Below are positions 1-45,487 of a stretch of 45,487 nt of DNA, piece after piece. The number at the start of each line of letters is the position of its first letter. Positions within the stretch are counted from its first letter, which is position 1. Source of the DNA: an uncultured Bacteroidales bacterium. Its GTDB lineage: Bacteria; Bacteroidota; Bacteroidia; Bacteroidales; UBA932. The notes under the pieces are model-generated. The model made no database searches. It saw nothing but the letters and a program-made list of their open reading frames with translations, and was not told the DNA's origin. The position numbers were made by a program, and so were the translations under genes. Location of the stretch: the NCBI GenBank assembly GCA_900319975.1, contig ONQP01000020.1, forward strand, positions 1 to 45,487. Direction: 5' to 3'.

Positions 1-160
1 TTAGTAAACCTATAGGACCTTCTGCTTGATAGCGAGCGAACCATACTCTTACATCGTTAGGTTCAATCCCCATTTGACGTGCTACTGTTTTGGGCGCTAT
101 GCCAGATAAACATTTTTCTACAGCTAACAGCCGTTCTTCATAAGTGTGTTTCTTATACAT
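1..160 (-). CDS. IS3-family transposase OrfA-like HTH protein, N-terminal part
   Basis: From the ATG at 160 (complement) the frame reads MYKKHTYEERLLAVEKCL and continues to the window edge, 53 residues. It has the look of the N-terminal helix-turn-helix of IS3/IS150 OrfA proteins: a short basic start, an EERLxAV helix, a 'G..PKTVARQMGI' recognition region and 'VRVWFARYQAEG' after it. OrfA usually works with OrfB, which carries the DDE catalytic domain and would lie to the left. Codon use is AT-rich compared with the host genes, which fits recent arrival. Too short to exclude a stand-alone HTH protein. Confidence 0.7.
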   Translation of the reverse strand, partial: MYKKHTYEERLLAVEKCLSGIAPKTVARQMGIEPNDVRVWFARYQAEGPIGLL

Positions 161-168
161 AAAATAAA

Positions 169-202
169 CCCCAAAAGTTTTTTGTCTAACTTTCGGGGTT
201 CA
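169..202. repeat. Terminal inverted repeat / hairpin of the insertion sequence
   Basis: CCCCAAAAGTT (from 171) and AACTTTCGGGG (to 199) are inverted with one mismatch and could fold into a hairpin just upstream of the transposase start. The outer part probably also serves as the transposase-recognised end of the element, with the boundary near 202. Confidence 0.55.
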
Positions 203-327
203 TTTCAACCGGCAGCCTTTTTCTTTTGGAGGGGTCCCCAATGTATGCGAAGCATGCAGTGGGGGAAGCGTAGAGCAAGGCGAGTTTCCATTGAGCGATG
301 GAGTCGCGAGTCGTAACGAGCCTTAGC

Positions 328-1824
328 TCAAGCTTGATGTTGTTCTCGCAAGAGGTCGTTGACCGTCTTCACGGGGTTGAAGGTGCTTACCGGCACTTCA
401 ACGAAGATCGTGTTCCAACGGCTCATTGCGCCGTTCCACAGACCCGGTAACTCGAGCGCCAGCAGCTCCTTGCCATCTTTGGACTTATTGGAGATGAATC
501 CTGTCTGCGGGTCAACGTACTTAGGCAGGTCAAACGGTTTGCCTTCGTAGTCGCGGATAGCGCATACGAGGTCCACCGGGTTGAAGTGCGTGGCGGCCTT
601 CAGCGCGGCCACGGCCTTCGGGTCGTCCGGATTGATCTGGGCGCCCTCCAGGATCTGCAGGGAGGTGGAACCGTCCTTGTCGCGGATGATGAAGGGGCCG
701 CCGCCTGGCTCGCCCTCGTTCTTGACCATGCCGCACACGCGGATGGGGCGGTCGAGCTTGGCGCGCAGCAGTTCGGCGCGGTCGCGGCTGTCCTTGGGCT
801 CGGGGATCTCGATGCAGAGCTCGTCGCGCAGGAAGGTCTCGATCTCGTTGCAGAGTTCCTGACATTCGGGCGTGGCGAAAGGATCGTCGAGATTCATTTT
901 ATATGCGGGGATGTAGGAGAAATCGTTCATGCTCCGGCGCATCTCCGTGAGCTGGTCCAGCGCGAAGATGTAGCCGCGGATGCGGTCGCGCAGCTCCAGC
1001 GCGCGGCCCATCAGGATCTTCTTCCAGCGGTAGGTGAGCGGCTGCATCCGCTCCACGCACACGTTGTCGATGTTCTTGATGGACACGAGTTCCGCGTCCA
1101 GTTCATTCAGGTTGTAGATCAGCGCGCCGTGGCCGGCCGGGCGGGTGAGGATCTCGCCGTCGTCCTTGCGGAAAGGATTGCCGTCCGCGTCCACGGCGAC
1201 CGTGTCGGTGTCCTTGGACTGGTAGGTGAACTTGATGTTGTATTTCACGCCGTAGCGCTGCTCGTAGGTCGCCTGGATCTCCTTCACGGCGGCCTCAAAG
1301 AGCGCGCGGTGCTCCGGGGAGATGGTCACGACCAGGTCCACGGAACCGTCGGCGTTGCGCATATAGGCCTGGCCTTCGACGAAATGCTCCGCGAGCGCGG
1401 TGCGCGTCTCGTCCGGATAGCGGTGGAACTTCAGCACGCCCTTGGGCTTGCTGCCGTAGCCGAGTCCCTCGTCGGCCAGCAGCCTGCGGGCGGTCTTGAC
1501 CGGGTCGAAGGGAGCCGTGCCGAATACTTCGGGCGTGTAGAACGGGAAATAGTTGAGGTGGGCGGCCAGCTGCTCCGTGGCGGCGTTGGGCGTCTCCAGG
1601 CCCGCGAAGATGTCCTTGAACATACGGGAAGCGGCGCCGGAGGCCGGCACGAACTTGCAGCGGCCGTGGACTTCCGCCTTGTCCGCATAGCGGATGGCGG
1701 CGTCCTGCTGCGCTTCGGTCAAGACCTCGATGCCGCGCGCCGGCGTGGCCGGGGCAATGATATCCAGCCAGGGAAAACCCTTGCGGAAGCGCTCGAGCTG
1801 AGCTTTCATGGTTATCTTGTCCAT
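328..1824 (-). CDS. DUF4301 family protein
   Basis: A 498-residue protein recognised as DUF4301, a family found mainly in Bacteroidota; its function is not established. The N-terminal third contains KFVPASGAASRMFKD (about residues 57-71), a Gly/Ala-rich turn followed by Arg that recalls the nucleotide-binding loop of GT-A sugar nucleotidyltransferases. That is an inference from the motif, not a demonstrated activity. No signal peptide or membrane segment, so cytoplasmic. It is the last gene of a minus-strand run recF-DUF721-pdxB-DUF4301, starting 21 bases after the pdxB stop. No clear terminator follows; the IS end lies 125 bases beyond its stop. Confidence 0.85.
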   Translation of the reverse strand: MDKITMKAQLERFRKGFPWLDIIAPATPARGIEVLTEAQQDAAIRYADKAEVHGRCKFVPASGAASRMFKDIFAGLETPNAATEQLAAHLNYFPFYTPEVFGTAPFDPVKTARRLLADEGLGYGSKPKGVLKFHRYPDETRTALAEHFVEGQAYMRNADGSVDLVVTISPEHRALFEAAVKEIQATYEQRYGVKYNIKFTYQSKDTDTVAVDADGNPFRKDDGEILTRPAGHGALIYNLNELDAELVSIKNIDNVCVERMQPLTYRWKKILMGRALELRDRIRGYIFALDQLTEMRRSMNDFSYIPAYKMNLDDPFATPECQELCNEIETFLRDELCIEIPEPKDSRDRAELLRAKLDRPIRVCGMVKNEGEPGGGPFIIRDKDGSTSLQILEGAQINPDDPKAVAALKAATHFNPVDLVCAIRDYEGKPFDLPKYVDPQTGFISNKSKDGKELLALELPGLWNGAMSRWNTIFVEVPVSTFNPVKTVNDLLREQHQA

Positions 1825-1845
1825 ATCGTGTCAGTTTGTGGTTGA

Positions 1846-2880
1846 TCAGAAATAGAATTCCCGACGGTAGCTGTAGTTGATGCGCAACTCCTTGAAGCGG
1901 TCCGGGTTCATCCGGAACATGAAGTCGTCCGTGAAGATCGGGTAGTTGTACTGGATGACCGAGGCGATCTCGCCCTGCGTCTTTTCGTGGGCGTCGATGT
2001 GCACGGCCTGGTATTCGACGATTTCCGTGGTCGGGAAGAAATCGTAGAGCGAGCTCAGCGAGAAGAAGCGCGCGACGGCGCGGATGGCCATCGAGGTGCC
2101 GATCTGCTTGCCCTGCAGCGTGTAGCCGGCAATGTGCGGCGTGGCGATGTCCACCAGGTCGAGCAGCTGCCGGTTGATGTCGGGCTCGTGGCACCAGGTG
2201 TCGAGGGCCACCGGCCCGAGGCGGGGAATGGCGTCGATCAGGTCCTGCTCTACGACGAGTTCGCCCTGTGCGGTGTTGATGAAGAAGGCGCCGGGCTTCA
2301 TCTTGGCGAAGAAACTGGCGTCCGCCATGCCGCGGGTGGTGTCGTTGACGGGGATGTGCATCGTGACGATGTCGGCTCCGGAGAGGACGGTGTCGAGGTC
2401 GTGGAATTCGGCCGGGCCCTCCTTCTCGGCCCGCAGGGGGTCGTAGCGGAGCGTCTTGAAGCCCAGGGCCAGGGCCATCTCCTCGACGCGCTGGCCGGCG
2501 GCGCCGAGGCCGATGATGCCGATCTTCTTGCCCATCAGGGGAATGCTCTTGCGGGAAGCCGTCCCGAAGAGGGCGGAGAAAACGTAGTTGGTCACGCCGC
2601 CGGCGTTGCAGCCGGAGGCGTTCTGCACGAAGATGCCGTGCTCCTTGCACCAGGCCTGGTCGATGTTGTCCATGCTCGCGGTGGCCGTAGCGATGAGTTT
2701 GACGGAGGTCCCCTCCAGCATCGCCGCGTCGCAGCGCGTGCGGGTGCGGATGACGAGCGCGTCGGCGTCCACGATGTCGGCGTGGACGATGTCGGGGCCT
2801 TCTTTATAGATCACTTCGGCGCCCAGCGGCTCGAAGACGCCCTCGATGAAGGGGATGGCCTTGTCGATGACGAATTTCAT
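1846..2880 (-). CDS. pdxB: Erythronate-4-phosphate dehydrogenase
   Basis: A 344-residue D-isomer-specific 2-hydroxyacid dehydrogenase whose start MKFVIDKAIPFIEGVFEPLG is typical of PdxB. It oxidises 4-phosphoerythronate with NAD in the DXP-dependent route to pyridoxal phosphate. Visible features: 'ATATASMDNID' and 'NASGCNAGGVTNYV' (the catalytic-domain hinge of PdxB), the Rossmann motif IGIIGLGAAGQRVEEMA, and 'DTWCHEPDIN' near the active-site region. The C-terminal 90 or so residues correspond to the PdxB dimerisation tail. The ATG at 2878-2880 overlaps the stop of the DUF721 gene (ATGA), so translation is probably coupled. The frame stays open upstream into that gene, but the overlap and the PdxB-like N-terminus fix this start. 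Confidence 0.93.
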   Translation of the reverse strand: MKFVIDKAIPFIEGVFEPLGAEVIYKEGPDIVHADIVDADALVIRTRTRCDAAMLEGTSVKLIATATASMDNIDQAWCKEHGIFVQNASGCNAGGVTNYVFSALFGTASRKSIPLMGKKIGIIGLGAAGQRVEEMALALGFKTLRYDPLRAEKEGPAEFHDLDTVLSGADIVTMHIPVNDTTRGMADASFFAKMKPGAFFINTAQGELVVEQDLIDAIPRLGPVALDTWCHEPDINRQLLDLVDIATPHIAGYTLQGKQIGTSMAIRAVARFFSLSSLYDFFPTTEIVEYQAVHIDAHEKTQGEIASVIQYNYPIFTDDFMFRMNPDRFKELRINYSYRREFYF

Positions 2881-3203
2881 TTCAGAATCAATTCTTTGAC
2901 GATGCCCACGCGGGCGTCGTCCCGGGTAAACAGTTCGTCCTGCGCAAGCAGGGCGTTGATTTTCTCGATCAGGACGTCGCGCTGGAACGACAGCTGGCTG
3001 CGCACCACGGAAGAGTCCACCGTGATGTAGAGCTTGCCGTCGCGGAAGAAGCGGCGTACCGTGTAGCGGCCGGCGCCCGAAGCGGCGTCCCAGGCGGCGA
3101 AGATCCGCTGGGTGTTGAGGCCGGCGGAGAGCTTGGCGACCTTGAGGTATTCCTGGATGGCCTCGGAGAGGGAAACGGCGGTTTTGCGGGCGACACGACT
3201 CAT
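2877..3203 (-). CDS. DUF721 (DciA-like) protein
   Basis: A 108-residue DUF721 protein beginning MSRVARKTAVSLSEAIQEYL. DUF721 includes DciA, which helps load the replicative helicase DnaB in bacteria that lack DnaC/DnaI. The family features seen are an N-terminal helix, the stretch 'FAAWDAASGAGRYTVRRFFRDGKLYITVDSSVVRSQL' (split here only by reading: residues about 36-72), and a basic C-terminal half. It sits directly downstream of recF with a 4-base ATGA overlap (3200-3203), and its own stop overlaps pdxB. The recF neighbourhood supports a replication role, although DciA function in this organism is inferred. Confidence 0.82.
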   Translation of the reverse strand: MSRVARKTAVSLSEAIQEYLKVAKLSAGLNTQRIFAAWDAASGAGRYTVRRFFRDGKLYITVDSSVVRSQLSFQRDVLIEKINALLAQDELFTRDDARVGIVKELILK

Positions 3204-4300
3204 TGCCTGGGAGTGAAGACGCCTCCTGCCGTCTCGAAATAGCTGCGGTCCGCCGTGAGCTTGTCCACGATGGATTCCGTGCGGACCTTGTTGGAGTCGG
3301 ACAGGAAGATCTGGCCGAATTCCTTGTCCGCAACCACGCGGAGCAGGTTGCCCACGCGGTTCATGTCGAGCTTGTCGAAGAGGTCGTCCAGCAGCATGAT
3401 GGGCGGGAAGCCGCAGGCGGCTTTCATCACCTCGTACTGGGCGAACTTGAGGGCGACCAGGAAGGATTTCTGCTGGCCCTGCGAGCCGCAGCGGCGGATC
3501 GGGTGCCCGTCCATCGTGAAGAGGAAATCGTCGCGCTGGACGCCTGCCGTCGTGAATTTGAAGACCTGGTCGCGGTCGCGCTTCTCGCGCAGAATCTCCG
3601 CCAGGCTGCCTTTCTGCAGGTCGGAGCGGTATTCGATCCCGACCTGCTCGCGGCCGCCGGAGATCTCCGCGTAGTACTGCTGCACCACGGGCACGAGCCG
3701 CTCGCAGAAGGCGTTGCGCCGCTCGAAGATGGGCTGCGCCAGCACGGAAAGCCGCTCGTCGAAGGTGGACAGCAGGTCTTCGTCCCACACGCCCGCCTTG
3801 AGCAGCTTGTTGCGCTGCAGCAGCAGGCGGTTGTATTGCTGGACGTCGGAGAGGTAGGGCTGCTCCATCTGCGAGAGCACGGCGTTGACGAACTTGCGGC
3901 GCTCGTCGCCCGACTCGCTCACCATCGCGATGTCGGCGGGGGAGACCATCACGATCGGCAGTACGCCGATGTGCTCCGAGATGCGCCCGTAGGGCTTGTC
4001 GTCGCGCCGGACGCTCTTCTGCCCGCCGTCCTGCACGCGGATGCTGAAGCGCGACGTGCTGCCGCCCGGCATCGCGTAGGTGCCGGAAAGGGCGAAGGCG
4101 GACGTGCCGTGGCGGAAATTGAAGCGGTCGGAGGTGGAGAAGGCGCTTTTGGTCATGGACAGATACCAGATGGCGTCAAGCAGGTTGGTCTTGCCTTCGC
4201 CGTTGCCGCCGCTGATGCAGTTGATATTGGGGGAGAAGGTGAGTTCCTGCAACTGGATGTTGCGAAAGTCCTGTATGACGATCTTCTGTAATGTGGCCAT
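3200..4300 (-). CDS. recF: DNA replication and repair protein RecF
   Basis: 366 residues, normal RecF length. An SMC-like ABC ATPase that binds gapped DNA and, with RecO and RecR, loads RecA. Seen: MATLQKIVIQDFRNIQ at the start, Walker A GGNGEGKTNLLDAIWYLS (about 33-50), the signature region 'GSQGQQKSFLVALKFAQYE' and Walker B 'PPIMLLDDLFDKLD' followed by the D-loop. First gene of the recF-DUF721-pdxB-DUF4301 run. The -7 box TAACTTTG lies 7 bases upstream of the ATG, so the mRNA may be leaderless or nearly so. It is divergent from the TPR gene, whose promoter shares the same 70-base gap. Confidence 0.96.
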   Translation of the reverse strand: MATLQKIVIQDFRNIQLQELTFSPNINCISGGNGEGKTNLLDAIWYLSMTKSAFSTSDRFNFRHGTSAFALSGTYAMPGGSTSRFSIRVQDGGQKSVRRDDKPYGRISEHIGVLPIVMVSPADIAMVSESGDERRKFVNAVLSQMEQPYLSDVQQYNRLLLQRNKLLKAGVWDEDLLSTFDERLSVLAQPIFERRNAFCERLVPVVQQYYAEISGGREQVGIEYRSDLQKGSLAEILREKRDRDQVFKFTTAGVQRDDFLFTMDGHPIRRCGSQGQQKSFLVALKFAQYEVMKAACGFPPIMLLDDLFDKLDMNRVGNLLRVVADKEFGQIFLSDSNKVRTESIVDKLTADRSYFETAGGVFTPRQ

Positions 4301-4307
4301 TGTATTG

Positions 4308-4315
4308 CAAAGTTA
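4308..4315 (-). promoter_or_regulatory. -7 promoter box for recF
   Basis: On the minus strand the bases read TAACTTTG, matching the Bacteroidota -7 consensus TAnnTTTG. Only 7 bases separate the box from the recF ATG, so initiation would be at or next to the start codon. No clear TTTG lies 19 bases upstream. Confidence 0.55.
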
Positions 4316-4327
4316 AAGGATTTTTTC

Positions 4328-4335
4328 TAATTTTG
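4328..4335 (+). promoter_or_regulatory. -7 promoter box for the TPR-yebC genes
   Basis: TAATTTTG matches TAnnTTTG, with TTGC 19 bases upstream (4305-4308) as a weak -33 element. The start codon of the TPR gene is 38 bases downstream. The promoter overlaps that of recF in the opposite direction. Confidence 0.55.
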
Positions 4336-4373
4336 CGGGCTATTTTAAAGCGAATATCAAAATAATATCCAAT

Positions 4374-5051
4374 ATGGCTCAGAAAAATCAGAACGACAAA
4401 GAAGCCCTGCGGCAGGAGAATCTCGAGCAGACCGTCTCCGCCACCGAGCAGTTCTACAACGAAAACAAGAAAGTGATCTGGGGCACCGTGATCGCGGTCC
4501 TCGTGATCGGCCTCGGCATCCTGGCCTACAGCAAGTTCATCTACCAGCCCAAGTGCGTGGAGGCGATGCAGCAGGCTTATCCGGCCGAGACGAGCTTCCA
4601 GGAGGGCGAGTATGAGCTCGCGCTCAACGGCGACGGCAACGTCCTCGGTTTCGCCGACATCATCTCCGAGTACGGCTCCAAGGCCGGCAAGGCCGTCTAC
4701 CTCTACGCCGGTATCTGCGAGCTGCAGCTCGGCAACAATGAGGAGGCCCTTTCTTACCTGAAGAAATACAAAGGCAAGGAGCCGATCCTGGCTGCCCGCG
4801 CCAAGGCCTGCGAAGGCGACGCCTATGTCGCCCTCGGCGACTACACCGCCGCCGTCCGCAGCTACAAGGCTGCCGCCGCCACCGCCGACAACATCTTCGC
4901 TCCGGCCTACCTCCTCAAGGAAGGTTCCGCTTACGAGGCTCTTGGCCAGAAGGCCGAGGCCCTGGCCTGCTACAAGTCCATCGAGAACGACTACCCGTCC
5001 TCCCTCGAGGCCTACGACATCGCAAAACACATCGCCAGAGTCGCCGAGTAA
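4374..5051 (+). CDS. Membrane-anchored tetratricopeptide-repeat protein
   Basis: 225 residues. A charged N-terminus (about 1-35) is followed by one hydrophobic segment, VIWGTVIAVLVIGLGILAYS (about 34-53). After it come helical repeats of TPR type, for example 'AVYLYAGICELQLGNNEEALSYLKKYKG' (about 108-135) and two later units with A-Y-x-A-L-G patterns. The single N-terminal anchor and exported repeat domain resemble YfgM-type proteins, which act as scaffolds or chaperone partners at the membrane; that role is only an analogy. The gene is 3 bases upstream of yebC on the same strand, so the two are probably co-transcribed. Confidence 0.75.
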   Translation: MAQKNQNDKEALRQENLEQTVSATEQFYNENKKVIWGTVIAVLVIGLGILAYSKFIYQPKCVEAMQQAYPAETSFQEGEYELALNGDGNVLGFADIISEYGSKAGKAVYLYAGICELQLGNNEEALSYLKKYKGKEPILAARAKACEGDAYVALGDYTAAVRSYKAAAATADNIFAPAYLLKEGSAYEALGQKAEALACYKSIENDYPSSLEAYDIAKHIARVAE

Positions 5052-5054
5052 GTC

Positions 5055-5807
5055 ATGGGAAGAGCATTTGAATTCCGCAAGGAGCGCAAACTGAAGCGCT
5101 GGGGCCACATGGCCCGTACGTTCACCAAACTGGGCAAGGAGATCACCATCGCCGTCAAGCAGGGTGGTCCCGATGTGACCGGCAACCCGCGTCTGCGTGC
5201 CCTTATGGCTGAGGCCCGTTCCGAGCAGATGCCTAAGGAGAACATCGAGCGCGCCATCAAGAAGGCCACCGAGAGCAAGCAGGGCGATTTCAAGGAGATC
5301 ATCTACGAGGGCTTCGGTCCCTACGGCATCGCCGTCCTCGTGGAGGCCGCCACGGACAACAACACCCGCACCGTGGCCAACGTCCGCAGCTACTTCAACA
5401 AGTGCGGCGGCTCGCTGGGCACCACCGGTTCCGTGAGCTTCATGTTCGACCGCAAGTGCACCTTCCGCGTCAAGGAGAAGGAAGGCGTCGACCTGGAGGA
5501 GCTCGAGCTCGAGCTCATCGACTTCGGCGTGGAGGAGCTCTTCCGCCAGGAGGAGGAAGACAAGGACGGCAACGTGACCCCCGTGGTCGTGATGTACGGC
5601 GACTACAGCTCCTACGGCCAGATCCAGAAATACATCGAAGAGAACGGCTACGAACTCATCTCCGGTGGCTTCGAGCAGATCCCCAACGTGGACCTGAAAG
5701 ATGTCACCGACGAGCAGCGCGCCACCCTTGACAAGCTCATCGGCATGCTCGAGGATGATGAGGACGTGACCAATGTCTATACTACGATGAAGCCCGCCGA
5801 GGAGTAA
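5055..5807 (+). CDS. YebC/PmpR (TACO1) family protein
   Basis: 250 residues with the typical start MGRAFEFRKERKLKRWGHMA and the conserved block 'FTKLGKEITIAVKQGGPDVTGNPRLRALMAEA' (about 22-53). The family binds DNA or the ribosome. PmpR acts as a transcriptional regulator, while recent work on YebC/TACO1 supports a role in relieving ribosome stalling at proline tracts. The middle region is acidic ('EEDKDGNVTP'), as in other members. It follows the TPR gene by 3 bases and is closed by a strong hairpin terminator at 5837-5867. Family certain; which activity dominates cannot be told from sequence. Confidence 0.93.
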   Translation: MGRAFEFRKERKLKRWGHMARTFTKLGKEITIAVKQGGPDVTGNPRLRALMAEARSEQMPKENIERAIKKATESKQGDFKEIIYEGFGPYGIAVLVEAATDNNTRTVANVRSYFNKCGGSLGTTGSVSFMFDRKCTFRVKEKEGVDLEELELELIDFGVEELFRQEEEDKDGNVTPVVVMYGDYSSYGQIQKYIEENGYELISGGFEQIPNVDLKDVTDEQRATLDKLIGMLEDDEDVTNVYTTMKPAEE

Positions 5808-5836
5808 TTCGTCGAAGAAAAAGGCTCATTCGTCGA

Positions 5837-5867
5837 AAAACCGGACCTTCCAAGGCCCGGTTTTTTT
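5837..5867 (+). terminator. Intrinsic terminator after yebC
   Basis: AAACCGGACCTTCC pairs with AAGGCCCGGTTT (one internal mismatch), followed by a run of seven T. It begins about 30 bases after the yebC stop. The T run abuts a -7 box for the next gene. Confidence 0.85.
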
Positions 5868-5874
5868 ATGTTTG
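5867..5874 (+). promoter_or_regulatory. Candidate -7 box for the DUF4412 gene
   Basis: TATGTTTG fits TAnnTTTG and starts inside the T run of the preceding terminator, 35 bases before the chosen ATG. There is no clear -33 TTTG, because the terminator stem occupies that position. Confidence 0.4.
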
Positions 5875-5909
5875 CATCAGCAACCACGCAACATCATAAC
5901 CTTAAAACG

Positions 5910-6479
5910 ATGCATAAAAAATTTCTTTCGATGATCCTTCTGCTTGCGACAGCGGCAGGAGTGGCGATGGCTCAGGACGGACAGCGCTACGGCGTCAAGT
6001 CCGGCATCCTGACCCAGAAGTCCGAGATGGGTGAAACCACCATCTATTTCGACAACTACGGTGCCCTCGAGGCCCAGAAGATGAAGATGAACATCATGGG
6101 CAACGAGATGGACATGACCATTCTCCGCAAGGATGGCAAGACCTACATGATCAACGCTTCCGAGAAGCAGGTCCAGGAAATGCCTGACGGTGGTATGGGT
6201 GGCAACAGCATCAACTTCCTGAACCTGACCGACGCGGTCAAGTCCGCCAACAAGATCAAGGAAGTCGGCAAGGAGACGATCCTTGGCAAGGAATGCACCA
6301 AGTACACGATGGAAGCTTCCCAGATGGGCATGACGATGACCCAGACCGTGTGGGTTTGGGAAGGAATCGCCTTCAAGACCCTCACCGACGGCGGCCAGTT
6401 CACTTTCGGCAACGAAGCGGTGAAGTTCGAGGAGAATGTCGAGATTCCGGCCTCCGTGTTTGAAATCCCCAAGTTTTAA
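5910..6479 (+). CDS. Secreted DUF4412-type protein
   Basis: 189 residues from the ATG at 5910. This start is preferred over one at 5868 because it gives a clean signal peptide, MHKKFLSMILLLATAAGVAMA, with cleavage expected after AMA. The mature part is rich in Met, Lys and short beta strands, e.g. 'GETTIYFDNYGALEAQKMKMNIMG', and has a C-terminal region 'GKECTKYTMEASQMGMTMTQTVWVWEGIAFKT'. That pattern matches DUF4412, a family of exported Bacteroidota proteins of unknown function with a lipoprotein-carrier-like beta fold. It stands alone between two hairpins. Function not known. Confidence 0.7.
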   Translation: MHKKFLSMILLLATAAGVAMAQDGQRYGVKSGILTQKSEMGETTIYFDNYGALEAQKMKMNIMGNEMDMTILRKDGKTYMINASEKQVQEMPDGGMGGNSINFLNLTDAVKSANKIKEVGKETILGKECTKYTMEASQMGMTMTQTVWVWEGIAFKTLTDGGQFTFGNEAVKFEENVEIPASVFEIPKF

Positions 6480-6533
6480 TTTTAAAGATTAGTTTATAGG
6501 AAAAATTTAGTTTAACCAAACGCTCCGAAAAGT

Positions 6534-6562
6534 AAAGGGCAGCCTGTCACAGGTTGCCCTTT
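6534..6562. terminator. Hairpin between the converging DUF4412 and DUF2807 genes
   Basis: AAAGGGCAGCCTGT and CAGGTTGCCCTTT form a long stem with a 2-4 base loop. It lies between two convergent genes (stops at 6479 and 6609) and could end transcription from both sides. The T tract on the plus strand is weak. Confidence 0.6.
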
Positions 6563-6608
6563 GCCGTGTTAGCATAGAATATAGTTAAAGTAGCTTATGA
6601 AAAGTTGC

Positions 6609-7343
6609 TCATGATTTGGGCTTCTTGATGGAGCCGATACCGCGTACGGTGGTGTTCAGGTCGGCGCATTCCAGTTTCTGGGCGTTGATGTCGCCGGCGC
6701 CGCTGATGCTCAGCGAAGCGCGGCCGGCCTTGCCGCTCAGCGTCGCGTCGCCCGCGCCGTTGATGGCGATCTTGAGTTCGTCGCAGTCGATGCCCTTGAG
6801 GTTCGCGTCCGCGGCACCGTTGACGGTGATCACGGCTTCGTTGGCCTGCAGGCCCGCGATGTTGACGTCACCCGCGCCGTTGAGGGTGGCGCTGAAATTG
6901 AGGGCCGTAATGCCTTCCGGGGCCTTGAAATCCACGGCGCCGTTGAAGGTGAGTTTCTCCAGGACCGGGCTCGAGATCTTGACGGTGAGGTCCTTGAGGT
7001 TGGAGATGCGGTAGAGGTTTGACTTGATCTCCAGCAAGCCGTTTTCGTTGCGGACCGTGATGTGGTCGAGGACGTTGTCCGGTCCGTAGATCGAGACGGA
7101 GCAGTCGCCGGGGGTGTAGATGATCTTGCCGGGAAGGTTGCTCGTCAGGCTGTGGAATTCGCCTGTGGTCTCGTTACGGGTGATGTAGTTGTCGCTGGCC
7201 TTGATGCGCTCGGCGGAGGCACTGCCGTTCCAGGTGACGTCGGCGTTCATCTTTTCCTTGAATTCGTCGGTGACGTGGATGAAGCGGCAGGAGGGGAGGA
7301 AGAGCAGCATCGCCGCTGCCAGGAGGTATGTCATTTTTTTCAT
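6609..7343 (-). CDS. Head-GIN domain (DUF2807) lipoprotein
   Basis: 244 residues. The lipoprotein signal MKKMTYLLAAAMLLFLPSC has its lipidated Cys at residue 19. The mature part is a repetitive beta-solenoid of the DUF2807 'head GIN' type. The turn motif (N/S)GA(A/G)D recurs about every 18-22 residues: FNGAVDF, LNGAGDVNI, VNGAADANL, INGAGDATL, ISGAGDINAQ. Such proteins are surface or periplasmic and have been called putative adhesins without firm evidence. It is the last gene of the ABC-permease-GntR-DUF2807 run, 10 bases after the GntR gene, so it is probably controlled with that transporter. Confidence 0.85.
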   Translation of the reverse strand: MKKMTYLLAAAMLLFLPSCRFIHVTDEFKEKMNADVTWNGSASAERIKASDNYITRNETTGEFHSLTSNLPGKIIYTPGDCSVSIYGPDNVLDHITVRNENGLLEIKSNLYRISNLKDLTVKISSPVLEKLTFNGAVDFKAPEGITALNFSATLNGAGDVNIAGLQANEAVITVNGAADANLKGIDCDELKIAINGAGDATLSGKAGRASLSISGAGDINAQKLECADLNTTVRGIGSIKKPKS

Positions 7344-7353
7344 TTTGTCGGTT

Positions 7354-7692
7354 CTATTTGATGTATTCTTTGAGGTCTATGCCCAGCAGGGTGGCCCGGT
7401 TGACGAAGAGTGGAAGCTCTTCCTCGATGAATTTCCGGCGCTCCGTGTCGCTGATCACGCTCGTGGCGTCGTCGGCGACGAAGAAGCCGATACCGCGCTG
7501 GTTGTATATGACCTTGCGGTCTGTAAGGATCTCGTAGGAACGGGCCACGGTGTTGGGGTTGACCCCGATCTGTGCGCCCCATTCCCGGACCGAGGGAATG
7601 CGACCCCCGGGTTTGAATTCCCCGGAGAGGATCCGTTCGCAGAGATTGTCCGCGATCTGGATGTAGATGGGTTTGTTGCTATCGAATTCCAT
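7354..7692 (-). CDS. GntR-family regulator, YtrA type
   Basis: 112 residues. The N-terminal winged helix-turn-helix (about 8-75) carries the family pattern 'PIYIQIADNLCERILSGEFKPGGRIPSVREWGAQIGVNPNTVARSYEILTDRKVI' (residues 9-63). A short helical tail (about 76-112) is all that follows. That small tail without a ligand domain is characteristic of the YtrA subfamily, whose members usually repress a linked ABC transporter operon. The genes directly upstream encode an ABC permease and ATPase, and the spacing to the permease is 4 bases. Regulation of its own operon is therefore the likely role; the operator was not identified. Confidence 0.88.
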   Translation of the reverse strand: MEFDSNKPIYIQIADNLCERILSGEFKPGGRIPSVREWGAQIGVNPNTVARSYEILTDRKVIYNQRGIGFFVADDATSVISDTERRKFIEEELPLFVNRATLLGIDLKEYIK

Positions 7693-7696
7693 TTTT

Positions 7697-8500
7697 TCAA
7701 TGTTTAAGTGTCCGGATGCGGTAGTACATTCCGCCCAGCAGGGCGCCGATGACTACGAAGAAGGAGAGGTTGGTCAGCAAGTTGAAGAACTTCGCCGCTC
7801 CGTCGACCGTGTCAAAGTGGTCCAGCCAGTTGAAATAGACGTTGGTGCCGTCGAATCCGATGAAGAACATCATCGCGGTGGACATGAGGAAACTGAAGCC
7901 AAGGAGGCAGAGGATGGTCTTGGCAATCTTGCTCTTCTTGAAGACGATGGCACCGAGCGTGAACACCAGGACGGATTCACACCAATCAAAGAAGAAGTAG
8001 CCCTCCATGTTGACGTGGATCCCCTGCTCGCCAAGCATATCCTTGACGTTCTGGAGGGGAGTCAGTTCGTAGAGACGCGTGCCGTAGGTGCCGGGTGTGA
8101 TCAGGCTCATCAGGGCGTCGCTGGCGACCTGCAGTCCGAAGAAGACGAACGGGACGGCGACGCAGACGACGAGGATCATCGACACCCATTTCTCCAAGGT
8201 GGAGGCGGGCAGCATCAGGAAGTTGGATCCAGCCTTCTTCTCGGTCACGTGGCCGTAGATCTTGGTGCCGGCGCCGATGGAGGCGATCAGGATGACGACT
8301 AAAATCTGCATATATTTGACCGGCATCGGAATCGCACAGAGCTTCTGGGCGAAAATCAGGCTGAAGAGCTGGACGATGATGTAGAGCACGATGGGCATGC
8401 AGCCCAGGATCAGCAGACTGAGTCCGTAGCTGTTCTTCGCGTTGCGGAGATCATACAGGAAATAATTGCCGAAGCGCTTGAAATCGAATACGTTATTCAT
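7697..8500 (-). CDS. ABC transporter permease-like membrane protein
   Basis: 267 residues with about six hydrophobic segments, including 'LLILGCMPIVLYIIVQLFSLIFA' (about 29-51), 'ILVVILIASIGAGTKIYG' and 'MILVVCVAVPFVFFG'. There is no recognised catalytic motif. The stop-to-start context gives the function: it overlaps the ABC ATPase gene by 8 bases (8493-8500) and precedes a YtrA-type regulator. This matches two-component ABC exporters of the YtrA/BcrA-like class, in which a soluble ATPase pairs with a six-helix permease. The substrate is unknown; cell-envelope stress or peptide-antibiotic response is a common role for such operons. Confidence 0.7.
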   Translation of the reverse strand: MNNVFDFKRFGNYFLYDLRNAKNSYGLSLLILGCMPIVLYIIVQLFSLIFAQKLCAIPMPVKYMQILVVILIASIGAGTKIYGHVTEKKAGSNFLMLPASTLEKWVSMILVVCVAVPFVFFGLQVASDALMSLITPGTYGTRLYELTPLQNVKDMLGEQGIHVNMEGYFFFDWCESVLVFTLGAIVFKKSKIAKTILCLLGFSFLMSTAMMFFIGFDGTNVYFNWLDHFDTVDGAAKFFNLLTNLSFFVVIGALLGGMYYRIRTLKH

Positions 8501-9323
8501 TGCTGAAAAGTTTTTTGACGAGATCTTTGTGTTTGTGGACGGTGTTGAAGAGGGCCTCGATGTTCACCTTGCTGTCTTTCTTCTCCGTGTTGGGGAGGAC
8601 CTGGATGAATCCGCCGGGCAGCTGCTCGGAGTAAAGGGCGTCCGGGTGGAGGGTGGTGCCGTAGTCGAAGAAGAGCTTCTCGGAGATCTGCTCGATGGTG
8701 GCGTTGAGGAGGACGTCGCGGCGGTCCAGGATGATGATCGGGTCGATGATGTTCTCCAGGTCGCGCACCTGGTGGGTGGAGATCACGATGGTGCTGTCCT
8801 CGGCCGTGTACTTCATCAGGGCGGAGCGGAACTGGGCCTTGGACGGAATGTCCAGGCCGTTGGTAGGCTCGTCGAGATAGAGGAAACGGGTGCCGCAGGC
8901 GAGGGCGAAGGCGATGTAGGTCTTCTTGAGCTGACCGGCGGACATCGCGTTCATCTTCTGCTCGGGATTCACCTCGAATTCGCGCAGGATGCTCTCGAAC
9001 TGCTCGAGCTTGAAGTTCGGCCAGAATTTGCCGGATGCTTTCGCCCAGCAGATGGCCTTGTCGTGGACTGCGGCCACCTCGTCGGGGAGGTAGTACTGGT
9101 CCTGCAGGAGAGAAGGCTGACGGTTCCAGGGATCCTGGCCGTCTGCCTCAATCGTGCCGATCTGGGTCTTCTTCAGACCGCAGAGGAGGGTCAACAGCGT
9201 GGTCTTGCCGACGCCGTTCTCGCCGAGCAGGCCATAGATCCTGCCGGGTTGGAGTTCCATCGAAATGTTTCGGAGGACCTCATTTTTGCCGTAGCTGAAA
9301 GCTAAGTTGGAGATTTTTATCAT
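8493..9323 (-). CDS. ABC transporter ATP-binding protein
   Basis: 276 residues starting MIKISNLAFSYGKNEVL. The frame is open for 12 further codons, but the upstream ATG lies in the promoter region, so 9323 is preferred. Walker A LLGENGVGKTTLL (about 33-45), a signature-like 'MSAGQLKKTYIAFALACG' (LSGGQ replaced by MSAGQ), Walker B 'TRFLYLDEPTNGLD' and switch 'TIVISTHQVRDLE' are all present. The C-terminal 70 residues are the extra domain seen in exporters of the BcrA/YtrB kind. First gene of the operon with permease, GntR regulator and DUF2807 lipoprotein. A full promoter (9357-9387) precedes it. Confidence 0.9.
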   Translation of the reverse strand: MIKISNLAFSYGKNEVLRNISMELQPGRIYGLLGENGVGKTTLLTLLCGLKKTQIGTIEADGQDPWNRQPSLLQDQYYLPDEVAAVHDKAICWAKASGKFWPNFKLEQFESILREFEVNPEQKMNAMSAGQLKKTYIAFALACGTRFLYLDEPTNGLDIPSKAQFRSALMKYTAEDSTIVISTHQVRDLENIIDPIIILDRRDVLLNATIEQISEKLFFDYGTTLHPDALYSEQLPGGFIQVLPNTEKKDSKVNIEALFNTVHKHKDLVKKLFSNE

Positions 9324-9356
9324 CGCTTTGTAGTGTATTAGTTCAATAGTACACCG

Positions 9357-9387
9357 CAAAGGTACGAGAAAAAATCAAACTTCCAAA
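9357..9387 (-). promoter_or_regulatory. Full -33/-7 promoter of the ABC-GntR operon
   Basis: On the minus strand, TTTG (9384-9387) is followed by 19 bases and then TACCTTTG (9357-9364), an exact match to the Bacteroidota housekeeping promoter. The start codon is 33 bases downstream, leaving room for a regulator site. Confidence 0.8.
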
Positions 9388-9651
9388 TTTTTTCGCAAAA
9401 TTTTTTTGCACATTGCTCTCCACCAGCATATTCGCGCGCCCCCGTGCGCCTCGCGCGCATGCCACGTGCGCGTGTCCTCACACATATTATCGCGCATGCC
9501 CCTTCCCGCGCCCCTTCCCGTGCCCCTGCCCGTGCTTCCGCCCCTGCCCCCACGTGCGCTCCTTCTATAACCCAGCCCGGCCCCTCCCGGGCAGCAACCC
9601 ATCCCCGGGCACGTTTACCCCCGGTTTTGTGCCCGGCCACAGCTCCCACTT

Positions 9652-9680
9652 CGTCATGCCCGACCTGATCGGACATCTCC
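9652..9680 (+). repeat. Dispersed-type repeat CGTCATGCCCG...GGACATCTCC, copy 1
   Basis: CGTCATGCCCGACC then TGATCGGACATCTCC. The half-sites TGCCCGA and TCGGACA make a small imperfect hairpin. Translated, it gives the VMPDLIGHL-type peptide often seen in spurious hypothetical proteins. A second, inverted copy lies about 250 bases away. Confidence 0.6.
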
Positions 9681-9908
9681 TAAAGAGGCGTGCGCAATAA
9701 CGTATTTGCTGCATATCAACAACATGCAGCACACATATACTGTTGCCGAGAAATACATCATCCCCACATAAAGTGACGCCACCCGTTTTTCGCTATTTAC
9801 TTATTATCAATAGCTTACATGATTCGACGGGGTAAAAAACGGACCTGTTGATCTTTATATATATCTAATTGTCAATATTTTACGAAAAACGCCCCGGCGG
9901 CAAAAGGA

Positions 9909-9940
9909 GGAGAGATGCCTGATCAACCCGGGCATGACGG
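9909..9940 (-). repeat. Dispersed-type repeat, inverted copy 2
   Basis: The reverse complement begins CGTCATGCCCGGGTTGATCA and ends GGCATCTCTCC. It matches copy 1 (9652-9680) except for a few bases in the hairpin arms and two extra bases near the end. The half-sites are again inverted. Confidence 0.6.
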
Positions 9941-10002
9941 GGAGGTCAGGTATGGCGGAGGGGAAGTATGGCCATGACGAAGAGAGACCGGACAGAGATG
10001 GA

Positions 10003-10108
10003 CCGTTTTTGTAAATAACTATCAGTGAGTCGATTGCAGTTTTGCTTTGGGGCATTTTCCCCTAAGCAAAACTGGAAGTAGCTGAAAATCAATAATGTGC
10101 AAAAACGG
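10003..10108. repeat. Nested palindromic element, copy A
   Basis: The centre (10037-10074) is a hairpin: CAGTTTTGCTT, T, GGGG, loop CATTTT, CCCC, T, AAGCAAAACTG. The stem is perfect apart from a T opposite T. An outer inverted pair, CCGTTTTTG (10003-10011) and CAAAAACGG (10100-10108), lies at equal distance on both sides of the centre. The inner 32 bases (10040-10071) recur at 35958-35989 with a single base difference, in the loop. Confidence 0.85.
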
Positions 10109-10236
10109 GGTGCAGCAGAGGAGGGACAAGGTGGAGGAGGGAGATGGGAGATAGAAGGGAAAGACGGGGACTGGAGGGGTATAGGCGGTGAGGAGGCGGG
10201 ATGGTGGTGTGGTGAGGTGAGGTGAAGGGGAAGGGA

Positions 10237-11100
10237 TCAGCGGAGGGGACGGTGGGCGGCGGCGCGGGCGGCTCGCTCGGCGGCCAGGATGGCCGGGCGG
10301 TCGGCGGGGTCGGTGCAGGCGTCCAGGAAGCGCTCCCAGATGAGCTGGACGGCGGTGTCGGCGGGGTGGACGAGGTCGTCGGCATAGAAGCGGTAGTCGC
10401 GGAGTTCGTCCAGGAGGATCTCGTAGGCGGGGAAGTATTCGGCGCGGCCGGCGAATTCTGTCAGGATCTGGTGGATAGCGAGTTGGAGGGTGGATTTGGA
10501 GAGGGTGTTGGCATGGGCGCCGTCGCCGAGGTGCCGGATGGGGGAGACGGTGAAGAGGAACTGTTTGTCGGGGTGCGAGGCGACCAGCGTGCGCAGGAGT
10601 CCGGCGCAGGCGTCGACGGAGAGCAGCTCGTGCGCGAACTCGCGGGCGGGGCGCTTCAGGCAGTTGGCGACGACCGGCTGTCCGGGCCGCTCCAGTGCCC
10701 GCCAGACCCACGCGGTGCCGAGGGTGACGAGGACGCGGCGGCAGCCGGCCCAGGCCGCGGCATTCGCCGCGAGGGCCGCGTTGGCCGCGTCGAGGAACTC
10801 CGCCGCCGTCGGCCGCGCGAAGCGCGTATGGTGCGCATAGCTGCACACCAGCCCCGCGCCGGCGCCCATCTCCATGCACTCGTCGTGCGTGAAGGGCCGC
10901 CCGCTGTCCAGGCGCTCCACCGCCGCGGCGACCGACGCCGGATTGTAGAGCGTCCCGAAGGGATTGCGGAGCACGTCGAAGCCCGCCGCGGCGAGTTTTT
11001 CGCCGATGGCGTCGGCGAAACAGCTCCCCAGCACGCAGATGCGCTCCCCCCGGGAGAGGGGCGTCAATTTCTCGCAGGCAACCTCGGTAAACAGTTTCAT
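10237..11100 (-). CDS. GSCFA domain protein
   Basis: 287 residues starting MKLFTEVACEKLTP. The ATG at 11130 is rejected because it would lie upstream of the -7 box at 11109-11116. The family name motif is plain: 'VLGSCFADAIGEKLAAAGFDVLRNPFGTLYNP' (about residues 22-53). Further on come 'VLVTLGTAWVWR' and 'FTVSPIRHLGDG', blocks of an SGNH-hydrolase-like fold, where the GS.F and G.A..W segments may supply catalytic residues. The biochemical role of GSCFA proteins is unknown. It is divergent from the 5'-nucleotidase gene. Its stop runs straight into the G-rich arm (pyrimidine-rich on the transcript) of region A. Confidence 0.85.
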   Translation of the reverse strand: MKLFTEVACEKLTPLSRGERICVLGSCFADAIGEKLAAAGFDVLRNPFGTLYNPASVAAAVERLDSGRPFTHDECMEMGAGAGLVCSYAHHTRFARPTAAEFLDAANAALAANAAAWAGCRRVLVTLGTAWVWRALERPGQPVVANCLKRPAREFAHELLSVDACAGLLRTLVASHPDKQFLFTVSPIRHLGDGAHANTLSKSTLQLAIHQILTEFAGRAEYFPAYEILLDELRDYRFYADDLVHPADTAVQLIWERFLDACTDPADRPAILAAERAARAAAHRPLR

Positions 11101-11108
11101 ATTCCTCG

Positions 11109-11116
11109 CAAATTTA
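11109..11116 (-). promoter_or_regulatory. -7 promoter box for the GSCFA gene
   Basis: TAAATTTG on the minus strand fits TAnnTTTG. It lies 8 bases upstream of the chosen ATG, giving a leaderless or nearly leaderless mRNA. Confidence 0.5.
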
Positions 11117-11131
11117 GTAAATTCGCGCATT

Positions 11132-12847
11132 ATGAAATACCGTTATATCCCGCTTTTTCTCGCTGCCCTGAGCCTTGCATTTTCCTGCACCTCTCAGGAG
11201 CATGTACTCCATATTGTCACCACCGGAGACGTCCACGGAAGCTGGTTCGACGAACCCTACGTCGAGGGCCAGTCCAACAAGACGAGCCTGATGTCCGTCC
11301 ACGCCTGGGTGGACAGCCTGCGCAACGCCGTCGGCAAGCAGAATGTCCTCCTGCTCGACGCGGGCGACTGCCTGCAGGGTGACAACGCCCCCTACTACTA
11401 CAACTACGTGGACACCGAAGGAGAGCATCCCTTCGTCCAGTTCATCTCCTATATGAAATACGACGCCGTGGCCGTGGGCAACCACGACATCGAGACCGGC
11501 CACCCGGTCTACGACAAGGTCGCGGCGCAGCTCTCCGCGCACGGCATCCCCTTCATGGGCGCCAACGCTGTCCGCTCGGACAACGGCGCGCCTTATTTCC
11601 CCACTTACAAGGTCTTCCGCCGCGGCGGCTACAAGGTGGCCGTCCTCGGCCTGACCAACCCCAACATGAAGGCCTGGCTCTCCGAGCCGGTCTGGAGCGG
11701 CATCGACTTCAAGTCGCTGATTCCCTGCGCGCAGGAGTGGGTGGACAGGATCCGGGTCAAGGAGCGCCCTGACGTGATGGTCGTCCTGACGCATTCCGGC
11801 GTCGGAGACGGCGACGGCCAGGTCCTCGAGAGCCAGGGCCTCGACCTGCTGCAGACGCTGAAGGGCGTTGACCTGCTCGTCTGCTCGCACGACCATCGCC
11901 CGGCCGTCGCCGAGAAGGACGGCTGCTGGATGATCGACGGCGGCGCCCGCGCCGGCAACGTCGGCCACGCGGTCATCAGCCAGCCCAAGGGCCAGGAGCG
12001 CCAGATGCAGGCGGAGATTGTCCGGATGGACAAGAACAAGGTGGACGACGCGATGAAGGCACATTTCCGCCCCATCTTCGACCAGGTCCGCGCATTCACC
12101 CTGCAGCCCGTCGGGCAGCTCGCGATGGAGCTCCGCACCCGCGACGCCTACAGCGGCATGTGCGACTATCTCAACCTCATCCACTCCGTCCAGCTCGGAG
12201 TTCCGGACGTGCAGCTCTCGTTCGCCGCACCCCTGACCTTTGACGGCACCGTCAAGGCGGGCGAGGTGATCTACAACGACATGTTCACGGTCTATCCCTA
12301 TGAGAACCAGCTCTATGTGGTGAACCTTAAGGGCTCCGAGATCAAAGACTACCTGGAGTTCTCCTACGACCGCTGGATCCGGACGCCCGGCAAGCACGTC
12401 CTCCGCATCAATGACGAGCCGGATCCGCGCACGGGCGCGAAGCGCTGGTCATTCGAGGGCCGTACCTACAATTTCGATTCGGCGGCCGGCCTGGTCTATA
12501 CCGTGGACGTGACGCGTCCTGCGGGCAGCCGCGTGCAGATCCAGTCCCTGGCCGACGGCAGCGCCTTCGACCCGGACGCCTGGTACCGCGTCGCGATGAC
12601 TTCCTACCGCGCGAGCGGCGGCGGCGACCACCTGATCGCCGGCGCCAAACTGACCAAGGAAGAGATCGAGGAGCGTATCGTCGGGCGTTATCCCGAGATC
12701 CGCGAGCTGGTCTACCAATACTTCAAGGAGCACGGCACCGTAGATGCCGCGCTCATAGGGGACCGTGCCTTGATCGGCGAATGGCACTTCGTGCCGGAGA
12801 AGATTGCGGATCCGATGATCCGGGAAGATATGGAACTTATCTTCTGA
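11132..12847 (+). CDS. 5'-nucleotidase / bifunctional metallophosphatase lipoprotein
   Basis: 571 residues from the ATG at 11132. Signal MKYRYIPLFLAALSLAFSC has a lipobox Cys at residue 19. The N-terminal metallophosphatase domain (about 24-300) shows the metal ligands and motifs of the UshA/5'-nucleotidase family: 'TTGDVHG', 'LLLDAGDCLQGD', 'AVGNHDIETG', 'VLTHSGVGDG' and 'VCSHDHRP'. The C-terminal 5_nucleotid_C domain (about 345-530) contains 'FDGTVKAGEVIYNDMFTVYPYENQL' and 'YRASGGGDHL'. It probably removes phosphate from nucleotides in the periplasm or at the outer surface. The 3' end overlaps ffh by 11 bases, tail to tail. Confidence 0.92.
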   Translation: MKYRYIPLFLAALSLAFSCTSQEHVLHIVTTGDVHGSWFDEPYVEGQSNKTSLMSVHAWVDSLRNAVGKQNVLLLDAGDCLQGDNAPYYYNYVDTEGEHPFVQFISYMKYDAVAVGNHDIETGHPVYDKVAAQLSAHGIPFMGANAVRSDNGAPYFPTYKVFRRGGYKVAVLGLTNPNMKAWLSEPVWSGIDFKSLIPCAQEWVDRIRVKERPDVMVVLTHSGVGDGDGQVLESQGLDLLQTLKGVDLLVCSHDHRPAVAEKDGCWMIDGGARAGNVGHAVISQPKGQERQMQAEIVRMDKNKVDDAMKAHFRPIFDQVRAFTLQPVGQLAMELRTRDAYSGMCDYLNLIHSVQLGVPDVQLSFAAPLTFDGTVKAGEVIYNDMFTVYPYENQLYVVNLKGSEIKDYLEFSYDRWIRTPGKHVLRINDEPDPRTGAKRWSFEGRTYNFDSAAGLVYTVDVTRPAGSRVQIQSLADGSAFDPDAWYRVAMTSYRASGGGDHLIAGAKLTKEEIEERIVGRYPEIRELVYQYFKEHGTVDAALIGDRALIGEWHFVPEKIADPMIREDMELIF

Positions 12848-14159
12848 ATCCCTTAAGACGCTGCTGGAGCGAACCGTCCACAGCCATCTTCATCATCTTG
12901 CGGGTCTGTTCGAACTGCTTGAGCAGTTTGTTGACTTCCGCGACGGAGGTTCCGGATCCTTTCGCAATACGGTTGCGACGGGACCCGTTGATGCATTCCG
13001 GGTGCTCCTTCTCGTAGGGAGTCATGGACTGGATGATGGCTTCGGTCGGCTTGAAGGCGTCGTCGGGGATGTCGACATCCTTGAGCGCCTTGTCCATGCC
13101 CGGCAGCATCCCTGCCAGGTCCTTCATGCTGCCCATTTTCTGGACCTGCTTGAGCTGATTATAGAAGTCGTTGAGCGTAAACTGGTTGCGTGCGATCTTC
13201 TTTTTAAGGGCCCGTGCTTCTTGCTCGTCATATTGCTCCTGGGCTTTCTCCACGAGGGAGACAACGTCACCCATGCCCAGAATCCGGTCTGCCACGCGGG
13301 CCGGATAGAACACGTCGAGCGCCTCCATTTTTTCGCCGGAACTGACAAACTTGATGGGCTTGCCGGTGACGGCCTTGATCGAGAGCGCTGCACCGCCGCG
13401 CGTGTCGCCGTCCATCTTGGTCAGCACGACGCCGTCGTAGTCGATGGCTTCGTTGAAGGCCTTGGCGGACTCCACGGCATCCTGGCCGGTCATCGCATCC
13501 ACGACGAAGAGGGTCTCGGTCGGTGAGACGGCCTTGTGCAGGGTGGAGATCTCCTCCATCAGTTCCTGGTCCACCGTGAGGCGGCCGGCCGTATCGACGA
13601 TCACCACGCTGTAGCCCTGCTGGCGGGCGTACTGGATGGCGTCCTTCGCCACCTTCACGGGGTCTTTCTCCCCGTCCTGGGAATAGACCTCGACCCCGAC
13701 CTGGGCGCCCAGCGTCTTGAGCTGCTCGATGGCGGCCGGACGGAAGGTGTCGCAGGCGGCGAGGAGGACCTTCATCCCGCGCTTGCTCTTGACGTACAGG
13801 GCGAGCTTGCCGCTGAATGTTGTCTTACCGGAACCGTTCAGACCGGCGACGAGCACGACGGCAGGGGAGCCCTTGAGGTTGATCTCTGCATGCTCGGAAC
13901 CCATGAAGTCGGCCAGCTCGTCGTGGACGATCTTGACCATCATCTGCTGCGGCTTGACGGCCGTCAGCACGTTGGCTCCCATCGCCTTTTCCTTCACGCG
14001 CGCACAGAAATCCTTGGCCACCCGGAAAGAGACGTCCGCGTCGAGCAGCGCCCGGCGGATATCCTTGATGGTTTCGGCCACGTTGACTTCCGTGATCTTC
14101 CCTTCGCCCTTCAGGATCTTGAAGGAGCGTTCCAGTCTGTCAGACAGATTCTCAAACAT
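12837..14159 (-). CDS. ffh: Signal recognition particle protein Ffh
   Basis: 440 residues, the normal size. An N domain (1-90) is followed by the G domain with P-loop 'GLNGSGKTTFSGKLA' (about 107-121), 'DTFRPAAIEQL', 'VDTAGRL' and 'TKMDGDTRGGAALS'. The M domain (about 295-430) has 'GMLPGM' and the conserved RNA-binding stretch 'SRRNRIAKGSG', and ends in a Met/Lys-rich helix. Ffh binds signal sequences and 4.5S RNA and delivers ribosomes to FtsY. No SRP RNA gene was found nearby (no GGAAGGAAGCAGC-like motif). A -7 box lies 22 bases upstream. The stop overlaps the end of the 5'-nucleotidase gene. Confidence 0.97.
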   Translation of the reverse strand: MFENLSDRLERSFKILKGEGKITEVNVAETIKDIRRALLDADVSFRVAKDFCARVKEKAMGANVLTAVKPQQMMVKIVHDELADFMGSEHAEINLKGSPAVVLVAGLNGSGKTTFSGKLALYVKSKRGMKVLLAACDTFRPAAIEQLKTLGAQVGVEVYSQDGEKDPVKVAKDAIQYARQQGYSVVIVDTAGRLTVDQELMEEISTLHKAVSPTETLFVVDAMTGQDAVESAKAFNEAIDYDGVVLTKMDGDTRGGAALSIKAVTGKPIKFVSSGEKMEALDVFYPARVADRILGMGDVVSLVEKAQEQYDEQEARALKKKIARNQFTLNDFYNQLKQVQKMGSMKDLAGMLPGMDKALKDVDIPDDAFKPTEAIIQSMTPYEKEHPECINGSRRNRIAKGSGTSVAEVNKLLKQFEQTRKMMKMAVDGSLQQRLKGFRR

Positions 14160-14181
14160 ACAGCATGCAATTTTTGGTTTG

Positions 14182-14189
14182 CAAAGATA
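14182..14189 (-). promoter_or_regulatory. -7 promoter box for ffh
   Basis: TATCTTTG on the minus strand fits TAnnTTTG, 22 bases upstream of the ffh ATG. The -33 element is unclear. Confidence 0.5.
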
Positions 14190-14197
14190 ATGAAAAT

Positions 14198-14617
14198 ATG
14201 AACAAATTCTTTAGAAAACTCTTTCCGCGCAGCGGCTTCTCCGCCGCGCAGAAAATGCTCTTCAGGCGGATCGGCCAGTCCGTGGACAGATGGGTGCGGG
14301 AGAAGGGCTTCACGAAGACCCTGCCCACGGTGGGGGAGGTCGCCGCCGACATCGGCATCCCGGCCGACCAGCTGAACGTCTTCGTCCGGCTCCGTTCCCG
14401 CAAGACCGTGCTGGCCTGGCGCAAGGATCTCCGGATCCTGGAAGCCAGGCGGCTGCTGATGGAGTATCCCGACCTGCCTGTCGCCACGGTCGGCGAGATG
14501 GTCGGCATCGACGACAAGTCCAACTTCAAGCGGCAGTTCGCCGATGTGGTCGGAATGCCGCCACGGCTGTGGCGCGAAAAGCACTCGAGAAGGACGGAGA
14601 ACCCCGTTATCCCCTGA
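14198..14617 (+). CDS. Small AraC-type HTH protein (DNA-binding domain only)
   Basis: 139 residues from MNKFFRKLFPRSGF. The C-terminal two thirds form an AraC-type double helix-turn-helix. The first helix pair is around 'TVGEVAADIGIPADQLNVFVRLRSRKTVLAWRKDLRI' (about 44-80) and the second is 'ATVGEMVGIDDKSNFKRQFADVVGMPPRLWR' (about 95-125), which keeps the family's F(K/R)xxFxxxxGxxPxxxR pattern. There is no ligand-binding or receiver domain, so a partner or expression level must set its activity. It is divergent from ffh, starting 38 bases from the ffh ATG, and its 3' end overlaps the CDF gene by 11 bases. Confidence 0.75.
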   Translation: MNKFFRKLFPRSGFSAAQKMLFRRIGQSVDRWVREKGFTKTLPTVGEVAADIGIPADQLNVFVRLRSRKTVLAWRKDLRILEARRLLMEYPDLPVATVGEMVGIDDKSNFKRQFADVVGMPPRLWREKHSRRTENPVIP

Positions 14618-15236
14618 GCGTACGGAACGCGTCCACGAGGAGCCTGAGCGTGTTGAAGAGGATCACGGCCGCGATGACCAGGCTGATGAGCGGGTCGACC
14701 GGGAGCCAGCCGGTGCGGCTGATGACGATGCCTGCGACCACGACGCCCAGCGACAGCAGGGAGTCGGCGGCCATGTGCAGGAAGGCGGCGCGCGTGTTGA
14801 TGTCGCCGCGGTGGCGCATCAGCAGCCAGGCGCTCGCGCCGCTGACGATGATGCCCGCGGCGGCCGTCCACGAGATCACGGCGCCGTCCACGGGAGCGGG
14901 CTCGGCGAGCTTGCCGACGCTCTCGAGGACGATCATCACCACGGCGAACAGCAGTACGGCCGTGTTGATCATGGCGATGACGGCAGAGATGCGGCGGGCG
15001 TCCGCGGCGGGGCGGCGGGCCAGGCGGAAGCCGACCAGGGCGAGCCCCAGCATCAGGACGTCCAGCAGTTTATGTCCGGCATCGGAGACCAGGCCGATGG
15101 AATGGCTGGTCCGTCCGATGATGAATTCAAGGATGACGAAGGCGAGGTTGAGGGCAATGGCGACGCCATATGCCCGCTGGAGCGGACGGTTGCCGGCGTC
15201 GGCCGGCCCGTCGAAATGATGGTGTGCGTGACTCAT
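14607..15236 (-). CDS. Cation diffusion facilitator lacking the cytosolic domain
   Basis: 209 residues; usual CDF proteins are about 290-320. A His-containing N-terminus (MSHAHHHFDG) leads into six hydrophobic segments. The metal-site motifs of Zn-type CDFs are present: 'HSIGLVSDAGHKLLD' in helix 2 and 'HMAADSLLSLGVV' in helix 5 (HxxxD). After helix 6 the protein ends at 'LLVDAFRTLRG', so the C-terminal metallochaperone-like dimerisation domain is missing altogether. The stop is clean rather than a frameshift, so this may be a genuinely short transporter. Likely role: Zn(II) or related metal export. It overlaps the AraC-type gene tail to tail. Confidence 0.85.
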   Translation of the reverse strand: MSHAHHHFDGPADAGNRPLQRAYGVAIALNLAFVILEFIIGRTSHSIGLVSDAGHKLLDVLMLGLALVGFRLARRPAADARRISAVIAMINTAVLLFAVVMIVLESVGKLAEPAPVDGAVISWTAAAGIIVSGASAWLLMRHRGDINTRAAFLHMAADSLLSLGVVVAGIVISRTGWLPVDPLISLVIAAVILFNTLRLLVDAFRTLRG

Positions 15237-15248
15237 GGTCAGGAAGCT

Positions 15249-15950
15249 TTAGAAACGCCAGCCCGCACCGAAGGTGAGTTTGTAGGGATGGGCGTGCGAG
15301 CGTTCGCTTTCGTAGTTGATGATGTCCAGGATGCTGTATTTGGCCCCCAGGTTGAACTGCAGGCCGGATTCGAATTCGTAGCCTACGTACAGGCCAAAGC
15401 CCGCGTGGGTGTCGCTGAGTGCGTAGCGGGGCATGCCCGTCGCTTCGTCTTCCGAGACGATCCGCTTGTACGGGGTCACGAAATCCCTGTCGCCGGGCGA
15501 CCAGGAGTCGAACGTGAAATGCGTATAGGGGCCCGCGCCCAGCCGGAGGTGTCCGGTGCCGATGGCGAGCTGTCCGCTCAGGTAGAGGGGAATGTCCATC
15601 CCGATCAGGCTCATGTCCGCCAGGTTGGAAAGTTTGCGCTGGTTCCAGAACAGGAAGCCGGGATCGTAGTCCGTGGCCACGTAGGTGCCGTTCTGGAGGG
15701 CGACGAGGAGCTGGACCTCGATGAACAGGTCGCGCGTGAGGTGGTAGTCGACGAAGGTGCCGACTTCGACGCCGAGGTCGGGGTAGGCCGACATCTTGAA
15801 TTCGGCGATATACATCGATTCGCCGGAATAGTTGCCCTGCAGCAGGACGCCGATATGGACGGGACTGAACTTCAGGCTGTCAGCGTCTTGCGCCTGCAGC
15901 GTCTGCGCGCAGGCGAATCCAAGCAGGATGAACAGGAAAAATCTTTTCAT
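15249..15950 (-). CDS. Predicted outer-membrane beta-barrel protein
   Basis: 233 residues. Signal peptide MKRFFLFILLGFACAQTLQA, then alternating beta strands ending in 'HPYKLTFGAGWRF', with a C-terminal Phe typical of Bacteroidota outer-membrane barrels. Strand-like stretches include 'DLGVEVGTFVDYHL', 'LRLGAGPYTHFTF' and 'HAGFGLYVGYEFESGLQFNLGAKYS'. This is the PorT/OmpW-like size class, with about 8-10 strands expected. No specific function can be given. It follows the DUF5686 gene by 12 bases on the same strand, so the two surface proteins are probably co-expressed. Confidence 0.65.
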   Translation of the reverse strand: MKRFFLFILLGFACAQTLQAQDADSLKFSPVHIGVLLQGNYSGESMYIAEFKMSAYPDLGVEVGTFVDYHLTRDLFIEVQLLVALQNGTYVATDYDPGFLFWNQRKLSNLADMSLIGMDIPLYLSGQLAIGTGHLRLGAGPYTHFTFDSWSPGDRDFVTPYKRIVSEDEATGMPRYALSDTHAGFGLYVGYEFESGLQFNLGAKYSILDIINYESERSHAHPYKLTFGAGWRF

Positions 15951-15962
15951 GGCGTCGTCAAG

Positions 15963-18542
15963 CTAGATGGTGAAGCGGAAAGAAATCTTGAAGCCGTGTT
16001 TCTCCGATTCGCTCAGCCCTTCCGTGTAGCTGATTCTGCGAATATAATCGATTCGGATGAATTTCAGAATATTTTCGAGGCCGACCGAGTATTCCATATA
16101 CGGGACCTTGGTCATCATCCGGGTCCCTTCGGGCAGGGCGTACAGGTGCTCGGCCCCGAAGAGCGGGTTGTTCTTCTCGGACAGCGAGCCGGTGAGGGCG
16201 CGGAACGAGACCACCTCGCGGAGCTTGAGCTTGTTGATCAGCGGGATCCGGTTGAGGATCCAGCCCTTGAGGTAGTAGGTGGCGAAGATCTCGGCGTACT
16301 GGTCCATCACGAACTCCATCGGCTGCATCAGGTTGAACGCGTCGGCGACCAGCAGGATGGACGGGTTCGCGTTGGGCGCGAAGAGCTTCGGAAGCGGGAC
16401 GCGGTTCCAGATGAAACCGGTCGACAGGGAAGCGTCGATGTGTCCGAAAGAGGACAGCCAGATGCGCTTCTGGGCGTTGAATTCCGTCTTGTTGTAGAAG
16501 AACTGGTTGTCGAACCAGCCGGCCGTGTGCGTCAGGCTGACGATCGGGGCGTCCTTGGCCAGCGTGATGGGCGATTCCTTGCCGAGCCGGTTGGAGAAGA
16601 GCGGCTCACCGGGGGCGTACCGCAGGCGCAGGGTCCAGTTGGCGTCGGTGAAATGGCTGACGGGCGTGAGGGTGCCGTCCGCGTTGAAACGGCTGTAGGA
16701 GAGCGTACCCGTCGGGACGACGTAGTCGAAGCGCAGGTAGGTGTTGATGGAGAAGCGCGACAGCCATTCGCGCTCGTAGCGCAGCTGGGCGCGGGACACG
16801 TACTGCAGCGGCTGGGGCCCGAAGTTGGACATCAGCAGGTTGTCGCGGTCAAGCAGCGAGAAACTCTGGCCGGGCGCCTCGAGGTCGTGGCTGAGCGTGA
16901 ACGACAAGTTGTTGCGGAGCGGCTCGAAAGGATGGAAGTCCTTCGGCGCGAAGGAATGGATATAGGTCAGCTGACCCTTGAAACGGCGGTCGCGGAAGCC
17001 ATAGGCCACGTAGCCGTTCAGGAAATTCTGTTTGTTGAGGTTGGCCGTGGTCATGCCGCCGAGGCGCAGCCGGAATCCTTCATGCGTGTTGTAGTGCATC
17101 ATGTTGGTGACGGGACCGATGTCGAACTTGCTCTTGACACGGTCCTGCGGGCTGGCCAGGCGGTTGGTCGGCGTCGTCGGGAAGTACTCGGAGGCCAGCG
17201 ACTCGACGGTCGTGGCGATGCGCCGGAAGCGCGGCACGGAGTAGATGTCCGTCATCAGGCTGTCCAGGATGGATTCCTTGCCTGTGAGGGGCACGGGACG
17301 GCGGTCAGCCCACCATTCGTCCGGACGCCACCAGTCCTTGTTGGCGATCACCTCGTCGGGCTGGCTCAGCAGGCTGTCGGGGATGTGGGTCTGCGTGAAG
17401 TCGTAGTCGTGGTGGACGATCTTCTTGTGCGCGTAGAGCTCCCGCATCCACTTGAAGATGTAGAAGCGGGCGTAGGTGTTCTTCTCCTTGGAGGCCCAGG
17501 TGCCGTTCTCCATCTTCTCGAAGGTCTCCTCGATGGCGAGGTTGCTGACGAAGTTGAGGTTGATGTGGGCCGGGATGCCCAGGGAGTATTTCTTGACGGC
17601 GTAGGTGCTGTCGTTGACGACGTAGAGGTGGCCGGTGAAGCTGAAGCTCTCGCTGTTGAACGGCACGAAGGTGAGGTCGATGCACTCGACGCCGTCCACC
17701 TTGAGCGTGTCGGAGATGTAGTACTTGTAGTACGTGGTGGCCAGCGAGCTGGAGATCGGGCTGACGAAGCGGTTGAGCAGCACCTCCATGTTGTCCTCGT
17801 AGATGTCGGAATCTGCGAAGATGGCCTTGATGTTGGTGCCGAATCCGCCGGCGTCCAGCGGCTCGTCCAGGCCGAGGCTGCGACGGCGCTCCACCCAGGT
17901 GCGCTCGCGCTTGGGATCGCCCTGGTACCAGGTCGTGGAGAGGTTCTCGCGCAGGGAGACGGTCAGCACGGGCGTGTTCTTGAACTGCGCCGTGTCCACG
18001 TATTTCTCCATGAAGGGGAACTTGCTCCAGAAGCGGTTGTTCTCGAAGTCGACGTCGAATTTGTCGAGGGACATGATCAGCTTCTCATAATTGTCCACCT
18101 TGTAGCCCGGCGTGGACTGGACGTGGTTCTCCTCCTTGTGGGCGATCACGTTCCGGACCAGCTCGACGGCCGGGTTGCCGCGCCGGCGGTACACGCGGTC
18201 GCGGCGGCGCTTGGGCTTCACGACCACGGCCTGGATCCCGTAGGTGTCGGGATTCATCTTGATCTGGATGTCGTGGGTCGTCGAATTCGGGCGGATGTTG
18301 TAGATGAAGGTTTCATAGCCCAGCATCTGGAAGCCGACGTTGGAATAGCTGCCGGAAGCTTCGAGCGAGAAATGGCCTTCGAGGTTGCTCGTCGTGCCGA
18401 TCTGCGTGCCGGGGAAATAGATGGAAACGTAAGGTAGGGCTTCGCCCGTCGAGGCGTCAGTCACGACGCCGCTCACACGGGTCTGGGCGACGGCGCCGAT
18501 CGCCGTCAGTAACATCAATAATATAACTGCGTATCTTCTCAT
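15963..18542 (-). CDS. DUF5686 protein with carboxypeptidase-like regulatory domain
   Basis: 859 residues starting MRRYAVILLMLLTAIGAVAQ, a signal peptide. The frame is open upstream, but the promoter and signal peptide fix this ATG. Residues about 22-105 are a carboxypeptidase-D regulatory-like beta sandwich ('VSGVVTDASTGEALPYVSIYFPGTQIGTTSNLEGHFSL'). The remainder is DUF5686, a large Bacteroidota outer-membrane family. It has a basic stretch 'KPKRRRDRVYRRRGNPAVELV' (about 123-143) and a long C-terminal barrel-like region ending in 'KHGFKISFRFTI'. The architecture resembles TonB-linked surface proteins without a plug. Function unknown. Confidence 0.85.
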   Translation of the reverse strand: MRRYAVILLMLLTAIGAVAQTRVSGVVTDASTGEALPYVSIYFPGTQIGTTSNLEGHFSLEASGSYSNVGFQMLGYETFIYNIRPNSTTHDIQIKMNPDTYGIQAVVVKPKRRRDRVYRRRGNPAVELVRNVIAHKEENHVQSTPGYKVDNYEKLIMSLDKFDVDFENNRFWSKFPFMEKYVDTAQFKNTPVLTVSLRENLSTTWYQGDPKRERTWVERRRSLGLDEPLDAGGFGTNIKAIFADSDIYEDNMEVLLNRFVSPISSSLATTYYKYYISDTLKVDGVECIDLTFVPFNSESFSFTGHLYVVNDSTYAVKKYSLGIPAHINLNFVSNLAIEETFEKMENGTWASKEKNTYARFYIFKWMRELYAHKKIVHHDYDFTQTHIPDSLLSQPDEVIANKDWWRPDEWWADRRPVPLTGKESILDSLMTDIYSVPRFRRIATTVESLASEYFPTTPTNRLASPQDRVKSKFDIGPVTNMMHYNTHEGFRLRLGGMTTANLNKQNFLNGYVAYGFRDRRFKGQLTYIHSFAPKDFHPFEPLRNNLSFTLSHDLEAPGQSFSLLDRDNLLMSNFGPQPLQYVSRAQLRYEREWLSRFSINTYLRFDYVVPTGTLSYSRFNADGTLTPVSHFTDANWTLRLRYAPGEPLFSNRLGKESPITLAKDAPIVSLTHTAGWFDNQFFYNKTEFNAQKRIWLSSFGHIDASLSTGFIWNRVPLPKLFAPNANPSILLVADAFNLMQPMEFVMDQYAEIFATYYLKGWILNRIPLINKLKLREVVSFRALTGSLSEKNNPLFGAEHLYALPEGTRMMTKVPYMEYSVGLENILKFIRIDYIRRISYTEGLSESEKHGFKISFRFTI

Positions 18543-18581
18543 CAAAAATGCTCTAATGGCGGGGTTCGCCGAAAAAGTCCG

Positions 18582-18589
18582 CAAAGATA
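18582..18589 (-). promoter_or_regulatory. -7 promoter box for the DUF5686 operon
   Basis: TATCTTTG on the minus strand fits TAnnTTTG, 39 bases upstream of the start codon. It sits directly downstream of the terminator of the P-type ATPase gene, so the -33 position falls inside the terminator stem. Confidence 0.5.
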
Positions 18590-18591
18590 CG

Positions 18592-18618
18592 AAAAAAGCG
18601 GGAAATTCCCGCTTTTTT
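18592..18618 (-). terminator. Intrinsic terminator after the P1B ATPase gene
   Basis: AAAAAAGCGGGAA and TTCCCGCTTTTTT form a perfect stem, with T runs on either strand. It begins about 28 bases past the ATPase stop at 18646. Confidence 0.85.
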
Positions 18619-18645
18619 CTATTAATTAACAACATTTTACGGATT

Positions 18646-20616
18646 TTACCGAAGCGCGCGCATGGCGTTGAGGACTGCGAGCACCGTGACACCGACGTCC
18701 GCGAAGACCGCCATCCACAGCGTGGCGACGCCGCAGGCGGCCAGCGCGAGGACCAGCAGTTTGATGCCGACGGCGAACCAGAGATTCTCCTTGGCGATGC
18801 GCAGCGTGCGGCGCGCAATGCGCACGGCCGCAGCGACTTTGGACGGCTTGTCGTCCATCAGGACGACGTCGGCGGCCTCGATGGCGGCGTCGGAGCCGAG
18901 CGCACCCATCGCGATGCCGAGGTCGGCGCGGGCGAGCACCGGCGCGTCGTTGATGCCGTCTCCGACGAAGGCGAGCGTGCCCTCTTTCAACAGCGCCTCC
19001 ACGCGGGCGACCTTGTCGGCCGGCAGCAGGCCGGCGTGGGTCTCGTCCAGCTTGAGCGTGGACGAGACGGCCTGGGCCACGGAGGCCTGGTCGCCGGTCA
19101 GCATCACGGTCTTGCGGATGCCGGCGGCGTGCAGGTCGGCGATGGCTTGCGCCGCGTCTTCCTTGATGCGGTCGGAGATGACGATGTGGCCGGCGTAGGT
19201 GCCGTCCACGGCCACGTGGACGATGGTGCCGGTGTGGTGGCAGGGGTGCCAGGCGGCGCCGACCTGCGTCATCAGCTTGTCGTTGCCGACCGCGATGACG
19301 CGACCTTCGACATTGGCCGTCAGGCCTTTGCCCGCGAACTCCTGGATGTCCGTGACCGCGCAGCCGTCCTGCTCGTTGGGGTAGGCCAGCAGCAGGGCCT
19401 GGGCGATCGGGTGCGTCGAATGACGCTCGACGTGGGCGGCCAGGTGCAGCAGTTCCGTCTCGTCCAGCTCCTCGGGATGCACGGCAGTCACCGCGAAGAC
19501 GCCCTCGGTCAGCGTGCCCGTCTTGTCGAAGACGACGGTCTGCACGCGGGAGAGGGTGTCCATATAGGCGGAACCCTTGATCAGGATACCCTTGCGGGAC
19601 GCGCCGCCGATGCCGCCGAAGAAGGTGAGCGGCACGGAGATGACCAGCGCGCAGGGGCAGGAGACCACCAGGAACATCAGCGCCCGGTAGATCCAGGTGG
19701 CCCAGGCGCCCGTGAAGAGGGGCGGAACGACGGCCAGCAGCACGGCCAGGCCGACGACGATGGGCGTATAGACCCGGGCGAAGCGCGTGATGAAATGTTC
19801 GCTGCGCGACTTGTTCTCGGCGGCGTTCTCGACCAGTTCGAGGATGCGCGAGGCGGTGGACTCGCCGAACAGGCGGACCGTCCGCACGCGCAGCACGCCG
19901 CTGAGGTTGACGCAGCCGGACAGGATTTCGTCGCCCGGATGCACGCTGCGCGGCACGCTTTCGCCCGTCAGGGCCACGGTGTCCAGCGACGAATCGCCCT
20001 CCAGCACGACGCCGTCCATCGGGACCTTCTCGCCGGGCTTGACCAGGATGGTCTCGCCGACGGCGACTTCGCCCGGGGCGACGGTCAGCAGCTGGCCGTC
20101 CCGCTCCACGTGCGCCGTGTCGGGGCGGATGTCCATCAGGTGGGCCACGGAGCGGCGCGAGCGGCCTTCCGCGATGCCCTCGAAGAGTTCGCCGACCTGG
20201 AAGAACAGCATGACGAAGACCGCTTCGGGGAACTGCGTCTCGGCGCCCGGCAGGAAGCCGATGGCGAGCGCGCCGAGCGTGGCGACGCTCATCAGGAAGT
20301 TCTCGTCCAGCGCCTCGCCTTCAGCGAGTGCTTCGGCGGCCTCCTTGAGCGTGTCCCAGCCGACGATGAGGTAGGGGACCAGGTAGAGCAGCAGGTACTG
20401 CCAAGTGGCCCAGGCGGTGTTTTTCTCGACGATGATTGCGGCCGCCAGCAGGACGGCGGCGGTCACGATCTTGATGACGGCGTGCTTCACGCCGCCTTCT
20501 TCTTCACCGTGGTGGTGATGGTGATGCTCGTGCGCGTGGCACTCGTGGCATTCATGATGCTCATGATGCTCATGATGCTCGTGCTCGTGTTCGTGGTGAT
20601 GATGTTCGTGAGCCAT
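18646..20616 (-). CDS. Zn/Cd/Pb-type P1B ATPase with His-rich N-terminus
   Basis: 656 residues. The first 36 residues contain 22 His and two Cys (EHHECHECHAHE) and replace the usual heavy-metal-associated domain. Then come the standard parts: 'VALTGESVPRSV' (actuator), CPC in 'VVSCPCALVISVPL' (transmembrane metal site), 'VVFDKTGTLTEG' (phosphorylated Asp), 'HSTHPIAQALL' and 'VGDGINDAPVLARADLGIAMG'. The Lys in 'WFAVGIKLLVL' and the Asp in 'FADVGVTVLAVLNAM' are the signature of the Zn(II)/Cd(II)/Pb(II) class (ZntA/CadA). Expected role: metal efflux at the inner membrane. It is divergent from the GH8 gene, with a dyad over its -33 region (20663-20677). Confidence 0.93.
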   Translation of the reverse strand: MAHEHHHHEHEHEHHEHHEHHECHECHAHEHHHHHHGEEEGGVKHAVIKIVTAAVLLAAAIIVEKNTAWATWQYLLLYLVPYLIVGWDTLKEAAEALAEGEALDENFLMSVATLGALAIGFLPGAETQFPEAVFVMLFFQVGELFEGIAEGRSRRSVAHLMDIRPDTAHVERDGQLLTVAPGEVAVGETILVKPGEKVPMDGVVLEGDSSLDTVALTGESVPRSVHPGDEILSGCVNLSGVLRVRTVRLFGESTASRILELVENAAENKSRSEHFITRFARVYTPIVVGLAVLLAVVPPLFTGAWATWIYRALMFLVVSCPCALVISVPLTFFGGIGGASRKGILIKGSAYMDTLSRVQTVVFDKTGTLTEGVFAVTAVHPEELDETELLHLAAHVERHSTHPIAQALLLAYPNEQDGCAVTDIQEFAGKGLTANVEGRVIAVGNDKLMTQVGAAWHPCHHTGTIVHVAVDGTYAGHIVISDRIKEDAAQAIADLHAAGIRKTVMLTGDQASVAQAVSSTLKLDETHAGLLPADKVARVEALLKEGTLAFVGDGINDAPVLARADLGIAMGALGSDAAIEAADVVLMDDKPSKVAAAVRIARRTLRIAKENLWFAVGIKLLVLALAACGVATLWMAVFADVGVTVLAVLNAMRALR

Positions 20617-20642
20617 ATCTTAATACGTTTAATTTCCTGCTG

Positions 20643-20650
20643 CAAAGGTA
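20643..20650 (-). promoter_or_regulatory. -7 promoter box for the P1B ATPase
   Basis: TACCTTTG on the minus strand, 26 bases before the ATG. The -33 position, about 19 bases further upstream, falls inside the dyad at 20663-20677. Confidence 0.6.
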
Positions 20651-20662
20651 GCGGCCGGCCCG

Positions 20663-20677
20663 TGCAACCAGGTTGCA
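20663..20677. promoter_or_regulatory. Candidate operator: 7-base dyad between divergent promoters
   Basis: TGCAACC-A-GGTTGCA is a perfect 7-base inverted repeat with one central base. It covers the -33 position of the ATPase promoter and, on the other strand, the TTGC that would be the -33 of the GH8 promoter. Such placement suits a dimeric repressor or activator, for instance a metal sensor for the ATPase. No regulator gene is adjacent, so the binding protein is unknown. Confidence 0.45.
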
Positions 20678-20695
20678 AAATATCGCATTTGTTGT

Positions 20696-20703
20696 TATAT
20701 TTG
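20696..20703 (+). promoter_or_regulatory. -7 promoter box for the GH8 gene
   Basis: TATATTTG fits TAnnTTTG, with TTGC 19 bases upstream (20673-20676). The start codon is 37 bases downstream. Confidence 0.6.
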
Positions 20704-20740
20704 TCTGTTCAACCAATGTAACCGTTAACACGAAAATCTT

Positions 20741-22036
20741 ATGTCCAATCGCTCCCTCAAAACCATTTTCCTCGCGGTCGCCTGCTGCCTCACCTTCGCC
20801 GCTTCCGCGCAACCTTCGCTGAAACCCTGGAAGAAAGGCGGACTCGAGACCGGCCAGTACCGCAACGTCTTCGCTGAGATGGGGTATCCGCAGGCAGAGA
20901 TCGACGCCCGCCTGGAGAAGATCTACAAGGAGGTCTTCTGTGGCCCGAACAAAGTCTATTTCGAAGTGGGGGACGACATGGCCTATATCTCCGACGTCAA
21001 GAACAAGGACGCCCGCACCGAGGGCATGTCCTATGGCCTGATGATCGCCGTGCAGCTGGGCAAGAAGGACGTCTTCGACCGCCTGTGGCGCTGGAGCAAG
21101 AAATACATGCAGCACCAGGACGGCCCGATGAAGGGCTATTTCGCCTGGAGCCTCAACCCGGACGGCACGCACCGGGCCGAAGGCCCCGCCTCCGACGGTG
21201 AGCTCTATTTCGTGACCGCGCTCATCTTTGCCTCCAACCGCTGGGGCAACGACGGACAGATCAACTACCTCGCCGAGGCGCAGAACATCCTCAACCTTTC
21301 CTGGTCCAAGGACGGCACCGACGGGATCAAGCCTTTCATCGACAAGGAGACGCACCTCATCACCTTCACCCCGGAAGGACGCGGCGTCGGCTACACCGAT
21401 CCGTCCTACCACCTGCCTGCCTTCTACGAGGTCTGGGCCCGCTGGGCCTATGACGGCCGCTCCGATTTCTATCTCGCCTGCGCGCAGGCGAGCCGCGAGT
21501 ATCTCCATAAGAGCATCAACGCCGAGACCGGCCTGAATCCGGATACCAACAACTTCGACGGTTCCTTCATCGAGACCCCGGCCTTCTTTGGCCGTCGCAT
21601 GAAGCCGGCCTTCCGCTTCGACTCCTGGCGCGTCCCGATGAACATCGCCCTCGACTATTCCTGGTCCTGCGCCGACCGCAAGTGGCAGACCAACTACGCC
21701 AACACCATCCAGGCCTTCTTCTACTCCAAGGGCATCGACACCTTCGCCGACCAGTACAACGTGGACGGCACGGAGGTCGACTTCGCCATGCCGGCCGGCA
21801 TGGGCGAGATGCAGGGCAAGGGCACGCGCCACTCCGTGGGCCTCGTCTCCACCCTCGCCGCCGCCACCCTGGCTGCCGACAACAAGATCTCCCGTGAGTT
21901 CGTCGAGCGTCTCTGGAACAGCAAGAACGAGCCCTATGCCGACGGCTACTTCGACGCCTACTACGACGGCCTCCTCCGCCTCTTCGCCTTTATGCACTTA
22001 AGCGGCAACTACCGCGTGATTGAGCCCGCCCGATAG
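20741..22036 (+). CDS. Glycoside hydrolase family 8 (xylanase/oligoxylanase-like)
   Basis: 431 residues. Signal peptide MSNRSLKTIFLAVACCLTFAASA. The mature protein matches GH8: 'KNKDARTEGMSYGLMIAVQLGKKDVFDRLW' (about 88-117) holds the expected catalytic Glu, and 'AEGPASDGELYFVTALIFASNRWG' (about 147-170) is the second conserved block. 'FDSWRVPMNIALDYSW' follows. The single-domain size and the 'KNKDARTEGMSYG' form resemble reducing-end xylose-releasing exo-oligoxylanases and related xylanases rather than cellulose-synthase-linked BcsZ; substrate not certain. No SusC/D genes are nearby. The last codons are duplicated downstream (see 22000-22137). Confidence 0.88.
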   Translation: MSNRSLKTIFLAVACCLTFAASAQPSLKPWKKGGLETGQYRNVFAEMGYPQAEIDARLEKIYKEVFCGPNKVYFEVGDDMAYISDVKNKDARTEGMSYGLMIAVQLGKKDVFDRLWRWSKKYMQHQDGPMKGYFAWSLNPDGTHRAEGPASDGELYFVTALIFASNRWGNDGQINYLAEAQNILNLSWSKDGTDGIKPFIDKETHLITFTPEGRGVGYTDPSYHLPAFYEVWARWAYDGRSDFYLACAQASREYLHKSINAETGLNPDTNNFDGSFIETPAFFGRRMKPAFRFDSWRVPMNIALDYSWSCADRKWQTNYANTIQAFFYSKGIDTFADQYNVDGTEVDFAMPAGMGEMQGKGTRHSVGLVSTLAAATLAADNKISREFVERLWNSKNEPYADGYFDAYYDGLLRLFAFMHLSGNYRVIEPAR

Positions 22037-22137
22037 GCTTAAGTGCATAAGATAACGAGGGGGCGTACCCCCTCGAGCACCCCTGCGTCGCTGCGCTCCG
22101 AAGCGGCAACTACCGCGTCATTGAACCGGCGAAATAA
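22000..22137 (+). repeat. Duplicated gene end around a small hairpin element
   Basis: 22000-22036 (the true end of the GH8 gene, encoding SGNYRVIEPAR-stop) and 22101-22137 (encoding SGNYRVIEPAK-stop) share 30 of 37 bases. The first 18 are identical; the seven differences are four synonymous third positions, two in the Arg/Lys codon and one in the stop. Between them lie 64 bases with a perfect 8-base hairpin CGAGGGGG-CGTA-CCCCCTCG (22056-22075). TATGCACTTAAGC (21991-22003) and GCTTAAGTGCATA (22037-22049) form a perfect 13-base inverted repeat around the first copy. The hairpin may serve as the terminator. Confidence 0.8.
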
Positions 22138-22153
22138 TCCTCTCACACGGCCG

Positions 22154-23962
22154 CTAGCAGCGGGAGTCGAGGATCTCGGCGATGTCGCGGACGGGGCGGT
22201 CGGCGTAGCGGCCGAAGGTCGCGAGGCAGAGCGGGCAGCCCGTGACAATCTGTGCGGGATCCGCGACGGTGAGGTTGTCCAGGGCGTTCTGCGTCATCGC
22301 GCGGCGCTGCTCGAAGCCCAGCGTGATGCTGCCGAGCGAGCCGCCGCAGCAGACGCTCTCGGCGCGGCTCTTGCGCGCCTCGACCAGCTCGCCGGCGGCG
22401 GCGAGGACGGCGCGCGGCTCGTCATAGATGCCGCAGCCGCGGCCCAGTTCGCACGGGTCGTGCCAGACGAGCTTCTCGCGCCCGTCGCGGTTGACATTCA
22501 GCCGCTTGTCCGCGATCAGCTCCTGGAAATAGACGCTGTGGTGCACCACCCGGATGCCCTCCAGCGGGTATTCTTCCTTGAAGACGCGGTAGCAGATCGG
22601 GCAGGAAAGCAGCAGCGTGTCGCAGCCGCTCGCGCGGATGATCTCGACATTCTTCTCGATCAGCTCGCGCGCCTGCTCCGGGCGGCCCGCCATGATGAGC
22701 GGCCGGCCGCAGCACAGCCCTTCGTCCTTGTCCATCAGCGTCCACGGCACGCCGGCCTTGTCCAACAGGGACGTGGTCGCGCGCTGGATGGCGGGCGTGA
22801 GCCGGGTCATGCACCCGGCGAAATAGAGCACGCCGCCCTTGCCCGCGACGGCCGACGCCATCGGCTGCACGTCGATGCCGGCGTAGGAGGGCGCGATGGC
22901 GTATTTGCGCCGCTGGCGCTGCGCCATCCGCAGCTCCGGCCCCTGCACGCCCACCTGGCAGACGGCCGTGCATTTGCCGCAGAGCAGGCATTTGTCGGAG
23001 ATCTCCTCGATGCGGCGCTCGTTGCCGCGGCGCAGCTGGCGGTTGAGGTAGACCGTCGCATCCTGGCAGTTGACCTTGCGCACGCTCATCGGGCAGGCGT
23101 CGATGCAGACGCCGCAGCCCGGGCAGGAATAGACCTCCAGCAGGGCGAAACCCTTGCGCGGATGGCGGATGCGGATCCCGGCGTTGCGCATCGGGATCAG
23201 CATCATCTCCGCGGGGATGTGCATGTAGCGGGTGAACGGCAGCACGCACATGAAGATGCAAAGGACGATCGAATATGCCCACCACGTCGGCAGGGCGTGG
23301 ATGTCGTTGCCCAGGAACTGCCGGAAGATCCAGTTCATCGGGATGGTCAGGAAGCTGCCGCCGCTGATGTGCGCCGTGAAGCTTTCGGCCAGCAGGCGCA
23401 GCGGGAAGATGGCCCACAGCGAGTAGAGCCCCACCCGGTCGAGCAGGCTCAGGCGCGTGGTGCGCCGCATGCCCACGATGCGCGAAGCGAAGCGCTTGAC
23501 CACCGCGATGGCGATGCCGCTGAGGATCATCAGCAGGAAGAAATCCATCAGGAACATCAGCAGGGCGCCCTCCAGCGTGGTCTCCGTCTCCGCCACGAAA
23601 TAGTTGAAGAAGATCGGGTAGTAGAAGAAATGGATGCGGTGCGGCAGGAAGAGCATTACCTCCAGGTGGCCCAGGACGATGATCATGAACCAGCCGAAAG
23701 CGATGCTGGAATGCATGTAGCCCAGGACCTTGTTGCGCTTCCAGAGCTTCACGTGCAGCAGGCAGTTGAGGAAGATGTCCCGGACGTTCATCCAGATGTA
23801 TTTCGGGGTGACGAGCGACAGCAGGAAGCGCTTGCGGTCCGCCTTGGGCAGCTGCACGACGACGCGGACCATCGCGATGAGGCAATAGGACAGCACGAAC
23901 AGCATTCCGAAGACGAACGGAATGACGAAAGGATGGAAGGCGTCCGCGAAACGTTCTCTCAT
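22154..23962 (-). CDS. Membrane cytochrome b / HdrD-like Fe-S fusion protein
   Basis: 602 residues. The N-terminal half (about 1-290) has six or so membrane helices of the NarI/HdrE/DsrM type, with 'HSSIAFGWFMIIVLGH' supplying candidate heme-b His ligands. There follow two [4Fe-4S] motifs, 'CPGCGVCIDACPMSV' and 'CLLCGKCTAVCQVGV', and two CCG domains of the HdrD/DsrK type: 'AGCMTRL...GLCCGRP...SCPICY' and 'DPCELGRGC...SVCCGGS...TGCPLC'. This is in effect DsrM-DsrK (HdrE-HdrD) in one chain. It should exchange electrons between the quinone pool and a soluble Hdr-like partner encoded upstream. Its ATG overlaps the TGA of the restored HdrC-like frame. Confidence 0.88.
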   Translation of the reverse strand: MRERFADAFHPFVIPFVFGMLFVLSYCLIAMVRVVVQLPKADRKRFLLSLVTPKYIWMNVRDIFLNCLLHVKLWKRNKVLGYMHSSIAFGWFMIIVLGHLEVMLFLPHRIHFFYYPIFFNYFVAETETTLEGALLMFLMDFFLLMILSGIAIAVVKRFASRIVGMRRTTRLSLLDRVGLYSLWAIFPLRLLAESFTAHISGGSFLTIPMNWIFRQFLGNDIHALPTWWAYSIVLCIFMCVLPFTRYMHIPAEMMLIPMRNAGIRIRHPRKGFALLEVYSCPGCGVCIDACPMSVRKVNCQDATVYLNRQLRRGNERRIEEISDKCLLCGKCTAVCQVGVQGPELRMAQRQRRKYAIAPSYAGIDVQPMASAVAGKGGVLYFAGCMTRLTPAIQRATTSLLDKAGVPWTLMDKDEGLCCGRPLIMAGRPEQARELIEKNVEIIRASGCDTLLLSCPICYRVFKEEYPLEGIRVVHHSVYFQELIADKRLNVNRDGREKLVWHDPCELGRGCGIYDEPRAVLAAAGELVEARKSRAESVCCGGSLGSITLGFEQRRAMTQNALDNLTVADPAQIVTGCPLCLATFGRYADRPVRDIAEILDSRC

Positions 23963-24256
23963 CGCACGACCTCCCCCTTGCGGTCCAGGCGGCAGAGCGT
24001 CAGGATGAGGTGCCGCGTGTTGATCCCGCGCGGGCAGACCATCGTGCATTTGCCGCAGAGCATGCAGCGGGACAAGCAGGACCTTGCGCACGCTCATCCC
24101 GGACCAGGGCGACGCCGTGCACGTGGCGCTGCAGCTGCCGCAGCCGATGCACGTGAGCGCATCGGGCTCCAGCTGAACGAGCCGGTCATAGCGGGCGTGG
24201 TCCACCGTGTCGAGGTTGACCGCCGAACTGGGGGAGAGCTTGAAACCGAAATCCAT
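23959..24256 (-). pseudogene. Small HdrC-like ferredoxin gene with a frameshift
   Basis: From the ATG at 24256 the frame gives MDFGFKLSPSSAVNLDTVDH and, around residues 36-46, the first cluster motif 'CIGCGSCSATC', then 'MSVRKVLL' (to about 24074). The expected second motif, CMLCGKCTMVCPRG, is present but in another frame (from about 24066), running to a TGA at 23959-23961 that overlaps the next ATG. One missing base near 24070-24080 explains it; the restored protein would be about 98 residues. In the unshifted frame translation reads straight into the next gene and loses the second cluster. It could be a real mutation, a sequencing or assembly error, or recoding; no obvious slippery run is seen. 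Confidence 0.75.
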
Positions 24257-24259
24257 CCC

Positions 24260-25282
24260 TTAGCTCCGTTTGTTGAAATAGCGGTGGATGGACAGGGCGG
24301 CGCTGCGCGCCTCGGCGAGCGTCTCCGGGATGGTCTTGGCCCCGGTGCAGGCACCGGCGTAGAAGACGCCGGGCCGCGAAGATTCCGTGATGGCGGCGAG
24401 GTTGTCCCGGCTCTTCAGGAAGCCGTCGTCGTCCACGCCCACGCCGATCTGCTGCGCGAAATGCTGCGCGTCGGGGTTGCAGACGATGCCGGCCATCAGC
24501 ACCAGCAGGTCGAGGGTGACCTTGACGGGCTTGCCGTTGAGGGTGTCCTCCGCCTTGACCACCACGCGGCCGTCGATGGCTTCGCCGACCTCGGACACGC
24601 GCCCGCGGATGAAATGGATGCCGTAGTCGCGCTGGGCCTTGATATAGAAATCTTCGTATTTCTTGCCGAACAGGCGCAGGTCCATATAGAAGCAATAGAC
24701 CTCCGCGTCGGGGAATTCTTCCTTCATCTCGATGGCCTGCTTGATGGCCGTGATGCAGCAGACCTTGGAACACTGGGTGTTGCCGGCCTTGACGTCGCGC
24801 GAACCCACGCAGTGCACGAAGCCCACGGCCTTCGGGTGGTCTATGCGCGCGTCCTTGCGGGTGTTGAACCAGGCCTCCAGGTCGCGGTTGGTGATGACGC
24901 GGTCATAGATGCCGTAGCCGTATTCTTCCTTCCTGGCGGCGTCGAAGAGCCGGAAGCCCGTGGCGAAGAGGACGGCCTCGCAGAAGAGCGTGCTGCCGTC
25001 CGAGAGCACCAGGTTGTAGCCGTCCTTGAGGCGGTTGATGCTGGCGATTTCTGTGTCGAGCATCGTGCGCACCCGGGCGGTGTCTTTCTTGAGCCGGTCG
25101 ATGAGGTCGGCGGCCGGACTCATGTCCGGGAAAAGCCGGTTCCATCCGGCGACGTGGCCGCCCACGGCGGGCGCCTTCTCGATCAGGACCGGGGTGTAGC
25201 CGAGGTCGGCGAGCTGCCGGGCGGCTTCCAGGCCGGCGATGCCGGCGCCGATGACGGCGATGACGGGATTGCGGTTGACCAT
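24260..25282 (-). CDS. HdrA/QmoA-like FAD iron-sulfur oxidoreductase
   Basis: 340 residues. The N-terminal FAD-binding Rossmann motif is 'IAVIGAGIAGLEAARQLADLGYTPVLIEK' (about 8-36). The HdrA-specific cluster motif 'HCVGSRDVKAGNTQCSKVCC' (about 156-175) is intact, as is the C-terminal FAD contact 'GVFYAGACTGAKTIPETLAEA'. It is only about half the length of methanogen HdrA and lacks its extra ferredoxin domains, which makes it closer to QmoA-type proteins. It lies between the HdrB-like and small HdrC-like genes, 3 bases from each. It is expected to be the flavin hub that passes electrons between the soluble and membrane Fe-S proteins. Confidence 0.88.
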   Translation of the reverse strand: MVNRNPVIAVIGAGIAGLEAARQLADLGYTPVLIEKAPAVGGHVAGWNRLFPDMSPAADLIDRLKKDTARVRTMLDTEIASINRLKDGYNLVLSDGSTLFCEAVLFATGFRLFDAARKEEYGYGIYDRVITNRDLEAWFNTRKDARIDHPKAVGFVHCVGSRDVKAGNTQCSKVCCITAIKQAIEMKEEFPDAEVYCFYMDLRLFGKKYEDFYIKAQRDYGIHFIRGRVSEVGEAIDGRVVVKAEDTLNGKPVKVTLDLLVLMAGIVCNPDAQHFAQQIGVGVDDDGFLKSRDNLAAITESSRPGVFYAGACTGAKTIPETLAEARSAALSIHRYFNKRS

Positions 25283-25285
25283 AGG

Positions 25286-26356
25286 CTAACAGCATTTGAG
25301 GGACGTGGGGAGTCCCGGGGTCATAATCTTCTTTTCGTCCATCCCGAGGTACTTGCGGGCGGGGTCGTAGGGAACGCCCATCTTGTCCAAGAGCGGCTCC
25401 ACGGCCACCTGGTGCACCTGCAGGCCGAGATCCCACGGATCCACGCCCAGCACCAGCCCGGCCAGTTCCTCATAGGTGAGGACCGGGATGCCGTAGCCGT
25501 CGCGGCCGTAGGTCTTGCCGTTCATCTCGGAGATGACGTACTGCCAGCGGTCCAGGAAATACGGGCAGCCCGGGCAGTTGGTGATGATCATGTCGGGATG
25601 GAAGGGCTCCATCGACTCGAATTTCTTGTGCGTATTGGAGAGGGAATAGCCGCGGTTGGCCTTGACGAAGTACTGACGGAAGCCGAAGCCGCAGCAGTGC
25701 CGGCGCTCCGGGTAGTCGATCACCCGGCCGCCCCAGGATTCGGCCATGCCGCTGAGCACGCAGGGGTATTCGGCTCCGCCGACGCCCTTGTGGGGGAACA
25801 TCTTCGAATAATGGCAGCCGATGTGCTCCACGACACGGAGCGGCTCGCCCGTCGCGCGGTCGACCAGATGGAAACGGGCGCGCTCGGCGATCTCGCCGCG
25901 CAGCTTGTACATCAGGTCGCTGGCGTGCGCGACGTATTTGGGGGTCTTGAATTCGCGGCGGCAGGCCTTCCAGAGGTGCTCGCGGATCTTCGCCTCCAGC
26001 TCGGGGAACTGCCGCCAGGTCTCCAGGATCTCGGTGTAGTTGCCGAAGGAGGTGATGCAGGAGGTCACGAGGTTGTCGTAGCCCGCCTCGGTCATCAGCG
26101 CGAACTGGCGCGCCACCACGGTCATGGCCGTCTCCTGCGGAATCGTGTCGCAATGGTAGGCGATGCCCGCGCAGGTGGTGTGGTGCTCGGACTCATAGAT
26201 GTCGCGCCCGAGCTGGTCGCGGCAGATCTTCAGGAAATATTTCTCGGAAGCCGGGAAGAAATTCTGCCGGATGCAGCTCCGGACATAGAACCAGTGGTCG
26301 TCCGGAATCTCTTTCTGGTAGTCCGCCCAGATCTTCTGCTTGCCTTGATAAATCAT
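25286..26356 (-). CDS. HdrB-like protein with CCG domains
   Basis: 356 residues. The second CCG domain is complete: 'HIGCHYSKMF' (about 175-184), 'HCCGFGF' and 'TNCPGCPYF'. The first is degenerate: 'VRSCIRQNF', then 'HHTTCAGIAYHC' and 'TSCITSFGN', with CCG changed to CAG and the closing CxxC lost. In methanogen HdrB these cysteine-rich repeats bind noncubane clusters that split the disulfide substrate; one usable site may remain here. Starts 1 base after the HdrC-like gene. The substrate in this organism is unknown, since Bacteroidales do not use CoM/CoB. The C-terminal CC is also unusual. Confidence 0.82.
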   Translation of the reverse strand: MIYQGKQKIWADYQKEIPDDHWFYVRSCIRQNFFPASEKYFLKICRDQLGRDIYESEHHTTCAGIAYHCDTIPQETAMTVVARQFALMTEAGYDNLVTSCITSFGNYTEILETWRQFPELEAKIREHLWKACRREFKTPKYVAHASDLMYKLRGEIAERARFHLVDRATGEPLRVVEHIGCHYSKMFPHKGVGGAEYPCVLSGMAESWGGRVIDYPERRHCCGFGFRQYFVKANRGYSLSNTHKKFESMEPFHPDMIITNCPGCPYFLDRWQYVISEMNGKTYGRDGYGIPVLTYEELAGLVLGVDPWDLGLQVHQVAVEPLLDKMGVPYDPARKYLGMDEKKIMTPGLPTSLKCC

Positions 26357-27058
26357 CTATTCTTCGTTGTTGAAGTGGCCCACGGAGCAATGCTCGTAGG
26401 TGTATTTCGTGTATTCGTCGAAGTCCATCCCCAGCTCCGCGGCCTTGTCGCGCGAAGCGCGCTCCACGGCCTCCATCCGCTCCGTGCCGCCCGTCTCGTC
26501 GAAGATGGCCTGCAGCTCGTCGAGGTCGGCCTGCGGGATGCGCCGCAGCACCCCCGGGCCTTTGCCCTCGTAGTTGGCGCCGAGCCGGCCGAAGACTTCT
26601 TCCTTATTGTCCATCACCCAGCGCGTGATCGGGCCCGCTTCGGGGTATTCGTCGCAGTCGAAGGTGCTGGGATGGATGCAGTAGCCGGTGTGCAGGATGT
26701 TGTTGTTGAGGGTCTTGGTGAGCGGCCAGAGCTGGCGGCCCTTCTCGGAGTCCGTGAAGTAGCCCAGGCGTGCCGACAGGTTGCGCAGGGCCATGATGAC
26801 GAGGCCCGGGCCGTTGCCGCGCGGGCAGCGCGTCACGCAGGACATGCATTCGCCGCAATACCAGATGGTCTCGCTGCGGAGCAACGCTTCGATCTCGCCG
26901 TCGTCCTTGCGCTGGACCGTGTCCACGACCTTGCGGGGGTCGTATTTATAGAATTCGGCTGCCGGGCAGATGGCCGTGCAGGTCCCGCAGTTGATGCAGG
27001 TCTTGAGGCCCTCCTTGAAACGGTAGTCCTTGCTGAGTTCGTCAAAAAGTCGTCCCAT
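26357..27058 (-). CDS. HdrC-like 4Fe-4S dicluster protein
   Basis: 233 residues from MGRLFDELSKDYRFKEG. A start three codons further upstream would overlap the -7 box, so 27058 is preferred. Two [4Fe-4S] motifs are seen: 'CINCGTCTAICPAAEF' (about 21-36) and 'CGECMSCVTRCPRGNGP' (about 68-84), spaced as in HdrC/QmoC/DsrK partners. The C-terminal 110 residues are acidic and helical, an extension not typical of the short HdrC. First gene of the cluster. The order on the minus strand is HdrC-like, HdrB-like, HdrA-like, small HdrC-like, HdrE-D fusion. Confidence 0.85.
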   Translation of the reverse strand: MGRLFDELSKDYRFKEGLKTCINCGTCTAICPAAEFYKYDPRKVVDTVQRKDDGEIEALLRSETIWYCGECMSCVTRCPRGNGPGLVIMALRNLSARLGYFTDSEKGRQLWPLTKTLNNNILHTGYCIHPSTFDCDEYPEAGPITRWVMDNKEEVFGRLGANYEGKGPGVLRRIPQADLDELQAIFDETGGTERMEAVERASRDKAAELGMDFDEYTKYTYEHCSVGHFNNEE

Positions 27059-27064
27059 TTCACA

Positions 27065-27072
27065 CAAAGGTA
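27065..27072 (-). promoter_or_regulatory. -7 promoter box of the Hdr-like operon
   Basis: TACCTTTG on the minus strand, 6 bases upstream of the chosen ATG, so the mRNA is probably leaderless. The -33 element is unclear. Confidence 0.55.
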
Positions 27073-27118
27073 CAAAAACAAATACAAAGGGGGCATATCC
27101 GATTACGGAAAAAAAGTC

Positions 27119-27126
27119 TAAATTTG
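27119..27126 (+). promoter_or_regulatory. -7 promoter box for the cytidylate-kinase-like gene
   Basis: TAAATTTG fits TAnnTTTG, 35 bases before the ATG at 27162. Confidence 0.5.
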
Positions 27127-27161
27127 AGGAGCCATCGTATTAACCACTAATAACCAAAGCC

Positions 27162-27827
27162 ATGGATACCAAAGGAGATTTCGTCATCACGATCAGCCGG
27201 GAGCTGGGCTCCGGCGGCCGCACCGTCGGGCGCAAGCTTGCGGGCCGGCTGGGTGTCCGCTACAGCGACAAGGAGCTGATCCACGCCCTGATGCGGAAGT
27301 TCAACCTGACGGCTTCAGGCATCGAGAAGCTGAAGGGGGAGAAGAAGAACTGGCTCGCGGACGTCATCCATCTGGTGGTGCCCGTGCCCAAGATGTGCAT
27401 GTTCGTGGACCTGGACACCCGGCATATGCAGGAATTCCGTCCGGACCTCACGCCGGACGACGTCTTCCAGGCCGAGTCGCAGATCCTGCGCGACATCGCG
27501 GGACAGGGACCGTGCGTGATTGCCGGCCGTTCGGGTTTCTTCGTGCTGGAGGACGGCCCCAACAAGGTCGACGTCTTCATCACGGCGCCCCGCGAGCGCC
27601 GCATCGCGCGGGTCATGCAAAAGCAGGACCTTTCGCGCGAAGAAGCGGAGCGGGTGATCGACAAGGTGGACAAGAGCCGGGACAACTATGTCCGGCGCTA
27701 CACCGGCAAGAGCCGGTACGACTCCCGCAATTACGACCTGGTGATCAACATGGATGGCCTGACCGAGGACGAAGCCGTCGAGGTCATCCTGGCATACATT
27801 CGAGCCAATGGCAAACAGTCCGCTTGA
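27162..27827 (+). CDS. Cytidylate kinase-like family protein
   Basis: 221 residues. The P-loop-like start 'VITISRELGSGGRTVGRKLAGRLGVRYSDKELI' (about 7-39) matches the cytidylate-kinase-like family, in which GSGG replaces the usual GxxGxGK(S/T). There follow 'GPCVIAGRSGFFVLED' (about 120-135), an 'RERRIARVMQKQDLSREEAERVIDKVDKSRDNYVRRYTGKSRYDSRNYDLVIN' lid region and a C-terminal helix. A genuine Cmk would be expected elsewhere in the genome, so this may phosphorylate another nucleotide or act in signalling. The last 20 bases overlap the start of the HD-domain gene, suggesting coupled translation. Function beyond the family is not known. Confidence 0.85.
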   Translation: MDTKGDFVITISRELGSGGRTVGRKLAGRLGVRYSDKELIHALMRKFNLTASGIEKLKGEKKNWLADVIHLVVPVPKMCMFVDLDTRHMQEFRPDLTPDDVFQAESQILRDIAGQGPCVIAGRSGFFVLEDGPNKVDVFITAPRERRIARVMQKQDLSREEAERVIDKVDKSRDNYVRRYTGKSRYDSRNYDLVINMDGLTEDEAVEVILAYIRANGKQSA

Positions 27828-28398
27828 TACCAATCTGCTGGACCGCGCGATCGTGTTCGCGGTCCGGGCCCATACCGGGACGGAGCGTCGCGGCAAGGGT
27901 TTCCCGTATGTCGTACATCCGATGGAGGCGATGGAAATCGTCGCCACGATGACCTCGGACCAGGAACTCCTGGCGGCCGCGGCCCTGCACGATACCGTGG
28001 AGGACACGGCCGTCACGGTGGAACGGATCCGGGCGGAATTCGGCGAGCGCGTAGCCTCGCTGGTGGCCGCCGAGAGCGATTCTTTCGAGGAAGCGAAGGA
28101 CGGCGAGGACGCCTGGCACGCCCGCAAGCGGGTGGCCCTGGAGCGCCTTTCGTCCGCTTCGCGCGACGTCAAGGTCGTCGCCCTGGGCGACAAGCTTTCC
28201 AACATGCGCGCCATCGCACGGGATTACGCCGTGCTGGGCGACGGCGTCTGGGAGATTTTCCACTCGACGGATCCCGCCGAGCACGCGTGGCGCTATTATG
28301 CCCTGCTGGACGCGCTGCGCGAGCTGCAGGACACCTGTGCGTACCGGGAATTCGAACACCTGGTGCATCAGGTGTTCGGAGAATCTAGTAGAATTTGA
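27808..28398 (+). CDS. Small alarmone hydrolase-like HD protein
   Basis: 196 residues, only the HD domain of the RelA/SpoT superfamily, with no synthetase, TGS or ACT part. Motifs: 'RRGKGFPYVVHPMEAMEIVA' (first metal His), 'AAALHDTVEDTAVT' (HD pair), and 'VVALGDKLSNMRAIARDY', equivalent to the 'KLADRLHNMRT' block of SpoT and MESH1. It would be predicted to remove pyrophosphate from (p)ppGpp, or, like MESH1, to act on other 3'-phosphates such as NADPH. The start overlaps the upstream kinase-like gene by 20 bases; the 3' end overlaps the nitroreductase gene by 14, tail to tail. Activity is inferred from motifs only. Confidence 0.85.
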   Translation: MANSPLDTNLLDRAIVFAVRAHTGTERRGKGFPYVVHPMEAMEIVATMTSDQELLAAAALHDTVEDTAVTVERIRAEFGERVASLVAAESDSFEEAKDGEDAWHARKRVALERLSSASRDVKVVALGDKLSNMRAIARDYAVLGDGVWEIFHSTDPAEHAWRYYALLDALRELQDTCAYREFEHLVHQVFGESSRI

Positions 28399-29020
28399 CG
28401 ATCTCGTCGAGGGCGAGGTGGTTGGGCGTGCCGGGCTCCTGGGCACGGTAGCCCAATGCGATGACGGCGAGGACCTCCTCGCTGTCGGGAATCGCCAGGA
28501 TGGAACGAAGCTTGTCGCTGTCGCGGAAGCCCATGATCAGCGTATCGAAACCCATGTCGCGCGCCTTCAGGATGAGGTAGGCGTTGGCGAGGCCGTTGTC
28601 GTAGGCGCCCCAGCCGTCTCCGATCTCGTTGACGGCGGTGTCCCGGCCGAAGCCGGACTGGCCCTTGACGAAGGTGGAGACGATCAGGACGGGCGCGCCG
28701 GCGACGTTCTGCGCGTTGCGCTCACCGACGCATTCGCGCACGGCGGCGAGCTTCTCCGGGCTGATGGCCACGTAGTAGCGCGAAGGCTGGCGGTTGGCCC
28801 AGGACGGCGCCTGCTGCGAGGCGGTGAGCAGGGTGCGCACTTCCTCCTCGGAAATGGTCTTGGTGGCGTCGTAGCTGCGGACGCTGCGGCGCGATGCGAA
28901 GAGGTCGTCGAGGCTCTGATTGACGGTGACGTTCCTCGAGAAGGAGAATCTGGGCGTGCATCCAGACAGGAGCATCACCGCTGCGGCGAGGCTCGCAATA
29001 AGTGCAAAATGGTTTTTCAT
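28385..29020 (-). CDS. Nitroreductase-family lipoprotein
   Basis: 211 residues. Signal MKNHFALIASLAAAVMLLSGC has a lipobox Cys at 21, so this flavoprotein-type fold is exported and lipid-anchored, which is less common for the family. The nitroreductase core shows 'LFASRRSVRSYDATKTIS' (FMN-phosphate-binding Arg/Ser), 'ASQQAPSWANRQPSRYYV', 'GLANAYLILKARDMGFDTLIMGF' and 'EEVLAVIALGYRAQ'. The substrate cannot be told. How FMN would be supplied outside the cytoplasm is unclear. The start is supported by a -7 box 5 bases upstream. Confidence 0.87.
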   Translation of the reverse strand: MKNHFALIASLAAAVMLLSGCTPRFSFSRNVTVNQSLDDLFASRRSVRSYDATKTISEEEVRTLLTASQQAPSWANRQPSRYYVAISPEKLAAVRECVGERNAQNVAGAPVLIVSTFVKGQSGFGRDTAVNEIGDGWGAYDNGLANAYLILKARDMGFDTLIMGFRDSDKLRSILAIPDSEEVLAVIALGYRAQEPGTPNHLALDEIVKFY

Positions 29021-29025
29021 GCAGG

Positions 29026-29033
29026 CAAAGATA
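29026..29033 (-). promoter_or_regulatory. -7 promoter box for the nitroreductase gene
   Basis: TATCTTTG on the minus strand, 5 bases upstream of the ATG: leaderless initiation is likely. Confidence 0.5.
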
Positions 29034-29039
29034 GCCGAA

Positions 29040-30089
29040 TTACGCTGAAAAGCAAGACGCTATCCTGCGGAGACTTGCGTCAATCCTTCCTTCCGGGATC
29101 CGGCCGCTCCCGACGGCTGCGACCACGGCGTCGAACGCTGCGCAGTAGTCGAGCGGGCAGAGGAGGAAGTCGGCGCCGGCCTCGAGCGCGCGGACGGCGG
29201 CTTCGCCGCTGCCGTAGCGGCGCGTGATGGCGCCCATCTCCAGCGCGTCCGTGATGATGATCCCGTCGAAACCGAGCTCGCCGCGGAGCTTGTCCGTCAG
29301 CAGCGTGCGGGACAGGGTGGCGGGCTCGTCGCCGCCCGTCACCGCCGGGGCGGCGATGTGGGCCGCCATCACGAGCGGCGCGCCCGCGTCGATGCCGGCG
29401 CGGAAGGGGACCAGCTCGCAGGCGAGTAGCTCCTCCCAGCTCTTGGCGGTGGAGGCGAAATCGTAATGGGTGTCGGCGTGGGTGTCCCCGTGGCCGGGAA
29501 AATGCTTCAGACAGCCGCAGACGCCCGTTTCCGCGAGGCCGCGCACGTAGGCGGCGACCAGCGGCGCGGCCGCGCCGGGGTCGTCGCTGAACGCGCGTGT
29601 CCCGATGACGACGTTGTCCGGATTGGTGTTGACGTCCGCCACCGGCGCGAAGTCGATGTCGAAGCCGTATTCCTTCAGGTATTCCCCGATGCTTTCCGCA
29701 GCGTCGCGGGCCGCCTGCGGGCCTCCGGCCCCCACGGCGGCCGTGCTCTCATACCGCGGTACGTCGAAGGCCGGGTTCGCCGCCAGGCGGCTGACCCGCC
29801 CGCCTTCTTCGTCGATGCACAGCAGGGGAGCGCCCGGCAGGGCGCGCAGGTCCCGGATGAAGCTGCGCAACTGGCCTCCATCCAGGATGTTGTGGCCATA
29901 CAGCAAGATGCCGCCGACGGGATACTCCCGGGCCCGCTCCCGCATTCCGTCGCTCACCGCCTGGAGGCGGTAGGGCGGCAGCTCCGCGTCGGACGCGTAG
30001 CGGATGGCAGGTTCCAGGGATTCGGGCCGGACGATGAAAAGTTGTCCGACCTTCTCCCGCAGGGTCAGGGCTTGCTGGTCTCCGGTCAT
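29040..30089 (-). CDS. Glycoside hydrolase family 3, NagZ-like beta-N-acetylhexosaminidase
   Basis: 349 residues, a single (beta/alpha)8 GH3 domain with no signal peptide, as in cytoplasmic NagZ. Seen: 'LREKVGQLFIVRP' at the start, 'PLLCIDEEGGRVSRL' (about 110-124), 'GVCGCLKHFPGHGDTHADTHYDF' (about 186-208) with the mobile-loop Asp-x-His dyad of NagZ, and 'FDGIIITDALEMGAI' with the nucleophile Asp (about 276). Expected role: release of GlcNAc from peptidoglycan fragments during wall recycling. It starts 1 base beyond the stop of the CotH gene on the same strand, so the two are in one transcript. Confidence 0.9.
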   Translation of the reverse strand: MTGDQQALTLREKVGQLFIVRPESLEPAIRYASDAELPPYRLQAVSDGMRERAREYPVGGILLYGHNILDGGQLRSFIRDLRALPGAPLLCIDEEGGRVSRLAANPAFDVPRYESTAAVGAGGPQAARDAAESIGEYLKEYGFDIDFAPVADVNTNPDNVVIGTRAFSDDPGAAAPLVAAYVRGLAETGVCGCLKHFPGHGDTHADTHYDFASTAKSWEELLACELVPFRAGIDAGAPLVMAAHIAAPAVTGGDEPATLSRTLLTDKLRGELGFDGIIITDALEMGAITRRYGSGEAAVRALEAGADFLLCPLDYCAAFDAVVAAVGSGRIPEGRIDASLRRIASCFSA

Positions 30090-30090
30090 G

Positions 30091-31590
30091 CTATTTCAGT
30101 TTCTTGATGTTCTTGTCCATCCATTCCCATTTGTCCAGGAATGCTTTCCGCATGCGGTCCACGGCCTTCTGGAAAGTCATTTCCTCGTCGCCGTTCTCCC
30201 GGTTGGTGATCGGCCAGAGCTCGTGGTTGTATCCTTCCGACACGCGAATGCGCTCCGCGGTCTCGTCGATATAGTCCGCGAGTTGTTTGAAGGTGTCTTT
30301 CTGCGCGTCCCAGCGCTCGACCAGCCGCGTGCGGAACTTTTCGTCCTGGAGCAGGGCGGGGTAGTACATCGTCTGCTTGGCGCCGGCCCAGAAATTCGTC
30401 CTGTCCGGGATGAAGGTGTGGAAGTCGAAGTCCCAGAGCGGGCCCGTGTAGAGCTTGCCGCCCGGCTGCTTGTAGAGATAGACGCTGTGCGGGCCCGTAT
30501 CGGGCCAGTAGTTGAAGAAATCGTTGTTGCCGGTCAGCTCCTGCACGAGCAGGAAGTCGATGGCCGTGTCCACGTCTATGTACTGCTCGTATTCATGCGC
30601 CTGCACGCGCTCCGGGTCTTTCAGGAGCTTCTCCAGGTCCGCGATCCACTGCTTGAATTCCTCGAACGCCTCCGGCGTCAGCTCCTCCTCGTCCGGTTCC
30701 TTGACCATCCAGGGCAGCTGGAAATCCTCCGACTTGAATCGGTTGACTTCGTCGAAATACGTGTCCAGTTCCAGCAGGAGACCGCCGTCCGCGACGTTGA
30801 CGCGGTTCTTGTTGATCTTGATCTGCTCGCAGAGGTAGTAGTTGCCGGCGTGCTTGCCGTTCAGCACCACCTCGACGTATTGGCCGCGGACGGTGTAGGG
30901 GAGTCCGGAGTGGCGCGAAAGCCAGAACGTGGCGTCGTTGCGCATCAGGGTGCGGTCCTTCCAGTTGGCCAGCAGCACCCAACGCTTGTGGGAAGGCATC
31001 GAGAGGATCTCCGCCTTCTCGTCCAGTTTGATGGCATAAGGCTTCTTGGGATAGCCCCAGGTGGAGTTTCCGCGTCCGCGGATGCTCATCGTCCCCTCAT
31101 AATCGACGGTCCCGTCAGGCAGTTCGATGCGCAGCGAGGCGCCTTCCTGCCAGATTTCCTTGCTGTCGATGGGGCCGAGCGTCTGGATGCGCACGACGGG
31201 CAGGCCCGTGTTGGCCGCGGCCAGCGTGAAGTCGTGGTAGATCCAGTCGGAGATCAGGCGGAGCGTCTTCGGCTGGCTCAGGTCCGCGACGAACCCTTCC
31301 GGGTCCACGTCCTTCCCGTCCAGCTGGACGCGGCCCGCTTCCGTGCCGAGCTTCACCAGCACGCCGGAGAAATCGGTCCGGGTCGGGTAGACGGCCGAAA
31401 ACGTTTCGGTTGTTTTGTCAAAACTGATGGTTTTCCCGTCGTAGGTGACGGTGGGCGCAGGGACGTCTCCGGGCTCCAGGACGCGCTCCTTTCCGGGCGT
31501 CCGGGCCTTTTCGCATCCCGTTGTTAAAGAGGCCAGAACGGCCGCCAGGAAAAGTGTCGCGGCGTTCCGGAAGATAGATTGGCAATTCAT
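30091..31590 (-). CDS. CotH kinase family lipoprotein
   Basis: 499 residues from the ATG at 31590. An ATG nine codons upstream is rejected because it lies beyond the -7 box. Signal MNCQSIFRNAATLFLAAVLASLTTGC has a lipobox Cys at 26. After a beta-rich N-terminal region (about 30-170) comes the CotH kinase domain: 'GTMSIRGRGNSTWGYPKKPYAIKLDEKAEI' (ATP-loop region and Lys), 'YYLCEQIKINKNRVNV', 'IDFLLVQELTGNNDFFN' and the metal-binding 'GPLWDFDFHTF'. CotH phosphorylates spore-coat proteins in Bacillus; non-sporulating Bacteroidota members have unknown surface substrates. Divergent from the thiamin operon. Confidence 0.9.
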   Translation of the reverse strand: MNCQSIFRNAATLFLAAVLASLTTGCEKARTPGKERVLEPGDVPAPTVTYDGKTISFDKTTETFSAVYPTRTDFSGVLVKLGTEAGRVQLDGKDVDPEGFVADLSQPKTLRLISDWIYHDFTLAAANTGLPVVRIQTLGPIDSKEIWQEGASLRIELPDGTVDYEGTMSIRGRGNSTWGYPKKPYAIKLDEKAEILSMPSHKRWVLLANWKDRTLMRNDATFWLSRHSGLPYTVRGQYVEVVLNGKHAGNYYLCEQIKINKNRVNVADGGLLLELDTYFDEVNRFKSEDFQLPWMVKEPDEEELTPEAFEEFKQWIADLEKLLKDPERVQAHEYEQYIDVDTAIDFLLVQELTGNNDFFNYWPDTGPHSVYLYKQPGGKLYTGPLWDFDFHTFIPDRTNFWAGAKQTMYYPALLQDEKFRTRLVERWDAQKDTFKQLADYIDETAERIRVSEGYNHELWPITNRENGDEEMTFQKAVDRMRKAFLDKWEWMDKNIKKLK

Positions 31591-31594
31591 GGCG

Positions 31595-31602
31595 CAAAGG
31601 TA
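31595..31602 (-). promoter_or_regulatory. -7 promoter box for the CotH gene
   Basis: TACCTTTG on the minus strand, 4 bases upstream of the ATG; the transcript should be leaderless. GTTG about 20 bases upstream is a possible -33. Confidence 0.6.
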
Positions 31603-31676
31603 CGCAGAAAACCTCAATTTCCCAACTTGCCCGCGTCCCCGGCCAAAGGCCGGAAAGCGTCCTGGGACGAAATATT

Positions 31677-31707
31677 TTTGCAGGAACCGCCAAAAGCAGT
31701 ATCTTTG
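31677..31707 (+). promoter_or_regulatory. Full promoter of the thiamin operon
   Basis: TTTG (31677-31680), exactly 19 bases, TATCTTTG (31700-31707): a perfect Bacteroidota promoter. The TPP riboswitch starts about 24 bases downstream. Confidence 0.85.
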
Positions 31708-31730
31708 CGCCGGCTTGCAGGGTGCAGGCT

Positions 31731-31810
31731 AAGGGGTGCTGAGGCCCGCCGGGGCCGAGGCTGAGATGATACCCTCATACCTGATCGGGGTAATGCCCGC
31801 GTAGGAAACG
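31731..31810 (+). promoter_or_regulatory. TPP riboswitch (THI element)
   Basis: The conserved parts of the thiamin pyrophosphate aptamer are read in order: AGGGGTGCT, a GC hairpin, GGCTGAGAT, GATACCCTCATACCTGATC, GGGGTAATGCCCGCGTAGGAAA. It lies between a full promoter and the TonB receptor gene. The 54 bases that follow include ATTGTA/TACAAT repeats near the start codon and no long T run, so control may act on translation. TPP would be expected to switch off the receptor and transporter. Confidence 0.96.
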
Positions 31811-31864
31811 CTATCTTCCCACTTCCCCTTATTGTATAATTTACTTACAATTAAGGTTTTCTCT

Positions 31865-34288
31865 ATGTCCAAACGTTTGTTGAACGCCGCTTTTGCCGCT
31901 GCCCTGGCGGCCGCCGGCGCCGTGCCTGCCGCCGCCCAGGCCCAGCAGGATTCCCTCCAGGTCGAGCAGCTGCAGGAGGTCGTCGTCAGCGCCGTGCGCG
32001 CTGCCAAGAACGCGCCTTTTGCCGTTGCCAACATTTCCCGCAGCGAGCTGCAGACCTTTTCCACGACCGGTATCGAGCTCCCGATGCTCTTCGCCCGCAC
32101 GCCGGGCGTCCTCGCCTGGAGCGAGAACGGCGTGGGCACGGGTACGTCCTATATGCGCATCCGCGGTGCGGGCGGTTCCCGCATCAACGTCACGCTTGAC
32201 GGCGTGCCCCTCAATTCCCCTGAAGACCAGACGGTCTTCTGGGCCAACATGAACTCCTACGGCGCCCTGATGAACAGCGTGCAGATCCAGCGCGGCGTGG
32301 GCGCTTCCTCCAACGGCGACGGCGCCTTCGGCGGCACCATCGCCCTGGGCACCAAGGCCCCCTCGCTGGTCCCGTCCGCCGAGCTCAACGTCGCCTTCGG
32401 CTCCTGGAACACCATGAACCTGGGCGCGAGCGTATCCACGGGGCTTCTTTTCAACCATCTGATTCTGGAAGGCGCTTATCGCCAGACCAAGACCGACGGC
32501 TACCTGCACGGCACCGCCGGCCGTTCCGGCAGCTACTACGGCGGGCTGACCTGGCTGGGCCGCAGCTGGAAGCTCTCCTATAAGCTCCTCGGCAACTTCG
32601 AGACCACCGGCCAGGCCTGGAACGCCGTGACGGCCGGCAACGACGATTACTCCATCATGGACGGGATGTCCCTGGGCAAGACCGGCATCCTGACCTATGC
32701 GGACATGTGCGAGGCCGGACTGGGGCAGTTCAACTCGCTCTATGAGCGGATGGACGTCGCCAACGGCACGTGGTCCGTCGCGCGCCACCAGCTCAGCGAC
32801 GGCAGCTACTGGCCCCGCACCACCGACAACTTCTGGCAGACCCACCACATCCTGAATTTCGCGTGGGACATCAACGAGTATTGGAAACTCTCCGTCTCGC
32901 CGCACTACACCCATGGCTACGGCTACTACGACGAGTTCCGCTACAACAACAAGATCATCAAATACGGCCTGGAGTACTTCAAGGACGCCGACGGCAACAA
33001 GGTCAAGAAGGTGGACTTCGTCCGCCAGAAGGGCCTCCGGCAGGACGCCTGGGGCGCCGTGGCGAACGTCACCTTCCGCAAGGACGCCTGGGACGTCATC
33101 GGCGGCCTGTCCTGGCAGCAGTTCCAGGGCAACCACTTCGGCTACCTGACCTACACCAGCAGCCAGGCTGTCGCGGAGAAGTATGGCATTTCCAGGGAGA
33201 AACCCCTGCAGTATTATGATTCCGACGCGTCCAAGCTCGACCTGAGCGCCTTCGTCAAGGCTTCCTACGCCATCGACGAAGCCTGGAGCGTGTTCGGCGA
33301 CCTGCAGTACCGCCACGTCGGCTACAAGACTGACGGCTACAACGACAAGTACATCATCGACAAGTATACGGACATCCCGAGCAAGCACATGCTGGATGTC
33401 GACGTGAAGTACAATTTCTTCAACCCCAAGGCCGGCGTCAACTTCCATCGCGGCGGCCACCGGGCGTTCGCGTCGTTCGCGATGGCACATCGCGAACCGG
33501 AGCGCAACAACTTCACGGACAACGGCCTGTATCCCGCCCCGAACGCCGAGCGCGTCTTCGACTGGGAGGCCGGTTACCAGTTTGACACCCGGCGTTTCCG
33601 CGCCGGCGTCACCTTCTACTATATGCGCTACAAGGACCAGCTGGTCCAGACCGGCCAGAAGACCGAGATCGGCGAGTATCTGACTGCCAATATCCCGGAT
33701 TCCTACCGCCTTGGCGCGGAGTTGACCGCCGCCTGGGACGTCACTTCCTGGCTGACCCTCGAGGGCAACGCCGCCCTGAGCCGCAACCGCCTGATCGACT
33801 TCGACGAAGTCATCGACGACTGGGACGACTGGGAGGGCAACACCGACTTCGCCCTGTATCATTGCGACGGCAACGGAGACGATGCACGTTCTTTCCATCA
33901 CGAAAACAAGGCCCTGGCTTTCTCGCCGTCGGCGATCCTGAATGGTTTCATGAACTTCCATTTCGGCGCTTTCCGCGCCGTCTGGCACACGGGCTTCGTC
34001 AGCCGGATGTATCTGGACAACAGCGAGAACGAACTCCGTTCGCTGCCGGCCTACAGCCTGTCCGACCTGTCGTTCAACTATACCATCAAGACGCGTTGGA
34101 TGCCTAAGGTGATCGAACTGGGCGTCGACTTCAACAATGTCTTCTCCGCCCGCGTGGCGCAGAACGGCTGGGTCTACAGCGCCGTGGGCGAGAGCTCCGG
34201 CTACATGCCCGACAACCGCTACTATCAGATCGGCTTCGTGCCGGTGGCTCCGCTCACCGTGCTCGGACACATCACTTTGAAATTTTAG
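31865..34288 (+). CDS. TonB-dependent receptor, probably for thiamin
   Basis: 807 residues from MSKRLLNAAFAAALAAAGAV (signal peptide ending ...AAAQA). The plug domain (about 35-160) has 'LQEVVVSAVRA' as TonB-box-like strand, 'SYMRIRGAGGSRINVTLDGVPLN' and 'SVQIQRGVGASSNGDGAFGGTIAL'. The remaining 640 residues form the 22-strand barrel and end in 'LTVLGHITLKF', a C-terminal Phe. Control by a TPP riboswitch and linkage to pnuT (6-base gap) identify the ligand as thiamin or a phosphate ester of it, as for the OMR1-type receptor of Bacteroides. No carboxypeptidase-like domain precedes the plug, in contrast to SusC. Confidence 0.93.
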   Translation: MSKRLLNAAFAAALAAAGAVPAAAQAQQDSLQVEQLQEVVVSAVRAAKNAPFAVANISRSELQTFSTTGIELPMLFARTPGVLAWSENGVGTGTSYMRIRGAGGSRINVTLDGVPLNSPEDQTVFWANMNSYGALMNSVQIQRGVGASSNGDGAFGGTIALGTKAPSLVPSAELNVAFGSWNTMNLGASVSTGLLFNHLILEGAYRQTKTDGYLHGTAGRSGSYYGGLTWLGRSWKLSYKLLGNFETTGQAWNAVTAGNDDYSIMDGMSLGKTGILTYADMCEAGLGQFNSLYERMDVANGTWSVARHQLSDGSYWPRTTDNFWQTHHILNFAWDINEYWKLSVSPHYTHGYGYYDEFRYNNKIIKYGLEYFKDADGNKVKKVDFVRQKGLRQDAWGAVANVTFRKDAWDVIGGLSWQQFQGNHFGYLTYTSSQAVAEKYGISREKPLQYYDSDASKLDLSAFVKASYAIDEAWSVFGDLQYRHVGYKTDGYNDKYIIDKYTDIPSKHMLDVDVKYNFFNPKAGVNFHRGGHRAFASFAMAHREPERNNFTDNGLYPAPNAERVFDWEAGYQFDTRRFRAGVTFYYMRYKDQLVQTGQKTEIGEYLTANIPDSYRLGAELTAAWDVTSWLTLEGNAALSRNRLIDFDEVIDDWDDWEGNTDFALYHCDGNGDDARSFHHENKALAFSPSAILNGFMNFHFGAFRAVWHTGFVSRMYLDNSENELRSLPAYSLSDLSFNYTIKTRWMPKVIELGVDFNNVFSARVAQNGWVYSAVGESSGYMPDNRYYQIGFVPVAPLTVLGHITLKF

Positions 34289-34294
34289 TTTATC

Positions 34295-34894
34295 ATGGAC
34301 ACGCTCCGTTTCCTGGACATCCTCGGCTTCGTCGTCGGCCTGGTCTATCTGATTCTCGAGTATAAGGCGAGCATCTGGCTCTGGCTGGCGAGCATCATCA
34401 TGCCGGCCATCGACATGGTATTATACTTCAAGGCCGGCCTTTATGCCGATTTCGGCATGGCCATCTATTACTGCCTGGCCGGCGTGTATGGATATATGTC
34501 CTGGAAATGGTTCAAGCGTGCCGACCAGCAGTCCGGACAGCGCGGCGAACGGCCGGTGACGCGCTACAAGCGCGCTCACATCCTGCCGTCGGCAGCCGCG
34601 CTGCTCCTGCTCTGGTTCGGGATCTGGTGGATGCTCACGCACTGGACCAATTCCACCGTCCCGGTGGCGGACGCCTTCACCACCGCCCTCAGCATCGTGG
34701 CCCTCTGGGCGCTCGCGCAGAAATATGCCGAGCAGTGGCTCCTGTGGCTGGTGGTGGACGTCGTCTGCTGTATCCTCTATGTCAACAAGGGAATACCGTT
34801 CAAGGCCGCGATCTACGGCCTTTATACGATTGTCGCGATTTTCGGTTATCGCAAGTGGCTGAAGATGATCAATTCAGCCCCCGCTGTTTCTTGA
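34295..34894 (+). CDS. pnuT: PnuC-family thiamin transporter PnuT
   Basis: 199 residues with about seven membrane helices, for example 'FLDILGFVVGLVYLILEY', 'IWLWLASIIMPAIDMVLYF', 'AAALLLLWFGIWWML' and 'WLLWLVVDVVCCILYV'. The 'LILEYKASIWLW' and 'YKAGLYADFGMAIYYCLAGVYGYMSWKWF'-type segment (about 49-71 onward) is the PnuC pattern. Position behind the TPP riboswitch and thiamin receptor makes it PnuT rather than an NMN/nicotinamide riboside carrier. In many Bacteroidota a thiamin pyrophosphokinase follows, to trap the imported vitamin; here none follows, and the 3' end overlaps the TerB/DnaJ gene by 26 bases. Confidence 0.9.
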   Translation: MDTLRFLDILGFVVGLVYLILEYKASIWLWLASIIMPAIDMVLYFKAGLYADFGMAIYYCLAGVYGYMSWKWFKRADQQSGQRGERPVTRYKRAHILPSAAALLLLWFGIWWMLTHWTNSTVPVADAFTTALSIVALWALAQKYAEQWLLWLVVDVVCCILYVNKGIPFKAAIYGLYTIVAIFGYRKWLKMINSAPAVS

Positions 34895-35690
34895 TCGTTT
34901 CGTAGGCCTCCTGGATCTGGCGGAACTTCTCCTCGGCGGCTTTCTGCACGTCGGGACCCAGCGTGGCGACCTTGTCCGGATGGTTCTTCATCGCCATCCT
35001 TCTGTAGGCGGTCTTGACTTCGTCATCCGTCGCGGAAGGGGAGATGCCCAATACCGCGTAGGCGGAATCCGTATTCTTGTAGAACATCGCGATCACGGAA
35101 GCGGCGTCCTGGGCGTTGAGCCGGATGGCCGCCGCGATCGTCTCCAGCACGTCCTTTTCGGACTTGCTGAAATCGCCGTCCGCATTGGCGATCTGCGCGA
35201 GATAATGGAACAGCTGCAGCCGCTGCGAGTAGTTCATGTAGACGGATATCTGTGTGCCGACCTCATAGATGTTGACCTGCTGGTTGTTGAGGCCTTCCAG
35301 GATGCGCATCGCTTCTGCCACGGCGGCTTCGCCGAAATTCTGGCGCACGAACTGGCGCACGACGTTCATCTCCGACTCGTGCACGCGCCCGTCGGCCTTG
35401 ACGACGGCCGACGACAGCACCAGCAGGCTGACCAGGAAGCTGTTGCGCTGCTCCGTGGCGGAATAATACCCGCCCGTGCGCTGCTGATAACCGCCTGCCT
35501 GATAGCTGCCCTGGCGATATCCGCCCTGCTGCCCGTAACCGCCTGCGCCGGGCCGCTGCCCGTCAGACATCCGCTGAGACAAACCCAGCCCCGAATCGGC
35601 GGCAGACCCCAGCAGGAAGCCGATCAGTCCGCCGATCGGACCGACCATCACCCAGCCGAGAAACCCCGCAATCCATTTGATACTGCCCAT
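34869..35690 (-). CDS. DjlA-like TerB/DnaJ protein
   Basis: 273 residues. A hydrophobic Gly-rich N-terminus 'IAGFLGWVMVGPIGGLIGFLLG' (about 6-27) looks like a membrane anchor. A low-complexity linker rich in Gly, Tyr and Gln follows (about 43-78: GGYGQQGGYRQGSYQAGGYQ). Then a TerB-type helical domain (about 83-195: 'SAVVKADGRVHESEMNVVRQF', 'NADGDFSKSEKDVLETIA') and a C-terminal J domain (about 208-270) with the HPD in 'MKNHPDKVA'. The order anchor-TerB-J is that of DjlA, a DnaK co-chaperone at the membrane. The stop lies inside the end of pnuT on the other strand. Confidence 0.87.
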   Translation of the reverse strand: MGSIKWIAGFLGWVMVGPIGGLIGFLLGSAADSGLGLSQRMSDGQRPGAGGYGQQGGYRQGSYQAGGYQQRTGGYYSATEQRNSFLVSLLVLSSAVVKADGRVHESEMNVVRQFVRQNFGEAAVAEAMRILEGLNNQQVNIYEVGTQISVYMNYSQRLQLFHYLAQIANADGDFSKSEKDVLETIAAAIRLNAQDAASVIAMFYKNTDSAYAVLGISPSATDDEVKTAYRRMAMKNHPDKVATLGPDVQKAAEEKFRQIQEAYETIKKQRGLN

Positions 35691-35793
35691 ACAAGAATTC
35701 TTTGGTCCCTTTCCTTATCAAATTCCGCTCCACTTTCTCCCCGCTGACATTTTGTCCCATCCTCCCGCCCGGGCAGCTTCCTCTTTTCCGGCA

Positions 35794-35870
35794 GCGAGCA
35801 CTCCGCCGGGAGCCCCCAAAGCTTCCGGCGGAGATCGCTCGCAGCAGCCGAGCCGCGTAATGCGAGGCTG
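35794..35870. other. GC-rich double stem-loop in region B
   Basis: GCGAGC (35794-35799) pairs with GCTCGC (35837-35842). Inside it CTCCGCCGG (35801-35809) pairs perfectly with CCGGCGGAG (35825-35833). A second stem, CAGCC/GGCTG (35845-35870), follows at once. It may be a structured RNA, a 5' leader of the TerB/DnaJ gene on the minus strand, or only a DNA-level repeat. No known RNA family recognised. Confidence 0.5.
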
Positions 35871-35922
35871 CGGTGCCAAGCCCTGCCCGTCCCCTCCATC
35901 CTCACCATCCATGCCGCGCCCT

Positions 35923-36024
35923 GTTTTTGTATGTTCCTAATTGTCAATTGTTTACCATTTTGCTTTGGGGAATTTTCCCCTAAGCAAAAACGCAATTCTC
36001 TTATAGACATATACTTGTGAAAAC
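35923..36024. repeat. Nested palindromic element, copy B
   Basis: The centre (35958-35989) reads TTTTGCTT, T, GGGG, loop AATTTT, CCCC, T, AAGCAAAA. It is identical to copy A (10040-10071) except for one loop base. GTTTTTG (35923-35929) and TGAAAAC (36018-36024) lie at nearly equal distances from the centre, like the outer pair of copy A, though less perfectly matched. Confidence 0.8.
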
Positions 36025-36074
36025 GCGCCCTCTAGGGATGTTCGTCCGGACCGGGCAGGACCTGGCACCACCGC

Positions 36075-36131
36075 CGGACATCGCGTCCAGCGGTTACGGG
36101 CGATGTCCGCCCCGAGCTCTGGATGGCTCGG
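36075..36131. other. Strong inverted repeats in region B
   Basis: CGGACATCGC (36075-36084) and GCGATGTCCG (36100-36109) are a perfect 10-base inverted repeat with a 15-base loop. CCGAGC (36112-36117) and GCTCGG (36126-36131) follow with an 8-base loop. Function not known. Confidence 0.5.
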
Positions 36132-36497
36132 AGCGGACGCCCGTTGCCGACAAGAGCGGCAGCTGCCCGGCGGAGAGAAAAGGATGCCGGGCACGAAATG
36201 GGCGACTGGTGTGTCTGGGGAGGGAGTGACGGGCGTTTCTCGTAATTTATTGCTAATCAGGCAAGTGTGGAGATTGGCGGGGTCGTTTTGGGACTAGTTG
36301 ATTTGCGTAAGTGATTGATTGTGAGTATATAATGAAAAGCGATCTGTTGCCGACAAAGAGAAGGGGGATGCTGGGGAGTGAAGAGGGTGCTGGGGGAGCT
36401 GGAGGTGAAGAGGGTAAAGAGGGGGCTGGAGGAGATGGAGATGCTGGAGGTGAGGAGGGTGTGGACGGTAAGTGCTTGAGGGAAAGGGCGATAAAGA

Positions 36498-36529
36498 ATT
36501 GTCCCTGCCTCAAAATAGGCAGGGGCAAT
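36498..36529 (-). terminator. Intrinsic terminator of the his operon
   Basis: On the minus strand ATTGCCCCTGCCT, loop, AGGCAGGGACAAT gives a 13-pair stem with one G-U pair, then TTCTTT. It lies 52 bases after the hisIE stop. Confidence 0.85.
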
Positions 36530-36580
36530 GTCTTAAAGTGTTGTGTGATAGCGGATTGTGCTCCATTGGCGCCAGGTGGA

Positions 36581-37180
36581 CTAGCGATGGCGGAGGGCGA
36601 GTTCGCGCTCGAGGTCGGAGAGGGAGACGCCCTGCTGTTCGAGGAGGACGAGGAGGTGGTAGATGAGGTCGGAGGCCTCGTAGACGAAGCGGTCGCGGTT
36701 GCCGTCGACGGCCTCGATGACGGCCTCGACGGCTTCTTCGCCGACTTTCTTGCCGATGATCTTCGGTCCTTTGATGAAGAGTTTGGTGGTGTAGGAGCCC
36801 TCGGGCATCTTGGCGTGGCGGTCCCGGACGACGGCGGCGAGGGTGCGGATGAAACCCTCGTCCTCCGGCGTGTCGAAGCAGGAGGTGGTGCCGCGGTGGC
36901 AGGTGGGACCGTCGGGGCGGGCCTTGATGAGGAGGGTGTCGTTGTCGCAGTCGGGGAACATCTCCACGATGTGGAGGAAGTTGCCGCTGGTCTCGCCCTT
37001 GGTCCAGAGCGCCTGGCGGCTGCGCGACCAGAAGGTCACGCGGCCTTCGGCGGCGCTCTTCTCGAACGCCTCTTCGTTCATATAACCCAGCATCAGGACC
37101 TTGAGGGTGGTGGCGTCCTGGATGATGACCGGGAGGAGACCGTCGCCGGTCTTATCTAATTTGAAATCGCTGAATTTCAT
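36581..37180 (-). CDS. hisIE: Bifunctional phosphoribosyl-AMP cyclohydrolase / phosphoribosyl-ATP pyrophosphatase
   Basis: 199 residues. The N-terminal HisI part (about 1-108) has 'VLMLGYMNEEAFEKS', 'VTFWSRSRQALWTKGETSGN' and the Zn-binding cysteines of 'DCDNDTLLIKARPDGPTCHRG'. The C-terminal HisE part (about 112-199) has the helical pyrophosphatase motif 'KKVGEEAVEAVIEAVDG' and 'YEASDLIYHLLVLLEQQGVSL'. Together they carry out the second and third steps of histidine synthesis. Last gene of the operon; its ATG overlaps the hisF stop by 4 bases. A strong terminator follows. Confidence 0.96.
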   Translation of the reverse strand: MKFSDFKLDKTGDGLLPVIIQDATTLKVLMLGYMNEEAFEKSAAEGRVTFWSRSRQALWTKGETSGNFLHIVEMFPDCDNDTLLIKARPDGPTCHRGTTSCFDTPEDEGFIRTLAAVVRDRHAKMPEGSYTTKLFIKGPKIIGKKVGEEAVEAVIEAVDGNRDRFVYEASDLIYHLLVLLEQQGVSLSDLERELALRHR

Positions 37181-37932
37181 ATTCTTACGTTTACGTTTGC
37201 GGCGCGGAGCGCCTGTTTGAGGGCGGGGATGGGAATCTGTCCGTAGTGGAAGATGCTGGCGGCCAGGGCGGCGTCGGCGCGGCCTTCGGTGAGCACGCGG
37301 CGGATGTCCTCGATGCTCCCGGCGCCGCCCGAGGCGATGATCGGGATGGTCAGCTCCTCGGAGAGGCGGGCGTAGGCGGCGTCGGCGTAGCCCGCGCAGG
37401 TGCCGTCGTGGTCCATCGAGGTGAAGAGGATCTCGCCGGCGCCGCGCTCCTGCGCTTCCTTCGCCCAGGCGAAGAGTTCGCGGTCCGTCGGCCGGCTGCC
37501 GCCGTGCGTGGTGCAGGTCCAGCGGCCGTCGAGCTGCTTAGCGTCGATCGCCACCACGACGAACTGGCTGCCGTATTTGCCCGCGATCCGGCTGATGAGC
37601 GTCGGGTCCGCGATGGCGGCGCTGTTGACGGAGATCTTGTCCGCGCCGGCGTCGAGCAGGCGCGCAGCGTCGTCGAGCGTGCTGATGCCGCCGCCGACCG
37701 TGAACGGGATGTCGATGCCGAGCGCGATGCGCTCCACGAGCGCCGCGAACGTGTGCCGGCCTTCGCGGCTGGCGCTGATGTCGAGGTAGACCAGCTCGTC
37801 GGCGCCGTCGCGGGCGTACTGTACGCCCATCCCGACGGCGTCCCCGACTTCGCGGAGTCCCTCGAAATTGATGCCCTTGACGACCTGCCCGTCTTTTACA
37901 TCGAGGCAGGGGATGATGCGCTTTGCGACCAT
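37177..37932 (-). CDS. hisF: Imidazole glycerol phosphate synthase subunit HisF
   Basis: 251 residues, a (beta/alpha)8 barrel starting MVAKRIIPCLDVKDGQVVKG with the catalytic Asp of 'PCLDVKDG' (about 11). 'FTVGGGISTLDDAARLLDAGADKISVNSAA' and 'FVVVAIDAKQ' are the phosphate-binding and second catalytic Asp segments. It joins PRFAR and ammonia from HisH to give IGP and AICAR. The start lies 37 bases inside the end of hisA, an unusually long overlap for this operon; MVAKRIIPCLDV fits the family start exactly, so the overlap is probably real. Confidence 0.96.
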   Translation of the reverse strand: MVAKRIIPCLDVKDGQVVKGINFEGLREVGDAVGMGVQYARDGADELVYLDISASREGRHTFAALVERIALGIDIPFTVGGGISTLDDAARLLDAGADKISVNSAAIADPTLISRIAGKYGSQFVVVAIDAKQLDGRWTCTTHGGSRPTDRELFAWAKEAQERGAGEILFTSMDHDGTCAGYADAAYARLSEELTIPIIASGGAGSIEDIRRVLTEGRADAALAASIFHYGQIPIPALKQALRAANVNVRI

Positions 37933-38639
37933 GTCTTGATATCTTCCAGGGTGATGTGATTTTCGTAAATGGCTTTGCCCACGATGACCTTGCCGAGGTG
38001 CAGGGCGTCCAGCATCCGGATGTCGGCCATGCTGCTGATGCCGCCGCTGACGGTGATGCCCAGGCCCGGGAAATCCCGCTGCAGGCGCACGTAGAGCGCC
38101 GCCGCGGGCCCCTGCAGCATGCCGTCGCGGGAAATCTCCGTGACGATGCACTCCTTCAGGCCCGCCGGCAGGAAATGGGAAATCAGCTCGTCGATCCCGA
38201 CCGGGGCGACTTCGAGCCAGCCCTTGACGGCGACGAAGCCGTCGCGCACGTCGGCGCCGAGGATCATCCGTTCGCCGTAGCGGCCGAGCCATTCGGCGAA
38301 TACGTCGGGCTGCAGGGCGGCCACGCTGCCGACGATGGCGTGCGAGGCGCCCGCCGAGAAGACGGCCTGCAGGGCCGCGTCGTCCTTGATGCCGCCGCCC
38401 CATTCGAGCTCGCAGGACACCGCCTTGGCGATCTGCTCGAGCGTCTTGAGGTTGTGGGGCGCGCCGGCGCGGGCCCCGTCCAGGTCGACGAGGTGGATGC
38501 GCTTCACGCCGCAGTCGGCATAGCTGCGGGCCAGGTCCGCCGGGTTGCCGTCATACACTTTCTTCTGGCTGTAGTCGCCGCGCGTCAGGCGCACGCAGCG
38601 TCCGTCGATGAGGTCGATGGCCGGGATGATGCTGATCAT
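37896..38639 (-). CDS. hisA: ProFAR isomerase HisA
   Basis: 247 residues, starting MISIIPAIDLIDGRCVRLTR. The (beta/alpha)8 barrel carries the first catalytic Asp in 'PAIDLIDG' (about 8), 'LEWGGGIKDDAALQAVFSAGASHAIVGSVA' and the second Asp in 'ILGADVRDGFVAVKGW'. The protein ends in a short tail, 'KTWSQSASSPASM', encoded by the bases shared with hisF in another frame. Its ATG overlaps the hisH stop by 4 bases. Confidence 0.96.
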   Translation of the reverse strand: MISIIPAIDLIDGRCVRLTRGDYSQKKVYDGNPADLARSYADCGVKRIHLVDLDGARAGAPHNLKTLEQIAKAVSCELEWGGGIKDDAALQAVFSAGASHAIVGSVAALQPDVFAEWLGRYGERMILGADVRDGFVAVKGWLEVAPVGIDELISHFLPAGLKECIVTEISRDGMLQGPAAALYVRLQRDFPGLGITVSGGISSMADIRMLDALHLGKVIVGKAIYENHITLEDIKTWSQSASSPASM

Positions 38640-39223
38640 AAGGCGAGGAAATTCTGGAGGATCGCCGCTCCGGTGGAGCCGCTCTTCTCCGGGTGAAACT
38701 GCGTACCGTAGAAGTTCTCGTATTTGAGCGCCGCGCTGAAGAGGTCTTCGCCGTGGCGGCAGGTTGCGATGGTGTCGGGACAGAGGTCCGCGCGGTAGGA
38801 GTGCACGAAGTAGACGAAGCTCCCGCCCGGGATGCCCTTGAAGAGCTTGCCGTCGAGGTTGCCCAGGGCGTTCCAGCCCATGTGGGGGACCTTGGCGTCG
38901 GGCGTCTCGTGGAAGCGGCGGACGTGGGCGTCGAAGATGCCCAGGCCCTGCACCGGCCCCTCCTCGGAGTCGCGGCAGAGCAGCTGCATGCCCACGCAGA
39001 TGCCGAGCACGGGGCGGCGCAGGCCGCGGATGAGCTCGCACAGGCCGCGTTCGCGCAGGTGCTCCATCGCCTCCGCGGCGTTGCCCACGCCGGGGAGGAT
39101 GACCTTGTCGGCCGCGAGGATGCGGGCGGGGTCCGCGGTGAGTTCGTATTCAGCGCCGAGGCGCTGGAGGGCGTTGCCGACCGAACGGATGTTGCCGGCG
39201 TCGTAGTCAATCAGGGCGATCAT
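38636..39223 (-). CDS. hisH: Imidazole glycerol phosphate synthase glutaminase subunit HisH
   Basis: 195 residues, class I glutamine amidotransferase. The nucleophile Cys is in 'PVLGICVGMQLL' (about 77) and the His-Glu pair in 'YGTQFHPEKSGSTG' (about 177-179). 'LPGVGNAAEAM' is the oxyanion strand. It supplies ammonia to HisF. Overlaps hisB by 4 bases upstream and hisA by 4 downstream. Confidence 0.96.
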   Translation of the reverse strand: MIALIDYDAGNIRSVGNALQRLGAEYELTADPARILAADKVILPGVGNAAEAMEHLRERGLCELIRGLRRPVLGICVGMQLLCRDSEEGPVQGLGIFDAHVRRFHETPDAKVPHMGWNALGNLDGKLFKGIPGGSFVYFVHSYRADLCPDTIATCRHGEDLFSAALKYENFYGTQFHPEKSGSTGAAILQNFLAL

Positions 39224-40278
39224 AGCAGTCCTTTGCTGGAAGGGAGGTCATAAGAGAATACATTGCGCCGCACCGCCTGCCGCAGCGTGCGGGCGAACGC
39301 CTTGAAGACACCCTCGGCGATGTGGTGGTTGTTCTCGCCGCGGGCCTGGACATAAAGGTTGGCGCGCATCGCGTCGGAGAGGGACTTGAAGAAATGCTTG
39401 AACATCTCCGTGGGCACATCACCCACGTATTCGCGGGTGAATTCGACATCCCAGACGAGCTCGCTGCGGCCGCCGAAGTCGAGCAGCGCGATGGCGCGCG
39501 TCTCGTCCATCGGCAGGGCGAAGCCGTAGCGCTCGATGCCGCGCTTGTCGCCCAGCGCCTCGCGCAGGGCCTCTCCGAGGGCGATGCCCACATCTTCCAT
39601 CGTGTGATGCTCGTCCACCTCCAGGTCGCCCTTGCAGCGGATCTCCAGGGCGATGCCGCCATGGGTGATGAGCTGCGAGAGCATATGGTCGAAGAACTTC
39701 AGGCCGGTGTCCACGCCGGACGGGCCTTTGCCGTCGAGGTCCACGCGGACGTAGATGTCGGTCTCCTTCGTCTTGCGGGCGACGACGGCGCTGCGGGCGC
39801 TGCTGCGGATGGTCTCCGCGATCTCCGCCCAGCTATGCTCGCCGACCAGCAGCGCCTGCGCGCCGAGGTTGGCCGCCAGCTGGCGGTCCGTCTCCCTGTC
39901 GCCGACGACCCAGCTGGCAGCGAGGTCGTAGGAGCCGTCGAGGTATTTGCCGAACATCCCGGTGCCGGGCTTGCGGTTGGGGGAGTGCTCCTCCGGCATC
40001 GAAGGGTCGATGAGGATGTCGTCGAAGACGACGCCTTCGCCCTCCAGCGTCTGCAGGAGGAAGTTCTGGGCGGGCCAGAAGGTCTCTTCCGGGAAAGAAG
40101 CGGTCCCCAGGCCGTCCTGGTTGGAGGCCATCACGAGCTCATAGCCCAGGCCCGTGAGGGCCCGCAGGCCGCTGATGGCGCCGGGCACGAACGCGACCTT
40201 GTCCAGGGCGTCGATCTGCTCGTCGGCGGGCTCGCGCAGCAGGGTGCCGTCCCTATCGATGAATATCGCCTTTTTCAT
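39220..40278 (-). CDS. hisB: Bifunctional histidinol-phosphatase / imidazoleglycerol-phosphate dehydratase
   Basis: 352 residues, the fused form. The N-terminal HAD phosphatase (about 1-160) shows 'FIDRDGTLL' (DxD nucleophile) and 'VVGDRETDRQLAANLGAQALLVG'. The C-terminal IGPD domain (about 172-352) has the metal-binding sets 'DEHHTMEDVGIALGEA' and 'ENNHHIAEGVFKAFARTLRQAV'. The start lies 26 bases inside the end of hisC. It catalyses the seventh and ninth pathway steps; the fusion is common in Bacteroidota and gamma-proteobacteria. Confidence 0.96.
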   Translation of the reverse strand: MKKAIFIDRDGTLLREPADEQIDALDKVAFVPGAISGLRALTGLGYELVMASNQDGLGTASFPEETFWPAQNFLLQTLEGEGVVFDDILIDPSMPEEHSPNRKPGTGMFGKYLDGSYDLAASWVVGDRETDRQLAANLGAQALLVGEHSWAEIAETIRSSARSAVVARKTKETDIYVRVDLDGKGPSGVDTGLKFFDHMLSQLITHGGIALEIRCKGDLEVDEHHTMEDVGIALGEALREALGDKRGIERYGFALPMDETRAIALLDFGGRSELVWDVEFTREYVGDVPTEMFKHFFKSLSDAMRANLYVQARGENNHHIAEGVFKAFARTLRQAVRRNVFSYDLPSSKGLL

Positions 40279-41299
40279 ATGCTTCGAAAGATTTGAGCAG
40301 TCTGTCGTTTTCGGACGGAAGTCCGATGGTGATGCGCAGGCAGCCCGCGCAGAGCGGCACCCGCGTGCGGTTGCGGACGATGATGCCGTCGGCGATGAGG
40401 TGCGCGTAGAGCCGGTCGGCGTCGTCCACCTGCACCAGCAGGAAATTGGCGTCGCTCGGGTAGACCCGCCTGACGCAGGAGAAGGCGGGGAGGGCGGCGG
40501 CCACGCGGGCGCGCTGCGCCACGATCGTGGCGACGTTGTCGCCGATCGGCTGCGCCAGCGCCCGCGACACCAGCTCCTGCGTGGCCTGGTTGATGTTGTA
40601 GGGGTACTTGACCATCGACATCAGCCGGATGATGTAGGGGTTGGAGAAGGCCATCCCGAGGCGCAGGCCGGCCAGGCCGTAGGCCTTGGAGAGGGTCTGC
40701 AGGATCACCAGGTTGGGGAATTCGTCCAGCCGCCCGCGCAGCGAGCCCTTGTCGCTGAAGTCGGCATACGCCTCGTCCAGGACCACGATGCCCGGGAAGC
40801 GGCGGATGAGGTCTTCCAGCTCTGCGGGCTCGAAGGCGTTGCCCGAAGGGTTGTTGGGGCTGCAGGCGAACAGGAGCTTGGTGTGCTCGTCGCACGCGTC
40901 CAGCAGCGCCTGCGTGGGGAGCGAGAACTCCGGCCCGAGGGGGACGTTGCGCACCTGGATGTCGTTGATGTCGGCAGCCACGGCATACATGCCATAGCTG
41001 GGGCTGATGGCCACGGCGTTGTCCACCCCCGGCACGCAGAAGACGCGGAACATCAGGTCGATGGCCTCGTCGCTGCCGTTGCCGAGGAAGATGCGGTCCG
41101 CGGGCAGGCCCTTGATGGCGCCGAGCTGCTCCTTGAGCGCCTTCTGGCGCGGGTCGGGGTAGCGGTTGTAGCCGGTCGGGTAGGGGCTCTCGTTGGCATC
41201 CAGGAAGATGCCGAGCTTGCCCTGGTATTCGTCGCGCGCCGTGCTGTAAGGGCACAGGGCCCGGATGTTGGGTCGGACCAATGCTTCGATCTTATTCAT
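40253..41299 (-). CDS. hisC: Histidinol-phosphate aminotransferase
   Basis: 348 residues from [20 protein letters not shown]. The frame is open upstream, but this start overlaps hisD by only 8 bases and fits the family. Fold-type I PLP enzyme: 'FLDANESPYPTGYNRYPDP' (about 31-49), 'FACSPNNPSGNAFEPAEL' and the PLP-binding Lys in 'LQTLSKAYGLAGLRLGMA' (about 209). It transfers an amino group from glutamate to imidazole-acetol phosphate. Confidence 0.96.
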   Translation of the reverse strand: MNKIEALVRPNIRALCPYSTARDEYQGKLGIFLDANESPYPTGYNRYPDPRQKALKEQLGAIKGLPADRIFLGNGSDEAIDLMFRVFCVPGVDNAVAISPSYGMYAVAADINDIQVRNVPLGPEFSLPTQALLDACDEHTKLLFACSPNNPSGNAFEPAELEDLIRRFPGIVVLDEAYADFSDKGSLRGRLDEFPNLVILQTLSKAYGLAGLRLGMAFSNPYIIRLMSMVKYPYNINQATQELVSRALAQPIGDNVATIVAQRARVAAALPAFSCVRRVYPSDANFLLVQVDDADRLYAHLIADGIIVRNRTRVPLCAGCLRITIGLPSENDRLLKSFEAYEKGDIHR

Positions 41300-42572
41300 G
41301 GCGGAGACGGATTTTGACGGCGTCGGCGTGGGCCTGGAGGCCTTCGGCTTCCGCCATGGTGACGATGGTGTCGGCAAGGCCGCGCAGGCCCTCGGGGGTG
41401 AGCTCCTGCAAGGTCATCTTGCGGTAGAAACTGTCGAGGTTGACCCCGCTGAAGGAGCGGGCCCAGCCGCAGGTGGGCAGGGTGTGGTTGGTGCCGGAAG
41501 CGTAGTCGCCGGCGCTCTCGGGCGTCCAGGCGCCGACGAACACGCTGCCCGCCGCCGTGATCCGCGCCGCGAATCCCCAGGGGTCCTTGACGGCGAGGAT
41601 GAGGTGCTCGGGGGCATAGACGTTGGCGAAGTCCACGCGGTCCTGCTCGTCCGCGAACACGACTGCGCGGCTCTTGTCCAGCGCCTGCTGGACATAAGCG
41701 GCGCGGGGGAGGGCCTCCATCTGGCGGGTCACCTCGGCCTGGACGGCAGCCGCCGTGGCTTCGTCGGGCGTGACGAGCATCACCTGGCTGTCGGCGCCGT
41801 GCTCGGCCTGCGAGAGCAGGTCTGCGGCGGCGAAGGAAGCCGGTGCGGAGCCGTCGGCGACGACCATCACCTCGGACGGCCCCGCGGGCATGTCGATGGC
41901 GACGGTGCCGGCCGAAAGCAGCTGCTTGGCCGTGGTGACGTATTGGTTGCCGGGGCCGAAGATCTTGTCTACCTTGGGGACGCTCTGCGTGCCGTAGGCC
42001 ATGGCGGCCACGGCCTGTGCGCCGCCCAGCTTGAAGATGCGCTGCACGCCGCAGTAGGCGGCTGTGTAAAGCACTTCCGGGCTGACCTTGCCGTCTGCGC
42101 CCGTCGGGGTGCAGAGCACCACCTCGGCGCAGCCGGCGATGGACGCCGGCACGGCGAGCATCAGCACGGTGGAGAAGAGGGGGGCGGTGCCGCCCGGAAT
42201 ATACAGGCCGACCCGCTCGATGGGCACGGGGCGCTGCACGCAGCGCACGCCGGGGGCCGTCTCCACGCTGATCTCGCGCGGCCGCTGGGCCTCGTGGAAG
42301 GCGCGGATGTTGGCTTCGGCGGCGGCCACGGCGCGCTTGACGTCCGGGCTGACGCGCACCTCCGCCTCGAGGATCTCCCCGGGGCTCACTTCGATCTGCT
42401 CCAGCGGCCTGTGGTCGATCTCCAGCGACAGCTGGCGGAGCGCTTCGTCGCCCTGCTCGCGCACGCGCTGCAGGATGATTTCCACCCGCTCGCGGACCAC
42501 CGGATTGGCGCTGGAAGGGCGCCGGCAGAGGTCGGCCCAGCGCTCGCGGGAAGGATTCAGAAAGGTCTCCAT
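41292..42572 (-). CDS. hisD: Histidinol dehydrogenase
   Basis: 426 residues, normal length. Conserved blocks: '[20 protein letters not shown]' (about 120-139), '[17 protein letters not shown]', '[14 protein letters not shown]', '[12 protein letters not shown]' (catalytic region) and '[18 protein letters not shown]' near the C-terminus. A zinc enzyme that oxidises histidinol to histidine in two steps. Starts 4 bases after the hisG stop. Confidence 0.97.
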
Positions 42573-42576
42573 GGGC

Positions 42577-43428
42577 TTACGGGATGATTTTGTCGATATT
42601 GAGCACCAGGATGCCTTCGGCGCCGATGGCCTTGAGTTGCTGGATCTTCTCCCAGAGGTCCGCTTCGTCCACCACGGAGTGCATCGAACACCAGCCCTCG
42701 GCGGCGAGCGGCATCACGGTCGGGCTGCGCATCGCCGGGAGGATGCGCGTCGCCTCTTCGACGGAAGCCTGCGGGAGATTCATCAGGATATACTTCTTGT
42801 GGCGGCTGACCTTGGCGGACTCGAAGCGGAACAGCATCTCGTCGAGCACCTTCTGCTCCTCGTCGCTGAGCTTGCCGGAGGAGATGAGCACGGCCTCGGA
42901 CCAGAAGATCTTCTCCACCTCGCGGAGGCCGTTGCTGACGAGCGTGCCGCCGGAGGAGACGATGTCGAAGATGGCGTCGGCGATGTCGGCGGCCGGGGCG
43001 ATCTCCACGGAGCCGGTGATCACTTCGATCTCGGCCTCGATGCCCTGCTCCTGCAGCCATTTGCGCAGGATGTTGGGGTAGGAGGTGGCGATGCGCTTGC
43101 CGTTGAACCACTGCGGACCGTCGTAGTCGACCGTCTTGGGCACGGCGAGCGAAATGCGGCAGGCGCCGAAGCCGAGCTTCTCCACGACCTGCACTTCGAA
43201 GCCGCGCTCCGCGACTTCGTTGAGTCCCACGATGCCGAGGGACGCGGTGCCGTTGGAGACGACCTGCGGGATGTCGTCGTCGCGCATGTAGAGGAGCTCC
43301 AGGGGGAAATTGGCGGCCTGGGCGAGGAATTTGCGGCGGGAGTCATCGACGTCGATGCCGATCTCGCGCAGCAGGGCGGTGCTCTCTTCGTTGAGGCGGC
43401 CCTTGGATTGGATGGCTAATCTGAGCAT
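42577..43428 (-). CDS. hisG: ATP phosphoribosyltransferase, long form
   Basis: 283 residues, starting MLRLAIQSKGRLNEESTALL. The catalytic type II periplasmic-binding-like domain covers about 1-205, including 'NGTASLGIVGLNEV' and the PRPP-binding 'ADIADAIFDIVSSGGTL'. A C-terminal PII-like domain (about 210-283: 'PTVMPLAAEGWCSMHSVVDEADLWEKI') is the site of histidine feedback in the long form, so no HisZ is needed. First structural gene of the operon; the attenuator ends 25 bases upstream of its ATG. Confidence 0.97.
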   Translation of the reverse strand: MLRLAIQSKGRLNEESTALLREIGIDVDDSRRKFLAQAANFPLELLYMRDDDIPQVVSNGTASLGIVGLNEVAERGFEVQVVEKLGFGACRISLAVPKTVDYDGPQWFNGKRIATSYPNILRKWLQEQGIEAEIEVITGSVEIAPAADIADAIFDIVSSGGTLVSNGLREVEKIFWSEAVLISSGKLSDEEQKVLDEMLFRFESAKVSRHKKYILMNLPQASVEEATRILPAMRSPTVMPLAAEGWCSMHSVVDEADLWEKIQQLKAIGAEGILVLNIDKIIP

Positions 43429-43453
43429 ATCTTTACTACTAACTTATTTCAAC

Positions 43454-43486
43454 AAAAAAAGGGCTTCCCGGCATCCCGGCAAGCCC
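43454..43486 (-). terminator. Attenuator terminator of the his operon
   Basis: On the minus strand GGGCTT-G-CCGG-GATG-CCGG-G-AAGCCC forms a GC-rich stem with one G/G mismatch and a 4-base loop, followed by seven T. It stands between the leader peptide and hisG. An upstream ATCCGG (43518-43523, complement) could pair with the 5' arm as an antiterminator. Confidence 0.85.
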
Positions 43487-43526
43487 TGTATTGCGTGCGT
43501 ACGCACACGCCGACCTACCGGATCTG

Positions 43527-43568
43527 TCAGACTCGGTGGTGGTGGTGATGGGTGCGCTTCATATTCAT
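43527..43568 (-). CDS. hisL: his operon leader peptide
   Basis: A 13-codon open frame: MNMKRTHHHHHRV and a TGA stop. A second ATG two codons in would give MKRTHHHHHRV. Five consecutive His codons (CAT then four CAC) are what a histidine attenuation leader needs: when charged tRNA-His is short, the ribosome stalls there and the downstream terminator fails to form. It is followed within about 40 bases by a GC-rich stem, then the terminator at 43454-43486, then hisG. A promoter -7 box lies 7 bases before the first ATG, so the leader is probably translated from a leaderless transcript. The gene name follows the enterobacterial convention. Confidence 0.88.
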   Translation of the reverse strand: MNMKRTHHHHHRV

Positions 43569-43575
43569 ACTTGGG

Positions 43576-43583
43576 CAAAGTTA
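43576..43583 (-). promoter_or_regulatory. -7 promoter box of the his operon
   Basis: TAACTTTG on the minus strand. TTGC lies 18 bases upstream (43602-43605) as a possible -33. The box is 7 bases from the first leader ATG. It begins 39 bases after the stop of the fusion gene. Confidence 0.65.
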
Positions 43584-43621
43584 TCAATTATTTCCGTAAA
43601 TGCAAGCATTCCGTGCCCTTT

Positions 43622-45487
43622 TTAGATTTTTGGCTCGTCGAAATCGAAGGAGATTTCCAGCTCCTCGCCGTCGCGCAGGACCGTGAGGGTGACGGACCGC
43701 AGGCCCTTGGCCCAGGTCCGGAAGGCCAGGTAGCTGTAGGTCTTGACGTCGCGGCCGTTGACCGCGATGATGCGGTCGCCGCGCCGCAGGCCGGCCTTCT
43801 GGGCGTTGGAGCCCTCATAGAGGAAGTTGACCGGCCAGTAGCCGAGTGTCTGCGAACGATAAGTTGCGCCGAAACCCCGGGTGGGGGCCGTGAAAGGCTT
43901 GGTATAGTAGGCGTTGGGCCGCATGTAGAGCAGGCCGTGGGATGCGTCGATGATCAAGTCGAAGCGGCCCCAGATATCATTGCCCATGATGCCGATCCAT
44001 TTGCTGTCTGCCTGCACACCTTCATTGTTGAGGCTGTAATCCATGACGACGTCGTCGAACGAGAACGGACCGAGGTCCAGACCGAGCGCCCGGAATTCGT
44101 GGCTGCTCGATCCGCCGCCGATGCCGCCGACGGTCGAGGCGGAGGCCAGGAAGGGCTGGACGGCTGCCAGACCGTATTTTTCGCTGGTGGTGCGCGTCAG
44201 GGAAAGCGAATTGGGGCTGCCCAGGTCCATCAGGACCTTTCCTTCGACGGTGATCCCGTCGCGGATCCGCGCGCGGACCGGCAGCAGGATCCGCCTGTTC
44301 TTATATTCGACCGGAATGGCCGTGTAGCCTTCCACTTCCTCCGCCTCCACCTTGTCCCAGAAGCCGATCTTTTTGTTCCGGAAGTCGATGGCGATGGCCG
44401 CATCTCCGACCTCGCTCAAGCCGACCAGGCCGTCGGCATAGTCGCCCAGGATTGACTTGAGATCGACGATGGGGGAGACGGCGGTCTGGTATTCCTTGCC
44501 GCCCATCGAATAGGTGAATTCATGGTGGATGGCCGTTACCGTCGCTATGCCGTCTCCGGCGCCACCCATCCTGGCGAAGTATGTGTGTTCGTACTTGAGG
44601 CCGTTTTGGGCGACGAAGGTGCTGTCCGGGATCGAGTAGGGTGAGCCCGTATCCAGGACGAAGTGCGCTTCGTTCCCTTTGACCTCCAAATCCACGTAGA
44701 CGTAGCCGTAGAACTCCATGTCGGCCCAAACCTTCCGGCTGAGCGTGACGACGCCGGCGGACAGGGGCTCGACGGTGAAGGTGACGGTATTGCCCTCGGG
44801 CTGCAGGGCCTTGTGCAGGCGCTGGACGGCCTGCTTGTGGTCCATGTCGTTGGCAGCGTCGAGCGAGCCCGGTGCGATGTAGTCGTAGTCGGCCGTGGCG
44901 ACGGAATTCCAGTCCGGCGCGAGCGTAAGGCTGTAGGGCTTGTCGGTCGGGTTGACCACCTTGACCTTGACGATACCGCTGTTGTCGGCGCGGGAGGCGC
45001 TGACGCTCAGCTCTTTGGCGTCGCCGGAAACCGCGAGGCGGTTGGGCGCGAAGTGGTCGTACCAAAGATCCGTGACCTGGTAGTTGGGGGCGACGAAGAG
45101 GTCCTTGTAGTCGAAGTTGATGAAGGCGTTGTCCCAGTCGGGCGCGTCGGTGCGCCGGATGAAGAGCGCGGCGGCGCCCATCGCCACCACGTCCAGCTGC
45201 TCGCAGACGTTGAGGAAGCCGCCGGCGAACAGGCCCGTGCGCCAGTCGGTGCTGTTGAGGTTCCACTCGGAGATGAACAGCTTGATGTTGGGGTTCGGGC
45301 ACTTCGCGATCATGTCGGCATAGCGCTGATACTGCTGCGCCAGGCGCACCGGGCCGGTGGCGTAGCCGCCCTGCTGCTCGTAGTGGTGCAGGCTCATATA
45401 GTCGAAGAAGCGGCCGGAGCGGTTCAGGAAGGCCTCGTCTTCGGGGAAGCCGCCGCAGACGATGATCTTGATGGAAGGATCCACCGC
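43622..45487 (-). CDS. GH51 arabinofuranosidase C-terminal half fused to aspartyl protease and PDZ domain (5' end outside window)
   Basis: At least 621 residues; the frame runs past the right edge, so the N-terminus is missing. Residues about 1-240 (counted from the edge) are the C-terminal half of a GH51 alpha-L-arabinofuranosidase: 'DYMSLHHYEQQGG', 'KLFISEWNLNSTDWR' with the nucleophile Glu, 'VCEQLDVVAMGAAALFIR', then its beta-sandwich. From about 255 a retropepsin-like protease begins: 'AHFVLDTGSPYSIPDS' (about 277) and a second lobe 'KVLMDLGSPNSLSLT' (about 400) where DTG has become DLG. The last 80 residues are a PDZ domain ('GSNAQKAGLRRGDRIIAVNGRDV'). Junctions are seamless with no frameshift. 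Upstream of the his operon on the same strand. Confidence 0.83.
   Translation of the reverse strand, partial: AVDPSIKIIVCGGFPEDEAFLNRSGRFFDYMSLHHYEQQGGYATGPVRLAQQYQRYADMIAKCPNPNIKLFISEWNLNSTDWRTGLFAGGFLNVCEQLDVVAMGAAALFIRRTDAPDWDNAFINFDYKDLFVAPNYQVTDLWYDHFAPNRLAVSGDAKELSVSASRADNSGIVKVKVVNPTDKPYSLTLAPDWNSVATADYDYIAPGSLDAANDMDHKQAVQRLHKALQPEGNTVTFTVEPLSAGVVTLSRKVWADMEFYGYVYVDLEVKGNEAHFVLDTGSPYSIPDSTFVAQNGLKYEHTYFARMGGAGDGIATVTAIHHEFTYSMGGKEYQTAVSPIVDLKSILGDYADGLVGLSEVGDAAIAIDFRNKKIGFWDKVEAEEVEGYTAIPVEYKNRRILLPVRARIRDGITVEGKVLMDLGSPNSLSLTRTTSEKYGLAAVQPFLASASTVGGIGGGSSSHEFRALGLDLGPFSFDDVVMDYSLNNEGVQADSKWIGIMGNDIWGRFDLIIDASHGLLYMRPNAYYTKPFTAPTRGFGATYRSQTLGYWPVNFLYEGSNAQKAGLRRGDRIIAVNGRDVKTYSYLAFRTWAKGLRSVTLTVLRDGEELEISFDFDEPKI

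Follow-up and report, generated by a model that had tools for sequence, protein, structure and literature searches.

The question raised by this locus is whether a glycosidase and an aspartic protease are encoded as one protein and, if so, what such a protein would do. The window, meaning the whole stretch of 45,487 nucleotides that was analyzed, ends at the end of contig C73 of the source genome (G000; 132 contigs, 88.42% complete), which terminates within the coding sequence of a truncated GH51 gene. On the minus strand, an open reading frame of 621 codons (43622-45487), stop-free inside and open at the contig end, carries in a single frame the C-terminal part of the GH51 enzyme (residues 1-252), a two-lobed protease (residues 253-535) and a PDZ domain. 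The features of this frame and its flank are the following:

44732..45487, minus strand: C-terminal part of the GH51 alpha-L-arabinofuranosidase, residues 1-252; the 5' part is lost at the contig end
45260..45271, minus strand: SEWN with the GH51 catalytic nucleophile Glu, aligned to EWN of solved arabinofuranosidases via a second genome, G121
44729..44734, minus strand: fusion joint, codons 252-253 (K/V), at the position of the stop codon in GH51 homologues
44303..44731, minus strand: retropepsin-like lobe 1, residues 253-395 (Asp_protease_2 at 265-357; pLDDT 94.9; limits by eye)
44642..44653, minus strand: DTGS with the putative lobe 1 catalytic Asp, D279, residues 279-282; Asp invariant in 34 rows
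43883..44302, minus strand: retropepsin-like lobe 2, residues 396-535, assigned by fold only; limits by eye
44216..44227, minus strand: DLGS with the putative lobe 2 catalytic Asp, D421, residues 421-424; Asp invariant in 34 rows
43649..43831, minus strand: PDZ domain, about residues 553-613 (PDZ_6, E 1.5e-9 at 557-605)
43622..43624, minus strand: stop codon of the fusion open reading frame
43527..43568, minus strand: his leader peptide MNMKRTHHHHHRV; the unfused GH51 gene in locus L005 is likewise followed by a his leader
42577..43428, minus strand: flanking hisG, which opens the his operon, recognized from its sequence, with a homologous start in G121 and L005

Additionally, hairpins resembling a his attenuator were predicted after the his leader MNMKRTHHHHHRV (43527-43568).

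The catalytic Glu pair of GH51 enzymes consists of an acid/base in an NE motif and a nucleophile in an EWN motif; the window has the nucleophile only, within FISEWN at residues 71-76. Residues 1-252 were 61-81% identical to nine Bacteroidales proteins (L004-L012). When these residues were searched alone, no GH51 model was reported by Pfam at E ≤ 1 and no PDB match by phmmer at 0.1, and they were assigned to GH51 because GH51 homologues and the full-length orthologue in G121 match them. In this orthologue, Pfam detected ASD1_dom (E 6.1e-14), phmmer matched solved alpha-L-arabinofuranosidases (E 3.6e-42 for 3s2c), and both the NE and EWN motifs were aligned with those of 3s2c, 3ug3 and 6zps, with a homologous barrel. 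Membership of GH51 by barrel homology was thus found in G121, the window holding the C-terminal part only. The fusion differs from the solved enzymes in its additional C-terminal protease and PDZ domain and in an N-terminal extension with a 3keto-disac_hyd-like match, which is also present in the unfused L102 and in L012. The upstream sequence that the initial annotation lacked is complete in the G121 orthologue, but the missing 5' part was not found in the contigs of G000, where only two paralogues, at 39%, were detected.

The second genome, of the same genus, has the identical in-frame joint on a contig of 828,874 bp. Its gene is complete and encodes 1216 aa with Asp_protease_2, PDZ, ASD1_dom and both GH51 Glu residues, and a signal peptide was recognized by eye at the N-terminus. 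An assembly chimera or a frameshift artefact might be suspected in the window: the genome is split into 132 contigs, the window reaches the end of one of them, and a related protease copy lies at the end of another. However, the identical joint in G121 and the colinearity of both flanks (GH51 and his leader) with L005 make this explanation very unlikely, to the point that it can practically be set aside. The GH51-protease-PDZ fusion is therefore genuine and confirmed. The three parts in one frame proposed in the initial annotation were recovered from the 621-codon frame by Pfam, by homologues and in G121. The result that it named as a refutation, two separate genes in every close relative, was not obtained, since G121 has the same architecture in a complete gene.

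The position of the protease was located by comparison with other GH51 genes. The alignments of 12 GH51 loci finished at window residue 251 or 252. A stop codon (TAA or TAG) lay immediately past the aligned end in nine of the 12 (L004-L011 and L025) and one or two codons further in two others (L027 and L026), and the window passes through K252-V253 directly into the protease. In L005 (the same locus as L102), the order is a divergent GH3 gene, recognized through sequence common to the GH3 gene of contig C46 of G000, followed by GH51, his leader and hisG, with no protease. The window sequence 3' of the protease stop was homologous to the L005 sequence 3' of the GH51 stop, his leader included, so the his leader shows where the insertion ends on its right side. 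Therefore, since unfused relatives stop at the joint and the 3' flank of L005 matches, the protease is located where GH51 has its stop codon. The last of the 12 loci, from an Alistipes metagenome genome (L012:5183-9500), encodes a GH51 member of this family that was fused at the same joint to a GH97 enzyme, of which the N domain, the catalytic domain and the start of the C domain lay within the stretch scanned; the GH51 C-terminus is thus a repeated fusion point.

The fusion is rare in the genus. A protease match at E ≤ 1e-8 was obtained in 13 of 400 genomes and the close form in two of the 400 (G000 and G121), fused in both, which agrees with the earlier remark that no standard family is known to have this architecture. 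GH51 was detected at E ≤ 1e-20 in 40 of 400 genomes in a similar draw, and protease positions and frame lengths placed protease-fused GH51 in G000 and G121 only; outside the 12 aligned loci, frame length was the criterion for where a GH51 hit ends. No additional fusion was found in a second draw from the genus (389 genomes, mostly the same). Two long GH51 frames, in G132 (2147 aa) and G297 (1008 aa), were discarded, having a normal GH51 stop; they look like upstream frame extensions. A GH51-protease fusion was not found in the titles or abstract starts of open-access papers. The nearest named records were metagenome genomes, some of them from ruminants (red deer, yak omasum).

In retropepsin- and pepsin-like proteases, Thr or Ser follows the Asp in both lobes (DT/SG). 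The second lobe of the fused protease has DLG, so the protease was classed by fold and likeness only, and membership of a peptidase family is not claimed as proven. On the window frame, Pfam reported lobe 1 only (Asp_protease_2, residues 265-357, E 1.5e-7), and the PDZ domain exceeded the cut-offs of two profiles (PDZ_6, 37.8 bits versus 27; PDZ, 28.5 versus 23.2). Both Asp residues (D279 and D421) and the Gly residue of each motif were invariant in a 34-row alignment made of 31 of the 38 protease loci plus three rows from the window and G121. The loci left out (L029, L034, L055, L060, L065, L068 and L119) were fragments, contig ends or had a long N-terminal extension, L119 being omitted by choice; they keep the Asp residues too, where the motifs were covered. 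The structure of the two lobes, whose modelling the initial annotation had proposed, was predicted with confidence as a single-chain bilobed fold (pLDDT 94.9), and alignment and model agreed in giving one Asp in D-x-G from each lobe. The initial annotation had suggested that the DLG change may render the protease half-active or dependent on a dimer. This view of a damaged second lobe is not supported: the nine closest relatives outside the genus have DLG as well, both Asp residues are invariant and the model is a single bilobed chain.

In the full-length model (pTM 0.55) the orientation of the domains was uncertain, and their placement was not used. This model bears on the idea, put forward in the initial annotation, that the protease releases or matures the glycosidase, which it would do by cutting the joint or its partner. 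The two parts are placed adjacently, but the last predicted GH51 strand (813-821) and the first predicted protease strand (824-829) lie two residues apart with no evident linker, the placement being uncertain, and relatives encode GH51 without any protease. Self-processing is accordingly considered improbable.

Standalone Asp_protease_2 and PDZ proteins of Bacteroidota (L107-L115; 38-48% identity; PDZ tested with Pfam in L107) have the identical lobe layout, with DTG and DLG. They differ in being single proteins of about 390 aa, whereas the fused module is located 3' of GH51 and has no signal peptide of its own. Among the PDB sequence matches listed for the protease part (the best 60 of 164 and of 448), only PDZ domains were found; a B. 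fragilis protein described as a putative endopeptidase (9iy9) had 16% identity to the protease. Bacterial retropepsin-type aspartic proteases have likewise been described in Pseudomonas (RloA/RimB, PMC12239564) and Rickettsia (APRc, PMC4140852). Unlike these, the protease of the fusion has both lobes in a single chain and is attached to a glycosidase; the word "PDZ" is absent from the main text of the RloA/RimB paper.

When 334 genomes of the order were searched with a protease profile, 92 of them gave a match at E ≤ 1e-15, and the frames longer than 600 aa among the matches listed were those of the window, G875 and G939. In G875 (L136:3681-5768), from another family of the order, a PF00756 esterase is continued in frame by a two-lobed Asp_protease_2 and a PDZ-like end (Pfam PDZ 21.8 bits, just below the cut-off of 23.2). 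As in the fusion, a hydrolase precedes the protease, but the partner is an esterase. The protein of G939 (L135:2052-5651) combines an amidohydrolase, a PD40 propeller and an aspartic protease in a single 1200-aa frame, with DNG as the motif of the first lobe; no PDZ domain was found in it. A 574-aa frame in G838 turned out to be no fusion, its ATG-started ORF having 447 aa. The examples of G875 and G939 indicate that the protease is joined to other hydrolases, although rarely. Multicatalytic fusions of Bacteroidota likewise combine a carbohydrate-active enzyme with another catalytic domain; going by their titles, those of PMC8417218 and PMC7110780 pair carbohydrate-active domains (CE15-GH8; acetyl-feruloyl esterases), with no protease. 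A broader reading, in which the two-lobed aspartic protease with PDZ would be a recurrent C-terminal module of exported Bacteroidales hydrolases, represented here by a true glycosidase-protease that would both strip and cleave arabinosylated protein, or hemicellulose bound to protein, seems rather unlikely.

Both genomes also contain a standalone protease. The second copy of G000 (contig C46; 67% identity over 172 residues) opens with a signal peptide, recognized by eye, and breaks off at the contig end. That of G121 is located downstream of the fusion and is 89.5% identical to the C46 copy over 200 codons. Fusion and standalone copies resemble each other in the regions upstream of them and in how their signal peptides start. 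Downstream of the fusion in G121 come a his leader and a 5' piece of hisG joined to a 5' piece of GH3; the standalone protease is next, with another his leader and hisG after it. At the scar (L099:11293-11686) the pieces meet at the shared GAGAGC[A/G]CCGCC, a 12-base near-identical stretch. Its right side matched the GH3 flank of C46 at 114 of 130 ungapped positions, and its left side matched the hisG side of the window at 79 of 150, versus 45 of 150 for the GH3 side; the low count on the left is due to small indels, and a gapped alignment shows the homology. Judged from the sequence, the arrangement in G121 is a tandem duplication. In G000, the fusion adjoins an intact hisG and the standalone copy adjoins GH3, so the order of the units differs between the two genomes.

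The locus carries GH3 and GH43 genes with xylosidase-type C-terminal domains. This argues against a role in which both activities would act on arabinosylated plant glycoproteins such as extensins and arabinogalactan proteins, as does the fact that no glycosidase was recognized by eye in 12 neighbourhoods of standalone homologues. Such a role would suit a chain that combines an arabinofuranosidase with a protease domain and the ruminant origin of some related records by title (red deer, yak), but it is judged unlikely.

The selective constraint on the fused protease was estimated as dN/dS by the Nei-Gojobori method, with our own script and codon bootstrap ranges. Between the two fusions, values of 0.195 (0.11-0.33) for GH51 and 0.578 (0.36-0.93) for the protease were obtained; the standalone pair gave 0.276 (0.15-0.49; 200 codons) and four his genes 0.016-0.159. 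In the protease tree, the stem of the fused copies measures 0.23, to which their ends add 0.06-0.10, whereas the standalone branch is shorter, at 0.15. The 369 codons of the fused protease contained no stops or gaps, against about 5.3 stops expected under neutrality by a simple estimate that assumes the synonymous rate at all sites and equal base changes. At 211 sites invariant in the seven g28 rows, differences were counted at 79 in the window, 78 in the G121 fusion and 74 in the standalone copy, and at the 125 sites also invariant in two g35 rows, at 36, 31 and 31, respectively. The dN/dS values, the absence of stops and the counts at invariant sites thus indicate that the fused protease is retained, although less tightly constrained. 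Synonymous divergence between the fusions (window 43625-45487) was 0.278 in GH51 versus 0.138 in the protease, and 0.055-0.144 in the his genes; recombination or gene conversion at the fusion locus is possible.

These values bear on the main rival explanation, according to which a chance event at a duplicated locus produced the fusion, and the attached protease is tolerated: selection would keep GH51, the protease would drift and the standalone copy would do the work. The dN/dS of the fused protease (0.58, compared with 0.28 for the standalone pair and 0.20 for GH51), its longer stem, the standalone copy in both genomes, the tandem duplication in G121 and the rarity of the fusion (2 of 400 genomes) are consistent with it. 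By contrast, the lack of stops or gaps where about 5.3 stops were expected, the upper bootstrap limit of 0.93, the retention of both Asp residues and the nearly equal retention of family-invariant sites in fused and standalone copies speak against free drift. This explanation deserves serious attention, but on balance it is doubtful.

The explanation that we favor, if only with modest confidence, is that a genuine fusion in two species of one Bacteroidales genus encodes an exported bifunctional polypeptide. It starts from the one open frame present in two genomes, its insertion point, the catalytic residues and the bilobed model. The protein would be an exported arabinofuranosidase that carries a probably active aspartic protease. 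A sequence encoding a mature two-lobed protease with PDZ would have replaced the stop codon of an exported GH51 gene upstream of the his operon, and a single exported polypeptide, probably periplasmic, would be made. The GH51 part would remove arabinofuranosyl side chains from (arabino)xylan-type oligosaccharides, a substrate that suits a locus with GH3 and GH43 genes. D279 and D421, one from each lobe, would make up a single active site that cleaves peptides, and the PDZ domain may present or gate substrates. The joint would let the two enzymes be expressed and exported together, rather than amounting to proof of a shared substrate. The weaker constraint on the fused protease than on GH51 or the standalone copy, its longer stem and its fusion in two genomes only also weigh against this bifunctional reading, together with DLG in lobe 2, the PDZ-only PDB matches listed for the protease part and the standalone copy, which could do the protease's job in both genomes.

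This locus thus contains a real, rare fusion of known domains that is kept in two species. It provides a clear case of a carbohydrate-active enzyme acquiring a protease domain at its stop codon, in which the unfused layout (L005), the fusion and the standalone protease copy can all be compared. If both halves are active, a single exported enzyme would link the breakdown of polysaccharide with that of protein, and would provide a bilobed aspartic protease from bacteria that can be assayed.
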